This document shows, piece after piece, positions 1 through 64,000 of a stretch of DNA of 64,000 nucleotides. The position numbers and the translations under genes were made by a program. The first letter of the stretch is position 1, and each line of letters starts with the position of its first letter. The stretch is from contig NC_054867.1 in assembly GCF_018320785.1 (NCBI RefSeq), positions 32,057,855 through 32,121,854 on the forward strand. The letters run 5' to 3'. The notes below the pieces were generated by a model. The model was not told the DNA's origin. It saw nothing but the letters and a program-made list of their open reading frames with translations, and did not search any database. The stretch is from Cheilinus undulatus (Eukaryota; Chordata; Actinopteri; Labriformes; Labridae).

Positions 1-389
1 TTACTTTTATCCAAGAAAGCTGAGTCTAAACTAAAAAAACTTATCAACAGCACAGCAGAGACACCATGTAGACTCCCAGGACTGTTACTAAATTAAAAAA
101 TGTTGAGCATTTTGCACTTTATATATAAGTTACTTCTGGCTGCCAACAGCAGGTGGCAGTATGACAAAGAAAGATGAAATTTGTAGATGTGATCAGGGTG
201 GGGCTGATAGGTATGATATGAAATAAAAGGATGTTGGGAGACTTAATGTCAGAGGTGTAACTGGGTTCTTCCAGTAGGTGGCGCTACAACAAATCAAAGA
301 AATGAACATTGCCATGTGTGGAGTGGCTCGAAAGTTTCAACACAGAAGAATCAACAAATTGCCTTAATATGTCACTTTACACTGCCAAT

Positions 390-940
390 AGTGTAACCTG
401 GGAAAGCTTTCAATAGGAAACGTTTGAGAAAAGGCAAAGGCTTTGAAAAAAACTCGGAGTGTGATTGGGTAAACGTTCTGTCTGTTACATCTCTACAAGC
501 CAAACAGAGCAACAAAACACGTGATGTAACCGCTATCAAGCTACACGTGGGCAGCTACTGAGGAATAACATGAAACATGGCGACTACAGACATGTAAGTA
601 CTCGGCTTTTGTGGTTTTTGAAAAGAAAACAACTCACTGCTGTTCTTTGTTCTTCTTTTAACGAAGGAATGTTGTCAAGTTCTGATAAAACTGGCACTTT
701 AGTTGCATCCACGCTAATGTCTTCCTCCATAACTACACCAGCTCTTGCTGCTGCTTGTTAACGTCACGACTCTATTGCACCCGAAAGTACTGCCCCTCGT
801 CGCTGATTGGTCCTGTCACTTTCTAACTGGGCCCAAACGGTTCAGATGGAAGCTTTGTAAGATGGATTCGCCAGTGAGAAACAAGGAGACAGGCGTATCC
901 ATCTGCTTTGCAAGGTTACCAATAGTGGGCGCTATGATGA
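390..940 (+). repeat. Dispersed repeat family R, copy 1
   Basis: This stretch is related to sequences near 25.1-26.0, 36.0-36.3, 39.2-39.4 and 60.7-61.6 kb. Shared landmarks, in order, are an ACGTTCTGTC-like block followed by an AGAGCAACAA-like block, a pyrimidine-rich TTCTTTGTTCTTCTTTTAA block, a GAT(C/A)AAACTG block and a closing GCTTTGCAAGGTT. This copy has only one of the central subunits. No reading frame makes sense, so I read it as a non-autonomous element of unknown superfamily. It lies in an intron of the left GLUT gene. The ends are approximate. Confidence 0.6.
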
Positions 941-1228
941 GATGTTTGCATGCAGGTGTGCTCAGTGTCATCCTGTTGACTTGGCAGAAAATTTTGAATA
1001 ACACAGAATGTTGTAAACAAAAGTTACAAAAGTTTTAAGCCATTTAGAACTATCAAAAAAGCCTTATTTTGAAATGAAATGGAAACTGTTGGACTTCCTG
1101 ATGGGATTTGGGTATTTCGATAACTATTAATCGAAAGCTTATCGATAACTCTTCGATAACGTCTTTGCCACTTGAAACAAAAAGTCACCTCATCTGCCTT
1201 GAAAGTCATTGTGAGGGGGGCCGCTCAC

Positions 1229-3605
1229 CTTTTTTACTGCCTTCAGTGTCTCCTTTGTCAATGTAAAGGTGGCGAGGTGCCTCAGGGAAAAAAGGCAGGG
1301 TCACAAACTGCAGAATGGCTGGAACACCACTTATAGCTAAGAGAAACGGCCACATCTCCTCTGTACCCATCATCTCCCTGAAAATACAAAACAAGGGCAA
1401 TTATCAGAATAGAAATTGTATGAGACGAATAAGATAGAAAATATTTTGTGCTCCTGATGCATGTTAATTTGGCAGTCGATGACTATTAAGACAAATCTTT
1501 AATTGTTACAGCCACTGAAAAAAATGTTTGATGCTCCTGCAGTCTGTTCTTACTTGATGCCAATGATTTGACCCATTATTTTTCCAAATCCAATGAAGAT
1601 TGAACAGGTAAGTGTCAGGAAGCCTCTGAGCTTCTTTGGCGAACATTCCCCGATATACATGAGGTGTACACTTAGACCAAGACCTGTGGAAAAACACGAT
1701 GAAAAGATAAGCCAAAACTGAAACAAAAACATGAAAAGGAAACATCTACAAAGATGCATGAATGAGACAGTACCAGTGCGTACCAACATTATATCCATAG
1801 AGAAATCGCCCAAAGAAGATCATCTCGAACGACTTGGCCATGCGACTGAAGAGCATGAGAAGAGCAGCAACAGTTGCCACTACATTGTTGAACAACAGAG
1901 CTTTTTTCCTGCAGAATCAAAGATTAAAAAACAATCTGATTAAACAGGAATTAATGACTGCACAGAATCTGAGATTTTTCCAATTATCTATGCATCCGTC
2001 CATCTTCTTCTGCTTAGCCAGGGCTGGGTTGTGATTGTAGCGGGATGAGCAAGTTAACCCAGACATCCCTCTCCCCCTGCAACACTTTCCAATTCATATA
2101 GTCTCTCCAGCCCATTCTGGCTCTTACCCTAGGTCTAACTCAGTGACCTCCACCAAGGATATAAATGGGTCTTCCCCTAGATCATCAGACTCTGCCTCGT
2201 TGGAGGAGGACACATTGTTTGGATTAAGTTCGTAAGGGATGTTGTCATTTACTTGTGCATTTTTGGTACCAATTTGTTGATCTGTAAAATCTACTTCTAT
2301 AAAACTAAACATTTTGGAAAAATACATGCTCCCAGTTTTTGTCACAATCATATGAGAAGAGATATATTTATTCAATGCATATTAAGGCTCTACAACTGAG
2401 CAGGCACTTAGCCTAGCTTAGCAGAACAGCTGTGGCACACAGCTTTCAATTAAAAAAACTAACCATAAGGTATGTTTACTAAACAGTACACCAGCATTTC
2501 TGTTTTATAGATTAAATTCACATAGTGAGGGAAAAAATATGTTACAAGTGGAGCACCTTCAGGCCTTCCACTGCTGCATTCTCCCGAAATGCTTAGGGTG
2601 CTATCAAGACACACTTGATTACATAGAAACAAAGAATAGAGTGAAAAATTGATGTTATAAAAATGATTCAACTCCTGAATAGCTTTCTGTAAAAGTATTT
2701 TGTTCCACTCTGTATGGATGGTTATTTCTGCCATCAAAACTAACTTTCTAGACAAGGCTTTCATGGCAACTCCAAAGTCTTTTCACTTTATTTGTCAGCA
2801 TCAGAGGTTGCTGCTTAGTTTGAACAGATTTGTTTCCAGATGAAGTTTGAAAGATTCCGAGGGACTGATGCCAAAACCTTCATTTCAATACAGCAAACCC
2901 TGCTGATAAATGGTTATTGCCTTTTGACAACAAAACAATTTTCCAGTCATTTCACATTTTAAGTTTTTGATGCTTGTACAGATTATTTTCACACTGTGTG
3001 GTGTAATGATTTCTTCATCTCCTTCATGCATGGCTGGTATCAGAGTTTTGAAAAACAGACACATCAGTGTTCAATTTTTAATAATAAACCGGTTCAATCC
3101 CATGTGAATATTTATCAAACATAACCATGATGTGTTTGTAATGTCTGTACCTGCCATAAGTGACAGGCAGGCTGCCGCTGTGTACGGCCCCAGCCCAGGC
3201 TCCAAGACTCAGTATGGCCACGATGAAGGACCACATGAGCTGGTTTGTAGAATCGTCAACAGGGGTCCCGTACCTGGACAGCCACGTGTAGTTCACAAAA
3301 CTCTGAACATGCTGCAGAGAGGTCACAGAGACCAGGTCATGATTAAATGCAGCTAAGTCAAGTTGTTTTACATTTCTGACCTTAGTGACAATGTGCACAG
3401 TTGTAAAGAAATAAAAAAGAAGGGGATCAAACTGTTTTAAATGAGTCAACTTTTTTTCCCCTCACATCTGTGTGCTTATCTTAATTTTATGATAGGAATA
3501 TATTACCACAGCTGGAGAAGCGATGACTGAAACTTGAATCCCATACTGAAAAGATCCTCCAATTCCCAACACCAATGTCAACAGATAAAGCCTCCAGTAC
3601 TGCAG
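1229..3605 (-). CDS. slc2a11l: GLUT11-like facilitative sugar transporter, 5' part only
   Basis: Major facilitator of the class II GLUT group, closest by eye to GLUT11. Five consecutive coding exons are visible: 3605-3507, 3311-3151, 1908-1784, 1683-1554 and 1377-1229. Their lengths are 99, 161, 125, 130 and 149 nt, identical in size and phase to the matching exons of the neighbour at 12000-24371. They cover TM1 (GGSFQYGI), the first outer loop, TM2-TM5 with YGRKKALL and GECSPKKLRG, and the start of the central loop with PEAPRHLYIDKGD. The short first exon with the start codon was not found, and the 3' half lies beyond position 1. The otherwise common FQYGYN in TM1 reads FQYGIQ, and PESPR reads PEAPR. 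All exons are open with good splice sites, so it looks functional. The paralogue assignment is uncertain, and the substrate (hexose) is inferred from the family. Confidence 0.88.
1990..2115 (-). mobile_element. LINE 3'-end remnant
   Basis: Read on the minus strand, this resembles the end of the LINE copy at 30155-30560. It keeps the block around GGGATGTCTGGGTTAACTTG, a GCTAAGCAGAAGAAGATGGA-like block and a GGATG tail. It is a short, heavily decayed fragment in an intron of the left GLUT gene. Confidence 0.55.
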
Positions 3606-3904
3606 CTGGGAAGTAAAGTGGAAATCATTTATTCAGCTAGTAAACCATCCTGTCTATAAACTAGACACTAGTAATTTAAGAGAGAGAGGAAAACATGTGT
3701 TAATGATTAGAAATGTCTCTAGCTTACACACAGTTTAACTTTCAGGATGCTTGATGTGATGTCAAACTGTCACAAACTATCACTCATTATTTAGTCCTGT
3801 AACTGATCTCAAGTTTCATATCATGCATATAAGATGCTAAGTGTCTCAGGTTTATAGGCTGATGAATATGATAAAGCCACCATACTGATGAAAGGTATTT
3901 TATT

Positions 3905-4215
3905 TATGGGCTGTTCGACTGCTCACCCTCCAATAGCTCAAGAACTCCAAGGGATTTTCCTCAAACTTTGCAGAAAAACCCACTACAACTCAAAGATGGA
4001 CTCATTCAATATCTGAGGTCAAAGGTCAACATCATTAGCCTCATGTCTATCCCTTGCATATGAATATACATCTCAAGAACCCTTTGAACAACCTTTATCA
4101 AGATTTGCACAAATCTTAAACCCAACTGACGGATGAAATTATCACATTTTAGAGGTCAAATGTCAAGGTCATTAGGCCTTATTTTCATCCCTTGCTTACA
4201 GATGTCTGTGAACTA
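3905..4215. repeat. Degenerate tandem repeat of about 120-bp units
   Basis: Two diverged units follow each other. Each contains, in order, CTCAAGAAC, a TTTGCA(C/G)A block, GAGGTCAAA, GTCAA and a (T/C)ATCCCTTGC block. The first unit begins near 3948 and the second near 4072. Repeats rich in AGGTCAAAGGTCAAGGTCA are common in teleost genomes. The phrase resembles nuclear-receptor half-sites (AGGTCA), but that is probably incidental. Confidence 0.5.
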
Positions 4216-7200
4216 CATTACCGCTGTATTTCAGTATGGTAGTCTTTTGCTGTCATACAACCATGCATTTATTTCACTCCCTTATCTGATCATAAGAGGT
4301 AAATTTGGATTTTTGTCTTGAGAGTTTGTCTTTTTTATCTCATTATCTGAAGATAACTGCAATACCTGATGAGCTAATTTCTCAATATCATGAGAAAAAA
4401 AAAACTTAGCATGTGGAAATTGAGTAATATAAACAATACTTGAATAGCTGTATAAGACTTCCATCTTCACATAACTTGAAAATTTATTGTCTCCTGCCAG
4501 CAAATGCGGTGGAGATGAGTGGATTTACGTTTTACATTAGAAAAAAATGGAAACTCAAAAATAAAGGACGGTTTTAGTCATGGCATCTGACAAAGAAAGC
4601 ATTTTGAAATGGTGGCAATCTAATGCAGCCCCTCAGTTTGAGGACTGGTTACAGGAGCTGCAAGATATTTTACAGTTAGAGGGACTGAGATATGGAATCT
4701 TCAGCACTGCACAGAAATGCCCTGGCATTAGGAAATCAGAGCTAGAAGCACATCAAGATCTGATATGATTCTCAGCTTGGGTATCAGTGTAAATTTCGAT
4801 GACTAAAACTGTTCGTCAGCTGTTATTTTTGCATGTGGCAGACAAGGCTAACTAAAACCAATCTTTGGTGAAAGAAACTCTGGCAAAAAGTGTGCTTTCT
4901 TCAATTAAACTAAAACGAGACGAAAATGTTAGTGTTTGGACTGCTGGACATTCATAAATTATCATATTTCTCCACTGTGCATAAAAACCTATGGCAGTAT
5001 TTTCATCAGTATATTTCAAATCAAAGCATTGGTAGTGCATTTTTATGAGTGGTTTATATTCAAATTGATTTTATTTCGGCTTATTAAGGAAGATAAATGC
5101 CTGGACGAAAAGTTAAGACTAAAATGTAAGGAGTTTTTATAACTAAAACAGGACTGAAAATGTAAAGGTTAAAAATGAAAAAAAATGTGACTAAAACTAA
5201 AGATCTTTTTAATCTAAAGGCTTAGAATTAAAAAAGCTTATAGACATAAAAGAGCAGCCAAAATTATCTCTGCTTTCTATTACATTCTTTGTACAGAAAG
5301 CTCCCACCAGAGCAGTTCATAAACACTCAGATAATGTGTTGTTTAATGTCTAAACATTTTCTTTTAGCTCTTTATGTTATCAGCTTTGCAATGTCAGAAA
5401 AATCCAACTTGCTTAATGTTGAGTGAACAAATTATGAAGAACTGGGTACTCTTTTGATACAACCCATAATACTGAGTTTCTTAAATATATGAGATACATG
5501 CCATGTGGACATAAAGAGTTAAGTTATGCCAGCATTTTCAGGGGGCTCAGCTTTAATAGTTGGTGCAACTACTTTAGTTAAGCCAACTGAAATATAAATT
5601 TCTCTTAGAAGAATTTTCTGCCAACTGAACATTTTAGCTATGAGCATGTAAGTTGGTCCCCTTAACTCCAAAAAGCTATCCACATGTGTTGTGCTCAAAT
5701 GACTGGAGGTGGGCATTTTTGTGCATATTTGCACTACATCATTACAGTTTAATAATCTTACTTTTTTCCTCTTTTTGGCATAATTATGTATTGTCATGTT
5801 AAGCTGATAATATATCAAATCAATCAATGTGTAAATAACATTAAAGTTGAAAAGTAACTCAACTATACATTTGAATAAAACAAAAATGTCTTTATCTAAC
5901 TCTCACTGGGACTATTTATTTGATTGAAACAACATTAAACAATAGATAACTTTGGTAGGACCAACAGTTATGAGTATGAATGCATTCTCTGTCTCTACGT
6001 TTTACTGTGGTAAAACTCAATTTTTGTCTTTTGTTGAGTAATATTTTTATTGGCATTTTGTGCTGTAGTCTAAAACAGTCTCATTTTAATATTTATTTGA
6101 TTACAGTTATAGTAGATACTTCAACAACTTAAATGAAAATCATGATTGGAGCATTGTTCAGTGTACAATGGACAACAACAATATAAACGACAAAAAAGAA
6201 AACTTTTTGCCAGTCATGTTCATAAACTGCAAGACTTTAACTGGACTTTAAAAAAAAATATTTTCCTTTTTGCCAGTGAAAACATTTTTACAAGTAGATC
6301 CTACAATTTTCTTTATTCAGTGTTATAATTAAGTAAGAAAGCAGAAATTCATATGTATCCACTAAAATTGAAGAATACAGGCATGTTTGTTTGAGAGTTC
6401 CTTTTTGTCCTTTTAGGTCTGAGTAGTAAATTGGAGTAAAGTTGTCTCCCAAAATCAGCCCTGTGGAGAAGCAGTGATCTCTTACCTTTCCTGATGCACC
6501 GTCCATCTCTGCCTCTGTGGATGTCAGATTGCAGAGGATGCAGAGGACGAGCCTATATCTGACTGAAGTTACACATCAATGGACTGTAGTTGTTCATTCA
6601 TGTTGTTCAAGCATGGCTGTCATGTTTTGACGTGGGTGATGATGCATTTGATTCAACGTCTGTCTGTGATAGTTACTAATGTCCTGCTGGTGTACTCTGC
6701 CTTCTGGTTAGACATTACCGATAGGGTTGGGGGCCACATGTCTGCTGTATCACCTTCACGCTCCCCTATCCAGCAGATTTCAACAACACAGGAGACTGAA
6801 ATTAGAGATTTTTAACCACTTCTGCTGTGTTTCCTAAATTTCTTTGTATTTCTCAAGTCTCTCAACTTCCATGCAATTGAAAAACTTCTCTGAAATGGGT
6901 TTAGAGGAAGATTGGACTGTCTTATTTTCTGTCATATTCTTGTTGAATCAGGGGTTCAATGACAAGACTGAAGCAGTAAAAAGTAAAAAAAAAAAAAAAA
7001 ACAACCTTTGAACTGAATCGAGTGCAGATTAATTTCTTCAAAGAGAAAAATGTTTAAAAAGGATCATCTCTTCTCTTTATGAAACAGAAAATTTTTCAGA
7101 GGGATCCTCTGTTTCTGGTCAAGGTCAAACCGATCCCAAGGTCAGCCATCATGGCTGAAGCTCAGCTGACATGTATGCAGACCATTAAAGCACTGGCAAT

Positions 7201-7401
7201 AGAATAAATTATATGAAGCCATATACTATTGATGATTTCTTGAAAATGTTACATACAATGACAGGAAGTGTTGATGTCCTGGGTTCTTTTTCTGCAAATT
7301 TTGTTCCTCTTGTGCCTGACTACACCATCCTCTGAGACGCTGCATATCTCAGCGTGGATATGCTGTAATTTGCCAGTTTGAAGGTTTTTTAAAAAATTAA
7401 A

Positions 7402-7978
7402 CTTTATTCATTAACAAAGTCTGGCAGTAAAATTCATGAAACACCATGTTGCAAACATTACAGACTACAAAACATTAATAAATAAAGCAGAGAATAAGGT
7501 CAGAGGTCTAATCCGGGATTAAATTATGTATAGATCTGTTTAAGAAATAGTTACACAAACAAAGCCTTGCTTTAGCTCCATTAGCCTAGCTTAAGCTAAC
7601 ATAGCAACACCAACTATGCAATTAACATTACAACATAAGCCAGTGTAGCTAAATTAGCTTTAGCAACCTGAGCTTTAGCAACCTGAGCTTTAGCAAACTT
7701 AGCTAAAACTAATGTAACTAGATAACGGATTTAAGTAGCTGACATAGCTGCTTTTGGGCTTAGCATTAGCTCCGTTAGCACCGTTATCGTTATGGCGTAG
7801 ACAGCTAGGTAAGCTATGCTGGCTGTGTTAGAATGTGTTCATGGAGGAAAATCTATTTTCCTGTAAGCAGACTGATTTCTTTTTAGCTGTATTAAATGTT
7901 TTGAAATCAGGTTTTGTAGGTCTGGTTATTAACTTTAAACTGTTGGTATCCCAACCCTTACCTTCACCCTTACCCTGA
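7402..7978 (+). repeat. Dispersed repeat S, copy 1
   Basis: The reverse complement of 37308-37845 matches this segment along most of its length. Shared blocks include TTGCAAACATTACA, AGGTCA(G/T)A(G/A)GTCTAAT, GGATTAAATTATGTATAGA and TTTCCTGTAAGCAGACTG. The middle is rich in TAGCT words. This copy also carries the 15-bp unit GCTTTAGCAACCTGA nearly three times in a row around 7659-7695. It is non-coding, and I do not recognise the family. Confidence 0.65.
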
Positions 7979-8562
7979 CTGTAAACAGAAGTTAAATTTG
8001 ATTTTATTTTCAAAGTTTCAGTGGTTTTTTTTCTGTTTTAGTGTGTGTATTTCTGTTCTGAGCTATAGAGTATCTCAGATATGGTTGTGAGAGTGGCTGT
8101 CAGAGATTAGTGGTCCTGCAGCTAGGATTTCTTGTGAAAATCTGCAGGGAAACTGAAAAACCTTACCTGCATTTTTTGAACATTAGTGCAAAGTTCATTT
8201 TGTAAATATTTAAAGCTGAGACGCTGTTCTTCTAATGGCTAATGAGTTATCTTCAGTATCTCAACATTTTGTTACAAAATAAATCATTCAACTTTACCTT
8301 ATATAGGAACTTTGGATTTCATCTCCTTTCTCAGAGGAAGTTAAATAAATCAGTTTTTACTGATAATCTCATTTCAAAGTTTTACTTTCTCCATCAGAAA
8401 TTATTCTTCCTCTGGATGTAAAAACACTGACAAAGATCCTCTTTTCTACTATTTATCATAAATAGATGATGAATAAGCGATCAATGAATAAATGGCATGA
8501 TGATGAAGGTTATAACTAACTTGAGATAAGGTAACTTTGTTATAGTGAGAAGATATGAGACT

Positions 8563-8895
8563 AGGGGTGTGTCATGATCTCACAATTTTAAAATGTCTCA
8601 TTATTTCTCAGTGAGGTGAAAAATGTCTTGCAATATCAGTACATAGACGCAGAGCAGCAGCATTGTAAACTGAGTCTAACGTTGAACTGGAAATTACCAT
8701 GAAAGACCGCCCCCACCACTTTTAAATTGTGTGGCAGACAGGAGAAACAGAGCACAGCTGATCTGTAATTTGTCTGTGATCTAATCAATTTATGACAGTC
8801 GTAAAGGTAGAGAAATATTAACAAGGCTTCATTAGGATCAGAAGATAACAAGATAAGATTAGCGTTAATGTTTATCTTCTCACTCTGATCAGAAA
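8563..8895. repeat. hAT-like non-autonomous fragment
   Basis: It opens with AGGGGTGTGTCATGATCTC, a terminal sequence type seen in fish hAT-like non-autonomous elements. The rest is non-coding. The far end is not clear because the Tc1 element at 8953 follows closely. Confidence 0.4.
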
Positions 8896-8952
8896 GGAGA
8901 GGACAGAGGGATGACACATTGGCGGGGGATGGGGGCAAAGAAGTGGGTTATA

Positions 8953-10502
<1,550 letters not shown>

Positions 10503-10504
10503 TA

Positions 10505-11729
10505 GTTATTTTATTTTATAGAGCTTATAGAGCTTATAAAGACCAAAGCAAAATATGCAATCTGCTGTAAACTGATTATCATAATATTTTAAAGAGGACT
10601 TAGAGTAATTGTGCTAATGATGCTAGAATTGTTTCTTATGGAACCTAAGGAACAAGTTAACAAGATTCTAGTATAGAGGCTAGACAGTGTTTTACTTTGA
10701 GCATTACAACACATTTAAGTGGGGAACCGCTGAAAAAAAGGGGTGAAACAAGTTGATATAGAATTATGAGTACCAGCCTGCTGTCATATAATTTCATCCA
10801 AAATAGAGGTAAAATTGGATTAATAGGATTAATTTTATTAGTGGATGTACAGAGAATCAAAATGTGTCAATCAAAGCATCAGTAAGTATATAAAATTAAA
10901 AAATATCATTACTTTTGACACAAATTTGACTTTATGTGACTTTATTGTAGTGTTACATTGTGAAAGGCACCTTTTTCATTCATAGGTTGATAATGATATC
11001 AAAAATTACAACAAACAAAATAATTATTGCACATATTCCACTCATGTAAAAATAGATTAAAGTCCTTACTAAAAGCATTACATGTTTGACATAAAGACAT
11101 TTTTTAATGAAAAGTGACTTCAGTTGTTGTATTTTTCTGTCCAACTAATATTATTTCCCTCCTTTTCACATCCTAAAGGTTGTTGAAACATTGAAATGTG
11201 CAGAGTCCGTTGACCTCAGGCCTTCATAGTTGGAGGATAAATCACAGTCTGACAGTGGAATTGTTAATACATTTCTGTACAGATAAAACAAGAAAAACAG
11301 ACAAATTTTCTTCATTCTCTACCTACAAAAAAATTATAAATAAATGTGTTGTGTGGTGGTGGATAACTACTCAGGCTAACTGTTTTCAGCTACCATTTTA
11401 AATTCATCTGACAGAATAAAACACATCACCTCATATATGAGAGAATTACTTTTCTGCCACAGTCCATCGAATAGTTTTGCATTTATATCATCAAGGGTAC
11501 AGTTTAGTTTATATGGGATGAAACTTAAACCAGGGGTAGGACAAAACGCTGCAACATACTGTCGTCCTAACTTTGAGTCCCTAATACTAAATATCACAGT
11601 TTTTATGAATGAGGGTAAAATGAACCGTAGCTTAAATGGCCAAAGAAGAAGTTGACAGACAGCGGAGGTAAAAATGACACCACAGTACAGAGCATAAATA
11701 CATTAATCCTGCACTTTACCTTACGACAC
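10505..11729. other. Spacer between Tc1 element and 3' end of second GLUT gene
   Basis: AT-rich sequence with no exon, repeat boundary or RNA gene that I can support. Short ORFs here have stop-rich surroundings and no family resemblance. Confidence 0.5.
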
Positions 11730-11735
11730 TTTATT
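11730..11735 (-). terminator. Candidate poly(A) signal of second GLUT gene
   Basis: TTTATT on the plus strand gives AATAAA on the minus strand, about 265 bp past the stop codon at 12000. It is the first canonical hexamer I saw downstream. Actual use is inferred. Confidence 0.5.
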
Positions 11736-11999
11736 TTCCTAAAGTAATCAAATTTCATGATAACATGATGTTATTATTTGTACCATGGACCATGTATTTA
11801 TATTGTATATCACCAAACACAAATCACGCATCCTATAATGCATTAAATATTGTAGAGTAGTGTAGGTTACCCCACAGTTCCCACCCATAACTTAAACCAT
11901 GTGTTTGTCAGTCTCTGCATGACGTCTTCCAGCAGATCAGGTCAAAGAGAGGCAGTGTTGTGGATGTGTCTGAGGTTTTACAAAAGAAATAAAGTCCAT

Positions 12000-14900
12000 T
12001 TACAAGGCTGTAGAATGACACACTTCACCCAGCTGATACTGAGCTTGTGAGGGGAAGTTTTTCTCCTGGCCTTTGAAGTTGAGCTTGTTAAATTCACTGG
12101 TGATGGCAGACAGAGACTTCCCCTTAGTCTCAGGCAGAAACAGGCCGATGTACAGCGCAGACAACAGGCAGACGGCTCCAAAAGGCACGAAGCAATACTC
12201 GCTCAACTCGCTCTGTGGAAGAAAGGCAGAGAGAAGTGTCAAACTGATGGAAGACAGTTAATATATAGTTTAACTATAAGTAACCAGGCAATTAAGTACA
12301 GCTTTATGTGAAGTAAAACCTTTCTACTTCATCTTGACACTCAGACCTTATTTCTTTTCTTCAGTTTAAGAATGAACAGTAGTGGGTGACTACAGTTAAG
12401 TAAGCATTTAAAATATTTAGAACATTTATTTCATGTTTATACTCTGTTTAGTTAAAAATTCATAAATTTCCCTCACATGTTAGGACTATGAACTGGAATT
12501 GCTATTTTGATTTAAATCAACTGACATTCAAAATAAACAATCTGAGAGTGTGAGCTTTATGGTAATTTTCTTTTGTGTTTTATGTTCTATCCTGAAGGAA
12601 TAAACAGCTGCAGTATATCTGGATGGATTTTTTTTATAATAAACACAAAAATACAGGGACTTCCGGTCGAGCGGCAATGAGAGCAGCAGCCTAATTTTGA
12701 AGCTCGAAAATTTTCGAAGCTCCTGCAAACTGGCCTAATACGTGTTTGAAGTTATTCAAATGATAGAGGGGCAGTTAGTATGCCTAGGAGTCGACAGAAA
12801 AAGTCAGGCTTTTGCAAAGAAACCGAGGACAGCACTAGCGCTAGCCAGCTCGCTTCAGATGAGCAAAATGCAGAGGAAAACATGGCGAATTTTGAGATGA
12901 TTCTCAAAGGACTAGGAGACTTTCGGCAGGAAAACAGTGTACAGCTGAAGGAAATCAAGAAAGAAATTAACAAGACAAACCACAGGATTGACAAAGCCGT
13001 AAAGTGCTGGAGCTATTAAAAGTTCAGAGCCATCCTGAAGCTAGGCTCACAGACCAGGAGGGTCATCCAGGTGGGATAACATTAGGATACACGGCATTTG
13101 CAAGGGATCCAAAGATAATTCCCCCTCTATGAGTGCTTTCATGGAGGCATTATTCGGGAATAAGATGGAAATCCTGCCTGCAACGGACATAAAAATTGAT
13201 CAAGCACACCGGGCTCTTGGTCCCCGACCTTCCAGAGACGTGCCGCTGAGGTCAGTGGTGGTCAAGTTTTCAAGCTACCGGACTGAAGAGGACATCATGA
13301 AGGCCACCTGGCAGAAAAGGGGCTTTGCTTTCAAGGAGAAAAGAGTGTATATAGACCATGACTATGCTCCAGAGATACTGAAAAGGCGGAAGGAATACTT
13401 GGAAGCTAAGCGAGTTCTGAAGGAAAAAAAAGATATGACCCCCTTCCCTGCAAAGTTGAGAGTATTTTTTTCATGTTTTTGTTCTTTTTTATCCATTTGT
13501 CTTGGTTTGAAATGATGTACACCAAATAAGGATGTTTAATACTTGAACTCTAAATAAAAAGAAAATTTTGAAAAAAAAAGGAAAATACAAAGACATGGTA
13601 GTGTCCAATAAGGTAGGTCTTTAGGTGGCTGATTTTTGGTCTGCAGATATTGAGTGATAACAGTCGAAGGAGTATATTTTCAAAGGAGCAATAACATTGG
13701 CTCCTTTGAATTAGAAAGAATGAACACAGAAAGGCTGAGTTTCACTGCTACCAAGCTAAGAGGTGACCAGATAATACAGGAACTTATGAAAATTGAAGTG
13801 CCTACTGTACACAAACTTTGATTTGAAGTATAATTTTAGAAGAAATTGCAACATATGGATGCCACGATTGTTAAATGGATGTATGGAAGTATGAAATTGT
13901 ATGTATACAGATGCTGACAGCTGAGGGATAAAGAGATGGACTGACCACTAGAAAAGGGAAAACCATTCCAGTGATGAAAAGGTTGAGCCACATCATGGAG
14001 CCAGCGATCATGTAGGCGGCGGGCCGAGCGGCCTGGTTGAAAATCTCTGTAGGTAGGACGCCAGTCACACCAGCTGAGGGGAAACATAAAACACACTGAG
14101 CACTCATTCACTTTATTACACACTATCACAATTAATTGCCATCTAATAATTATGCACAGTTAGTTTAAGAAATCCTTTAACAGGAATAGATACATAACAT
14201 GCTTAACTGTCTTAATACAAACCTCTTAAATGTTTGTTCTATCTAAAAACTGTGACTAACACCTACAGCCAGACTCTTGATAAAACCTCATGCTTTTTGT
14301 GTTTGTATAGATCCTCATTTATCCAGGTCATGGTTCTCTGCGGCTTGTTTGAAAGGGACATGTGGACTTAGTTGGGGCTCTTGAAAACATTAACCTGTCC
14401 TCCAAAAGGCCTCTCCTGTCTTCAGTTCTGAAAAGGCCTTTTGGATGAGGAGGGAAGCATCTTCAAGAACCTCAACAAAGTCCAGTTACCCCTTTGGATC
14501 AAGTTTAGGGCTCATACTTTTATCAAACTAGCCTAACTGCATTAATTACCAGTTCATTCTTAAACTCACGTTTCACCCCTTTACATTTTTGGGCTTTTTA
14601 TGCCTTTATTCAGAGAGGATAGTGGATATAGTCGTAAACAGAAATAAAAGAGTGGAAGAGAGAAAGGAGCCACAGGCTAGACCTGAAACTGGGCTGCCCA
14701 TGCACACAGGGCATGCTTTTACCACTAGAACATCTGTGCCCAAGTCTTCAAAAAGACTGTTTAGAAATACTATGTTTATCTCTTTATAGGGCTGTCATAA
14801 TATCAGATGTTCAAACTGAGAAAGAATTCTGGAAAAAATCAAACAACATTAATAACTCTTAATAACATGGCAAGAAACGTATATTATTCACATAATGGGC

Positions 14901-17900
14901 TATAATGTAATGTTGATGAATGTATGACTTAACATAACAGCCAAACTCTTGCACTATGTCTAAATTACATAAATACACACATTAGTAACCTGTCAGTACT
15001 AAACAATGCCAATGTATTTGTGTAATTTAGATAGTGAGCGCTCTCCTTTGCTTGCAGCAGCTTTTGGTTAAAAATTACTGACAATTTTAAGGTTTTTTTT
15101 GGTCTATTTTTTTTTTTTTTTTACAGCTTTGGTACTTTGCCCTTTTATTATCAATTAAAATAATTGAGATTTTATTACTTTAAAACACATTTTATCAAAG
15201 AAATCAATATGCAAAAATTCTGTCAACCTTACCTCTTTGTGTTTTTAGCATTGTTCATGGTTAGCATGTATGGAAAATGCTATAAAACATTATTCCTGTC
15301 ATATACTGCAAGCATCTAAGAGCTAGAGTGATAAACTGCACCCTAAAAGCTATTATGGGTGTTTATTACCTTAATGTGCTCTGAAGAGAGCGTTGATGGT
15401 ATCAGCTGTTTATATGTGCAAAGAGAAAATGTGTTTATGACTCATTTGAGTCTGAAATGGCCCCGTAACAATCAAGTTAATGTTTTAAAGTCACAGGGGA
15501 AATTTATTCATACTGTTCTGAAGATGTTAACTTTTTTATTTGCTATAACTAGCTCATAGCAAACAGAGTGATCCCACCCAGTACTAACAAAGTTTTGTGA
15601 TGCATTTTTTTGGTGACATAACAGAGAAGACTGGTGTTTATTTCAACTTTGAATAATAAATATTAAGACTTTTAGTGTCTTCAATTAAAAGCACTTCTAA
15701 TATAAATCAGCTACACTGACCTGGTCCCATGCCAAAGCTGAGGATGTAGGTGAAAATGCACGCCATGCTCAGGTACGGCATCCACGATATGTAGTGCTGT
15801 TTTCATGTTAGGAGGAGAGAAAAAACCCAACAGTGAGCAAGAAGATAAGAAACAGGTCAAAGTTAAGAACTCTTCACTATATGAACATTTCAGTGGTATA
15901 TCTGTATATTCTGTTTACATCCGTGCTAAATTCTACAAAGCAGAAAAATGTTGGAGGAAAAAAGAGACAGATGCAAAATAATCAGACCTGTTCAAAACAG
16001 CAGTTAAGCAAACAATTAGCAAAGACAGCAGGAAGACAACTTAGTGTTGTTAAAATGCCTCTGAATAAGTTATGAGTGCATAGAGAAGGTTGTTAATGTG
16101 AATGAGTTTCAGGTTAAGGACACATACTGACTAATGACGCCTCCTAGTGGACCAACTGACACACTGAAATGTTTCACTGATGGGAACATCAGTGGATGTC
16201 CTGTTCTCACACACAAATGATGAAGCTGATGTGCATACTACACAATAGATTTGGAAAACTGGTAACATTTTCACCATTATGATTTTACATGATTGTTTTC
16301 TTTAATGAAAAGCTACATACATGATTAAAATATGTAGGCTGAGTGATTTTTAAAACTGTACCTCAAAAGACAGAGCAATCGTGAAGACCACCGCCCAGAT
16401 TGTCATGAGGATGAATCCACCCATCAGCATGAACCTCCGACCTTTGCGCTCTATCAGCAGGTTCTGTAAAACAAAATGAACACATAAGAGTTGGGCTGAA
16501 CTGTTACTACTTCTAATAATAATAATAAAAAAATTACGTTTTTTTAATTGCAGGATTTATTAAAGATCACATGCAAAAATACCACTGTGCTGTAGTGGCC
16601 TGTTGCACCAGTTGTGCATAAGTTATGGCATTAGGTCCACACTAGCTCTACTTTAAAGACGTAACTGAAGTTGTGTCATTGTTTGGTTGCACCACAGAAG
16701 CTTGAGGTTCATCCGAACTAGTAGACCGAATATCCAATCTAACCAAAATGTTGTCGCAGATTTGATATTTTCACTTAATTTGACCAATCAGTTAAACATT
16801 TTTTGCTGCTGTGTTTATTACAGTGCTGCTTCTCATGGTGTATTGTCTCAGAAAAAAACAATGACTGAAAATAACTTCTGGTAACTGCCACTGATAAGCA
16901 AACAGCAGTTAAGGTGTATGCAAAATACACTTTCATATACCTCACCTTTAGGATATTAGAGTTGGTAAAACCAATCCATTGTCAATTAAGATATGCTTGG
17001 AGACTGGATATGCTTAAATGGCGAGGCAATGCCTGCCAAGGGGAACTCTTTTTAAGGAGTTTGGGGAGGCTACTAAGATTTTGCAGGGGCTCTGGTTGGC
17101 CTTGGCTACCTCTTGCTCCTCTCCTGGTCAGAAGGAAAATGACACTTTGTGCAGCAGATGGTGGTCTAAAGGAATGCCATTGGTGCTGCTGTTTGCTCCT
17201 ATAACCTATCAGGCCATTACAAATGAAGATACCGTTATTATTTTGGCTGTCTTTACGTTTACCATTTACACCAGTGATAATCAACTGGCGGCCACATCAC
17301 GCCCCCCACATCTTCCCTTCTGGCCCCCAGAACATTATCAAATTCAGAACATATGCAGGAGAAAAAATATTCTGTGGTATTTCAGGAATCTTATTTATAA
17401 TAAACTCCCTACAGCTTTGAAAAACAACTAAGTACGTGACAGTTTAAGCAGGAATGACTTTATATTTCATCCATTTTACAGAAGTCCATCAGTCAGCTGT
17501 TACTAGTAAATATAATGCATGCTAAACACATATTAATCAGTCCATTCTTGATTAAAAAAAAAAAAAAACTGTAGTTTTCTGTTAACTATCAGCTTCAGCT
17601 TCTTAGGAGTGCAATTTCCTGCTTGGATTTTTTACTCATCACTACACAGTATTTTAGCATCAAATCCAGTGTTGAATGTCTTGGAAATATTCAGCCAAAA
17701 TAACTCATTCGCCCCCTTGTGGCTGGCTATGATATAGGTACTGATCTTGCTATTAGAGCCTAAATATTATGTACATTTGAAAGAAAAAATTATTTAAATA
17801 AGAAATTGTTAGTTATATCATTTTTTAAAATGTCATTCATTTATTTGAAAGTTCGGCCCCAAAGTGTCTTCTTAGGAAAAACTGGCCCTTGGACAAATGT

Positions 17901-20900
17901 AGTTGATGATAAGTTCTTCTTGTCAAAATGTTTGTTTACACAATAATCTCATCTGGTGCAACACCATAACACTAGATCGGCCACCAGGTAAAATGTACCT
18001 CCGTTTATTTTGTGTTAAGTGTAATCATGAGTGAAAGTGATTTCTATTGTGAAATGAAATTTTAAACCTACTCTATCTGAAGTTCAGATTAGTTCTCAGC
18101 CTGAGTTAAATCTTTGAGAGGAATGCAAACACTCCCCCTCTTTGATTTTAGCTGGTTATGTAACATGTTTCAGCCTTGGATACTTACACACATTATACAG
18201 GCTGTAAATTCACACGTCCCTGTGCCGATGGTGATGTATTGGATCTGACCAGGAGATATTCCTGCCTCTTTGAACACATATGATGCATAGAAATAAATCT
18301 GGAAAAAAAGAGAATATTAATAGACTTAAAAGGACTCATTACAAAGGATCATTACAAATACTCCAGCCGATAAGCCGATTATGTCTGCTTTTTTGTACAA
18401 AGAGCAACTATGTTAATACCCTGTTTCCCTCCCAAAGCTGCCAAGCATTGGGTAAAAAACTTAGAAACATCAGAGTGTTACATCAGCATTTTTCTGATGA
18501 GCAGGCAACTAGTATTGGAACAACTATTAGTTTAAATGTGATATTGAAAAATATCTATTGTCACATTTAAAACAATGAGCTGTCTTCACATGTAAACTAC
18601 AGGAAGCATTGATGATTAGACTCCAGTGTACATTATTAATATGACCTGCAGGGACGTAAGGAACACCTGAACATGACTCGCTGATGGATTGTCTCAAATT
18701 TCTAATCAACCACCTGACTGAGCGGAGGGAAACTTGCCCAAAGAGCAACAGATACTGTTTCTGCACGGTATCACTAACACTGATCCACGTGGATTACATA
18801 ACTAATTTTTCTATAGAGACACCCAATCACATATCAGAGACACAAAACGCTCTGCAAAACTCTCCCTGATTATGACATTGAAGCCTTTGTTTTCAGAGGG
18901 TGGGCCGGCTCTTCTTACCGAGTCGTTTCCACAGAGCTGCATGGCGCTGCTGATGATCATGACAGAGATGAGCTGCCAGCGCATAGAGCGATCAGTGAAC
19001 AACTCCCAGGGCTTGCACGGCTTCATGCCTTTGGTTTCAGCCTGTTCCTGCAGGATCTCTTCAAGCTCGCCACTCTGGACTTCACAGCCTCGCAGACGTC
19101 TTAAAGCTGACAACAGGACACATCATAAATACTACATCACTTTCTGATGGTGTCATTATCTGATGGTGTCATGTTGTTCTGTGGTCATCTCATAGCTATA
19201 CTATACAGTTTTATATGCAGAATTGAGTGCACTTCACAGAGTTACAAGACAAACCTGACATGCTTATTTCAAAATGAAACGCCAGTGAAATCCAGCACCA
19301 GTGGCTTATTTATGTAATCAGAGGCACAGGTAGATACTAAAAGATATTAATGTCTTTTATCATGTATGAATTTCACATAACAAGGGAGAAAAGCTGTTAA
19401 AATTCTTTGAAAGTAGCTTACAGTTTTACCCAGGAAGGGTAGCTTTTTTAAACTCATATTTTATTTGCCTTTTTTCCCAGTGACAAAAAACAAATATAGA
19501 ATATGAAGTTTGGTGTCAGAAACAGTAGTAAATTTAACCTCTATTATAGTAGTCCATTCACCTCTTATTTTGTGGAGGGATTTCAAGTCAGTCCACTTTC
19601 TTTTAGCCTCTTTAATGCCGCCAGAAGTATTTCAACCAAGTATCTCTCTTCGTATGTTTTGTATGTATGTTTTCTTGTGTTAAAATACCCGCATACAATA
19701 ACCAATTATACTAATATTGTTTTAATTCCTGATATTTAGCAATAAAATGCATTTTTAATCAAATTATCTCACTTGTAGTATCTTATTTCTGAATTTAATG
19801 ATTTTTACATTTTTTAATTTTAGCAATACTAATCTAAGCTTTTTAAATAAATAAGAAAAACTATTGCATACGATTGGCTGGTATTTTGAGCAATAAGCAG
19901 AATAAAATGAACAGAGGATAATGTCTTTTGTAAAATGAACAAAGTGATCATCTGATGGAGTTGACAGAAAACTGACAGAGTTGACAAACTGCTAATGGGG
20001 ATAAGGAGTAATGGCATAAACTAGCTTTTTTTCCCCAAAAATAACTTTCAGAATTGGCAACAAATTAAAAAAAAATGATGATAATGATAATGATATAGTT
20101 TTTTAGGATAAAATAGAATGAGGTTACAAAATCTCTGAACTCATATGCATAGCTATTGAGATAGTGGTGCAGCATAATGTGTAATCATTCCTCCTATATC
20201 TCATGGTCCTCACACTCAGTTAAAAAAAAAGTCCATAGCTGCATCCTTGGGTAAATATATGTACTAACTGTCCAGCACAGCTTGTTATACCCACCATCAA
20301 TACATGCCTCCTTGTCCCCCCTGTCGATGAGCAGGTATCTGGGGCTCTCTGGAAACCATGGCAGGGTCATGAGCTGCACAAGGCCTGGGATGGCATTACT
20401 TGCCAGGAGATACTCCCAACAAGGCTCACTGCCCAAAATCTCCCTGTCCATGAATAATACAGTTACTGTGAAAAATACTTAAACCTTCATTAGATATTTT
20501 AATGTATATCAAACATTGTCATACCTCAGTCCAACCACCTGCCCCAACACAACACCAAATGCTGTGAAAACAGCTGATGACAAAGAGACAGCTCCTCTTA
20601 GGTGCTTTGGTGCACTTTCACCAAAATACATGGGCTGCACATTCATGCTGATTCCTGCAGAACATAAATGTTCATCTGTAGGCTATATCATCTTTTTTCC
20701 ACCACATTATCAACTCTCATTCCAGTCTCTTAAAGGACAATAGCATTACAGAATTTCTCCGTAACGTGACAGTGTTGGAGGTAAAAAACATAAATTTTTC
20801 ACTGACTGTAATGACATACCAGCATTTATTCCAACCAGGACACGTGAGATGATGATCATCTCAAAAGACTTAGCAGCTCTGCTCGTCACAGCTAACAGCG

Positions 20901-23900
20901 CTCCAGTCATGAGGAAGATGTTGTTCAGCAATAAGCATTTCTTCCTTGGTTAAAAAGGAGAACACAGTAAGTAAATATAAGGGACATTTGGGGGTCAATG
21001 ACAGTTTTAAGCTCATGTAGGCATCTTTTTGTCTGTGCTGATTTTGAACCCCTGCAGACAAAGAAGTATTTCTTATCTCTTTGGTGATTTTGTCCTGTAC
21101 ATGTGCAAGTAATATGTTTTGACAGCTAAAGCATGGTAGGAGTTTGATGTATCAAAAGTAAATAGAAATAGTCAATATGGTCTGTAAAGATGCCTCCAAA
21201 GAACTTTTAATTTTTACTTTTTGCAGTAAATCCACAACATTTATTTTCCTAAAATATTAAACATGCAGTTTTGGTGTGGTTTAAGCCTGACATATGCCTT
21301 ATTCCTCTGTGCTATAAAGCTCAGCTTTTGTCTAAAAAGCTAGTAAAAACATATCAATGAGCAACACTGTTGCAATGTTATATGTTCCTTCATTGTGATG
21401 TAATGTTATCGCTGTAGTATTTTAAGTCAACTTAACAAAAAGCATCCTGCTGGGAAACCAGAGCGAACTATAAGCTCAGGTTTTATTTTCTCTGGCAGAC
21501 AAGTCTGATCACCCTACTGTTATGACAGGTTTCCAGTGGACCTGACTCAGCTCAGGAGAACTACTAACAACTTTAATAAAATTGAAGTCAGTTAAGTGTT
21601 TGCTACAACATTTGAAATATCCCTTGTGTAACAGTATTCATATTTTGGAAAACAACACTAAATAAAAGTATAGTAGCATAATCAGTATAATTTTGTCCTT
21701 GACTGAAAATAGTCTAAAAAGTTCCAGTGACCAGCTTTTACAGTGTTTTATTTTTGTAATTTAACTATGAGTAAACATTTTTATGAGCATTTAAAAATCC
21801 TCCGGAAAGGAGGATATTGACCATAATACTGACCCTAAAAAAAAAACATCAATGTCATTACGTTGTAAAGTATGAATGGATAAAAATGGTTATTCTAATT
21901 TAGGTTGAAGTTATTTTGTGCAACCTTTGTGCATGTGTGTTTATCTGAGGGTTAAACTAAATCCATCTTTATGTGCAGGTGCACGTTACACATATCAAGG
22001 TAAATGAACAATTTCTTAATTCATTCATAGACTTAAATTACAAAAGGTATATCATTAACTGACTGCAACTTGAAATGAAAATCTCATCTGGGAATCTTCT
22101 GCATTGATTACCTTCCAAAGCGTATCGTCATAGGTCCCGCGATTAGAGCCCCTGTTAAGCCCCCCAATGAGAAAATGGAGACAATAATGGTCCAGATCAG
22201 GGTCACCTGGTAGTCCTCAAGCTGGATGTCCCAGCGCTCCAGGAAGGTTTCATTGACGAAGGTTTGAATAAACTGTCAAAAAAGACGAGCATGTTAAAGC
22301 ATCACTGAGTTAACCAAACATGTGCATACATGAGTAAACAGAGCAGCATTTAAAGCTGACACTTATTACCTCAAAGTTCATTTCTTGGTCAGTCAGTTTG
22401 TGTATATTTTTGTCATTTAAATCCAATGATCCATACAGCTAACAGAGAAAGACTCAGAATACCATGGAGAGAATTTAGAGAATTAAATTATCAGAAATAA
22501 GGAAAACCCCAGGGGCACAAGGTCAAATAAGTAATTTTAATATAATAAAACAATAATATTAGCATTAAAATTCAGAGTTGGTGATGTGCTCCACATGTTT
22601 TCCTTCTTGCTGTGATCATTATTACCAGTTTGCTCTAGTTTGTCAGCTGTTTGTTTTTTATAACACAAAAGAAAAAAAAATGGCTTTCAGGAAATAAAGC
22701 CAAATGTACAAAGTCCTATTAGGTCCACTCTAAAAAGTAAAAAACATATATAGGATCTGACATTTTTCGAGAAAAAAAAAAAAACTAAAAAAAAAAAAAA
22801 ACCTAAAAAAATTAAAAAGAAATCCTTTATTATAGCCTAAATTTACATGAAACCACACTCAGAATTGTTTAGTTTAAAAAGTTGTAAATTTATGAGAAAA
22901 GTTTTTTTTTTTTAAAACTACAAAGCTCACAAATTTTGAAAAATGATCCATATTAAAAAGTAGTATATTTGCGAGAAACTTCACTTAAACACTGGTTGAA
23001 TCAGAGCAATCTTCCAGATGCTGTCAGTGTGTTGCTGTCTTCTGAATCACCCAACTTTAAATTAATGTCTCTTAACACCAGACACTAGCAATAATTTGAT
23101 ACTTCTGGGCCAAAATCACAGTATTTCTTTATGGCTCACTCCCAGAAAGAAGTATAATTTGAGTAAGCTCTCAAATGCAGTATTGGTACAAGCAAACATC
23201 TTGCTACATTTTTGATGTAGTTTTAGTTCTCATAAATGTATCAATCTAATCTTGAAAAAAAAATCAGATTAAAAAAAAAATATATATATATATTTTTAAA
23301 TGCTTTAACAGTTTTTTCCCTTGTACATTACAACTTTTTAACTGGAAAATTTCTCTTATTTTCTCATAGATTTACCACCTTTTATTGTGAAAAATTCTGA
23401 GTTTGGTTTGTCGTAAATTTATGACTTTAATCTCAAAAATTGAAAGTGTCTTTTTCCTCAAAATTTAATCCTTTTCATTTTTTTATTATTTAAGAGTGGC
23501 CCTTGTACACTGTCATACAAATGTACCACAGTGTACAAGTCTGACACCTACCCACCTTTAGCTACTCTGGACATTCATCAAAACAACAGAGAAATAATCT
23601 GTTTTGTTGGTGATGCTATTTTTCGCTTTTGAAGGTCTTTAGGAAACATCAGTATCCATTTCACTCTGCTCTATGATCATGACGAATCTCCCCACTGGAG
23701 CTTTAATTCACCACTCTGGTCATGTTTGAATGCTCAGCAGGTGCATCTACAGCAGTATTATCTGCATTTAAAACCTATTTACACTTTAAAATGCTATTGC
23801 TGATAAATAAATCGATCATTTTATTCATACAGTGCTATTTTACAACATGATATATTGCATAATATTTTAGGTCTAGCCTGTAGTCTCGGAAATATTATTT

Positions 23901-24371
23901 TCAACGAGCCAACATTAATCCACCAATGAACAAGCACTAGGCAACATAGCTTGCTTGATTAATCAACATTTATTGCTAACGCTTGGAAATCTACTTCTAC
24001 ATGAATGCACAAACACAACCACATGCAGACAGAGGCAAGCAATGACAACTTACAGTTGTTGGAGCATTCATTATTGCCAGATTATAGCCATACTGAAGAG
24101 TTCCTCCAAAGGCTGCAGACGCAACCATCAACACCAAAGTCAGGGGACTGCCCTGTTTAGATAGATAGATAGATAGAGTCACTGACAGTAAAACTACACT
24201 TCATTCAAAAAGGACAAACAACAGAGTAATTCCGCTTGTTTAATACTTTTTAAAAACGTTATTCGAGTTAGCAAATTACAAAGGGATTAAAACACAACAT
24301 GACATCTTAGATACTTGTTGCATATCGTAGATAATATGACATTTTACCTTCTGTGCACCAGCATGCGACAT
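12000..24371 (-). CDS. slc2a11: GLUT11-like facilitative sugar transporter, complete
   Basis: Twelve coding exons: 24371-24348, 24152-24054, 22272-22112, 20944-20820, 20654-20525, 20443-20295, 19106-18919, 18298-18188, 16463-16362, 15796-15721, 14073-13946 and 12212-12000. They join in phase to 1506 nt, or 501 residues, the usual GLUT length. Twelve membrane segments are expected. Visible family motifs are FGGTLQYGYN (TM1), FGRKKCLL, GESAPKHLRG, PESPRYLL, QLCGNDSIYFYAS (the GLUT11 form of the QLSG site), IERKGRR, GPAGVTGVLPTEIF and PETKGKS. Protein family and role: hexose uptake at the plasma or an internal membrane. In medaka, slc2a11b is known from a leucophore-pigment mutant, but I cannot tell which fish paralogue this is. 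The start lies in a tiny exon encoding MSHAGAQK. A possible extra exon sits at 22370-22438. No breaks were seen. Confidence 0.95.
12656..13581 (+). mobile_element. L1-type LINE reduced to 5' leader, ORF1 and tail (no ORF2)
   Basis: It lies in the last intron of the GLUT gene, antisense to it. ORF1 starts at 12780 (MPRSRQKKSG), with a coiled-coil-like stretch rich in Glu, Lys and Gln, then stops at 13017. A second open part at 13129-13515 carries the fish L1 ORF1 core: IDQAHRALGPRPSRDVPLRS, VVKFSSYRTEEDIMKA, VYIDHDYAPEILKRRKEYLEAKRVLKEKK and PFPAKLRVF. After that the expected rest of ORF1 and all of ORF2 are missing, and the sequence runs into a 3' UTR-like AATAAAAAG and A-rich tail. AAAATACA occurs on both sides (12648-12655 and 13582-13589) and may be the target duplication, although it is A-rich. 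Confidence 0.8.
14290..14515. repeat. Dispersed fish repeat with a hairpin
   Basis: The motif GATCCTCATTTATCCAGGTC through AGTCCAGTTACCCCTTTGGA is a pattern I know from many fish introns. It contains an inverted pair, CCTCCAAAAGGCCT near 14400 and AGGCCTTTTGGATGAGG near 14437, able to fold into a hairpin. It is non-coding, in an intron of the GLUT gene. Confidence 0.5.
14587..14745 (-). mobile_element. SINE-like element, copy 1
   Basis: It shares with 38519-38704 the start GGGCTTTTTATGCCTTTA, the middle GAGAGA with CCACAGGC and the end TCTAG(A/G)ACA-like blocks. Read on the minus strand, that end looks like the 5' tRNA-like head with an A-box-like region, and the plus-strand left end is the tail. 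It is much decayed. Confidence 0.5.
17272..17911. mobile_element. hAT-like non-autonomous element, copy 1
   Basis: It begins CAGTGATAATCAACTGGCGG and ends near GTAGTTGATGATAAG, so the tips are rough inverted copies. It is homologous over its length to 38379-39145, with shared CTGGCCCCCA(G/A)-like, CCATC(A/T)GTCAGCTGT and TGGACAAATGTAGTTGATGA-like blocks. It is non-coding, in an intron of the GLUT gene. Confidence 0.6.
22370..22438 (-). other. Candidate 23-codon cassette exon of second GLUT gene
   Basis: On the minus strand, a TGTTAG acceptor is followed by 69 open bases and a GAG/GTAATAAG donor. Both borders are phase 0, the same as the junction between exons 2 and 3 of the gene, so inclusion keeps the frame. 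It would add 23 residues (LYGSLDLNDKNIHKLTDQEM and three more) to the first outer loop, just before the conserved FVNET block. GLUT11 relatives that I know lack such an insert. It may be an alternative exon, or chance open sequence with two plausible splice sites. Confidence 0.4.
22666..23300. repeat. A-rich and TA-rich low-complexity DNA
   Basis: Several A runs (around 22667-22680, 22770-22812 and 23255-23280) and a short TATATATA run near 23281 sit in intron 2 of the GLUT gene. No gene or element ends are visible here. A separate GATA microsatellite lies at about 24157-24177. Confidence 0.6.
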
Positions 24372-24513
24372 TGTTAACCGAAGTTGGTAAAAATGTGAAG
24401 ACAAAAAGTTCCTTTGACCAGTCCTTTAAAAAACCACTAAGATCAGCACACCCCCTCTCCGGTAACGATGCTCTAGCTCCTTCACACGCACTCCAGCACG
24501 CGCTTGAGGCGTG

Positions 24514-24543
24514 CACGTGACGTAAGGCCTTTGGCGATTGGCT
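24514..24543 (-). promoter_or_regulatory. Promoter-proximal E-box, CRE-like site and CCAAT box of second GLUT gene
   Basis: CACGTG (24514-24519) is overlapped by TGACGTAA (24518-24525), a CRE-like octamer, and followed by an inverted CCAAT box (ATTGG, near 24537-24541). They lie 140-175 bp upstream of the start codon at 24371. CACGTGAC is the type of site used by MITF/TFE/USF factors. The region is more GC- and CpG-rich than its surroundings, as expected for a promoter. Binding is inferred. Confidence 0.45.
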
Positions 24544-25059
24544 GAAGTGGTGCAAATCAGACGGTCGGCGGAGCAATGCCTCACAAGGACTCCTTAAGTG
24601 CCAATACAATGATTGTTAGTAAAGTTTGTTCTGAGGTAAGAAATGTCTGACACATGGCATGTCGCATGCGCACTGAGGTATGTACGATTTTCTATTAAAC
24701 ATGTGATGTTCAGGTGCAGGAAGGTGAATGAAGAGGGTGAATTCGACACATTGGTTCAGACAAAAAGTCTATTGGTCAATAGAAATAACTCTCTTGCCTG
24801 CACTTACATTTAAAGCATAGTTATAATCCAACATGTTGTCATTTCAGTGTAGGCTATGTCTCATGAAAGTACAAATGTCCACAATGTGCTCGTGAAAGCT
24901 ACATTCACCAGTCCTTCCTTAAAACACTTTTGTAAACCACACTACCACAGATGAATTAAATAAAGAATAGCTGTCTTCATGAGTTTAAATGTAGAGTAAA
25001 AATAGCTCTATTAGTTCACAAAAGCTATGTTTCTTATATTCAAAGATAGTGGGTGTATT

Positions 25060-25985
25060 TAAAGTCATTTCCCAGTGAGCAGAATATGATGATACATCTG
25101 GGATAGCTCCCAAACAAAGGGTTTGGGAAAGGGAAGGACGAGACAAACTGACATTATGCACATGCCCGATGCTTCACCTGACTGTGACTGTCAATAAAAT
25201 TGATGCCAATGCCGGTGGAGGGGGGGCCACAAAAATGCCTTCTCTTCCAAAACAAGCTTTCAGTGTGGCTTTTTTCTGTTGTTTTAAAAAGAAATCCAGT
25301 TTTGATTAAACTGCTCATTTCCTACAAGCTACATCTGAGCTAATAGCTACCACACCAGCCATTGGATACACTCAATCACAAGTTGTAGCAGATTGGGAGA
25401 AGAGGGAAAACATCTTTTCCAGCATGAAAAGCTTTCGGTGTTGCCCTCTGCCCTTGTTTTAATAAAGACAGTTCTGACAAAGCTGGAGCTGTGGCTAGGT
25501 CGGAGCTAAGTACTCCAATAGCAACTATTGTACACAACCACTCACACAACAACTAACCCTTTCCCCCGTAACGATTCCAAACTCATGCTAAGGCAGGTCG
25601 GCAGAAGAGCAAAAACATCTTTCCCATCAAGAAAAGCTTTTGGTGTTGTTTTTATTCTTCATTTGATACAGAAATGTGGTCCAGTTTTGATAAAACTGAT
25701 GCTACACTAGAGCTGTATCCAAGCTAATCACCACTCTAACCACACCACACTTTCGTTGTGTAGTGTCGGAACAACTAGGGATGAGTACTGACCGCATTGC
25801 AATCAGTTAGTATGACCCACCCCTATGCCCACAGCTGCCGCCTTGTTCTCCTTAATCAATGTTGATTGGTCTGAGCAGTGTTTGGTGCAGCACAAATGTT
25901 GTGGATCGGGGCTTTTCAAGATGCATTTGCCTGATGACAGAGATGGAGATAGGCAAATCCGTCGGCTTTGCAAGGTTAAAATTTG
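25060..25985 (+). repeat. Dispersed repeat family R, copy 2, with about three internal subunits
   Basis: Three diverged units of about 160-180 bp follow one another near 25235, 25400 and 25590. Each has an A(A)CATCTTT or CTTC(T/C)TTCCA block, then AAGCTTT(C/T)(A/G)GTGT, a GTTTTAA or TTCATTTGATA block, a CCAGTTTTGAT-like block and GAGCTAA. It closes with GATG(C/A)ATTTGCCTGATGA-like sequence and GGCTTTGCAAGGTT, as in copies 1 and 4. Confidence 0.6.
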
Positions 25986-25999
25986 TATCCAAGTCAATT

Positions 26000-28083
26000 T
26001 ATATGATTTGATGACACATTTGTTAACACCAGATTTAACTCAAACATCAATGTGTCAGTGTTTTAATTTGATCATTTGTGTTTGTTAGCATTACAAGAGT
26101 GAAGGAAAAATGACAGTGGCATTTCTTCAAAAAGCTGACACAGCAGATTGATTGATAACTTCTTTGCACATCTTTTCAGAAAGAAAACTTTATCAACTTG
26201 TCATTGCAACTCTCATATTAAGACAAAGCATGCCCTCAGTAGAAAGGTGAAGTAGGTCATGGTCTATATTTGTCAAAACATTTAACAAGGTGGAGCAGAA
26301 GAAGCTTGTTTAACATCTCTGTGTTGAAATGATGACAAGTCTGACATTAAACACACCACTCAGTAGCTGTAGTGTTACCTTAGATCCCCAGAAGAGCTTG
26401 AACTGAAGGAGAGAGTCCTCACAGCACAGAACAGGCCCTTATGTCCTTGATTGTAGGAATTGGGTTTTCTCAACAAATGTGGAGTTCATAAAAATGAAAA
26501 CACTCTGATATGAAGTAAAACTGAAGATTTAAAAGCTGATGAAAATACTTGAAAATTTATGAAAGATATTGAATGATTATTTTTTACACTATAGAGTGAT
26601 AATTTAATGTTTTTGATTCATTGTTCTCACAATTAATTATTTAAGTTATAACCAGTATCTTACTATCATATACATTTGACTTAAGGAAACAGCATGTTGT
26701 TTATGCCCAGTAGATGGAGCCGGTTTGAAATGTTACGTTGCTGCCCTTGCTGTGAGTATCAGCATCAAACATAGCATGCTACTTTATTTACTCTGCATTT
26801 TTTTCAGTCCTGTATGGCATCATTTTAACTTTTTACAAAGACTGTATTTATGGTCAGAGGAGAAAATGTTAGGCTGTGAAGGAAATCAATCAATATCCTC
26901 ACCCATGAGTGAGGAATCTGTGAGCTGTTTTAATGTAACTATGGTCCCATCTTTACTCTTTTATGACAGTTTATAGACTGAAAAAAGTCAACCAAATTAT
27001 CAATCAAATAGGTGCAGAAAGGCTGCATGAGGAAGGAGACACATTTTTGGAAGAACTCATGCCAACAATGATTCTCTTTTAAAGCAAGAAATGTTGTGAT
27101 GAAGTTCTTTTCCAGCATGTTTGTAACCACTGCTGCGTTTTCAAGCAAAGGCTTGCACTTAAAATGAATTTGATAAAAGTAATAGTGGCACTGTTGACAA
27201 AAACACCAGAAAATATATTCGACTCAGTGACACTTTCCTCATGGGAATCTGCCAAAAGCTGCTTTTAATTTCTTGCTCTGTTGATCAAAACTGTTGGACA
27301 AAAGATTGAGCACATGGACTGAAAAGTCTAAGGCAAACAAATAAAATTGATATTAAATTCATGTTTATGGCATTTGTTCTAGCACAGTGGCTGCTCGTGT
27401 TGAATGTTTTACTTGAAATACTTTGTCTTTTTGTTTTTTCCCCATTTCTATTGCCACACGCTTTCAGTAGTCATGTATCATGGAATGTTCCACTTCAGGA
27501 AATCATCAAACCACAGCAAACTCTGACAGTTTTCCATAATTCAACACATTTGAGTTTACAGGCTAATGAATATACACAGTGATAAATAATATGAAGGACA
27601 GCTGGCAAGATCAGTTTTAAAAACATCATGTTCATGACTCCTAATAATGTCAGAATCAAACGAACACCTAGCTAACATTTTAGTTGGCCTAATATCATTA
27701 GACTTCTTCACTTATCATTTCATGTTACATTCACTTTAAAAGGTTTCTGTTTTAGAACTGTTCTGACTTAACAGATGGCCATGAGTCTTTCTGAATGCTT
27801 TTTTAATGACTGGGTCAAGGAGGAAATCTCAAATGCTGTTTAAAGATCACACAGCTATATCCCACTTCTGAAAAAAAAAACATGAAAATCATGACACATT
27901 TCCAGTAAATTGCAGTTGCTGTTATTTCAACACTCCCCAGTAAATGAAAAGACACTTTGTCATGAAAACTTGAATGATATCAGGCTATATCACGTAAAAA
28001 CCGAAACATCTGACATCCATCTCAGAATCTTCACGCCGTTTCGAACGTATCTGGCCAATGTAAATGGCAATCTCCAGTGTTGA
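26000..28083. other. Intergenic spacer, nothing assigned
   Basis: AT-rich spacer between the repeat copy and the Tc1 element. I found no exon, RNA gene or clear repeat boundary. Open frames are short and have no family resemblance. Confidence 0.5.
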
Positions 28084-28085
28084 TA

Positions 28086-29790
28086 CAGTGCCTATAAAAA
28101 AAATCAGTAATCCCCCTGGATGTTTTACCCTTTTAATGGTTTTATAAATCAATCATGATCAATATAATTTGTCTTTTTTCAAAAAAAAAAATAATACAAA
28201 AAACCCCTTTAATATCAAAGTGGAAACAAATTTCTACTAAGTAATGTCAATCAAACAAAAATATCTGTTGTCAAATAAGTGACTGCATAAATATTCACCC
28301 CCTTTAAAGAGACTGACCTAAGCTACTTGGTCCTAGTGGTCTCAAAACTAGGGAAATTAGGATCATCTGAGTGCAGTGAATGGGTCTCAAGTGATTGTCT
28401 TATAAAGACACCTGTGTCTGGAAGGTCCAGTCGATGGTTAATCAGTATTTCTGGATACCATTACACCATGAAGCCAAAAGAACACTCCAAGCAAGGGCTA
28501 TTGAAAAGTACAAATCAGGGATGGATACATAAAAATTCCAGGGCACTGAACATCCCCCAGAGTTCAGTTAAATCCATCACCAAGAAATGGAAAGAATATG
28601 GCACATGTGTAAATCTGAGACACCTATGACTACTCTGAAGGAGTTACGAGCTTCAGAAGGTGAGATGGGAGAGACTCTGCATACAGCTGTTGCCTGGGTT
28701 CTTCATCAGTCAAAGCTTTACGGGAGAATGGCAAAGAGAAAGACACTGCTGAAGAAATCTCAGATTAAATCTCCACTAGAGTTTGCCTAAAGGCATGTGA
28801 GACACTCCATGGTCAAGAGGAGGAAAGTGCTTTGGTCCGATGAGACCACAGTGGTGCTTTTTGACCATCAGACAAGAAGCTATGTTTAATATTTAACCCT
28901 GCTCATCACCACAAACACATCGTACCCACTGTGAAGCACAGTAGTGGCAGCATCATGCTGTAGGGATGCTTCTCAGCAGCCTGCCCTGGACAGGGATGGG
29001 AATAGATATTTAATTGATATCTATGCCATTATTGATTCTTCTTATTGATTTATTTCTTTATCAGTTCCTTTATTAATTCCTTCCTGTCAATTTTCTTTTT
29101 TGGAAAAAGGAGACTGTATGGATTTTCCCTGTTAACAACTCAAATTTTATTGAGTCTCTTTATCTCTGAATAAGATGTATGCCACTTTCAGTGAGAGTCA
29201 GTGACAAGCACACTTCAATTACTCTCTATTATAAACCTTTTTGATAACTAAAAAATGTTAAACATCAAGTGTTTAGGAGAAGAACATGCCTACATATACA
29301 AAAGTTCTCTTTTTGGTTGAAAAAGTCTCAGTTAAAACAAACTATTTTGTGGATCTTCAAACTTTGAACTTGAATTACAATAAAAAACTACTGCTCATTT
29401 TCTTGAGATGATAAAACTTTGAGATAAAAATAAATCTAGTCTCTGGATCCTAGATCTCTGGACATTGAAAATAAATTAAAATCTTTCCACACTGTGACTT
29501 CCATGTTTACTTCTCTTACTTCCTCAACTTCTCTGTTCTTGTTTGCTTCACACACAGACTCAGTGCTGTGATTGCAGCCAAAGGTGCATCTACTAAATAC
29601 TGTCTTGAAGGGGGTGAATATTTAAGCAGTCACTTATTTTTCATCACTTATTTTTACTTAATTGGCATTATTTTGAAGAAATCTGTTTCACTTTGACACT
29701 AAAGAGTTTTTTCTGTCTTTTTTTGGTAAAAAATGCAAAATTATTCTGACCATGATTAATTTATAAAATCAATACTTTTTATAAGCTCTG
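28086..29790 (+). mobile_element. Tc1-like element, broken and interrupted
   Basis: It starts after TA with CAGTGCCTATAAAAA. The inner terminal repeat TTTATAAATCAATCATGATC reappears inverted near 29755. A transposase N-terminal part is readable (KEHSKQ, LNIPQSSVKSITKKWKEYGT, then MTTLKELRAS in another frame), and later pieces include WSDETT-like and GCFSA-like sequence. From about 28995 to 29570 the expected C-terminal half is replaced by AT-rich DNA beginning GGGATGGGAATAGATA, which looks like an inserted hAT-like fragment. The same Tc1 family starts again at 63475. Confidence 0.75.
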
Positions 29791-30154
29791 TTCATGAAGC
29801 AGATGTGGAAGTGGAAGGAAAAAACTGTAAACATAAGTTTGTCACTGAAAGGGAAAATAAAGAGGAATTATCCATCTAGGAATTGAAGTAGATGATAAAA
29901 CAATAAGAGGGTGGAAGCTTGACAGTGTGGAACAGAAAAGGACTTAAGTTATATGATGAGTTACAGTTTCAACACTTATAACCAGTAAAGCTTAGGTTTG
30001 TTCCAAATCTTAGATATTCTGCATTAAATAAATATTTTGAGAGCATAAGTTGCCGATGCAAAGTGTGTTCACAATGAGAAGAATACTAAAATGCAGTGTA
30101 CTACTCACCTATGGTCATGCACTCTGGGTAAAGACAAAAAAAAAAAAAAAAAAA

Positions 30155-30560
30155 AAAAGATTGTGGATACAAGCGGCTGAAATGAGTTTTCTCCAGAGGG
30201 GGATCTGGACTCAGCCTTAGAGATAGGGTGAGGAGTTTAGACAAATCCAGATGGGATTAGAAGTAGAGCCTCTGCTTGTCCACAACAAATGGAGCAGAGT
30301 TGAGCTAGTTTGGCTATCTGAAAAGGATGCCTCCTGGAGGTCCACCAGGCACATGCAGCTGAGAGAACTCAAGGAAGACCCAGAATGCACTGGAGGGCTT
30401 ATACTGTAAATCCTGTCTGGCCTGGGAACACCCTCAGATCCCCCAGAAGGAGTTGGAGGGTGCTGCCTGTGAGAGGGATGTCTGGGTTGACTTGCTCAAC
30501 CTGCTACCTACGTGACCTGGCCCTGGATAAGAGGAGGAAGATGGATGGATGTTAGCTAAC
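30155..30560 (+). mobile_element. LINE 3' end with C-terminal ORF2 remnant
   Basis: It resembles the end of a common fish non-LTR element. Remnants of the C-terminal ORF2 reading WIQAAEMSFL, then GMPPGR-like and GRPRT(H)W-like stretches, are recognisable but carry stops. It ends in CTGGATAAGAGGAGGAAGAT and GGATGGATG, the characteristic tail. A run of about 24 A residues lies just before it (30135-30158). Confidence 0.7.
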
Positions 30561-31279
30561 AGCATCCGCTTGCTATCTACAAGCTACTAGCATCAGCAGC
30601 ACAGTTTAACAAAGAATAAGGCATTTAAAGTGAAATAAGTAAACTTTCTTTGAGAGAAAAATATATTTAAAAAACAAGTTAAATGAATTTATCACTGGGT
30701 GAAAATAGCTGTCAAATGTTAGAGATAATTGCCTGACATCTGTTTGCAATTCGTTGTAAAAAAAAGAAAGCAGAAGGGAAAGGAAGCAGTTAGATTGTCA
30801 TCATCTCCTGTAAGTGCAAAACAGTAGTCCGCAAGTTGCAACAACACGACTCTGTTTAGATGGTGCTGTCTCACACTGAAGTAAACTAATGGAGGTATGC
30901 AATTAGGAACACAGAGTTCTTTGGCGATAGAAAACCACCAAACATAGAGTCTGACACGTGAATTTTTCAGAATATATTTTTAAAATAAGTGTGATTATTT
31001 CAATTTTTTGTTAGTTTAATTTTTAGCCAAACAGCAATGAACACTGGCTGGAGGGCCCCTGGGAATTTTCCCCAGGGTCCCTAAAGACTCCAGAGCCGCC
31101 GTTGCATTTTAACCCTTCAAACTTAAAATGTTGTCAGAGAAATATGAATCTGATTTTTTTTAAAAATCAGTTGTTGAACAAAACGTATATTCATAAATGC
31201 TTCTTTGGTGTAAGTAACTTTTTGTTGTTGTTAATGTAGTTTTTTGTGCCTCTTGAGCCTCTACTAAAGGTGTTACATC

Positions 31280-31946
31280 CACGGGTGGAGCCAGAAGAGT
31301 TTGATATCAGGGGCTTAGCCCAAACCTAGGGGGGTCCTGATGTGTGCTTCCCAGAAAGTTTTTACTCATCAGGTAGTTGTGTGTACTATTTTCCAGCAAT
31401 ATTAAATACAAATTTAGATTTTAAACACCAGCAAATGTGTACATCTTTGGGCATGAATAATGCAGTTCCACCTTAAAGAAAGTGTTTCTATCATTCTAAA
31501 ACCATAATATGCTGTATTAAAGATCAATAATTTGCACTTCTTCTTATTAAAAAGGGGTAGAAACTTACTGATATTATTATTTTTAATGTTCATAACATGA
31601 AACAGATTTAAGGTTTAGTGTAAAAGTTTCCAGTTGGCATTCTTCATTATTAAAAATAACATTAAAATAAATGGTGGGTTTCTCAATTTATTTTTATTTT
31701 CATGAATACAGAAAATTTTTATCTAATTTGATGTTATAACTAATTTTGATATTGTGGTATAAGCTCTAACAAGTTGAAAAAAGTTTGATTTTATACCGTT
31801 TGCCTACAAAAGTAAGATTTCCACACCCTTTTGTATACTATAAATGATTTTGTTGTGCATTTATTTGTCATAACACTAAGCAGAAGAAACCAGCTTAAAA
31901 CATTCAGGGCTCAAACCCTATGAGGCACCCCCTTGCTCCGCCTATG
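31280..31946. mobile_element. hAT-type non-autonomous transposon with exact 8-bp target duplication
   Basis: GTTACATC flanks the element exactly on both sides (31272-31279 and 31947-31954). The tips are inverted copies: CACGGGTGGAGC at the left, and CATAGGCGGAGC as the complement of the right. It is 667 bp long, AT-rich inside and has no coding capacity. An 8-bp duplication with CA-starting tips fits the hAT superfamily. The perfect duplication suggests a fairly recent insertion or good preservation. Confidence 0.85.
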
Positions 31947-32149
31947 GTTACATCTTAATTATCTTATTTAATTTGTGTACAGGATGTAGAATGTATTGGA
32001 ATAGATAAAATAGGTCATGGAGAAGGACACTCACTCTTTATTATCCCCAAATTTCAATAAGCTAAGAGGCACCTGAGTAATTGAACGAACAAATTAGATG
32101 GGATGATCGCGAGAAGAAATGACAAAAATATTTCATTAAAATGTACACG

Positions 32150-32554
32150 AGACGATACCCGTCACTCCTCCCCCTCCCATCTCCCTCCCTGTTTCTAATT
32201 GGTCAGCCTCTGACAGGATTACACGAGTTTCCTCAATTGAACACACAGAAGTTAAACGCTCGGACACCCTGAGGTCTACTCTGCTGCTCCTGACTAACAA
32301 AGTTAAAACAAGTCAGCTCGATCCCGGTGACTATCCTGCGCGTGTATCTGTGGAACTGATGTGTTAAAGTGACACGAGTGGGCTTCAGGTCTGCTGTGCT
32401 GCTATCACTGGATTAAATGTTTCGTGTGCTGCTGATGGTTTCTGCTGCTACTCGACCTGCAGCCTCCAACACTAATGACTAATGTGGCTCCTGAATGCAC
32501 GCCTGCGTTGACGTGAAGACAAAGTTTATGTATTTTTGACTTCAAGTCGTCACG
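32150..32554 (+). promoter_or_regulatory. tgfa promoter and 5' UTR region
   Basis: A stretch of CCTCCCCCTCCC-type sequence (32166-32195), followed by an inverted CCAAT box (TAATTGG near 32198), precedes a moderately GC-rich leader up to the start codon at 32555. I saw no clear TATA box. The exact start of transcription is unknown. Confidence 0.4.
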
Positions 32555-35500
32555 ATGACTCGAATTTTCTGGGATGCTATTTTTCTTTTAAGTGGTGAGT
32601 AATTGACTTAGCATAAAAATACGCTTTTTGTATGGGAAATATAGATCTTTGGTATTGTCCAATGTTATTCTGCAATCAATATCAACCCACTGGATCACGC
32701 CCTACATGTACTGGGAACCACAAATTCCTTCTTTTGCTAAGTGTTTATGCAAGGCAAACATGATTGATTTTTTCATATGTTTGACCTCATTATGCTCATT
32801 CTAATTTTGTTTATCATCCATGATGGTATTCAGATAAAGTGGGTGTGCTGTTTGGGTGGATGTCTGTGTGGTTTATACTTTCACAGTGTGGGAAAAAAAC
32901 AACTATAATTCATCAGATGTCTTAGTTTGTCTATTTCTTGAATAAGCCAGCCTCTCTGTGCTGTTTTCAGACTCTGGTTGTGGTTGCGTGTCTTCTCAGA
33001 GGGGACCTGCTGTATTTATAGTGCTTTGGTCTCATCCTTTAAGTGCATGCTTGACCCTGTTACTATTGTTGGGTACCAGTTACTCAATGAAGCATCGATA
33101 TCACATTGAAAATATGGTCCTGTACTCATAAGTGTACATTAAGGGATGACTGGGATGACCCTGCATGATGTAGTGTGGTGTGTGACCTGTGGTTTTCCTT
33201 TGGGATGCATTTTTTATTTGTTTAAAGGATAATGGGCCCATCCCTTTTGTTCTTCTAAATGATGGTACTTTGGGCAAATTGGTGGCTCTCAAGGGTCTAT
33301 TTTTGACCTAGTGTTTTTTTATTTTTCACAACAGGATGACTTTTTATTCTCCCTGCAGGTTCCCTCTTTACGTTCGGAGCAGGGCCAAGCAATTCAGCAG
33401 TCATCGAAGCTAGCATTTCCATAAAGACAAACTCTACTAATGCTCTGAACAGCTCGACAAGCAGCTCTGAAACCACCACAAGCAGAAGCACGACTATGAC
33501 AACCTTAGCAGCAACTACAACCAACACTCCTCCAGTTACAGGTAGACCTAACTTCTCTTTGTCATGCATGTTAAGGCTCAAACAATTTCAGAAATATGAC
33601 TGTACTTTTGTTTGACATTTTATGAAGATTTCTATCCATTTTGCTTCAGTTTCAGGCTTTCCTGATAGATTTATCCTCCTGCTGTTTTTACATCAATACT
33701 AGATAATTTTTTTAAAGTCTGCTTCTTTCTCTCTCTGCAGTTTTCTTTACATTTGGAGCAGAACCAACAACTGTTGAAGCAACCATTTCAGTCAACACAT
33801 CTTCCTCCCCTGCTGTGAACACCTCTGTAACAAGCAGCAGTGGGAGCATGACCACCACCGCCACCACCACAACGACAACAACCAACATCCCTCCAGTTAA
33901 AAGTATGTCATATCATGTTTGGATGCAAGGGAATGCTGACGGCTTGTTTCCCTGTATTTCAGATAAAACTGTCCTTATTGCTGCCCTTGATCCTCTCTGA
34001 CTGCATTGCTGCTCTCCCAGCCAGATTTCTCCAAACAGTAAATCTTCCCATTGAGCTGCAGTGCATGCGGACAGTGTGGGGCTCACTGATAATTGATCCT
34101 CTTAGCATGAGCAAGGGCAGCAATTGTGATATATTAAAGGTTATGAGCTGTATACATGAGCAAGGCATCCACCCATTTCAAGCAGTATTGAATTATTATT
34201 ATTATTGTGAGAAAAGCACCTTAACGTGCCCAAGAGGGCTGGTTTCCATCTCAGTGTCCCTCCTGTCTGGCTGCCAAAATCACATGGGAAGAGAGCGAGG
34301 TTGGTAGGCAGATGCCTCAGGGACAACAGAGGGCTTTCACAGAGTCTGAAAGAAGGAGACAATACATGTAGGCTGCAATCCAAAAGCCCATTTACCGATG
34401 GAATGGGAGTGTGTGACGAAGGCTGTAATGCAGATATCTGTCTGCATGTTCATCCTCCTTCTCACCCTGAATGTCACACTGAGCATCTGTTTCCATTCCC
34501 GGTGAACACTTGACTTTTGTTAGGCACAGTTATGCAGGAATTTGTCTGACTGTACAGCTGACCTGTAAGATATGTCCCGTTTTTGTTGATGTGATGTCTT
34601 TTGTCATGAGTGAAAACTGAGACAGCTGCGTTGAAAAAATGGTTTTAATTCCTGCTATAGATCTGTGAACTCTCCTGAGGCCAATGATGTGGGTTAAATG
34701 GACAGAGGGTTTTGTTTGCGATGTCCCACTGAGACTTCTTCTTGGGTCTGATTGTCCCTCCCAGGTACGGATAGAGTTGTAAGCCAGTGCAAATCCACAT
34801 GCAACTGGTTACAAAAGGCTTCAGTGTGCCGCTGGTGGCGTGGGTGTCAGCTTTAGGATTTAGTGCATGCTGTTGTTTTAGGTCTCTGCAGGCTTAGGTT
34901 ATTTTTAGATTTATGATATTCACCTCTGATATGATGTGGATCAGACTGATTGTACTCAGATTATATTTGATAACGTTATTGAGGGTAGAATTCATGCCTT
35001 CAAGGACCTCTAACACTGGGCGGGTCTGCCAAAGCATTGGAAGTTTCTCTAACACATCTTAGAAAACCTTACTAGCTTACACTCTGCCTTTAAAAATGGC
35101 CTTCCTGCTAAATACTAGGGTTTGGTCAATGATCAGCCTCAGCAATTATTAAGGCTGAAATCTGGCATTTGGCTGATTATTGGTATTGGCATTCTAATTT
35201 ACTAATAATCAATCAAATTAATTAATCAAAAAGTGTGCCTCTTTGGTTCCACTGCAAAGGGTGTCTTCTCCTCTGGCTTTATTTTCACTCTCAGTCTCAT
35301 CAGATTGCCTTCATACAACACAGTCTGATTGGTTAGATGTCACATGAGTGCTAGCCAATCAACATTCAAGCTGGACACCACTGACACAGTAAGGGTATGG
35401 TGTCACTTCCTGTTTTCTTGCTGCTACTGTGTTGCTCTGTGCTATTAGACCTAGGGATAACTTTTTTTAGAATGCAATTTTACCTTTGGCACATTAGTAA

Positions 35501-38500
35501 ATTTGTTGGTCAAAATAAATGAGTATGGGTTCCAAATATCAGTTAGCAGTCTCATAAACTACCAATAATCAATATTGGAATTGGCCCTGAAAAACCAATA
35601 TCAATGGACCCCCTACCAAATACTACATTGTTGTTGTTTATGTGAGGAAATAATAGCCTTTTATGGTATTGGAAATAATTAACCCTTGGAAAATGTTTTG
35701 GATTAAAGGGTGGGACATTTCTGGCTCCAAATATGTTTTTTTTTCTTCAGTAATTTCCACGATAGTGCTTCTGACATCAATAAGAGCATAAAGAACAGAT
35801 GATAACTGTTAAAGGAAGAAGTAAAAAAACAGAAGGATAATGACAGACAGCAATGGAAAAAAGATCAAGGATTAAGTGTGGTAAGAGTTGAAAATGACAC
35901 CAAATGTCTGCCTAACCTGACACGTCAGATAAACTGTTTCACATATCCATTGATATATTTCACTCCCATATGGACTGCAGTGCATAGGTGGTGTTGTGGC
36001 TGGACAGAACCTTTGAGAAATAATTTGGTGGGTGATTGGACAAGCATTCTGTCATATTCATTACAGTCGAATCAGAGCAACAAGACATATGAGGTGGTGG
36101 GTATGTATTTCCCCTGTGACTAAATTGCATAACATGAACTTGATAGGCACCCATTATCACTGTTCAGTATCAGCGGGGCCAGTTAGGGAATCAGACTCAT
36201 GCCGAAGCTGGTCAGGTAAAGGGCAAAAACATCTTTTCTACCAAGTGAAGTTTTCAGTGTGGTTCTTTGCTCTTCTTTTAATAAAGAAATGTTGTTCAGT
36301 TCTAAAGCTGACAGTATAGCTACATCCAAGCAACTAATAAGAGCAACCATCTGGTTACTTTGCCCTCAAGATGCCAGACCTGCCCTTTTCTGGCTGACAA
36401 CTGAATGAACAGTAGTAAATGGGAAAGACTGGGCCACTTGGAATTTAAAAGCTCAAAATATGAAAACCATATGGTGTAACAGTTGAGAGCCTAAATCCAA
36501 TCTGCAAGTCAGTCTGGCTTCAGATTGTTCATTTCTGATGGCCATGCTCACAGAGCGTTCATCTGAGCCACCATATATCTCAGAATGGAAATACACACTA
36601 TAAAACTTAGGATATCAAACTGGATTAAACTTCCCTTTATGATTTGTTTGTTTGTTTGTTTGGATCCCCATTAGCTTAAGCATCAGCTGTAAGCTATTCT
36701 TCCTGGGGTCCACAGTTTACATTGTGACAATACAATTTATAAAATCAGAAATCACAGTACACAAACATAAGACAATACATCACACCGCACCAACAGAACA
36801 AACATTTCAACAATTACAACTCACTCACACAAAGTCAAAGACAACAGACATTACAGTTGCTCTGAGTGACTCTAAAGAATAGACATTAGCAAGTCCATGT
36901 ATTCAACAAAGTATTCAGAATTATAATTGGCTACCAAAGTTTCTTAGGAGATAATATATTTTCAGGGATTGTTTAAAACTTTAAAGAGTATTATGTTGTT
37001 TAATATCATTTGGAAGCAAGTTCCATTCCTGCATTTCTCTGTATGTTACTGAGCGCTGAGCTGATGAAGTCTTTACTTTAGGCAAAATAAAACAATCTCT
37101 AACAGCATGCCTGATAGAGTAATGATGTATATCTGTACTAAAGGAGAGCTTTTCATATAAATTTAAAGGGGTTTTAGTTGTTATGACATTCCGTAAGAAG
37201 ACCATCAGTGCATATATTTTTAATTTCAAACCATGAGAGACTTTCATGCATTTTCCTGACATTAGACCTAAACCCGCATGACAGCTACACATGCAGCCAT
37301 ATTCTTATTCTGGTTATAGTAAGAGTTAAGGTAACAGTTAGGATACCAAACGTTAAAAGTTAAAAGCCTGACTGGCAAAAATTAAATACAAAACGTTAAA
37401 TAAAGTCGATTAAACAGTCTGCTTACAGGAAAGAAGCTCCTCCATGTAAAGATTCCAATGCAGCTAGCATAGCTTGCATAGCTCTGTTAGCTGTGCAAGC
37501 TATGTTGTCAAAATAGCTGAAGCTAAGCTCACAAAAAATCGACAAACTATGTAAGCTATGTATCTACATTAGCTGTGTAGCTAAGTTAGCTTTAGCTACA
37601 TTTGCCAAAATGTACATTACTAAAGCTAACTCAGCTACATCAGCTTATGTAGTAATGTTAATTAAGCTAACAAAGCTAAAACAAGCAATTGTCAAGTATA
37701 ACTACTTCTAAAATGGGTCTATACATAATTTAATCCTATATTAGACTTATGACCTTGTTTAATTTAATCTATGAAATGTTTCTTAGTGTGTAATGTTTGC
37801 AATGTGGTTATTTTTTGAATGTAACTGCCAGATCTTGTTTATTAATTACAACACTGGATAAAAAAAAAATCTAAAACTAGAAATTCGTTGAACAGCAAAT
37901 GGCACTTGCTTTCTGAGGTATATGGTGTCTCAGATGAACGGTCTGTGAGAGTGACCTTCAGAAATGCATCAGATGAGCATCTGTTCAGACTCTCTCTATC
38001 AAACTGGACAAACGGCCTCATCTTTTGACCTGAGATGTCATAAATCAACATCACATGCCTTGCGTGTGTTGATACTAACACTTTGAACGTGGTTTGAATG
38101 TTAAGTTTGTAAATGTTAGAATCTGTTTAAGCAGGCAGACTAACCCTCCTGCTGTCACAGAGCTGCTGCTAGCTTAAAGTCAGTAAAACCACAGCACGGG
38201 TGTCATATTTAACCACTGTACCTTTCTCTAGTTTCAGCCCAGAGACACAGAGCTCTTCTTTTACACTCCTTTGTCATTTGAGAACAAAAAAATGCCTTAA
38301 ATGATGGCTTTTAATTGTTAAAGACACAAAAGACATCAAACTAGCCTTTAATCCCATTGTTTTCTGTTCACTCTTGGGCAGTGATCATCAGCTGGTGGGC
38401 TGGGGGCCTGGTCAGGACCCCAAAGCTTCCCATCCGGCCCCCAACAGACTTTTAAATTCTGAAAACATATGCTTTTTAGAGAACCCTTGGTCTTTATATC

Positions 38501-41500
38501 CCTATTTATTTCTTTTTTTTGTGTGTGTGTGTGGGGGGGGGCTTTTTATGCCTTTAATTGATAGCGAAGGTCAGTGGATAGAATCGGAAACAGGAATGAG
38601 AGAGCTGGGGAGAGACATTCGGGATAGTGCCACAGGCCGGATTAGAACCCAGGCTGACCCCGTATGTGGAGTGCGCCTTAAACCTCTAGGACACCTGCAC
38701 CCCTTTACATCCCTGTTACTATTAAATGAACCCTAAAAAACAATCAATATTGAAACCGTTCTATCAGGACAGAGGTTTGACCCATTTTTACAGAAATCCA
38801 TCTGTCAGCTGTCATTTGTAAAGATGATGCATGATAAACACCACCTCATCGTTCAAGTCACAAGTTTTGTTGTCAACTTTCCACTTCACACTCTTAGAGA
38901 GTGCAGTTTTCCCTGATTGAGATTTAAAAGAAAATACCTTTTTCCTGCTTGTATTTTTTACCAATCAGGACACAACATAGTGGTATCAAACCCAGTGACA
39001 GACATCATGGAAATACTAATACTAAAACAATAATATGTTAATTACCCCAAAACATGTATTTTATTTAGCTTATTTTAAAGTCTGGCCCCCACAGTGTCTG
39101 CCAAAACAAAATCTGCCCATGTACAAATGTAGTTGATGACACCTGCTCTAGAGTCTTGTTTTCTCTCAAATGGGGGCGCGGTCACTGGAGAGTGGAGATG
39201 ATGTTGCTGTGCTCATATCAATAGCCTCACCAGCAGCAGCCATTGTTTACAGGCTTGCAGTACAACTAAATCCAGCCCACAGCTAACACCTCCCTCTCCT
39301 TAAATGACACTAATGGGCCCATTCATTCTCAGACAAAACGCAACATTCTCAGATTATAGCTTTGCAAGATGGATCTACCTGATGGCAGACATGGAATCTT
39401 GCCAGTTCATCAGTTTTGCAAGGTTATGTCAGATCTCCCTCTCTGACCAATCAAAATCTAAAAGGGGCAAGACTTATGATCCCAGCTTTGTCAACAACAA
39501 TGGTGGAGGAGAAACTGCTCTGACTCTTATATTTGAGGGTAACGTGTCCAGGTCAACAGCTGCAAATACAAGGAAAGCATTTCTTTGCATTATAATAAAG
39601 AAAAATACTAAGCCCAGTGTGTTATTTGACCTAGCAACAATAAACCCTGGTGAGAAGTGCTCTAAAACCAAGGCTGTGGGCACTACCTGTGCAAAAAAGG
39701 GGGCTGTGGTCAGTTGACCTTTCTAGGGTTTATATTCCTCAGCTAAACAGATATCTTGATTTATCGATTGCTTTGGAAAAAGTATCTGCTAAATGACTTT
39801 GTAACATTGTTTCATGATATTGTCTTTATAATGGGTTGTGTGTGTTGTATCATACTATGAATTATCCTGTGACTTCCACCCCTTGCTGGTACATTTTCAT
39901 GAAATTGCTGACAATTTATTGTCTTACCTGTTTACAGAGTTTGTTGCAGCAGCTGTTCGGTCTCATTTTGATGACTGTCCTGACTCCCACCGCCATTTCT
40001 GCTTAAATGGCATGTGTCGATTCCTAATATTAGAGGAGACGCCTGCATGTGTGTAAGTTTATGCTATATTAAATGTTAAATTCCAACTTGTTTCAGTCAA
40101 CTTTGGCCACTTGAAATTTGGAGTTGCAAAATTATGTCAATTAAAAAAGGGCAACAAGTGAAATCTAACATTTTGGATTGATTTGTTTGAGAATAAAGCG
40201 CAGTAATGCTATAAGGCGCTGATTCTGGTGTTTATGTTTCTGAAGAGGCAGGAGAACACACATGCTTTATTTTTATTTTTCATTAAACTGCCAATGTGAG
40301 GAACTTTTGGGTTGTATTGACTACTATGCACGTTGTGAGCAGAAAAAGAGGGCTTTTTTTGTCTGAACATCTTGTCTTTTTACATATTAGTGGTAATTTC
40401 TGACAAATGATCTCATAGATCCTTATTTTTAAAGCCCATCGTCAAAGTAACAATGACTCTTTGACAAAGAAAGTGTGTCTTGGCTCCCTTTAAGTAATTT
40501 TATCCGACTCCCATCACCAGGGATGATGCAAAAGGAATAATCTGTCTTGTTGCTAATGAACTAGCTTGCTTTTGTAGCTCATATAGAGGCATCAGTTTGT
40601 TGTCTTTTACTAACCATCCAAAATCTCGTCACAGGGGCTTTAATTTACTAAATAAAATAATAATCATACCTGTAGTCAGTATCATCAAAGTACTGTAAAA
40701 ACCCAACTTGAAGAGTTGGAGTTTTCCATCTGCCTGTCAAATTGCAATTCTATATTCTGTTAATTCCCTTCTTCTGTTAGTTATTTTCAAAAAATTTTGC
40801 GATGTTATTTTGTCTCTCTTCCAGGTGCCATCCAGGCTTTGTAGGGATGAGGTGTGAGCATGCAGACCTGCTGGCTGTAGTAGCAACAAACCACAGACAG
40901 CAGACGGTGGCCACGGTGCTGGTGTTGTGTGTGATTGGATGTGTTCTCACCATGTTCGTGTGTACACTCCTACAGTAAGTCTCTACCGTTATTTCTGAAT
41001 ATTTTTCATTGCACAAAGCTTAGAGGGACAAAAACAGCTGAAATATGCAAACTGTACAGTAAGTAATTCTAAATAATAAAACTGATGATTTTTTCAGGAT
41101 TTTGAATACCTGTGTGTTTTGTTGTGCAGCTGCTGGTGGAGGCAGGACTGTCGCAGGCAGAGGCACGCACATCACTACGCCACAGAGAAGCACAGATCAT
41201 CTTTCTATCCTTCTGAGAGTGGTACTTTATTAATTCTGTCAATAAGATTATTTCCAAGATAGCCTATCCATGAACAGAGCAGTTTTTAAATGTGTACTTA
41301 AAAGAAATTGATTTGACAATGAAGAATTAGATTATTTAGATTAAATACTACATAAATAATGTTTTTATTTTCCCAATAGCTTACAAAGTAAAAAAAAAAA
41401 AAAACAACTTTACATGTGTGGGAGCATTTTGAAGAAGTTTGAGATCTCAAAAAGGTAAAATGCAAGTTACATCAACAGCTTTTGTCAGACCGCTCGACTG

Positions 41501-44140
41501 TAAGTAACACAGCCTTTCACATAAAATGAGCGAGTAGTTTGTAGCAGTGTTTTTTAAAGTGGGGGTCCTGACGCCAGGGGGTTCACTAAGGGGTGTAGGG
41601 GGGTTGCAGGTGGATGAGGTGGGTAAAAAATAAAATTACATAAATTATTATAATAAAATTATTTTTTGGCAATTGTGTCTTAAATAGGGCATGTCAAATG
41701 ATTAAATCTTCAGATTGCAATTAATCTCAGATTTTCTCTAGTTTATCCAATTATTCTCCTATTTTTGTTGCATTTTTAAATCCCAGTATTTTGCCTTCAT
41801 AGCTGTTTTGTCACTTTTGAAGAATGCATGCCCAAACAGCTGATCAGGAGATGAAAATACACTGTTATTATCAGTATCAGCAGATATGATATTTCTGGCA
41901 ATATTTACTGCCGATATTTTGCTTTAAAAGTCTGCCTATTTCAGCTATGAATATTGGCCATACAAACAAATAAGTCTGTTTTAAGCTGGACCAACAGACC
42001 TCTGCAGCTGAAGTCTTTTTTCTTTGTTCATTCTCATTCCTTACACTTTAGAGTGTGTTTTAATGACTAAAATTGTGTAATTTTTTTTATCCTCAAACTT
42101 GTAATTGTGTGTTTTAAAGACTGGTGTTTGAGGTCTAAACTACATTTATATACAGTGCTTAACAAATTTATTAGACCACCACCCAAAAAAGGTTTATGCC
42201 ACAGCTTACCTAAATTAACAGCATTGCTAATTACCAAAATAACTTTTTATGTTTCTGCAATGGTTAATACACCAATATGTAGAAGCTCTTTAACCCAAAT
42301 GATATTTTTAATGTAAAAATATAATTATTATTGTTATCCATGAATTTTCAAATGTACTGGTTTACAAAAAAACCTGAAAAAATAGTAAAGCACATTAATA
42401 TTTCTTCATTAACATGTCAAATTATAGTTACTTACTTGCATTCCTGAAAAGAAAAATGAGTTTTAGTGGTTGAATGCTATGCTTGATTCATTTCTGACTT
42501 CTCAGAGAAGCCCAGTGAGCCGGCTCAAATTTGGGTATAAAAAGGTGAATTTTGTTTGAAATTCCTCATTTCCTGTTCAAAATGGTAAAACGTGGAGACC
42601 TCACTGAAAATGAAAGAGTCTGCATTAAAGCACTTCATGATGCTGGATGATCTCTGAGACAAATAGGGAAAGACGTAAAGAAAAGGCCTCAGACATCTGG
42701 AAAGGCCTCAGATTTGCCAGGGAGCACAAACACTGGACTATTGTTGACTAGAAGAAGGTACTCTGGACAGACAAGTCCAAGTTTGAACTCTTCAGTCAGC
42801 ATTGTTGTGTTTATGTCTGCAGAAAAGCTGGAGAACAGTTTGATACCAGATGAATTGCACCCACAGTGAAACACGGTGGAGATTCCATTATGGTATGGGG
42901 TTCCATTTGTGGATACGGTCAAATGAGTGAAAACCACAACATCTTAGTGCATCATGGAATCCCTCCTGGACTGAATCTGATTGGTCGTGGGTTCATATAC
43001 CAACAAGACAATGACCCCAAGCATACTTCAAAGCTGTGCAGAAACTATTTGACCAAGAAAAAGGAATCTGGAGTACTGGAACTGATGGACTGGCCAAGTC
43101 AAAGTCCAGATTTGAATCCTATTGAACAAATTTGGGATTTAGTAGATTCAAAGATTGATGGCACAAAAGTTTCATCTAAAGCAAGTCTGTGGAAACAGCT
43201 ACAAACTATTTGGAACTCAATAACAAAAGAGACTGTGGAAAAGTACATAAAAACAATGGCAGCAAGAATGCAAGCTGTTATCAAGGCCAAAGGAGGCCAT
43301 ACAAAAGATTAAGTTTTTTGGTTATGTGTGAAAAAGGACTATTTAGTTCTTTCAGTTTGTTATTTGCCAAATAAATAACAATAACATTTTTAGTTTTAAA
43401 AAGTTTTTGAAAGATTTCTAAAATATTTATGTTTTCTCGTTTTTATGACATAAGGCCTAATACATTTGTTAAGCACTGTATATTGGTATTGGTTAAATTC
43501 AAATTTTAAATATTGAAAAAATTCCAATATCATGCATCCCTACCTGTGGAGGAAGAACATGTAGCCAAATGTTGCATTAGTGCCAAACACAGAGGCTTTC
43601 TGGGTGAAAAATAACACTTAGAAAAATTCCGATAAAGCGTTCATTGAGCCAACATGTTTGTTTGTTTTTTGTTTTTTTTTTGCCATTTTTACCCCAAACT
43701 AACTAAATTACATAGTGAAACTGTACCCATCTGTCATGCTGTAAAGCCTGGTCTCCCTGTTAATACAACCAGCGAGTAGTTCTTAAAGGGGTAACACCAC
43801 TGAAAATACTGGAGGACAATGCCACTACTATTGCCAAGTACCTCATACAACCCAACTTCAAAAATACCAAAATACCCAAAAGAACGAATGAGACATCGAC
43901 TATAAACAAAATGTAGTGCAAGTGTTGGTTGGGATGATGACATGTAGAGCTTTTGATTTATTATGTTGCTCTGAGAAAGCTGAACAAACGCCATCAGATT
44001 TGTTTAATGGTGTTTTGGGTGTTTTAAATGGGTTTGCTCACAGTAATTTAAAATGTCCCGGCCTTACTTTTGTAGGATAATGTGATTCTGGCAGAGGAGG
44101 AAATAGTCCCTGTTTTATTATTTCCTTTTCAGTGGTTTGA
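32555..44140 (+). CDS. tgfa: Protransforming growth factor alpha
   Basis: Ligand precursor for the EGF receptor (ErbB1): a single-pass membrane protein shed by ADAM17-type proteases. Coding exons are 32555-32594, 33359-33541, 33741-33902, 39938-40052, 40825-40974, 41130-41221 and 44133-44140. They join in phase to 750 nt, or 249 residues (human about 160). Order: signal peptide ([13 protein letters not shown]), two related Ser/Thr-rich segments (about residues 14-128), EGF module with Cys at 142, 150, 155, 166, 168 and 177 (spacing C7C4C10C1C8C), transmembrane segment about 194-216 and a Cys/Arg/His-rich tail. The shedding-site contexts VAAAV and LLAVV match mammalian TGF-alpha. The last exon supplies only two valines and the stop, giving SESVV at the C-terminus (human SETVV), the known sorting and PDZ ligand. 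The extra length comes from the duplicated exon. Confidence 0.95.
33359..33541 (+). other. tgfa exon 2, Ser/Thr-rich (duplicate unit 1)
   Basis: It encodes 61 codons with phase 1 at both borders. The segment starts with SLFTFGAGP, passes EASISI and N-glycosylation-like sites (NST, NSS), then a run rich in Thr and Ser, and ends in TNTPPV. The composition suggests dense O-glycosylation. Exon 3 has the same plan, so the two exons appear to be tandem duplicates separated by a 199-bp intron. Confidence 0.85.
33741..33902 (+). other. tgfa exon 3, Ser/Thr-rich (duplicate unit 2)
   Basis: It encodes 54 codons, again phase 1 at both borders. It opens with FFTFGAEP, passes EATISV and NTS sites, has a near-pure Thr stretch from (A/C)CCACC repeats near 33855-33885, and ends in TNIPPV. 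Because both borders are phase 1, either this exon or exon 2 can be skipped without losing the frame. Without exon 3 the protein would be 195 residues. Confidence 0.85.
35116..35615. mobile_element. hAT-like non-autonomous element
   Basis: The tips are TAGGGTTTGGTCAATGAT at the left and, as the complement of the right end, TAGGGGGTCCATTGAT. Likely 8-bp target duplications are CTAAATAC (35108-35115) and CCAAATAC (35616-35623), 7 of 8 matching. The 500-bp interior is non-coding. It lies in intron 3 of tgfa. Confidence 0.65.
35985..36345 (+). repeat. Dispersed repeat family R, copy 3, single subunit
   Basis: It contains CATTCTGTCATATTCATTAC, AATCAGAGCAACAAGACATA and one central unit, AACATCTTTTCTACCAAG through CTCTTCTTTTAATAAAGAAA, ending near CTACATCCAAGC. 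It matches copies 1, 2 and 4 but has only one central unit. It lies in intron 3 of tgfa. Confidence 0.6.
36636..37300 (-). mobile_element. 5'-truncated LINE, ORF2 C-terminus and 3' UTR
   Basis: Read on the minus strand, 37292-36981 encodes the typical end of a LINE reverse-transcriptase [16 protein letters not shown], then [20 protein letters not shown] and LLPNDIK (family form RSF-YRGA-LWN-LP). The 3' UTR follows and ends in an (AAAC)n tail, seen as GTTTGTTTGTTTGTTT at 36645-36660. Everything upstream of the C-terminal part is missing, which is usual for LINE copies. It lies in tgfa intron 3, antisense. Confidence 0.75.
37308..37845 (-). repeat. Dispersed repeat S, copy 2
   Basis: Inverted relative to 7402-7978, with long collinear similarity. 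The TAGCT-rich middle holds a perfect 11-bp hairpin: CATAGCTTGCA at 37468-37478 and TGCAAGCTATG at 37494-37504. It abuts the LINE fragment. It is non-coding, in tgfa intron 3. Confidence 0.65.
38379..39145. mobile_element. hAT-like non-autonomous element, copy 2, with a SINE inside
   Basis: It starts CAGTGATCATCAGCTGG and ends GTTGATGACACCTG, rough inverted copies. The flanks CTCTTGGG (38371-38378) and CTCTAGAG (39146-39153) match at 6 of 8 positions, like an aged 8-bp duplication. It is homologous to 17272-17911 except for the SINE-like insert at 38519-38704. Confidence 0.65.
38519..38704 (-). mobile_element. SINE-like element, copy 2, nested in the hAT-like element
   Basis: Read on the minus strand, a tRNA-like head with GGGTGCAGGTGTCCTAGAGG and a B-box-like GGGTTCTAATCC leads to a tail ending in C(n), (CA)n and A(n), seen on the plus strand as T(n)(GT)nG(n) at 38512-38540. 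It matches 14587-14745. It interrupts the hAT-like copy, so it is the younger insertion. Confidence 0.6.
39150..39445 (+). repeat. Dispersed repeat family R, partial copy
   Basis: It keeps the closing part of the family: TTTGCAAGATGGATCTACCT, GATGGCAGACATGGA and CAGTTTTGCAAGGTTATG. An open frame running from 39304 to 39717 overlaps this repeat and has no family resemblance. Confidence 0.5.
41848..43545. mobile_element. hAT-like element split by a Tc1 insertion
   Basis: The left part (about 41848-42150) carries TATCAGTATCAGCAGATATG and GCTGGACCAACAGACCTC, matching the copy at 50245-50460. The right part (43481-43545) ends CCAATATCATGCATCCCTA, whose complement TAGGGATGCATGATATTGG matches the terminal sequence of the 50.2-kb copy. 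The Tc1 element sits between them. It lies in the last tgfa intron. Confidence 0.55.
42153..43478 (+). mobile_element. Tc1/mariner element, internally deleted
   Basis: Terminal inverted repeats CAGTGCTTAACAAAT(T/G)TATTAG(A/G)CC match at 23 of 25 positions, with TA on both sides (42151-42152 and 43479-43480). The transposase start ([13 protein letters not shown], about 42583) soon meets a stop, and a large middle part is lost. A 148-residue open stretch at 42866-43312 keeps the C-terminal catalytic half: [23 protein letters not shown] and [12 protein letters not shown]. The first catalytic Asp lies upstream in [10 protein letters not shown], separated from it by a stop. It is not autonomous. 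Confidence 0.92.
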
Positions 44141-47100
44141 GGAGACGTCTTGCTGGGACCTGAGCTGTTTCCACTCAGCGTGCTTAGTTTTCTTCATGTG
44201 GCCCCTGCGCAGACCTCAGGACTGTAACCAAAGTCCTTTTCACTTCTATGGATCAAGCCGGCGCAGCCAAGTGCAAAGAGGTCAAAAGTTCCACAAGTTA
44301 TTTTTGACCTGCAAAACCTTAGGAACGTGCTCACTTCTGTTTGATCTGAAGGACGAAAAGAGCAGAATTACAACAGAACAGTACAGTACGTCTGCAGCCC
44401 AGAGGATAACCCGGTGCCAAATCCTTCAAGAGAAGAGCGGTGTATTTCCTCATTCTTGTTGATGGCTGGACTAGAGGAAATGAAAAAAGATCCACAGGCT
44501 GCTCATTATCCTGAAGTGGACGCTGAAATGAAACTTTTACTTTAGGACTGCGGGACGATGATAATTCAGCCCCAACTCCTCTTTTTGTCTTTTAATAATG
44601 TTGCACATTTTTCCTTAGATGCACAGAGGATATTTTAGAGAATTTATGGAGGGAAATTTGATGCTTTAAAAACATTTTAGTGTCTGTTTTTAAAGAAGGA
44701 ACTCACTTCACTGGAGACAGGAGGAGGAATCGTGAAGCGGACTGAATGCTGATGGATTAAAACCCTGCAATCAGTAATAATTATACACAAAATGTGCAAC
44801 TTCCAATATGGCTTTGTTCTGATGGTACAGGTAAGTTTGACTCCAGTATTGTTACGAAAGCTATGTCAGTTTTTTATTTTTTCTTCCTGAGCTGTACTTG
44901 AATGTGTTCATGCATCAGAGTTCTCTTTTTATAGTGCAAGCTATAACTTTAACAACACATGCACACAGTCACACTGGAAGTTTGGTTACTCCTTGGTCTT
45001 ATCATATTGTTGCACTTTTTACTGCAAGCTTGCTCCCTGTTCTTAAAAAACTGCACTAATGGTACGATGTAGTCACGCGGAAACGGTGTCCATTTAATAA
45101 GAGATGCCAAATACACTCGTTTCTAACTTTGCCTGAATCAGCACTGAAGGGAAAAAGCACTTGGTGTGTTCACGTCCACCTAAGCATGCATGCACTTAAA
45201 TCACACTTTATACTTTTGCTTTGGATTTGAATACTTTTAAAGCCTGGGAAGGAGAATATAAATCAAAATATTTAAAAGCTTCTTCAACAATTACAGACTG
45301 ACTGTTCTTTGTGCAATAGGATGGTAAAAACTTCATTAAGATGAATGTGATGGTGTGTTTATGCCAAAAGACTGCATGGGGATGAAACGCTCGTCTTTGT
45401 TTACAGTAGGCGATGATATTTACATTCAGCATATGTGTATATGTTTGTTTTTACAGCATTGATATGTAAATAATCCACACAGGGATGTATAAAATGTGTC
45501 AATATAAAAAAAATCACAGATAAAGGGTGAACTTTTTCAGATTTATGTTCACAGTTGGAAAGCTTTTGTGATCTGCATTGGTTTTCCAGTGAATTAAAAT
45601 GCAAGTGTGTATATGAGTGCTTCTTTTCTTTATTTATGCTCTCATAAATGCTCTGTCAATGGAGTCTGTTACTCGATCCATCGCGTGACCTTCTTTTCAC
45701 TTCCTAAGCTCCTTTCATTCCCTCTCTCTCTTTAAATATCCGATTTTCTGATGCTCCGCTCCTCTATTTTTCTCTTCCACTGAATATTTCAAGACCAGAG
45801 AAATGCCAACAAACCTTGAAACCTTGAACCCCAGGCACAATTGAACAAAGAGCTGAACTCTTGAGTGCTTTTATAGCTGAAGGAAATGTTTCAGCCATTT
45901 TCTGCATCACCATTATGTTTTCTATTTATTTGTCTTTCTGACTAAACAGAATGTATACCCTTTAATGCTGAAGCCTTGTCAATGTGCAAGAAGGTACCAC
46001 AGGCATCCTGTTTCTTTTCTAAATTCCCATTTTATTTCCATTAAATGCCTTTGTGTCAACGTCTTCCCTCTTTACACCAGCATCTCCTCGGGTCTTCCCT
46101 TTCGCTCTCTCCATTCGGCGAGCTTCGTTTTGTTTCTCAATCCCATTATGTCTGCAATTGGATTTCTGTGGAGTCCTTTAGGTCCGTCTGGCTGAGCTAC
46201 TAAACCAGCTTTGAATTAAGCAGCTCTCGTGGATGTTTCCCTGAAGACACAAAAGCCTTTAACATACAAAGGAGATGAAGGGGAAACACATAAAATCAGA
46301 AAACAATGCAATAAAGATAGAAAATGAAGGTTCACATACTCTGTGGAAATACACATATTGTTACATTGCTGAATAAAGTGTCATCTTTAACCAAATAAAA
46401 ATCCTCCTGAGCTCTGATTTAGACAAATGTCAACCCAGATTCCTACAAAAGGCTGAATCTTAGCTTCAAACTAAGATGCAATTTTGCTCTTTTTTTCCCC
46501 CCCATTTTCTCTTCTGGCTCTTTTGATCTTCGGGACAAAAAGCTTGGTATCTGCCTCTGACCAGATGGTTTAGAATAAGGGTATTTACAAAGGTATTAGG
46601 GTTAAGCAACCCGGCCTTGTTCTTCTCATGGCTAAGCTCTGCAACAAATCGTTAGCAATGATGAAAGCTCAGAGTTAAAGGGTCAGTTTTAAGCAAAGCC
46701 CACATGTCATGATAATTCTTTCCATGGTCAGACATTGATGGAGTTTGTGAATCTTTAGCAAGTGTGACTTTTTTATTTTTTTTACAAACTGTCCTAAACT
46801 CCATCCATGAATGTTAACACAAGGCTTTCACTTTATGTGAAAAGTTTTATAGGCTATGAAAAGAGTTATATATATGTGACAGGGAAAAAAAATTTAGAGC
46901 TCTTGTCGTTTGTAGGATGCATATTTGTTTTTTTACCTGAGTGTTTGAAGATAACTGCTTCGCTGGAAATCTTTAGGAGTGCTGTAATTTGGGGATGGGG
47001 GGGTTGGTGTTCAGTAAATGAGGTATGTCAGTGCCATGTGTTTGATTCAGTCTGCAGCTAATCTCACGCACTACTGGACCCTGCTGACTTGATGTTTGTA

Positions 47101-47452
47101 AGAATTTAGATGCCAAAATGCTCTTCTGTTTGCTTGTTAATTTACCATGCATGGTTACTTTTCTCTTAGGATTTAACATTAAATTTTGCTGCAAATTAAG
47201 TTATGATTTCAGTGATTTTGATAGAAGTACAATAAGCTGCAGGTTGGATTATCATGAAACTTAGTGTGAAAGCTTTTGCAGTGCCTAAGGTGGGCCTTTT
47301 CATTCTGGAGATCAGAGTCAGGTGTGTTTTCTTAATGAACATTTTAATTTAAATCAAGTATACTTTCATTTCTTGTGAAAGCATCGCTTAAAAAAAAATC
47401 AACGGCAGTACTTTCAGATATTATTTATGTTTAAGTATTGGATGTTTTTACA
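44141..47452 (+). other. tgfa 3' UTR and spacer
   Basis: The sequence after the tgfa stop is long, AT-rich and free of exons I can support. AATAAA words at about 46311 and 46372 could serve as poly(A) signals of a long 3' UTR, but nearer signals may exist and I cannot choose. The open frame at 44082-44462 overlaps the last tgfa exon in another frame and is not coding. Confidence 0.4.
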
Positions 47453-47454
47453 TA

Positions 47455-48250
47455 CAGGTGCATCTAAAGAATATCTGGAATATCATGTAAATGTTTATTT
47501 TTTCCCCCTGTGATTTACTTCAAAAAATTCAATTTCCATATATTCTGGATTCATATCATGAAAATACAAATTGTCATGACTTTTTCTTTTTTAATCATTA
47601 TGATTGCGGCTTATAGCTAACAAAAATCAAAGATCCACTATATCAACACATTAGAATATTATGGAAAAATCCAAGGCCCAGTCTGGTTCAGTACACAAAA
47701 CCACAATCATGGGACAGGCTGCTGACTTGCCTATTATCTAGAGGACAATCATTGATTCACAAGGAGGGTAAGCCCCAGAAGGTTGCTGCTGAAAGGGCAG
47801 GCTGATCTCAGAGTGCTATATCAAAGCATATTCATGGAAAGTTGACTGGAAGGTGAAGTGTGGGAAAAAAGGTGCACAAACAGGGATGAGCTCAGTTGTC
47901 AGAGGACTGTTAAAACAGAGCAGATTCAAGAACACGGGAACTTCACAAGGAGTGGACTGGGGCTGGAGTCAGTGGACTGAGAGCCACCACACACAGATGG
48001 GTCAAGGAAATGGGCTACAAGTATCATGTTCTTAATGCCCCGACAATCTTAAACGACAGAAGATATCATCAGCTTCTCACCTGGGCTAAGGAGAAAATGA
48101 ACTGGACTGTTGCTGAATGGTCAAGTCCTGTTTTCAGATGAATGTAAATTTTGAATTTTACTTGGAAATCAGGGTCCCAGAGTCTTGAGGAAGATCACAG
48201 AGTCACAGAAGCCAGGGTGCTTGAAGTCCAGTGTTTTGGAAACCTTTGTT
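47455..48250 (+). mobile_element. Tc1/mariner fragment, 3' end missing
   Basis: It starts after TA with CAGGTGCATCTAAAGAATAT, a common fish Tc1-type tip. Decayed transposase words include THRWVKEMGYKYHVLNAP, TILNDRRYHQLLTWAKEKM and NWTVAEWSSPVFR. The right terminal repeat was not found, and similarity fades near 48250. Confidence 0.65.
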
Positions 48251-48466
48251 TTCCTTACAAAAAAATATCTTGAAATTCCTAGACAGCAATAGCGATGAAA
48301 TATATTTTTTCACAAAAATGTATCAATAAACAAAGACAAGACTGACCTCAGAAAAGCAGAGAAAACCTCATTTCCTATGTGAATGCAATATACTTCCATA
48401 CAGTTACACTTTGTAGTTTCTATATTGAAACCCATAATTCTCCGCATCTGTTTTCCATCAGGACCA

Positions 48467-48472
48467 TTTATT
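48467..48472 (-). terminator. Candidate poly(A) signal of hdhd3
   Basis: TTTATT on the plus strand gives AATAAA on the minus strand, about 125 bp past the hdhd3 stop. Position and sequence are canonical. Use is inferred. Confidence 0.55.
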
Positions 48473-48595
48473 TTTTAGTTAAACCAGTGAAAAGTTTTAA
48501 AGTGGCTCAGCTCACTCAGTTCAACATTACCTAAGTTTGGTTCTTTAACTTAAGCTCAGTTGGGTTAAGAAACTTGATCCCATGACTGTCTGGTT

Positions 48596-49473
48596 TCAGT
48601 CCATGTGCTGCTGAAGCCGTGAAGGCAGGTCCTCCAGAGAGGTGAGTCGATGCTCTTTAGGAACGTCAGGTCGATTCTGCTCATTGTGCCGGTCCAACAG
48701 GAACCCGTGAATGCCCACTGAGCAAGATGTAAGGTAATCCTTCACATAGTGGTCCCCGATGTGGGCTACACAGTCAGCTGATACACCACATTTCTGCAGA
48801 GCCTGATCAAAGATGGCTGGATTTGGCTTTGCTACGCCAGCTTCCTCTGATGTGATCAGGAAAGTGAAGTGAGACAGGAGGCCACAAGCACGTAGAATCT
48901 CTTCAAGGCGGCGATCGAAGTTTGATACCACACCCAGCTTCAGTCCTAGTGAAGAACAGCTCTGAAGGGCCTTCTCCGAGTCTGGGTATACCTAAAACAG
49001 TGACATCATATTAAGTTGACTCTTCTTGCTCTGCTTCACCACAACTACTCACTCACTACCATACATTAAAAAGCTGATGTTAGAACTTATGTTTAAAGAT
49101 GTGTTTCAAACAGGTATCTGTTTTATATGTCATCTTTCCCTACCTCCCAGTTATCTGCATTGCAGAAGTTATGATAAAGGTTCTGAGCCATTGTATTAAG
49201 CAGGGCTGGGTCTTGCACCCTGCACTGAGAGAATGTGTTATGAACCACCTCCATCCACCAAGACCGGCCATCCAGGCCCTGAGAGGTGCCATAGTTTGGG
49301 TATCTGCTGGACATATGTCGGTATGACTGGCCAAAAGCAGCTTGGACCTCAGCAGGACTGAGGCTCAGGCCCATCCGTTCAGCCTCTTTGCAGTACTGCT
49401 CTCCTACAGAGGCACGCACCTTCAGCAGGGTATCCTTCACATCCCACAGCACCCAGCGCAGGGGAGCTCGCAT
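48596..49473 (-). CDS. hdhd3: Haloacid dehalogenase-like hydrolase domain-containing protein 3
   Basis: HAD-superfamily phosphatase-like protein. Its natural substrate is not established. Two coding exons, 49473-49144 (330 nt) and 48991-48596 (396 nt), join in phase 0 to 241 residues (human 251). All four HAD motifs are visible: nucleophile motif WDVKDTL with Asp11 and Asp14, motif II VVSNFD with Ser133, motif III Lys165 in VAKPNP, and motif IV GDHYVKD with Asp190 and Asp195. The helical cap segment (FGQSYRHMSSRYPNYG and WWMEVV) also matches HDHD3. The ATG lies five bases after an acceptor (TTTGTAG), so a 5' UTR exon exists upstream. A donor at 51257 (CTGG/GTAACG) suits it, giving a 1.8-kb first intron. 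It is head to head with trub2. No breaks seen. Confidence 0.95.
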
Positions 49474-49478
49474 TACAC

Positions 49479-51256
49479 CTACAAAGGGACCACAACAGAC
49501 AGACGACAGATTAATGAGAGGTAATATTTCTTCTTATGGATATTACTCAGATAAGCCAATAAGCCTGTGTGTAAAAAAATCATTTATGCTTTTCAGTGGG
49601 GTAAACTCTTTGAAGTGTTCTAAAATTTTTACCATACTTAACAGCTCAGCTTACCCAATAAATTTAGCTTTCTGGAGGTTAACAAAGACATGGCCACCCT
49701 AAATTTAAGCAATTTTATTCTAAACTTAAATACCCACCAGACTTATTAAAACACACACACATTTTGTTTTTCTGTTTTTTGGTTTCAAATGCAATCTCCC
49801 TCTTCTTACTGTGTTTGAGCCTTTACTTTTGTAATATTAAAGCTGTGGTCAGGACCACTGAGCTTAACCATTAGGACAATAATGCCAGTGCAAATAGCCA
49901 TGCTAAGACCTCCAACAAACATTTTTCAGTTGGCTCCAAAGCTGACCAAGAGCCAAGTGTTAGCCAGGTGGCAAGTGCTAAATCAATGTGCATGCACTAA
50001 TATTGTTAAATGACATCTGGGGAGGGCCTATTTGGCCTTTCAGGAAACCAGCCATATCAATGGGTGGACATGAAAGTCTGAGATTTAGCATGATTCAAAG
50101 TACCAAATACAGAAGCTTTTAAATGGAATTCAGTCATGTACGATTCTTTAATTTACACCTGTGGTTTAATGTGACCTATAAAACCATCTTATGAACCCAA
50201 CAAACTCACTCTATATCAAACAGTATAGACTGGAATTCAAGGTAGGGATGCACAATGTTATCCACATGATATCAGTATTGGCAGACTCTAGCCTAAAATG
50301 TGAGTTATTAGTTTTGGCACACATGAAATCCCTGCTGATATTTATAACTGATATTTTGACCATAAAATGTGCCTACACAGGCTGTAAATACTGGCTGTAT
50401 GAGAAAATAAGCTAGTAGCGTTTCAGGCTGGACCAACAGTCCACTTCAGCACTTTCAAATGAATAAATCACACAAGCATGAGGGAAGTATAGTCGTGTGA
50501 ATGATGATATGGCAGTGATTTAGCCTATGAGTGGTATAAGAAGACCACCCAACCAAATCATACAGAGTACAGTGATGAGTTAAGGACTTAAGATTTTTTT
50601 AATAAAGTGCCACGTGGTAAACAGTATGGAAGATATTCTACTGTGGTTAAAGGGGCTATTTTGCATGGACATGAACATGACGGGCCTTGAGACGTGCCCT
50701 CCGATGTGACCCTTTGGGCAACTAAAGAGTGAAAAACACTGGTTCAAACTATTCAAATACTGAACAGAGCTTAGTGCAATTCAGCCATCCTGACTTTCAA
50801 TTTTCAGCTGTCCTTTTCATCTTTGTCTATATATCGTTGCTTTGGTTCAAATTTAAGTCTAGCTGTAAAGTCATTGGTATTTATTGAGTAAATGTTCCCG
50901 CAAACATGGTGTCTGAGGCAAAAATGAACTCAAAAGCCCGGTCCTATGCTAAAGTTACATATTATTAGACATGCAGGTTAATTTTAAAACCTTGCAGACT
51001 AACGTTCATTCCTTCACGCACGTGAGGCTCTCGTAGTTGGCAGCAACTACGTCACTGAAAACGTTGACGTTACCTGGCTACGTAAAATGTCCTTGCAAGT
51101 CACTTATGATTAACACAAGCTAGCGTTACACCTACACGCCAATGTTGTTGTGCAAGCCAACCTGCCAGCTCTTTTCCACATTCACAAGGTAGAAAACCAG
51201 TGCCGTTAAGATATGAATTACTATAAAAACAAACGTTTTAAAGTTGAAAACGTTAC
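49479..51256 (-). other. hdhd3 first intron, with hAT-like fragments
   Basis: It is non-coding. A hAT-like fragment lies at 50245-50460 and another hAT-like end near 50660-50750 (CCTTTGGGCAACTAAAGAGT with AACACTGGTTC). No other feature was seen. Confidence 0.5.
50245..50460 (+). repeat. hAT-like fragment related to 41.8-43.5 kb
   Basis: It opens TAGGGATGCACAATGTTATC, then GATATCAGTATTGGCAG, and ends around GGCTGGACCAACAGTCCAC, matching the split element at 41848-43545. Confidence 0.55.
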
Positions 51257-51869
51257 CCAGGTCAAGTCTCGTCTTGGGATATGAAAGTAGAGTACAGCCA
51301 GAGCACAGATCTTCTTCTATGTTTGTTTAGATGGCTGACCTCTAAGAACGATGCGTTAGCGCCCACTGCTGGATTTGAAGTAAACATACAGTTTCCTTAG
51401 CTACTTGAATATGAATACTGAGTAAAACGTATGTAAATTATGTAAATACTACCTAATAACTAGATAAATCGGAGCAACTACCAAGCTCGGGAGATCTACA
51501 ATATCTGGTGCCATCTAGACGACAAAAAACGCAGCCTTTTTACAATTTAATATTCGGCGGCACCTTTCTCCTATAACTCACATTTTTAATCAGATGACGA
51601 CTTTAATATCTTCATCGTATCTTATACTTCTATCCGGTTCTATCTCCTCACTTAGAAAAAAAAAGTAATACATCCAATACAACAGGCGGCAGTATGTCAA
51701 CAAGCAGATGCCAAAACCTGAATTTGGAGACGTATGCGCATGCGCATGCGCACAGATTCACATGTTGTGCTAATGTATAACAACCACTGTTACTCGTGGA
51801 AAGGTCTGTAAAGATGCGAATTAATAATTTTTTACAGAAAACAGACGAAACCTGATTTTACGAACAAAA
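51257..51869. promoter_or_regulatory. Bidirectional hdhd3/trub2 promoter with two overlapping NRF-1-type sites
   Basis: The 5' UTR exon of hdhd3 (minus) and the first exon of trub2 (plus) face away from each other across this stretch. TGCGCATGCGCA occurs twice, overlapping by half (51735-51746 and 51741-51752), about 118-135 bp upstream of the trub2 ATG. This is the exact palindromic NRF-1 consensus (YGCGCAYGCGCR). NRF-1 drives many nuclear genes for mitochondrial proteins, which fits TRUB2. No TATA box was seen. Confidence 0.7.
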
Positions 51870-54800
51870 ATGTCAGCTCCTGCTATCCGGATGTTTCGGC
51901 GTTTGGAGGGTCTTTTCTGTGTGTACAAACCCTCCGGTGTTCACTGGAAACTCGTCAGGGATGGCATCGAGACAAATGTTCTTAAAGGTGAGGTTAAAAA
52001 GATACTAACAACTTATTAAACACTTATTATTACAGCGCATACATGTCTGCTGGTCTACTTGACAGAAACGGAAAGCAATACATTGAATGTGCATGTCAGT
52101 TAAACAAGTAGCTATAAGCATTACCTTAAACGTTAAATTACAGTTAACGTAGTGTTTGATCTGTGTGACCTCTGTGTCTTCTTAAAGGTTTGAACAGCAC
52201 ACCATCAAAGCCACTTCCTCTGGAGGTCCGGTTCTCGATTCCTGCGAACTGTGAGACTGAAGTACCCCAAGGACTCACTCTGTCTGCAGCCTCTGTGCCA
52301 GTCCTGTCCAAGCACCACCTGGGTATGTGTGTCCACTTCACCAGTTTGGATATTTTATTGACCCTGAAGGAAATTTATACTTCACGGCATAGCTCAGTTT
52401 CTTAAATCACTGACTGGCAGGACAGACTTTTTCTGGATTGCTTCCAGAATTGACGGGTTATGTTTATGTGCACCTTTAGTGGACTCAGAGGGCGGCAGAG
52501 GCGGACGATCTTTTTCCCAGGGTGCCCTAATGTTGGAAAATCCCTGCAAAAGGCCCCTGTATGCCCCAGTGATCTATAAACTTGATAAATTGCTAGATTT
52601 GGTGCCCTCTATTTGGAGAAAAATTGACACATTGCCTCTCAAGGGCCCTCTAAGTGAACAAGTATGTCAAATTGCCACTCGAGTGCCTTCAAAGTGAATA
52701 AAATTTGACAAAGTGACCGCCTTGGTTAAAATTAGCTCATGCAAAAGCATTCTGGTATTGCCAGCAGTGTTTGCCAGGAAAGCCGCATTTAACAGCTTCT
52801 CACCCCCATCATAAGAAATTCATCCATGAAATGACGATTTACTGTTTAGAAATGCTGCTTGATTATGGCAAAAAACCTCATCACCATTAGCTTTTGTTAG
52901 TCCTCAATTTCAACGAAGAAGTAAGTGGCAGCAAATCTATTTTGGGCTGTATTTAAATGATTTTTTTTCTGCATGTTTCAGTGACTGGACCTGACTACCA
53001 GCACATCAAAGTTGGAGTGGGACATCGGCTGGACGTGTCCTCCTCTGGTGTTCTAAGTGGGATTTTCACTTGTGATCACAAAAGAGCACACTTTGTTTCA
53101 GACTCTGCTGTTTAATAATTTTCTTCACTTGTCATTTTTTTTACTTTAGTTCTTGCCCTTGGACATGGAAACAGGACCCTGGGTGATTTCTACAAAGCAC
53201 GAGTCACAAGAGTAATTACTGATTTCTGTTAGGTTTAAGTGAGATATTTATAAATGAAATGAAGACAAATACACAAATGTTTATTGTGTTTGTAGGATTA
53301 TACTCTGGAGGGGGTATTTGGGAGTGCAACAGATGATTTCTCTCACACAGGCCGTGTTGTGGAAAGGTCCACCTATGGTAGGAAAATTCAGGATTCTCCT
53401 ATACATGTTTGGTTTCATGAGATTTTTTTCCCCATGTTCCTTGCATTTAAAGCAGTGTCAAATCTAAAGACTCAATGCCAGTATTCCTTAAAAGCACTTT
53501 TGATACTTTTCATATTTAACAGATATTTTATATGTAAAAAAAACCCATTCAATATTCAATATTTATTTCAAAAATGTTAAAGAAAGAAAAAAGGAAAGCT
53601 ATTATAAAAATTCAGGAGGACAAATACGAAATAAAAAAAGGAAGAGATTGAAAAGGAACAATAACATTTAAAGAATGAGATTAAACATTCAAAAAAGAGC
53701 ATGAAGAAGTAAAAACATATTTAATCCCACCGCTTCTCCATAATTTACTACAGATCATTATTACACTTCAGTATTGAGATAAATTGATATAACTCTTAAC
53801 ATTATTCCAACACCATTACTACATATTGATATCATTTTTTCTTTATAAATTATTCACAACATATGGTATATTTCTCAAATAAAATATGCAATTATATTTA
53901 TGCACTTATGGAAAATCGTTTTTTTTCATATATTGATCTGTATCCAAAATGATGTTTCTTGTTACCAAAACATATATTTTTGTGTATCAGATATCTAAAT
54001 ATTTATCCAAATTTGTGAATTTATATGAAATGCAGCAATTCGTGATTTGTCATTCTACCATACCTGAGAACATTTTTATAAAAAAAAAAAAAAAGAAGTC
54101 ATAACTACTTAAACAACCAAAGGACATTCATTCACTCATTCAACCATTCATTCCACAATGTCTCCAAAATTGAAGCTGATATTCTCAGCTGAAGGAAACA
54201 AACAAATAATAATAATGGTTATAAAAGTGCAGGGGTAAGCGCTGTTGCCTCACAGCAAGAAGGTCCCTGGTTCGCTTCCCAGTCAGGGCCTTTCTGTGGG
54301 GAGTCTGCATGTCCTCCCCTTGCATACGTTGGTTCTCTCCGTGTACTCTAGCTTCCTCCCACCACCAAAAACATGCACTTAGGTTAATTGGTGGTTCTAA
54401 ATTGGCTGTAGGTGTGAATGTGAGTGTGCCTGGTTTTCTGTCTCTATATGTCAGCCCTGCAATTGACTGGCGACCAGTCAAGGGTGTACCCTGCCTTTGC
54501 CCAATGACAGCTGGGATAGGCTCCAGCACCCCTGTGACCCCCAACAGGATAAGCGGTATAGAAAAATGGATGGATGGATAAAGCAGGACCTGAAGGTCAA
54601 CAAAGAACAATACCACACAATAAATAAACTATAAATATCAGGTGAGAATCAGACACCTTCGTCCTTGTACCGTGTGAAAATCATCACCTTATACCGCTTT
54701 TCAAAAACTGGTTTATGTTTGGACATTCCCCCACATTCAAACTGTTCCATAGACTTACTCTTTTAATAGAAATACAAAAACTTTTCCTTGTTTTGCGTAC

Positions 54801-55999
54801 ACTCATGGTTTAGAAATGAGAGTTTCCTCTTTAGTTATAACCCACTTCCCTTTTAATTAATATATACTGGTATAAATTATTTTTAATTTGAATAGTGTTT
54901 GTGCTGTTTGAAATTCCATAAGTTCTGCAAATTTGGGTGATTTTTATTATGCCAATTTACCTTTTTTTGTGCATGCCGCAAAATACGTTCCTCCTACCAC
55001 AAAATATATTTGGCAGTACTGCTAGTAATGCTATTGCTGTTCTTACTTTTTTTTTTTTTTTAACTTAATTAATTGTACTGGTATTGCTAATATAAATTTA
55101 TTTAAGGCACTTCTCTTTGTTTTAACTCTTATCATTTGTTACAAACTTAAAGTTGGTCTTTTTATTAATAAATGTGCTTTTGTGTTACCTTTACTTTGTA
55201 CTGTAATGTTGGAGCAGTCTTACACCAGATCTGTCTTCTCTCGTCTTAGGCCACATCACGCAGGACAAGCTGGACAAAGTCTTGGCAATGCTGCAGGGAG
55301 CCAATCAGAAAGCCATGTTAATGTATGCTTTTTTTTTTAAAGACAACCCAGCTGACTAATGATGGTTTTATTGATCTTGGTGCCCTATTGAAAGAGTTAA
55401 TGTTGAAGTTTCAGGTGTAGTTGACTCTTTGTCCCTCCCATACAGGTACTCCAACATCGACATGCACTCACAGGAAGCTTATGAGCTGGCAGTGAAAGGT
55501 TTACTTGGTCCAGATGGAAAATCACAGCCTATTCTTACAGGCCTGCGTTGCATTCACTTTCAGCCACCCAACTTTACTTTAGGTAAATTTAACATGCAGT
55601 AAACCTCATCTTATAGTGTTAATAATGCAGTCTTTCAGGGTGCTCTCTGGATTTATTTGATCTTTGTCATGTGCTCTTACAGAAGTGCAGTGTCTAAACG
55701 AAACCCAGAAATACTTGCGCAAAGTTGTGCATGAGATAGGACTGGAGCTGCGCAGCACAGCGGTGTGTAAAGGAGTCAGACGGACCAGAGAAGGCCCCTT
55801 TACCCTGCAGGATGCCCTGCTCCGTCACCAGTGGACTCCTTCTGATGTCCAGAAGGCCATCGAACAATACCACTTGTCTAAAAAAAGACAAAGACAGTCT
55901 CGCTCACCTACCAAAGACTCGGCATCTGAGGATGCAACAACAGACAGTCAACAAAATGAAACGGGCAACAAGAACACAGCAGCAGGTCAGATTGTATGA
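51870..55999 (+). CDS. trub2: Mitochondrial mRNA pseudouridine synthase TRUB2
   Basis: TruB-family pseudouridine synthase. The mammalian protein acts in mitochondria on mRNAs and in a module with RPUSD3/4, FASTKD2 and others that supports 16S rRNA and the mitoribosome. Eight exons: 51870-51987, 52188-52322, 52982-53056, 53150-53211, 53296-53377, 55250-55322, 55446-55582 and 55683-55999. They join in phase to 999 nt, or 332 residues (human 331). Family marks are FCVYKPSGVHW, the catalytic block VGHRLDVSSSGVL with Asp102, DYTLEGVFGSATDDF, RSTYGHITQDKL, MYSNIDMHSQEAYELAVKGL and EVQCLNETQKYLRKVVHEIG. The tail is Lys/Arg/Ser-rich and differs from mammals, as usual. The donor of exon 3 (CTAA/GTGGGA) is weak, but the reading across it (VLILALGHG) is right. 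No breaks seen. Confidence 0.96.
52593..52720. repeat. Three degenerate tandem units of about 42 bp
   Basis: Three successive units share a GCCCTCTAAGTGAA-like block followed by a TTGACA(A/C)A(T/G)TG-like block. Starts are near 52597, 52640 and 52680. They lie in intron 2 of trub2 within a repeat-like stretch (about 52480-52740). Non-coding. Confidence 0.5.
54222..54582 (+). mobile_element. tRNA-derived SINE with LINE-type tail
   Basis: The head, GGGGTAAGCGCTGTTGCCTC, and the B-box-like GGTTCGCTTCCCAG look tRNA-derived. The body (CCTCCCACCACCAAAAACAT, GGTTAATTGGTGG, GACTGGCGACCAGTC) and the tail (AGGATAAGCGGTATAGAAAA, then TGGATGGATGGA) match a very common fish SINE. It lies in trub2 intron 5, in the sense direction. 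The minus-strand open frame through it is antisense noise. Confidence 0.8.
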
Positions 56000-56369
56000 C
56001 TTACTGCTGTCTGGTGGATTAAAGAAACAACAGTTCTGCCGTGACTTTGAGCGCAATCATTGTATCAGCTGGACATATGCATCAGAGACCCTGCCTCCTC
56101 ACAGAAGAAGTGTTGAATTTATATTATTATTCTTATGTATACTTTAATTCTCCTTTCTTAGAAGATGGTTGTTGTAACTTGTACATGTTCTAATTTTGTT
56201 TGATGATAGGTGGGTCTTAACAGGTTCCATAGATCTGAACAAATATTGTTCTCTCATTTCACAAATTGATCCTATTTCTGCATCTACTGAAAATGATAAA
56301 AAATTATGGCACAGTGGTTGGGGTCTTCTGAGGAGGCTTTTGTAATCAAGTGAAGTTACATCCACAGCA
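56000..56369 (+). other. trub2 3' UTR
   Basis: No canonical AATAAA was found close to the stop. An ATTAAA at about 56022 is a weaker candidate signal. No other feature. Confidence 0.35.
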
Positions 56370-56790
56370 CATCAGCCTTGCAGTCACAGCTGATCAATGG
56401 AGTCCGCTGCCAAGATGAACTGCTCTACAACTTCCATGCTCTCACCATTCACAGGCACACATTTGTTGGCAACATCTGAGGCATCCCCACATGCCTGGAT
56501 CTGTTTATTTGGCCCAGGAGATGCGCATTCCTTTTTCAGCCTCCTCACTCAGAAAGTTAAGAGTCCCCACAAGAGCATGTAGTGTCCACAAAGATCACAG
56601 CAAATTCCAGATCATTGATCCGGACATCTCCACATGGCATTTCCTAGTTTTGCTTCATTTACCTGGCCTATTATCCAGTCCATACAGGTACTGAAGAGCG
56701 TAGGGGCCAAGATGCACCCCTGCCTCACCCCAGAATCAACTGGGAAAAAGTCAGAGGTGGAGCCGCCACACTTCACAGCACTCTCTGAAA
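56370..56790 (-). mobile_element. LINE reverse-transcriptase fragment
   Basis: On the minus strand it reads DSGVRQGC with LAPTLFSTCMDWIIGQV, the region before the reverse-transcriptase active site of a common fish non-LTR element. Decayed downstream sequence follows. Frames are broken, and neither end of the element is present. Confidence 0.7.
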
Positions 56791-56799
56791 CACAGTTGG

Positions 56800-58644
56800 C
56801 CCCCTGAAAACAGTTTCACAGCCCATTTTATGGGTCCCTGGTTGAGAACCAAGGGTTTAGACTGATTTGATGTCAAGTTAAACCTCAAAGTATTAAATCT
56901 CATCCTTGCAGGGGTTTAGTCTCATGATTCATGTTTAATGTCATGCAAATATGAGTCACCTCGACCAGCTCACCCGCTCAAAGATCCTCTGTGATGCAGA
57001 AGAAAGAGAGGAGATACAAGGTGTAAAGAAAAAACAAATATATATGCCATTGGTTTTTGTAACATTTTTTACAGGTCTCTATTTTCCCCAAAGTAACTGT
57101 ATGACACCTGAATAATTTCTGATTTACTCTGCTCGTCTGTGGAAATCTTTGTCTAAGGTAAAAGTAAAGGCTTAAGTCGCCCGAGTAGAAATCAATCACC
57201 TTGAACTTGTTGGTCAAATGCTCTCTTTATTCCCTGGTTTTAGCATCAAATCATTAAATGCGAAACAATTTGAAAGGAATCTAAAATAATCCCTTCCTGT
57301 TTTTATCTGTTGTTTGTGACACAAACATGTTCCAGCCTGACACTGAGCTATCATTCAGTCTGAGCTATAATTGCCCCAGTTGAAGCCTAAATCTAGTTGG
57401 TGAAGTCAGAGCGGATCACTTATATCAGATTTGGTGCCCCTGTCTGTTGCCCCTGATGATGCCAGAAGGTGCTACCTCAGCATTTCTGTTTCCCACAAAC
57501 AGGGTCCTCTGGGATGTGATGAGGTTGCTGCAGTGGCGCCGTTGTTGTCATGCTCTTCATACCAGTGAAGGACTTGTTGTTCCAGTGGGAACACTGCTGT
57601 CTTTGTCAGCATGAAGACAACTCTACTTCCACAAGGACACAAATTAACTACGTGAGCTGGCAGTCATTGTTCAGCAGGTTTATTAAGCTGGAAACAGGAT
57701 ATAAAACATTTAGCAACACAGGTCATAAAGAAAAAAAGAAAACTGATTAAATAATTAGGTTAATCTGTACTGGTACTTAACGCTTGACCATTATTTTGCT
57801 AGCGCTTTCTCTTTAAGAGCTTTAACTTAATTTATGGTTATTTTTTCAGTCTTGCAGCTGTTAGGCAAATGAGAACAGTATGTGTTACAAACATTTATAA
57901 CAGATGAGGGACATAAAACATAATTATCTACTTAAAAATGGCAGAACTTTGTGTAATAAACAGCTAAAGTCATAAAATGTTGCTGTTTTCATCAGGGATA
58001 TTGCACAAGCAGGACATAAAAAATTAGATTAAGTCCAAAAAATACATTTAATTGTTTTGAATCTTAGATTTTATTACATCCTTGATAATTTTATGTTGTT
58101 TACACTTCAGAATGTAGCAGGAATAAAAATAAAACACTTGGTATATGAAAATACAAAGAGTCTTTACTAAAAAAGACTCTTTATTTAAGCTGTTTACTTT
58201 TTCAACCATATCTGAGAAACTTTTCTGAACTAAGATATCTCTGGGGGAGATTCATTAGTAAATTAATTCTCCTATACCAGGAACAAGAACCAAAAATACT
58301 GATTTAATGGGTTTGTTTCTCAGAGAAGAGACAGGTATGATACGCTAGAAAAAAAGCTGAATATTCAAACAAAAGCATTTAAAATAACATGCATAATTTA
58401 AGAAGCATTGCCTTAAATAATTCCATCTGTTCACTGCAGCCTTGAAAGTAATTATGCAGCAACTTTACAGTATCATTAAATATTTATTAGAGATTTTTTT
58501 GCTTATGTACATTGACAAAATAGGTGTATGCCTATTGTATTGTATGCCAGTGTCCAATCCACTTAACTTATAAAGCCTGCTTTAAAACAGACATTTACCA
58601 AATTGCTGCACAGTGACTAGAACACAGATGCAGAGCATTTATTA
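56800..58644. other. Intergenic spacer, nothing assigned
   Basis: AT-rich DNA without any exon, RNA gene or repeat boundary that I can support. Confidence 0.5.
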
Positions 58645-59219
58645 GGTATTCTCACCCTCTTCACTTTTGTTATGTTGCAGCCTGATGCTATAGTCGATCA
58701 AATTCATTTTTATACTCATTGATCTACACTCAGTACACCACAATGACAAAGTGAAAACAGATTTTAAAAATGTTTGCAAATTTAGAATAGAAAACTGAAT
58801 ACCACATTGACATGAGTTTTCAAACCTTTGCAAAAACACTTGAAATTTAGGTCAGGTTTCTCCCATTTCTCTAAATCTTTGCTGAGATGTTTCTACACCT
58901 TGATTGGAATTCACCTGTGGTTAATTAAATGATTAGACATGATTTAGAAAGGCATACACCTCTATAGAAGGCCTCACAGCTATGCATATCAGAGCAAAAA
59001 CCAAGCCATGAGGTCAAAGGAACTGCCTGCAGACTTTAGGGACAGGATTGTTGAAGGCACGGATCTTGGGAAGGCTACAAAAAATCCTGCTTTAATGAAG
59101 GTTCCCAAGAGTGCAGTGACCTTCATAATTTTCAAATGGAAGAAGTCTGGCTCAACCAAGACTCTTCTAAGAGCTGGTCACCTGAGCAATCTGGGGAGAG
59201 GGGGCCTCAGTAAGCTTTG
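58645..59219 (+). mobile_element. Tc1 fragment with transposase N-terminus
   Basis: The left part has the fish Tc1 words TTGTTATGTTGCAGCCTGAT and ACAATGACAAAGTGAAAACA. The transposase begins at 59008 (MRSKELPADFRDRIVE, then VPKSAVTFIIFKWKKSGSTK), the DNA-binding half, and is lost after about 70 residues. The right part of the element is absent and an inverted segment follows at 59218. Confidence 0.8.
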
Positions 59220-59275
59220 ATATGCATTGTCAGCTGTGAGGCCTTATATAGAGAGGTGTGTGCCTTTCTAAATAA
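58941..59275. repeat. Foldback pair around the Tc1 fragment
   Basis: The left arm at about 58941-58993 and the right arm at about 59218-59275 are inverted copies: TTTAGAAAGGCATACACCTC and GAAGGCCTCACAGCT on the left, with the complement of the same blocks on the right, differing at a few sites. The arms enclose the transposase start. This could come from a template switch or a second, inverted Tc1 piece. Confidence 0.65.
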
Positions 59276-59284
59276 TTTTCTAAT

Positions 59285-59960
59285 GAGTTTATTTTTACAC
59301 AGGCGGACTCTTTTAGGAGGTAGTTTATTCCATAGTTTAAGAGGCACCACAGAAAATAATTCATCATCTCAGGTTTTTGATCTAATCTTAAGGAAGATGA
59401 GAGGAAGCTGATCAGCAGACCACAGAGACCACAAGAAGTCTACTTGGTGCTGATCAATTTAAAGATGTAAAAATGATAAAGTTAAAATTGAGTCTAAAAA
59501 ACTGGGGGAAAATGGAGGGAGGTCAGGGTGGAGGCGATATGTTTATTTTATCACATACCTGTTAAAAATAGAGCAGCTACATTTTGGACAAACTGTAAGC
59601 ATGCAAGGGAGAGCTGATTAACTCCAATATAAAGTGCACTAAAGTAGTCTAAATGAGTATATATAAAAGCACAAATCCCTCACTCAGATTCTTGCAGAGA
59701 TAAAACCAATTTGATACTGCATAAAAGCCTCAGACGATAAAAACTGGATTTAACAACAGAATGTATCCACCATAAAATCACTGTCAATCTTTATTAGTAA
59801 GTGAGGGTTTAAAGAAAGTTAGCAAGGGTCCAGGTCAAGTTCTTCAGACAGTCCAGCAGACGTTTTATAGAACTGTCATCATTTCGTCTTAAAGGCAGGT
59901 ATATTTGTGTGTCATCTGCATAAAGATGGTATGACATACCATGCATTTAGAAAACATTCT
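59285..59960 (+). repeat. Degenerate common teleost repeat
   Basis: Words such as GTTTATTCCATAGTTTAAGA, GAGGAAGCTGATCAGCAGAC, CTGTTAAAAATAGAGCAGCT, GCTGATTAACTCCAATATAA and GTGTCATCTGCATAAAGATG occur in the same order as in a long dispersed sequence I know from many fish genomes. It is decayed, and I cannot name its class with certainty. Confidence 0.5.
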
Positions 59961-60090
59961 TTCAGTCTTTTTTCAGACTTTCTCAGTTGTGTAAATGAAT
60001 AACCTTATTGATAGATAAAAGCAAACAAAAGTGTTTTAAGTAGCTGTCATAGTTGTGATGTACAAACTTTTTGAAAGTCAGTCCAGCTGC

Positions 60091-62195
60091 TCAGCAACAT
60101 CTTGATGATTTCTTCTTTTGTGGCTCTTTCAACAACACGGTGGTTTCCTCTCTTGTGTCAGCTTTTTGACTCAACATCCTGGCAACAACATAACAAAAAC
60201 ACTGTATTATGATCAGTTTGAGCAACATCAGAACACATGGATCATTAAAGGGCATTCTAAAGATCACGATGTAGTCATGACAATGAGAAAAATAAAATGT
60301 GTCACCTGGCCACACTTTCCAAAGACTGAATCACATTTTCTCCTGTGGCAGCGCTGCACTCCATGAAGTAAAAGTTGTGCTCCTGTGGAGTAAATCTGCC
60401 GCCTTTAGTGATTGTTCTGTGATCATTTTAAATTTTGATTGGCAAAGATTGGCTTCATATGCTGTATTGCTGTACCTTAGCAAGAGTTTCTCCCTCCTGA
60501 AATGTGACCTGACGATCAGTGAGGTCGCTTTTATTCCCAAGGAGTAAAACAGTAACATCCTCTGCAGCCCCGTCCTGTAAAATAAATCTGAGTGTGAAAT
60601 GATGGTATGTGCTGATATAGAAGACATAAGTTTGTAAGATAAGAACCTATTTTCAAGGAAAACATGGTTTATCCTTGATCTCAGCCACAAATATGGCAGT
60701 ACCCAAAATCCTTGAGTTTCACAGTGACATCTCTGATTGGTGTGACCTGCTGTGACCAACATTTGGAAAGGGCAGAACTTTTCAAAATATTCTTGGAAGG
60801 GTGTTTTGAAGAACGTTCTGTCACATTCATAATGGGCCAATCAGAGCAACGAGACAAAATTAAGTTGTACGCTTGCAGTTCACCTGAGCTGACAGGACAC
60901 TGCTGCCGTAGTCTGTGAATAGTGGAGCTTCTGGCTGAACAAAACTGATGCCAAGGTTGGTCAGGAGACGTGCAAAACATCTTCTTTGCCAAAACAAGCT
61001 TTCTGTGTGGCTCTTCACTCTTGTTTTAAAAAGAAATGTGGTCTTATTCTGATTAATTTGCCGCTCACTACAGTTTAAGCCTAGCTATTTGCTACCTTAG
61101 CATAACAATTGCAAACTCATGCCAAAGCAGGCTGGGAGAGGGGTGAAAACATCTTTTCTGTCATTAAATGCTTTAAGTGCCACTACCACTGTGGCTACAT
61201 CCGAGCTAATCAAAACAATAACAGCCACTATATCTACCCACTTACACAACAACTAGCTCCCTGTCCCTGTAACTGTCACAAACTCATGCTGAAGCAGGTT
61301 GGCCGAAGAGCCATAACCTCTTTTGCAATCATGAAATGGTTGTAGTTTTTTTTTTACTCTATTTCATACAGAATGATGGTCCAGTTCTGGTAAAACTGAG
61401 GCTGTATTAGAGCTACATACTACTAATCACCACACAGGAGGCAGCCATAACAAACAACTTAACCCTGCCAGTAGCTACCGCCTTGTTCTCCTCAAATGTC
61501 TGAACTGTGTTCAGGTTAGTCCAAACATTGTAGATTGGAGCTTTTCCAGATGGATCTGCCTGATGATAGACATGCATGATGATGGGCAAATCTATCAGCT
61601 TGCAAGATTATTGCCCCTTTGCCTTTAAATCCATTTTCAAATGCCTGTTTTGCCAAATCAAGTGTTTTATCATCACAACCATTTGGAGAGCTTGAAAAAT
61701 GTACTTAAGGATTTTAAGAAAAGTCAATGGTGGATTTAAAGGTGGGATTAAATCTGGAACCTGAGCTGCCAAAAAAGTAGAACAGCACTGTTGAGCTCAA
61801 TAACCAGAGTCAAATAATTTGTATGGGATTAATTGTACATCATTCGTTTTGCTTACTGACATTTCTTCTGTGTGATGCATTAATGAAGTTATAACACCAT
61901 TACAACACTGCATCATTATTTAGTATGCACTGGCACATATACAAAAATACCATGATAACCCAGCCCTCATCACTGAAAGGCACATAAATAAATACACATT
62001 TGAATATTACGTCTGGCATTATCAACTGCTAAAAGACTCACCTGATATTGTAACATTATTATTATTTTATTGTGTCCTACCTGAATACAGCTGGCCCAGT
62101 AGCTGACTGCAGAAAAACTGTGAGAGGAAGTGATGTCATACATAAGGAGAAAGGCCTGGGCTCTGTGGAAAATTTGTCTTGTGATGCTTTGAAAC
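60091..62195 (-). CDS. Rab-family GTPase, C-terminal exons (RAB44/CRACR2A-like)
   Basis: Four exons: 62195-62081, 60574-60476, 60382-60306 and 60178-60091. They join in phase and encode the second half of a Rab-type GTPase domain. Visible parts: RFQSIT just after the G3 switch II region, FLLMYDITSSHSF, the G4 motif NKSD in LLLGNKSDL, the G5 motif ECSAATG, and a C-terminal KKKSSRCC suited to double geranylgeranylation and membrane targeting. The wording of the YDITS, SYWASCIQ and ECSAATG parts is closest by memory to the large Rab GTPases RAB44 and CRACR2A, which carry N-terminal EF-hands and coiled coils. Exons for G1, WDTAG and any EF-hands were not found up to 64000 and must lie further right. 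The exact member is uncertain. Confidence 0.85.
60745..61625 (+). repeat. Dispersed repeat family R, copy 4, with about three internal subunits
   Basis: It contains GAACGTTCTGTCACATTCAT, CCAATCAGAGCAACGAGACA and three diverged central units starting near 60955, 61115 and 61280. It ends with CAGATGGATCTGCCTGATGA and ATCAGCTTGCAAGATTA. The layout matches copy 2 at 25.1-26.0 kb. It lies in an intron of the Rab gene. Confidence 0.6.
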
Positions 62196-63474
62196 CTTCA
62201 AGGATCAAAAAAAAAGAATGTGTATAAAGACAGGAGAAACCAGAAACTCTACAAAACTCACAGAAAAGTACTAATTTTCTCTCAGCCATTCAGAGGTTGA
62301 CAGAACAGTTGGCATTGTAGTCAGTGAGAAACAATGGGCTGTGACTGAACTGCCCAAAGGCTGAATGTGTGCTGCCATGACTGTCTAATGATACTGGTTG
62401 GTTGAGTTTGCAGAGAGTTCCCTGAAGCTTTTCCGAGAAACAAATTTGGAACATCTTCTTAATCACTATTGCACAACAGCTTTTACAATGAAATCTTTGT
62501 TACATGACATGTAATTATTCATATTTTTAAAACACAAAGTCCCTTAATTCAGGTTTGGGGATTTTGGACTCAATCTTGCTGATCTATCTCATCTACAGTG
62601 AATCTCTGAACAGCACAGATAACCCTTTGCCCACATGTTATTGTTTAATATAAATTTAGACAGCATGCTAAACATAGGTACCTGTTATGTCCTACTCTGT
62701 TTCAACTAAAATCTCTCGTCTTAATTTCAGAGGGCAAAGCATCTCTGAGATGAGCCAAACCAGTTCTGAAACTGGTCTGAAGGACACTTTGCATCACTTT
62801 AAATGTGCTTTGAGTGCATGCATTGAGTTTGTTCCAGAAAGCTGCTGCGGGTGACTTACATTTACATAATCCATGACAGGTGACAATTGAAAGTGCACAG
62901 AGGATGTAACTCATGTAAACACTGACGTGTTCTCATCTGAAGTCTTGGCTGAAAGTAAAGGTGTACACACAGCTAAGGAGCTGGGAGGCTGCCTTCAAAT
63001 AATGTGAATAGAGTGCAAATATGATGGTGGAAAAAGTTAAACGAGAGAAAGCACATCTACATAAATAGAAAAGTGTCGCTTGTGGGAAATATAGTCCACT
63101 CTGCACATTTAGACCTTATAAACCACAAATAACATCCTGTAAATGTAGCAATGATGCCTCTCTCTACAGCCTTCTCTCCTTCGCCTCCCCGGTACATACT
63201 GGGGGAGAGAGCTGTATACTGTATGAGTCTGATTTCAGGCACATTAAAACAAATATTTCCATACTGAGATGGCTTGTTTGTGAGTTTAAATGCCACCGTA
63301 GTAATCCTCACAGGCATGAGAGTGAACCATGAGTTTATAAAACCATCCTGAACAACACAAATCATCAAAAAGATATCCAACTCATGAGTAACAAGGCCCA
63401 TGGAAATAGAAAATACAGCTTTTACCCATCTTAAGCCCAATGTTCCTACATGTTTATTATTGGGGCAGGACGTA
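62196..63474. other. Upstream intron of the Rab gene, nothing assigned
   Basis: I searched the minus strand for the missing G1 (GDSxVGKT) and WDTAG exons and did not find them. The 146-codon minus-strand frame at 63057-63497 has no family resemblance and no suitable splice context. Confidence 0.45.
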
Positions 63475-64000
63475 TAGTGCCTATAAAAATGATTCACCCC
63501 CTTGGATGTTTTACCATTTTAATGATTTTATAAATTAATCATGGTCAATATAATTCGTCTTTTTTGACACCCACATCCAAAAAAAATGAAAACCGATTCA
63601 GGAGGGAGAAACTCTTAAACAAAATATGTCAGGTAAAATAAGTGACTGCATAAATAATAACCTCTTTTTAAAATGACTGACTTAGTTTAATAGGGGCCCA
63701 GCCAACTGGTGCTAGTAGTCTCACAATTAGTGAAATGGGGAGTGCAGTGAATGTGTCTCAAGTGATTATAGTATAAAAACACCTGTGTCTGAAAGGCCCA
63801 GTCACTAGTTAATCAGTATTCCTAGCTACTATTACACCACAGAGACAAAAGAACACACCAAGCAACTCAAAGAAAAGGATATTGAAAGTATAAGTCAGGG
63901 GACGATTCAAAAACATTTCCAAGGCACAGAACATCCCCCAGAGTTCAGTTAAATCCATCATCAAGAAATGGAAGGACAATGGCACACGTGTTAATCTGCC
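63475..64000 (+). mobile_element. Tc1-like element, left part, running off the window
   Basis: After TA it reads TAGTGCCTATAAAAATGATT, then TTGGATGTTTTACCATTTTA, collinear with the element at 28086. Decayed transposase start words (CCAAGCAACTCAAAGAAAAG, then AGAGTTCAGTTAAATCCATC) follow. The right end is beyond 64000. Confidence 0.75.

Follow-up and report, generated by a model that had tools for sequence, protein, structure and literature searches.

Gene structure and identity of tgfa

The window, a stretch of 64,000 nucleotides from Cheilinus undulatus (NC_054867.1, positions 32,057,855 to 32,121,854), carries on its forward strand a gene for which exons E1 to E5 were delineated, with AG/GT dinucleotides at the internal exon borders throughout (Table 1). 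When the EGF module encoded by E4 and E5 was compared with sequences of solved structures, human TGF-alpha was the best match (E = 1.9e-22, 49 amino acids aligned), followed by betacellulin (6.2e-17), with weaker matches for the rest of the 21 distinct sequences listed. The Pfam EGF model matched the module with 15.8 bits, under the curated cut-off of 21.5, and the identification therefore rests on the solved-structure match. Judged from its predicted protein, the gene is tgfa.

As in vertebrate TGFA, the EGF module resembles human TGF-alpha and the VAAAV and DLLA/V sites are retained. An intron falls between Cys 4 and Cys 5 of the module (E4/E5 border PAC/VC), and E5 continues from the module into a hydrophobic helix. 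Human TGFA has an exon border inside the signal peptide, as is predicted here. The difference from vertebrate TGFA is that the exon for the predicted signal half and propeptide is doubled here. Acceptor-linked frames were compared with the human tail, and the candidate tail exon, held with low confidence, scored 32 against 27 for the next frame.

In a genome search for further tgfa copies, six candidates at six places were scored: two correspond to exons of tgfa itself (identities of 86 and 94%), and the remaining four, among them a btc-like one, had E values no better than 0.04. Because this search did not return the other expected EGFR ligands, a diverged second tgfa copy could escape it.

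Table 1. Features of the tgfa locus and its surroundings, and of the btc-like paralogue (window positions unless another location is given; donor scores in bits)
Feature	Position	Strand	Size and borders	Content or evidence
tgfa E1, coding part	32555-32594	+	40 nt including 1 nt overhang; donor GTG/gtgagt, 9.2 bits	predicted first half of signal peptide
tgfa E2	33359-33541	+	183 nt, phase 1-1; donor CAG/gtagac	SLFTFGA, predicted second half of signal peptide, then Ser/Thr-rich propeptide; 2 sequons
Intron between the copies	33542-33740	+	199 nt	
tgfa E3	33741-33902	+	162 nt, phase 1-1	divergent E2 copy (VFFTFGAEP to TNIPPVK); 2 sequons
tgfa E4	39938-40052	+	115 nt	VAAAV processing site, first four Cys of EGF module
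tgfa E5	40825-40974	+	150 nt	remainder of EGF module, DLLA/VVA site, transmembrane helix
Candidate cytoplasmic-tail exon	41130-41210	+	end coordinate nominal	low confidence
Transposase remnant, Tc1/mariner type	9364-9702	+		Sleeping Beauty HTH, 4.2e-12
Sugar transporter gene piece, upstream of tgfa	20197-20478	-		Sugar_tr, 4.7e-6
Further transporter-like stretches	near 20542-20595 and 22135-22191			
Transposase remnant, Tc1/mariner type	42854-43309	+		DDE_3 domain, 1.6e-7
HAD-type hydrolase gene, downstream of tgfa, presumably hdhd3	48599-49533	-		Hydrolase, 2.1e-16 for 48599-48991; adjacent frame 49126-49533 without Pfam match
Possible pseudouridine synthase exon	55661-55996	+		TruB C-terminal, weak match at 0.0014 (under the cut-off)
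btc-like paralogue, same genome	G000:C17:14350180-14355266 region			betacellulin best, E 1.1e-15
btc-like E2	G000:C17:14350953-14351060		108 nt, phase 1-1	

E2 and E3 are homologous adjacent exons

A tandem duplication of an exon in tgfa had been proposed in the first-pass annotation, and both the duplication and the symmetric phase-1 borders of the two exons were borne out. The translated exons share 52% identity over 58 alignment columns and gave a local alignment score (BLOSUM62) of 117, a value reached by none of 10,000 shuffles of the E3 protein (mean 48.9, sd 6.5, maximum 83). Both exons open with (L/F)FTFGA, E2 ends in TTTNTPPVT and E3 in TTTNIPPVK, and the likeness is collinear across head, middle and tail.

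Ser/Thr content is 48-49% in both exons, and two unrelated Thr/Ser-rich sequences might resemble each other through composition only. When Ser and Thr were masked, the alignment score was 34 (shuffle mean 13.7, maximum 31), and when Ser and Thr were held fixed and the other residues shuffled, the observed 117 compared with a mean of 60 and a maximum of 96; in neither test did any of 10,000 shuffles reach the observed score. At the DNA level, the alignment score of 40 was reached by 0 of 1000 dinucleotide shuffles (mean 18.7, maximum 34), and it was equalled or exceeded by 4 of 5000 codon shuffles (mean 21.1, maximum 43), a strict scoring that leaves composition some room. The collinearity and the three protein shuffle tests, one of them masked for Ser/Thr, argue against a likeness by composition, which we regard as highly improbable; chance likeness of Thr/Ser-rich sequence is ruled out by the protein tests. 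E2 and E3 are therefore confirmed as homologous adjacent copies. E2 is the longer by 21 nt, a number divisible by three; the codon alignment forces gaps to multiples of three, so that such gaps are no evidence, and the DNA alignments also place gaps of other lengths.

Nine candidates were scored in a search of the genome (1.17 Gb) with both exons, and the two with an E value of 1 or below were E2 and E3 themselves; the sole match of E2 searched as DNA was itself. No third copy was found within the window, where the next tblastn matches of both exon queries had E values of 0.08 or worse. Adjacent, homologous and equal in phase, E2 and E3 form a tandem duplicated exon pair, a known kind of event whose placement in tgfa is unusual.

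The copied exon begins with a predicted signal-peptide half

E1 alone does not reach the usual length of a signal peptide and appears to stop in the middle of one. A hydrophobic run crosses the E1/E2 junction (AIFLLSGSLFTF, 12-residue Kyte-Doolittle mean 1.95), and a similar run crosses the E1/E3 junction formed when E2 is skipped (IFLLSVFFTFGA, mean 2.28). In both joins TFG/A fits the -3,-1 rule, one of six such sites in E1-E2 and of four in E1-E3. On the basis of hydrophobicity and the -3,-1 rule, the (L/F)FTFGA opening of E2 and E3 is probably the second half of the signal peptide. Joining E1 straight to E4 gave a start that was hydrophobic as well (2.27) and led into VAAAV; since this is as hydrophobic as E1-E3, hydrophobicity discriminates poorly and does not single out E2 or E3.

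Taken together with the layout of the btc-like paralogue described below, the continuity of the hydrophobic run into both copies suggests that the copied unit is most simply a signal half plus propeptide. The earlier description of the exon as mucin-like, which covered the propeptide part only, thus stands as regards its Ser/Thr richness, but the exon is probably not purely stalk, as its FTFGA opening continues the hydrophobic start of E1. Isoforms with a single copy would consequently swap a signal half together with a propeptide.

As a separate observation, the frame is also kept when E1 is joined to E4 without E2 and E3. The product might still act as a signal peptide and would then end directly at the processing site.

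Composition and position of the propeptide

Ser and Thr account for 29 of 60 residues in E2 (48%) and 26 of 53 in E3 (49%), with 3 and 4 Pro and with 4 and 3 charged residues (K/R plus D/E), respectively. Each copy carries two N-glycosylation sequons, in agreement with what had been claimed for both exons. High Ser/Thr, some Pro and few charges correspond to a mucin-type composition, and O-glycosylation of both segments is putative. In mammals the corresponding prodomain is one short segment, and larger glycosylated forms with the propeptide still on are known. The human propeptide exon is shorter and poorer in Ser/Thr than either copy here.

The E2/E3 segment lies N-terminal to VAAAV and distal to the EGF module. 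Of the 50 residues of the human ligand (1mox chain C), the alignment to TGF-alpha takes in 2-50 and ends at DLLA, and by extension the last Val of VAAAV corresponds to residue 1. Because the copied segment precedes VAAA/V, the mature ligand is expected to be the same in every isoform, and the duplication would then act only via secretion, folding, trafficking or forms that retain the propeptide. The segment had been described as a stalk in front of the EGF module, which holds for its N-terminal position but not in the sense of a membrane-proximal stalk. Effects on receptor access would be expected mainly for uncleaved forms.

Age and selective constraint

The dating called for in the first-pass annotation indicates that the duplication is old. 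Over 52 codons, dS between E2 and E3 was 0.88 (bootstrap 0.49-1.74) and dN 0.32 (0.20-0.46). No clear similarity was found between the introns around E2 and those around E3 in four comparisons of flanking intron ends: the observed scores were reached by 651 and 728 of 1000 shuffles for the upstream pairs and by 151 and 25 of 1000 for the downstream pairs, the last being a weak hint, with 83 of 1000 for a control pair. The dissimilar introns together with a dS of about 0.9 rule out a recent duplication or a simple assembly artefact.

At a rough silent rate of a few substitutions per site per billion years, the divergence translates into an age of the order of 100 million years, if not more. Along the exon, dS fell from 1.42 (first 18 codons of the alignment) to 0.96 (middle) and 0.31 (last 9 codons), which makes DNA-level constraint or gene conversion at the exon tail possible; gene conversion, if any occurred, would make the duplication older still.

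Silent changes exceeded replacement changes (Fisher p 0.006, from rounded counts), and dN/dS was 0.36 (bootstrap 0.17-0.70), with 83% of replicates below 0.5 and about 17% at 0.5 or more; 13 of 5000 replicates were dropped because dS was undefined. In neutral simulations at a divergence of 0.44, 37% of E2 and 47% of E3 sequences were stop-free, so that an absence of stops says little by itself.

Decay of one copy, E3 (or E2), into a seldom used exon is quite unlikely, as the open frames, the intact AG/GT borders, the pyrimidine-rich acceptors (14 and 15 of 16 positions in E2 and E3) and the excess of silent changes argue against it. Decay would be compatible with the upper bootstrap limit of 0.70, with the frequent retention of stop-free frames under neutrality, with the weak E2 donor and with the E3 donor (AAA/gtatgt), which lacks a G at -1. 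Given 52 codons and this bootstrap spread, one copy may have evolved under relaxed constraint.

Splicing of the two copies

The most likely reading, which we favor with modest confidence, is an old tandem duplication with both copies included in the default transcript E1-E2-E3-E4-E5. The second coding exon of tgfa, with the C-terminal signal-peptide half and a glycosylated propeptide, would have been copied in tandem long ago. E1 and E2 would together encode a working signal peptide, and E2 and E3 a doubled, Ser/Thr-rich propeptide of roughly 110 residues, predicted to carry N- and O-linked glycans and to be cut off at VAAA/V, leaving mature TGF-alpha unchanged. All four translated combinations of E2 and E3 keep an open frame, and E1-E2-E4 is also predicted to give a secreted isoform. 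As E3, too, opens with a predicted signal half, E1-E3-E4, in which E2 is skipped, would likewise still be secreted.

Alternatively, E2 and E3 may be mutually exclusive, each completing the signal peptide of E1, with cells choosing a version of leader and propeptide for the same ligand. The main hint for such a substitution, a small one, is the retention of FTFGA in E3, since a segment internal to a stalk would not obviously need a signal half; in the 8 codons of this head, E3 differs from E2 by three synonymous and two replacement changes (dN/dS 0.15), although counts of this size are tiny. Mutual exclusion would also be in keeping with the slightly more hydrophobic E1-E3 core, with an E2 donor that is the weakest of the five scored (5.1 bits vs 5.7-9.2) and with the mostly ancient origin of human tandem exon substitutions (PMC9741552, accessible text). 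However, joining E2 to E3 keeps the frame, so that nonsense-mediated decay would not enforce exclusivity, and the intron between the copies looks long enough for splicing. Furthermore, the predicted RNA structure of the 579 nt around both copies was not unusual (z 0.20, with 61 of 100 shuffles folding as well or better), and a role of RNA structure in steering exon choice was unsupported. We therefore consider mutual exclusion somewhat unlikely, and the inclusion of both copies remains the preferred reading.

The roles of EGFR-ligand propeptides are less clear than those of the ligands. A propeptide exon that is duplicated and apparently still coding offers a natural experiment on the propeptide that leaves the ligand aside, and the exon layout, with a signal half preceding the propeptide, allows one-exon swaps with secretion intact, which, if confirmed, would be an unusual use of exon duplication. 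A further speculation, which we hold to be unlikely, is that E2 and E3 act as alternative signal-peptide-plus-propeptide cassettes, through which splicing might set the secretion route or the glycan load of an identical hormone.

Comparison with published duplications and with a btc-like paralogue

In the accessible text of a survey of human genes, 236 tandem duplicated exon substitution events, mostly ancient, are reported, with the remark that disordered exon pairs may escape detection (PMC9741552). E2 and E3 resemble these events in being old, adjacent and homologous coding exons, whereas members of the human set, as described in that text, must for the most part be annotated in different transcripts; TGFA is not mentioned in the main text. 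According to the available portion of Laisney et al. 2010 (PMC2834686), most surveyed fishes have one copy per EGFR ligand, and no mention of a tgfa exon duplication was found in that portion. Judged by titles and the openings of abstracts, no published account of this duplication was found.

The btc-like paralogue in the same genome has the same layout as tgfa, namely a 40-nt E1 (MAKVYRVCLVIIT) with a hydrophobic run at its end and a phase 1-1 E2 with a hydrophobic start (ALALC) and two N-glycosylation sequons. Unlike in tgfa, one E2 was found, the next match in the gene region having an E value of 0.14, and its Ser/Thr content is 17%. This exon emerged with relaxed thresholds, strict thresholds having given nothing, and another scan of the same stretch gave one unlikely E2 candidate. 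The donor of the btc-like E2 (CAG/gtagat) is close to that of tgfa E2.
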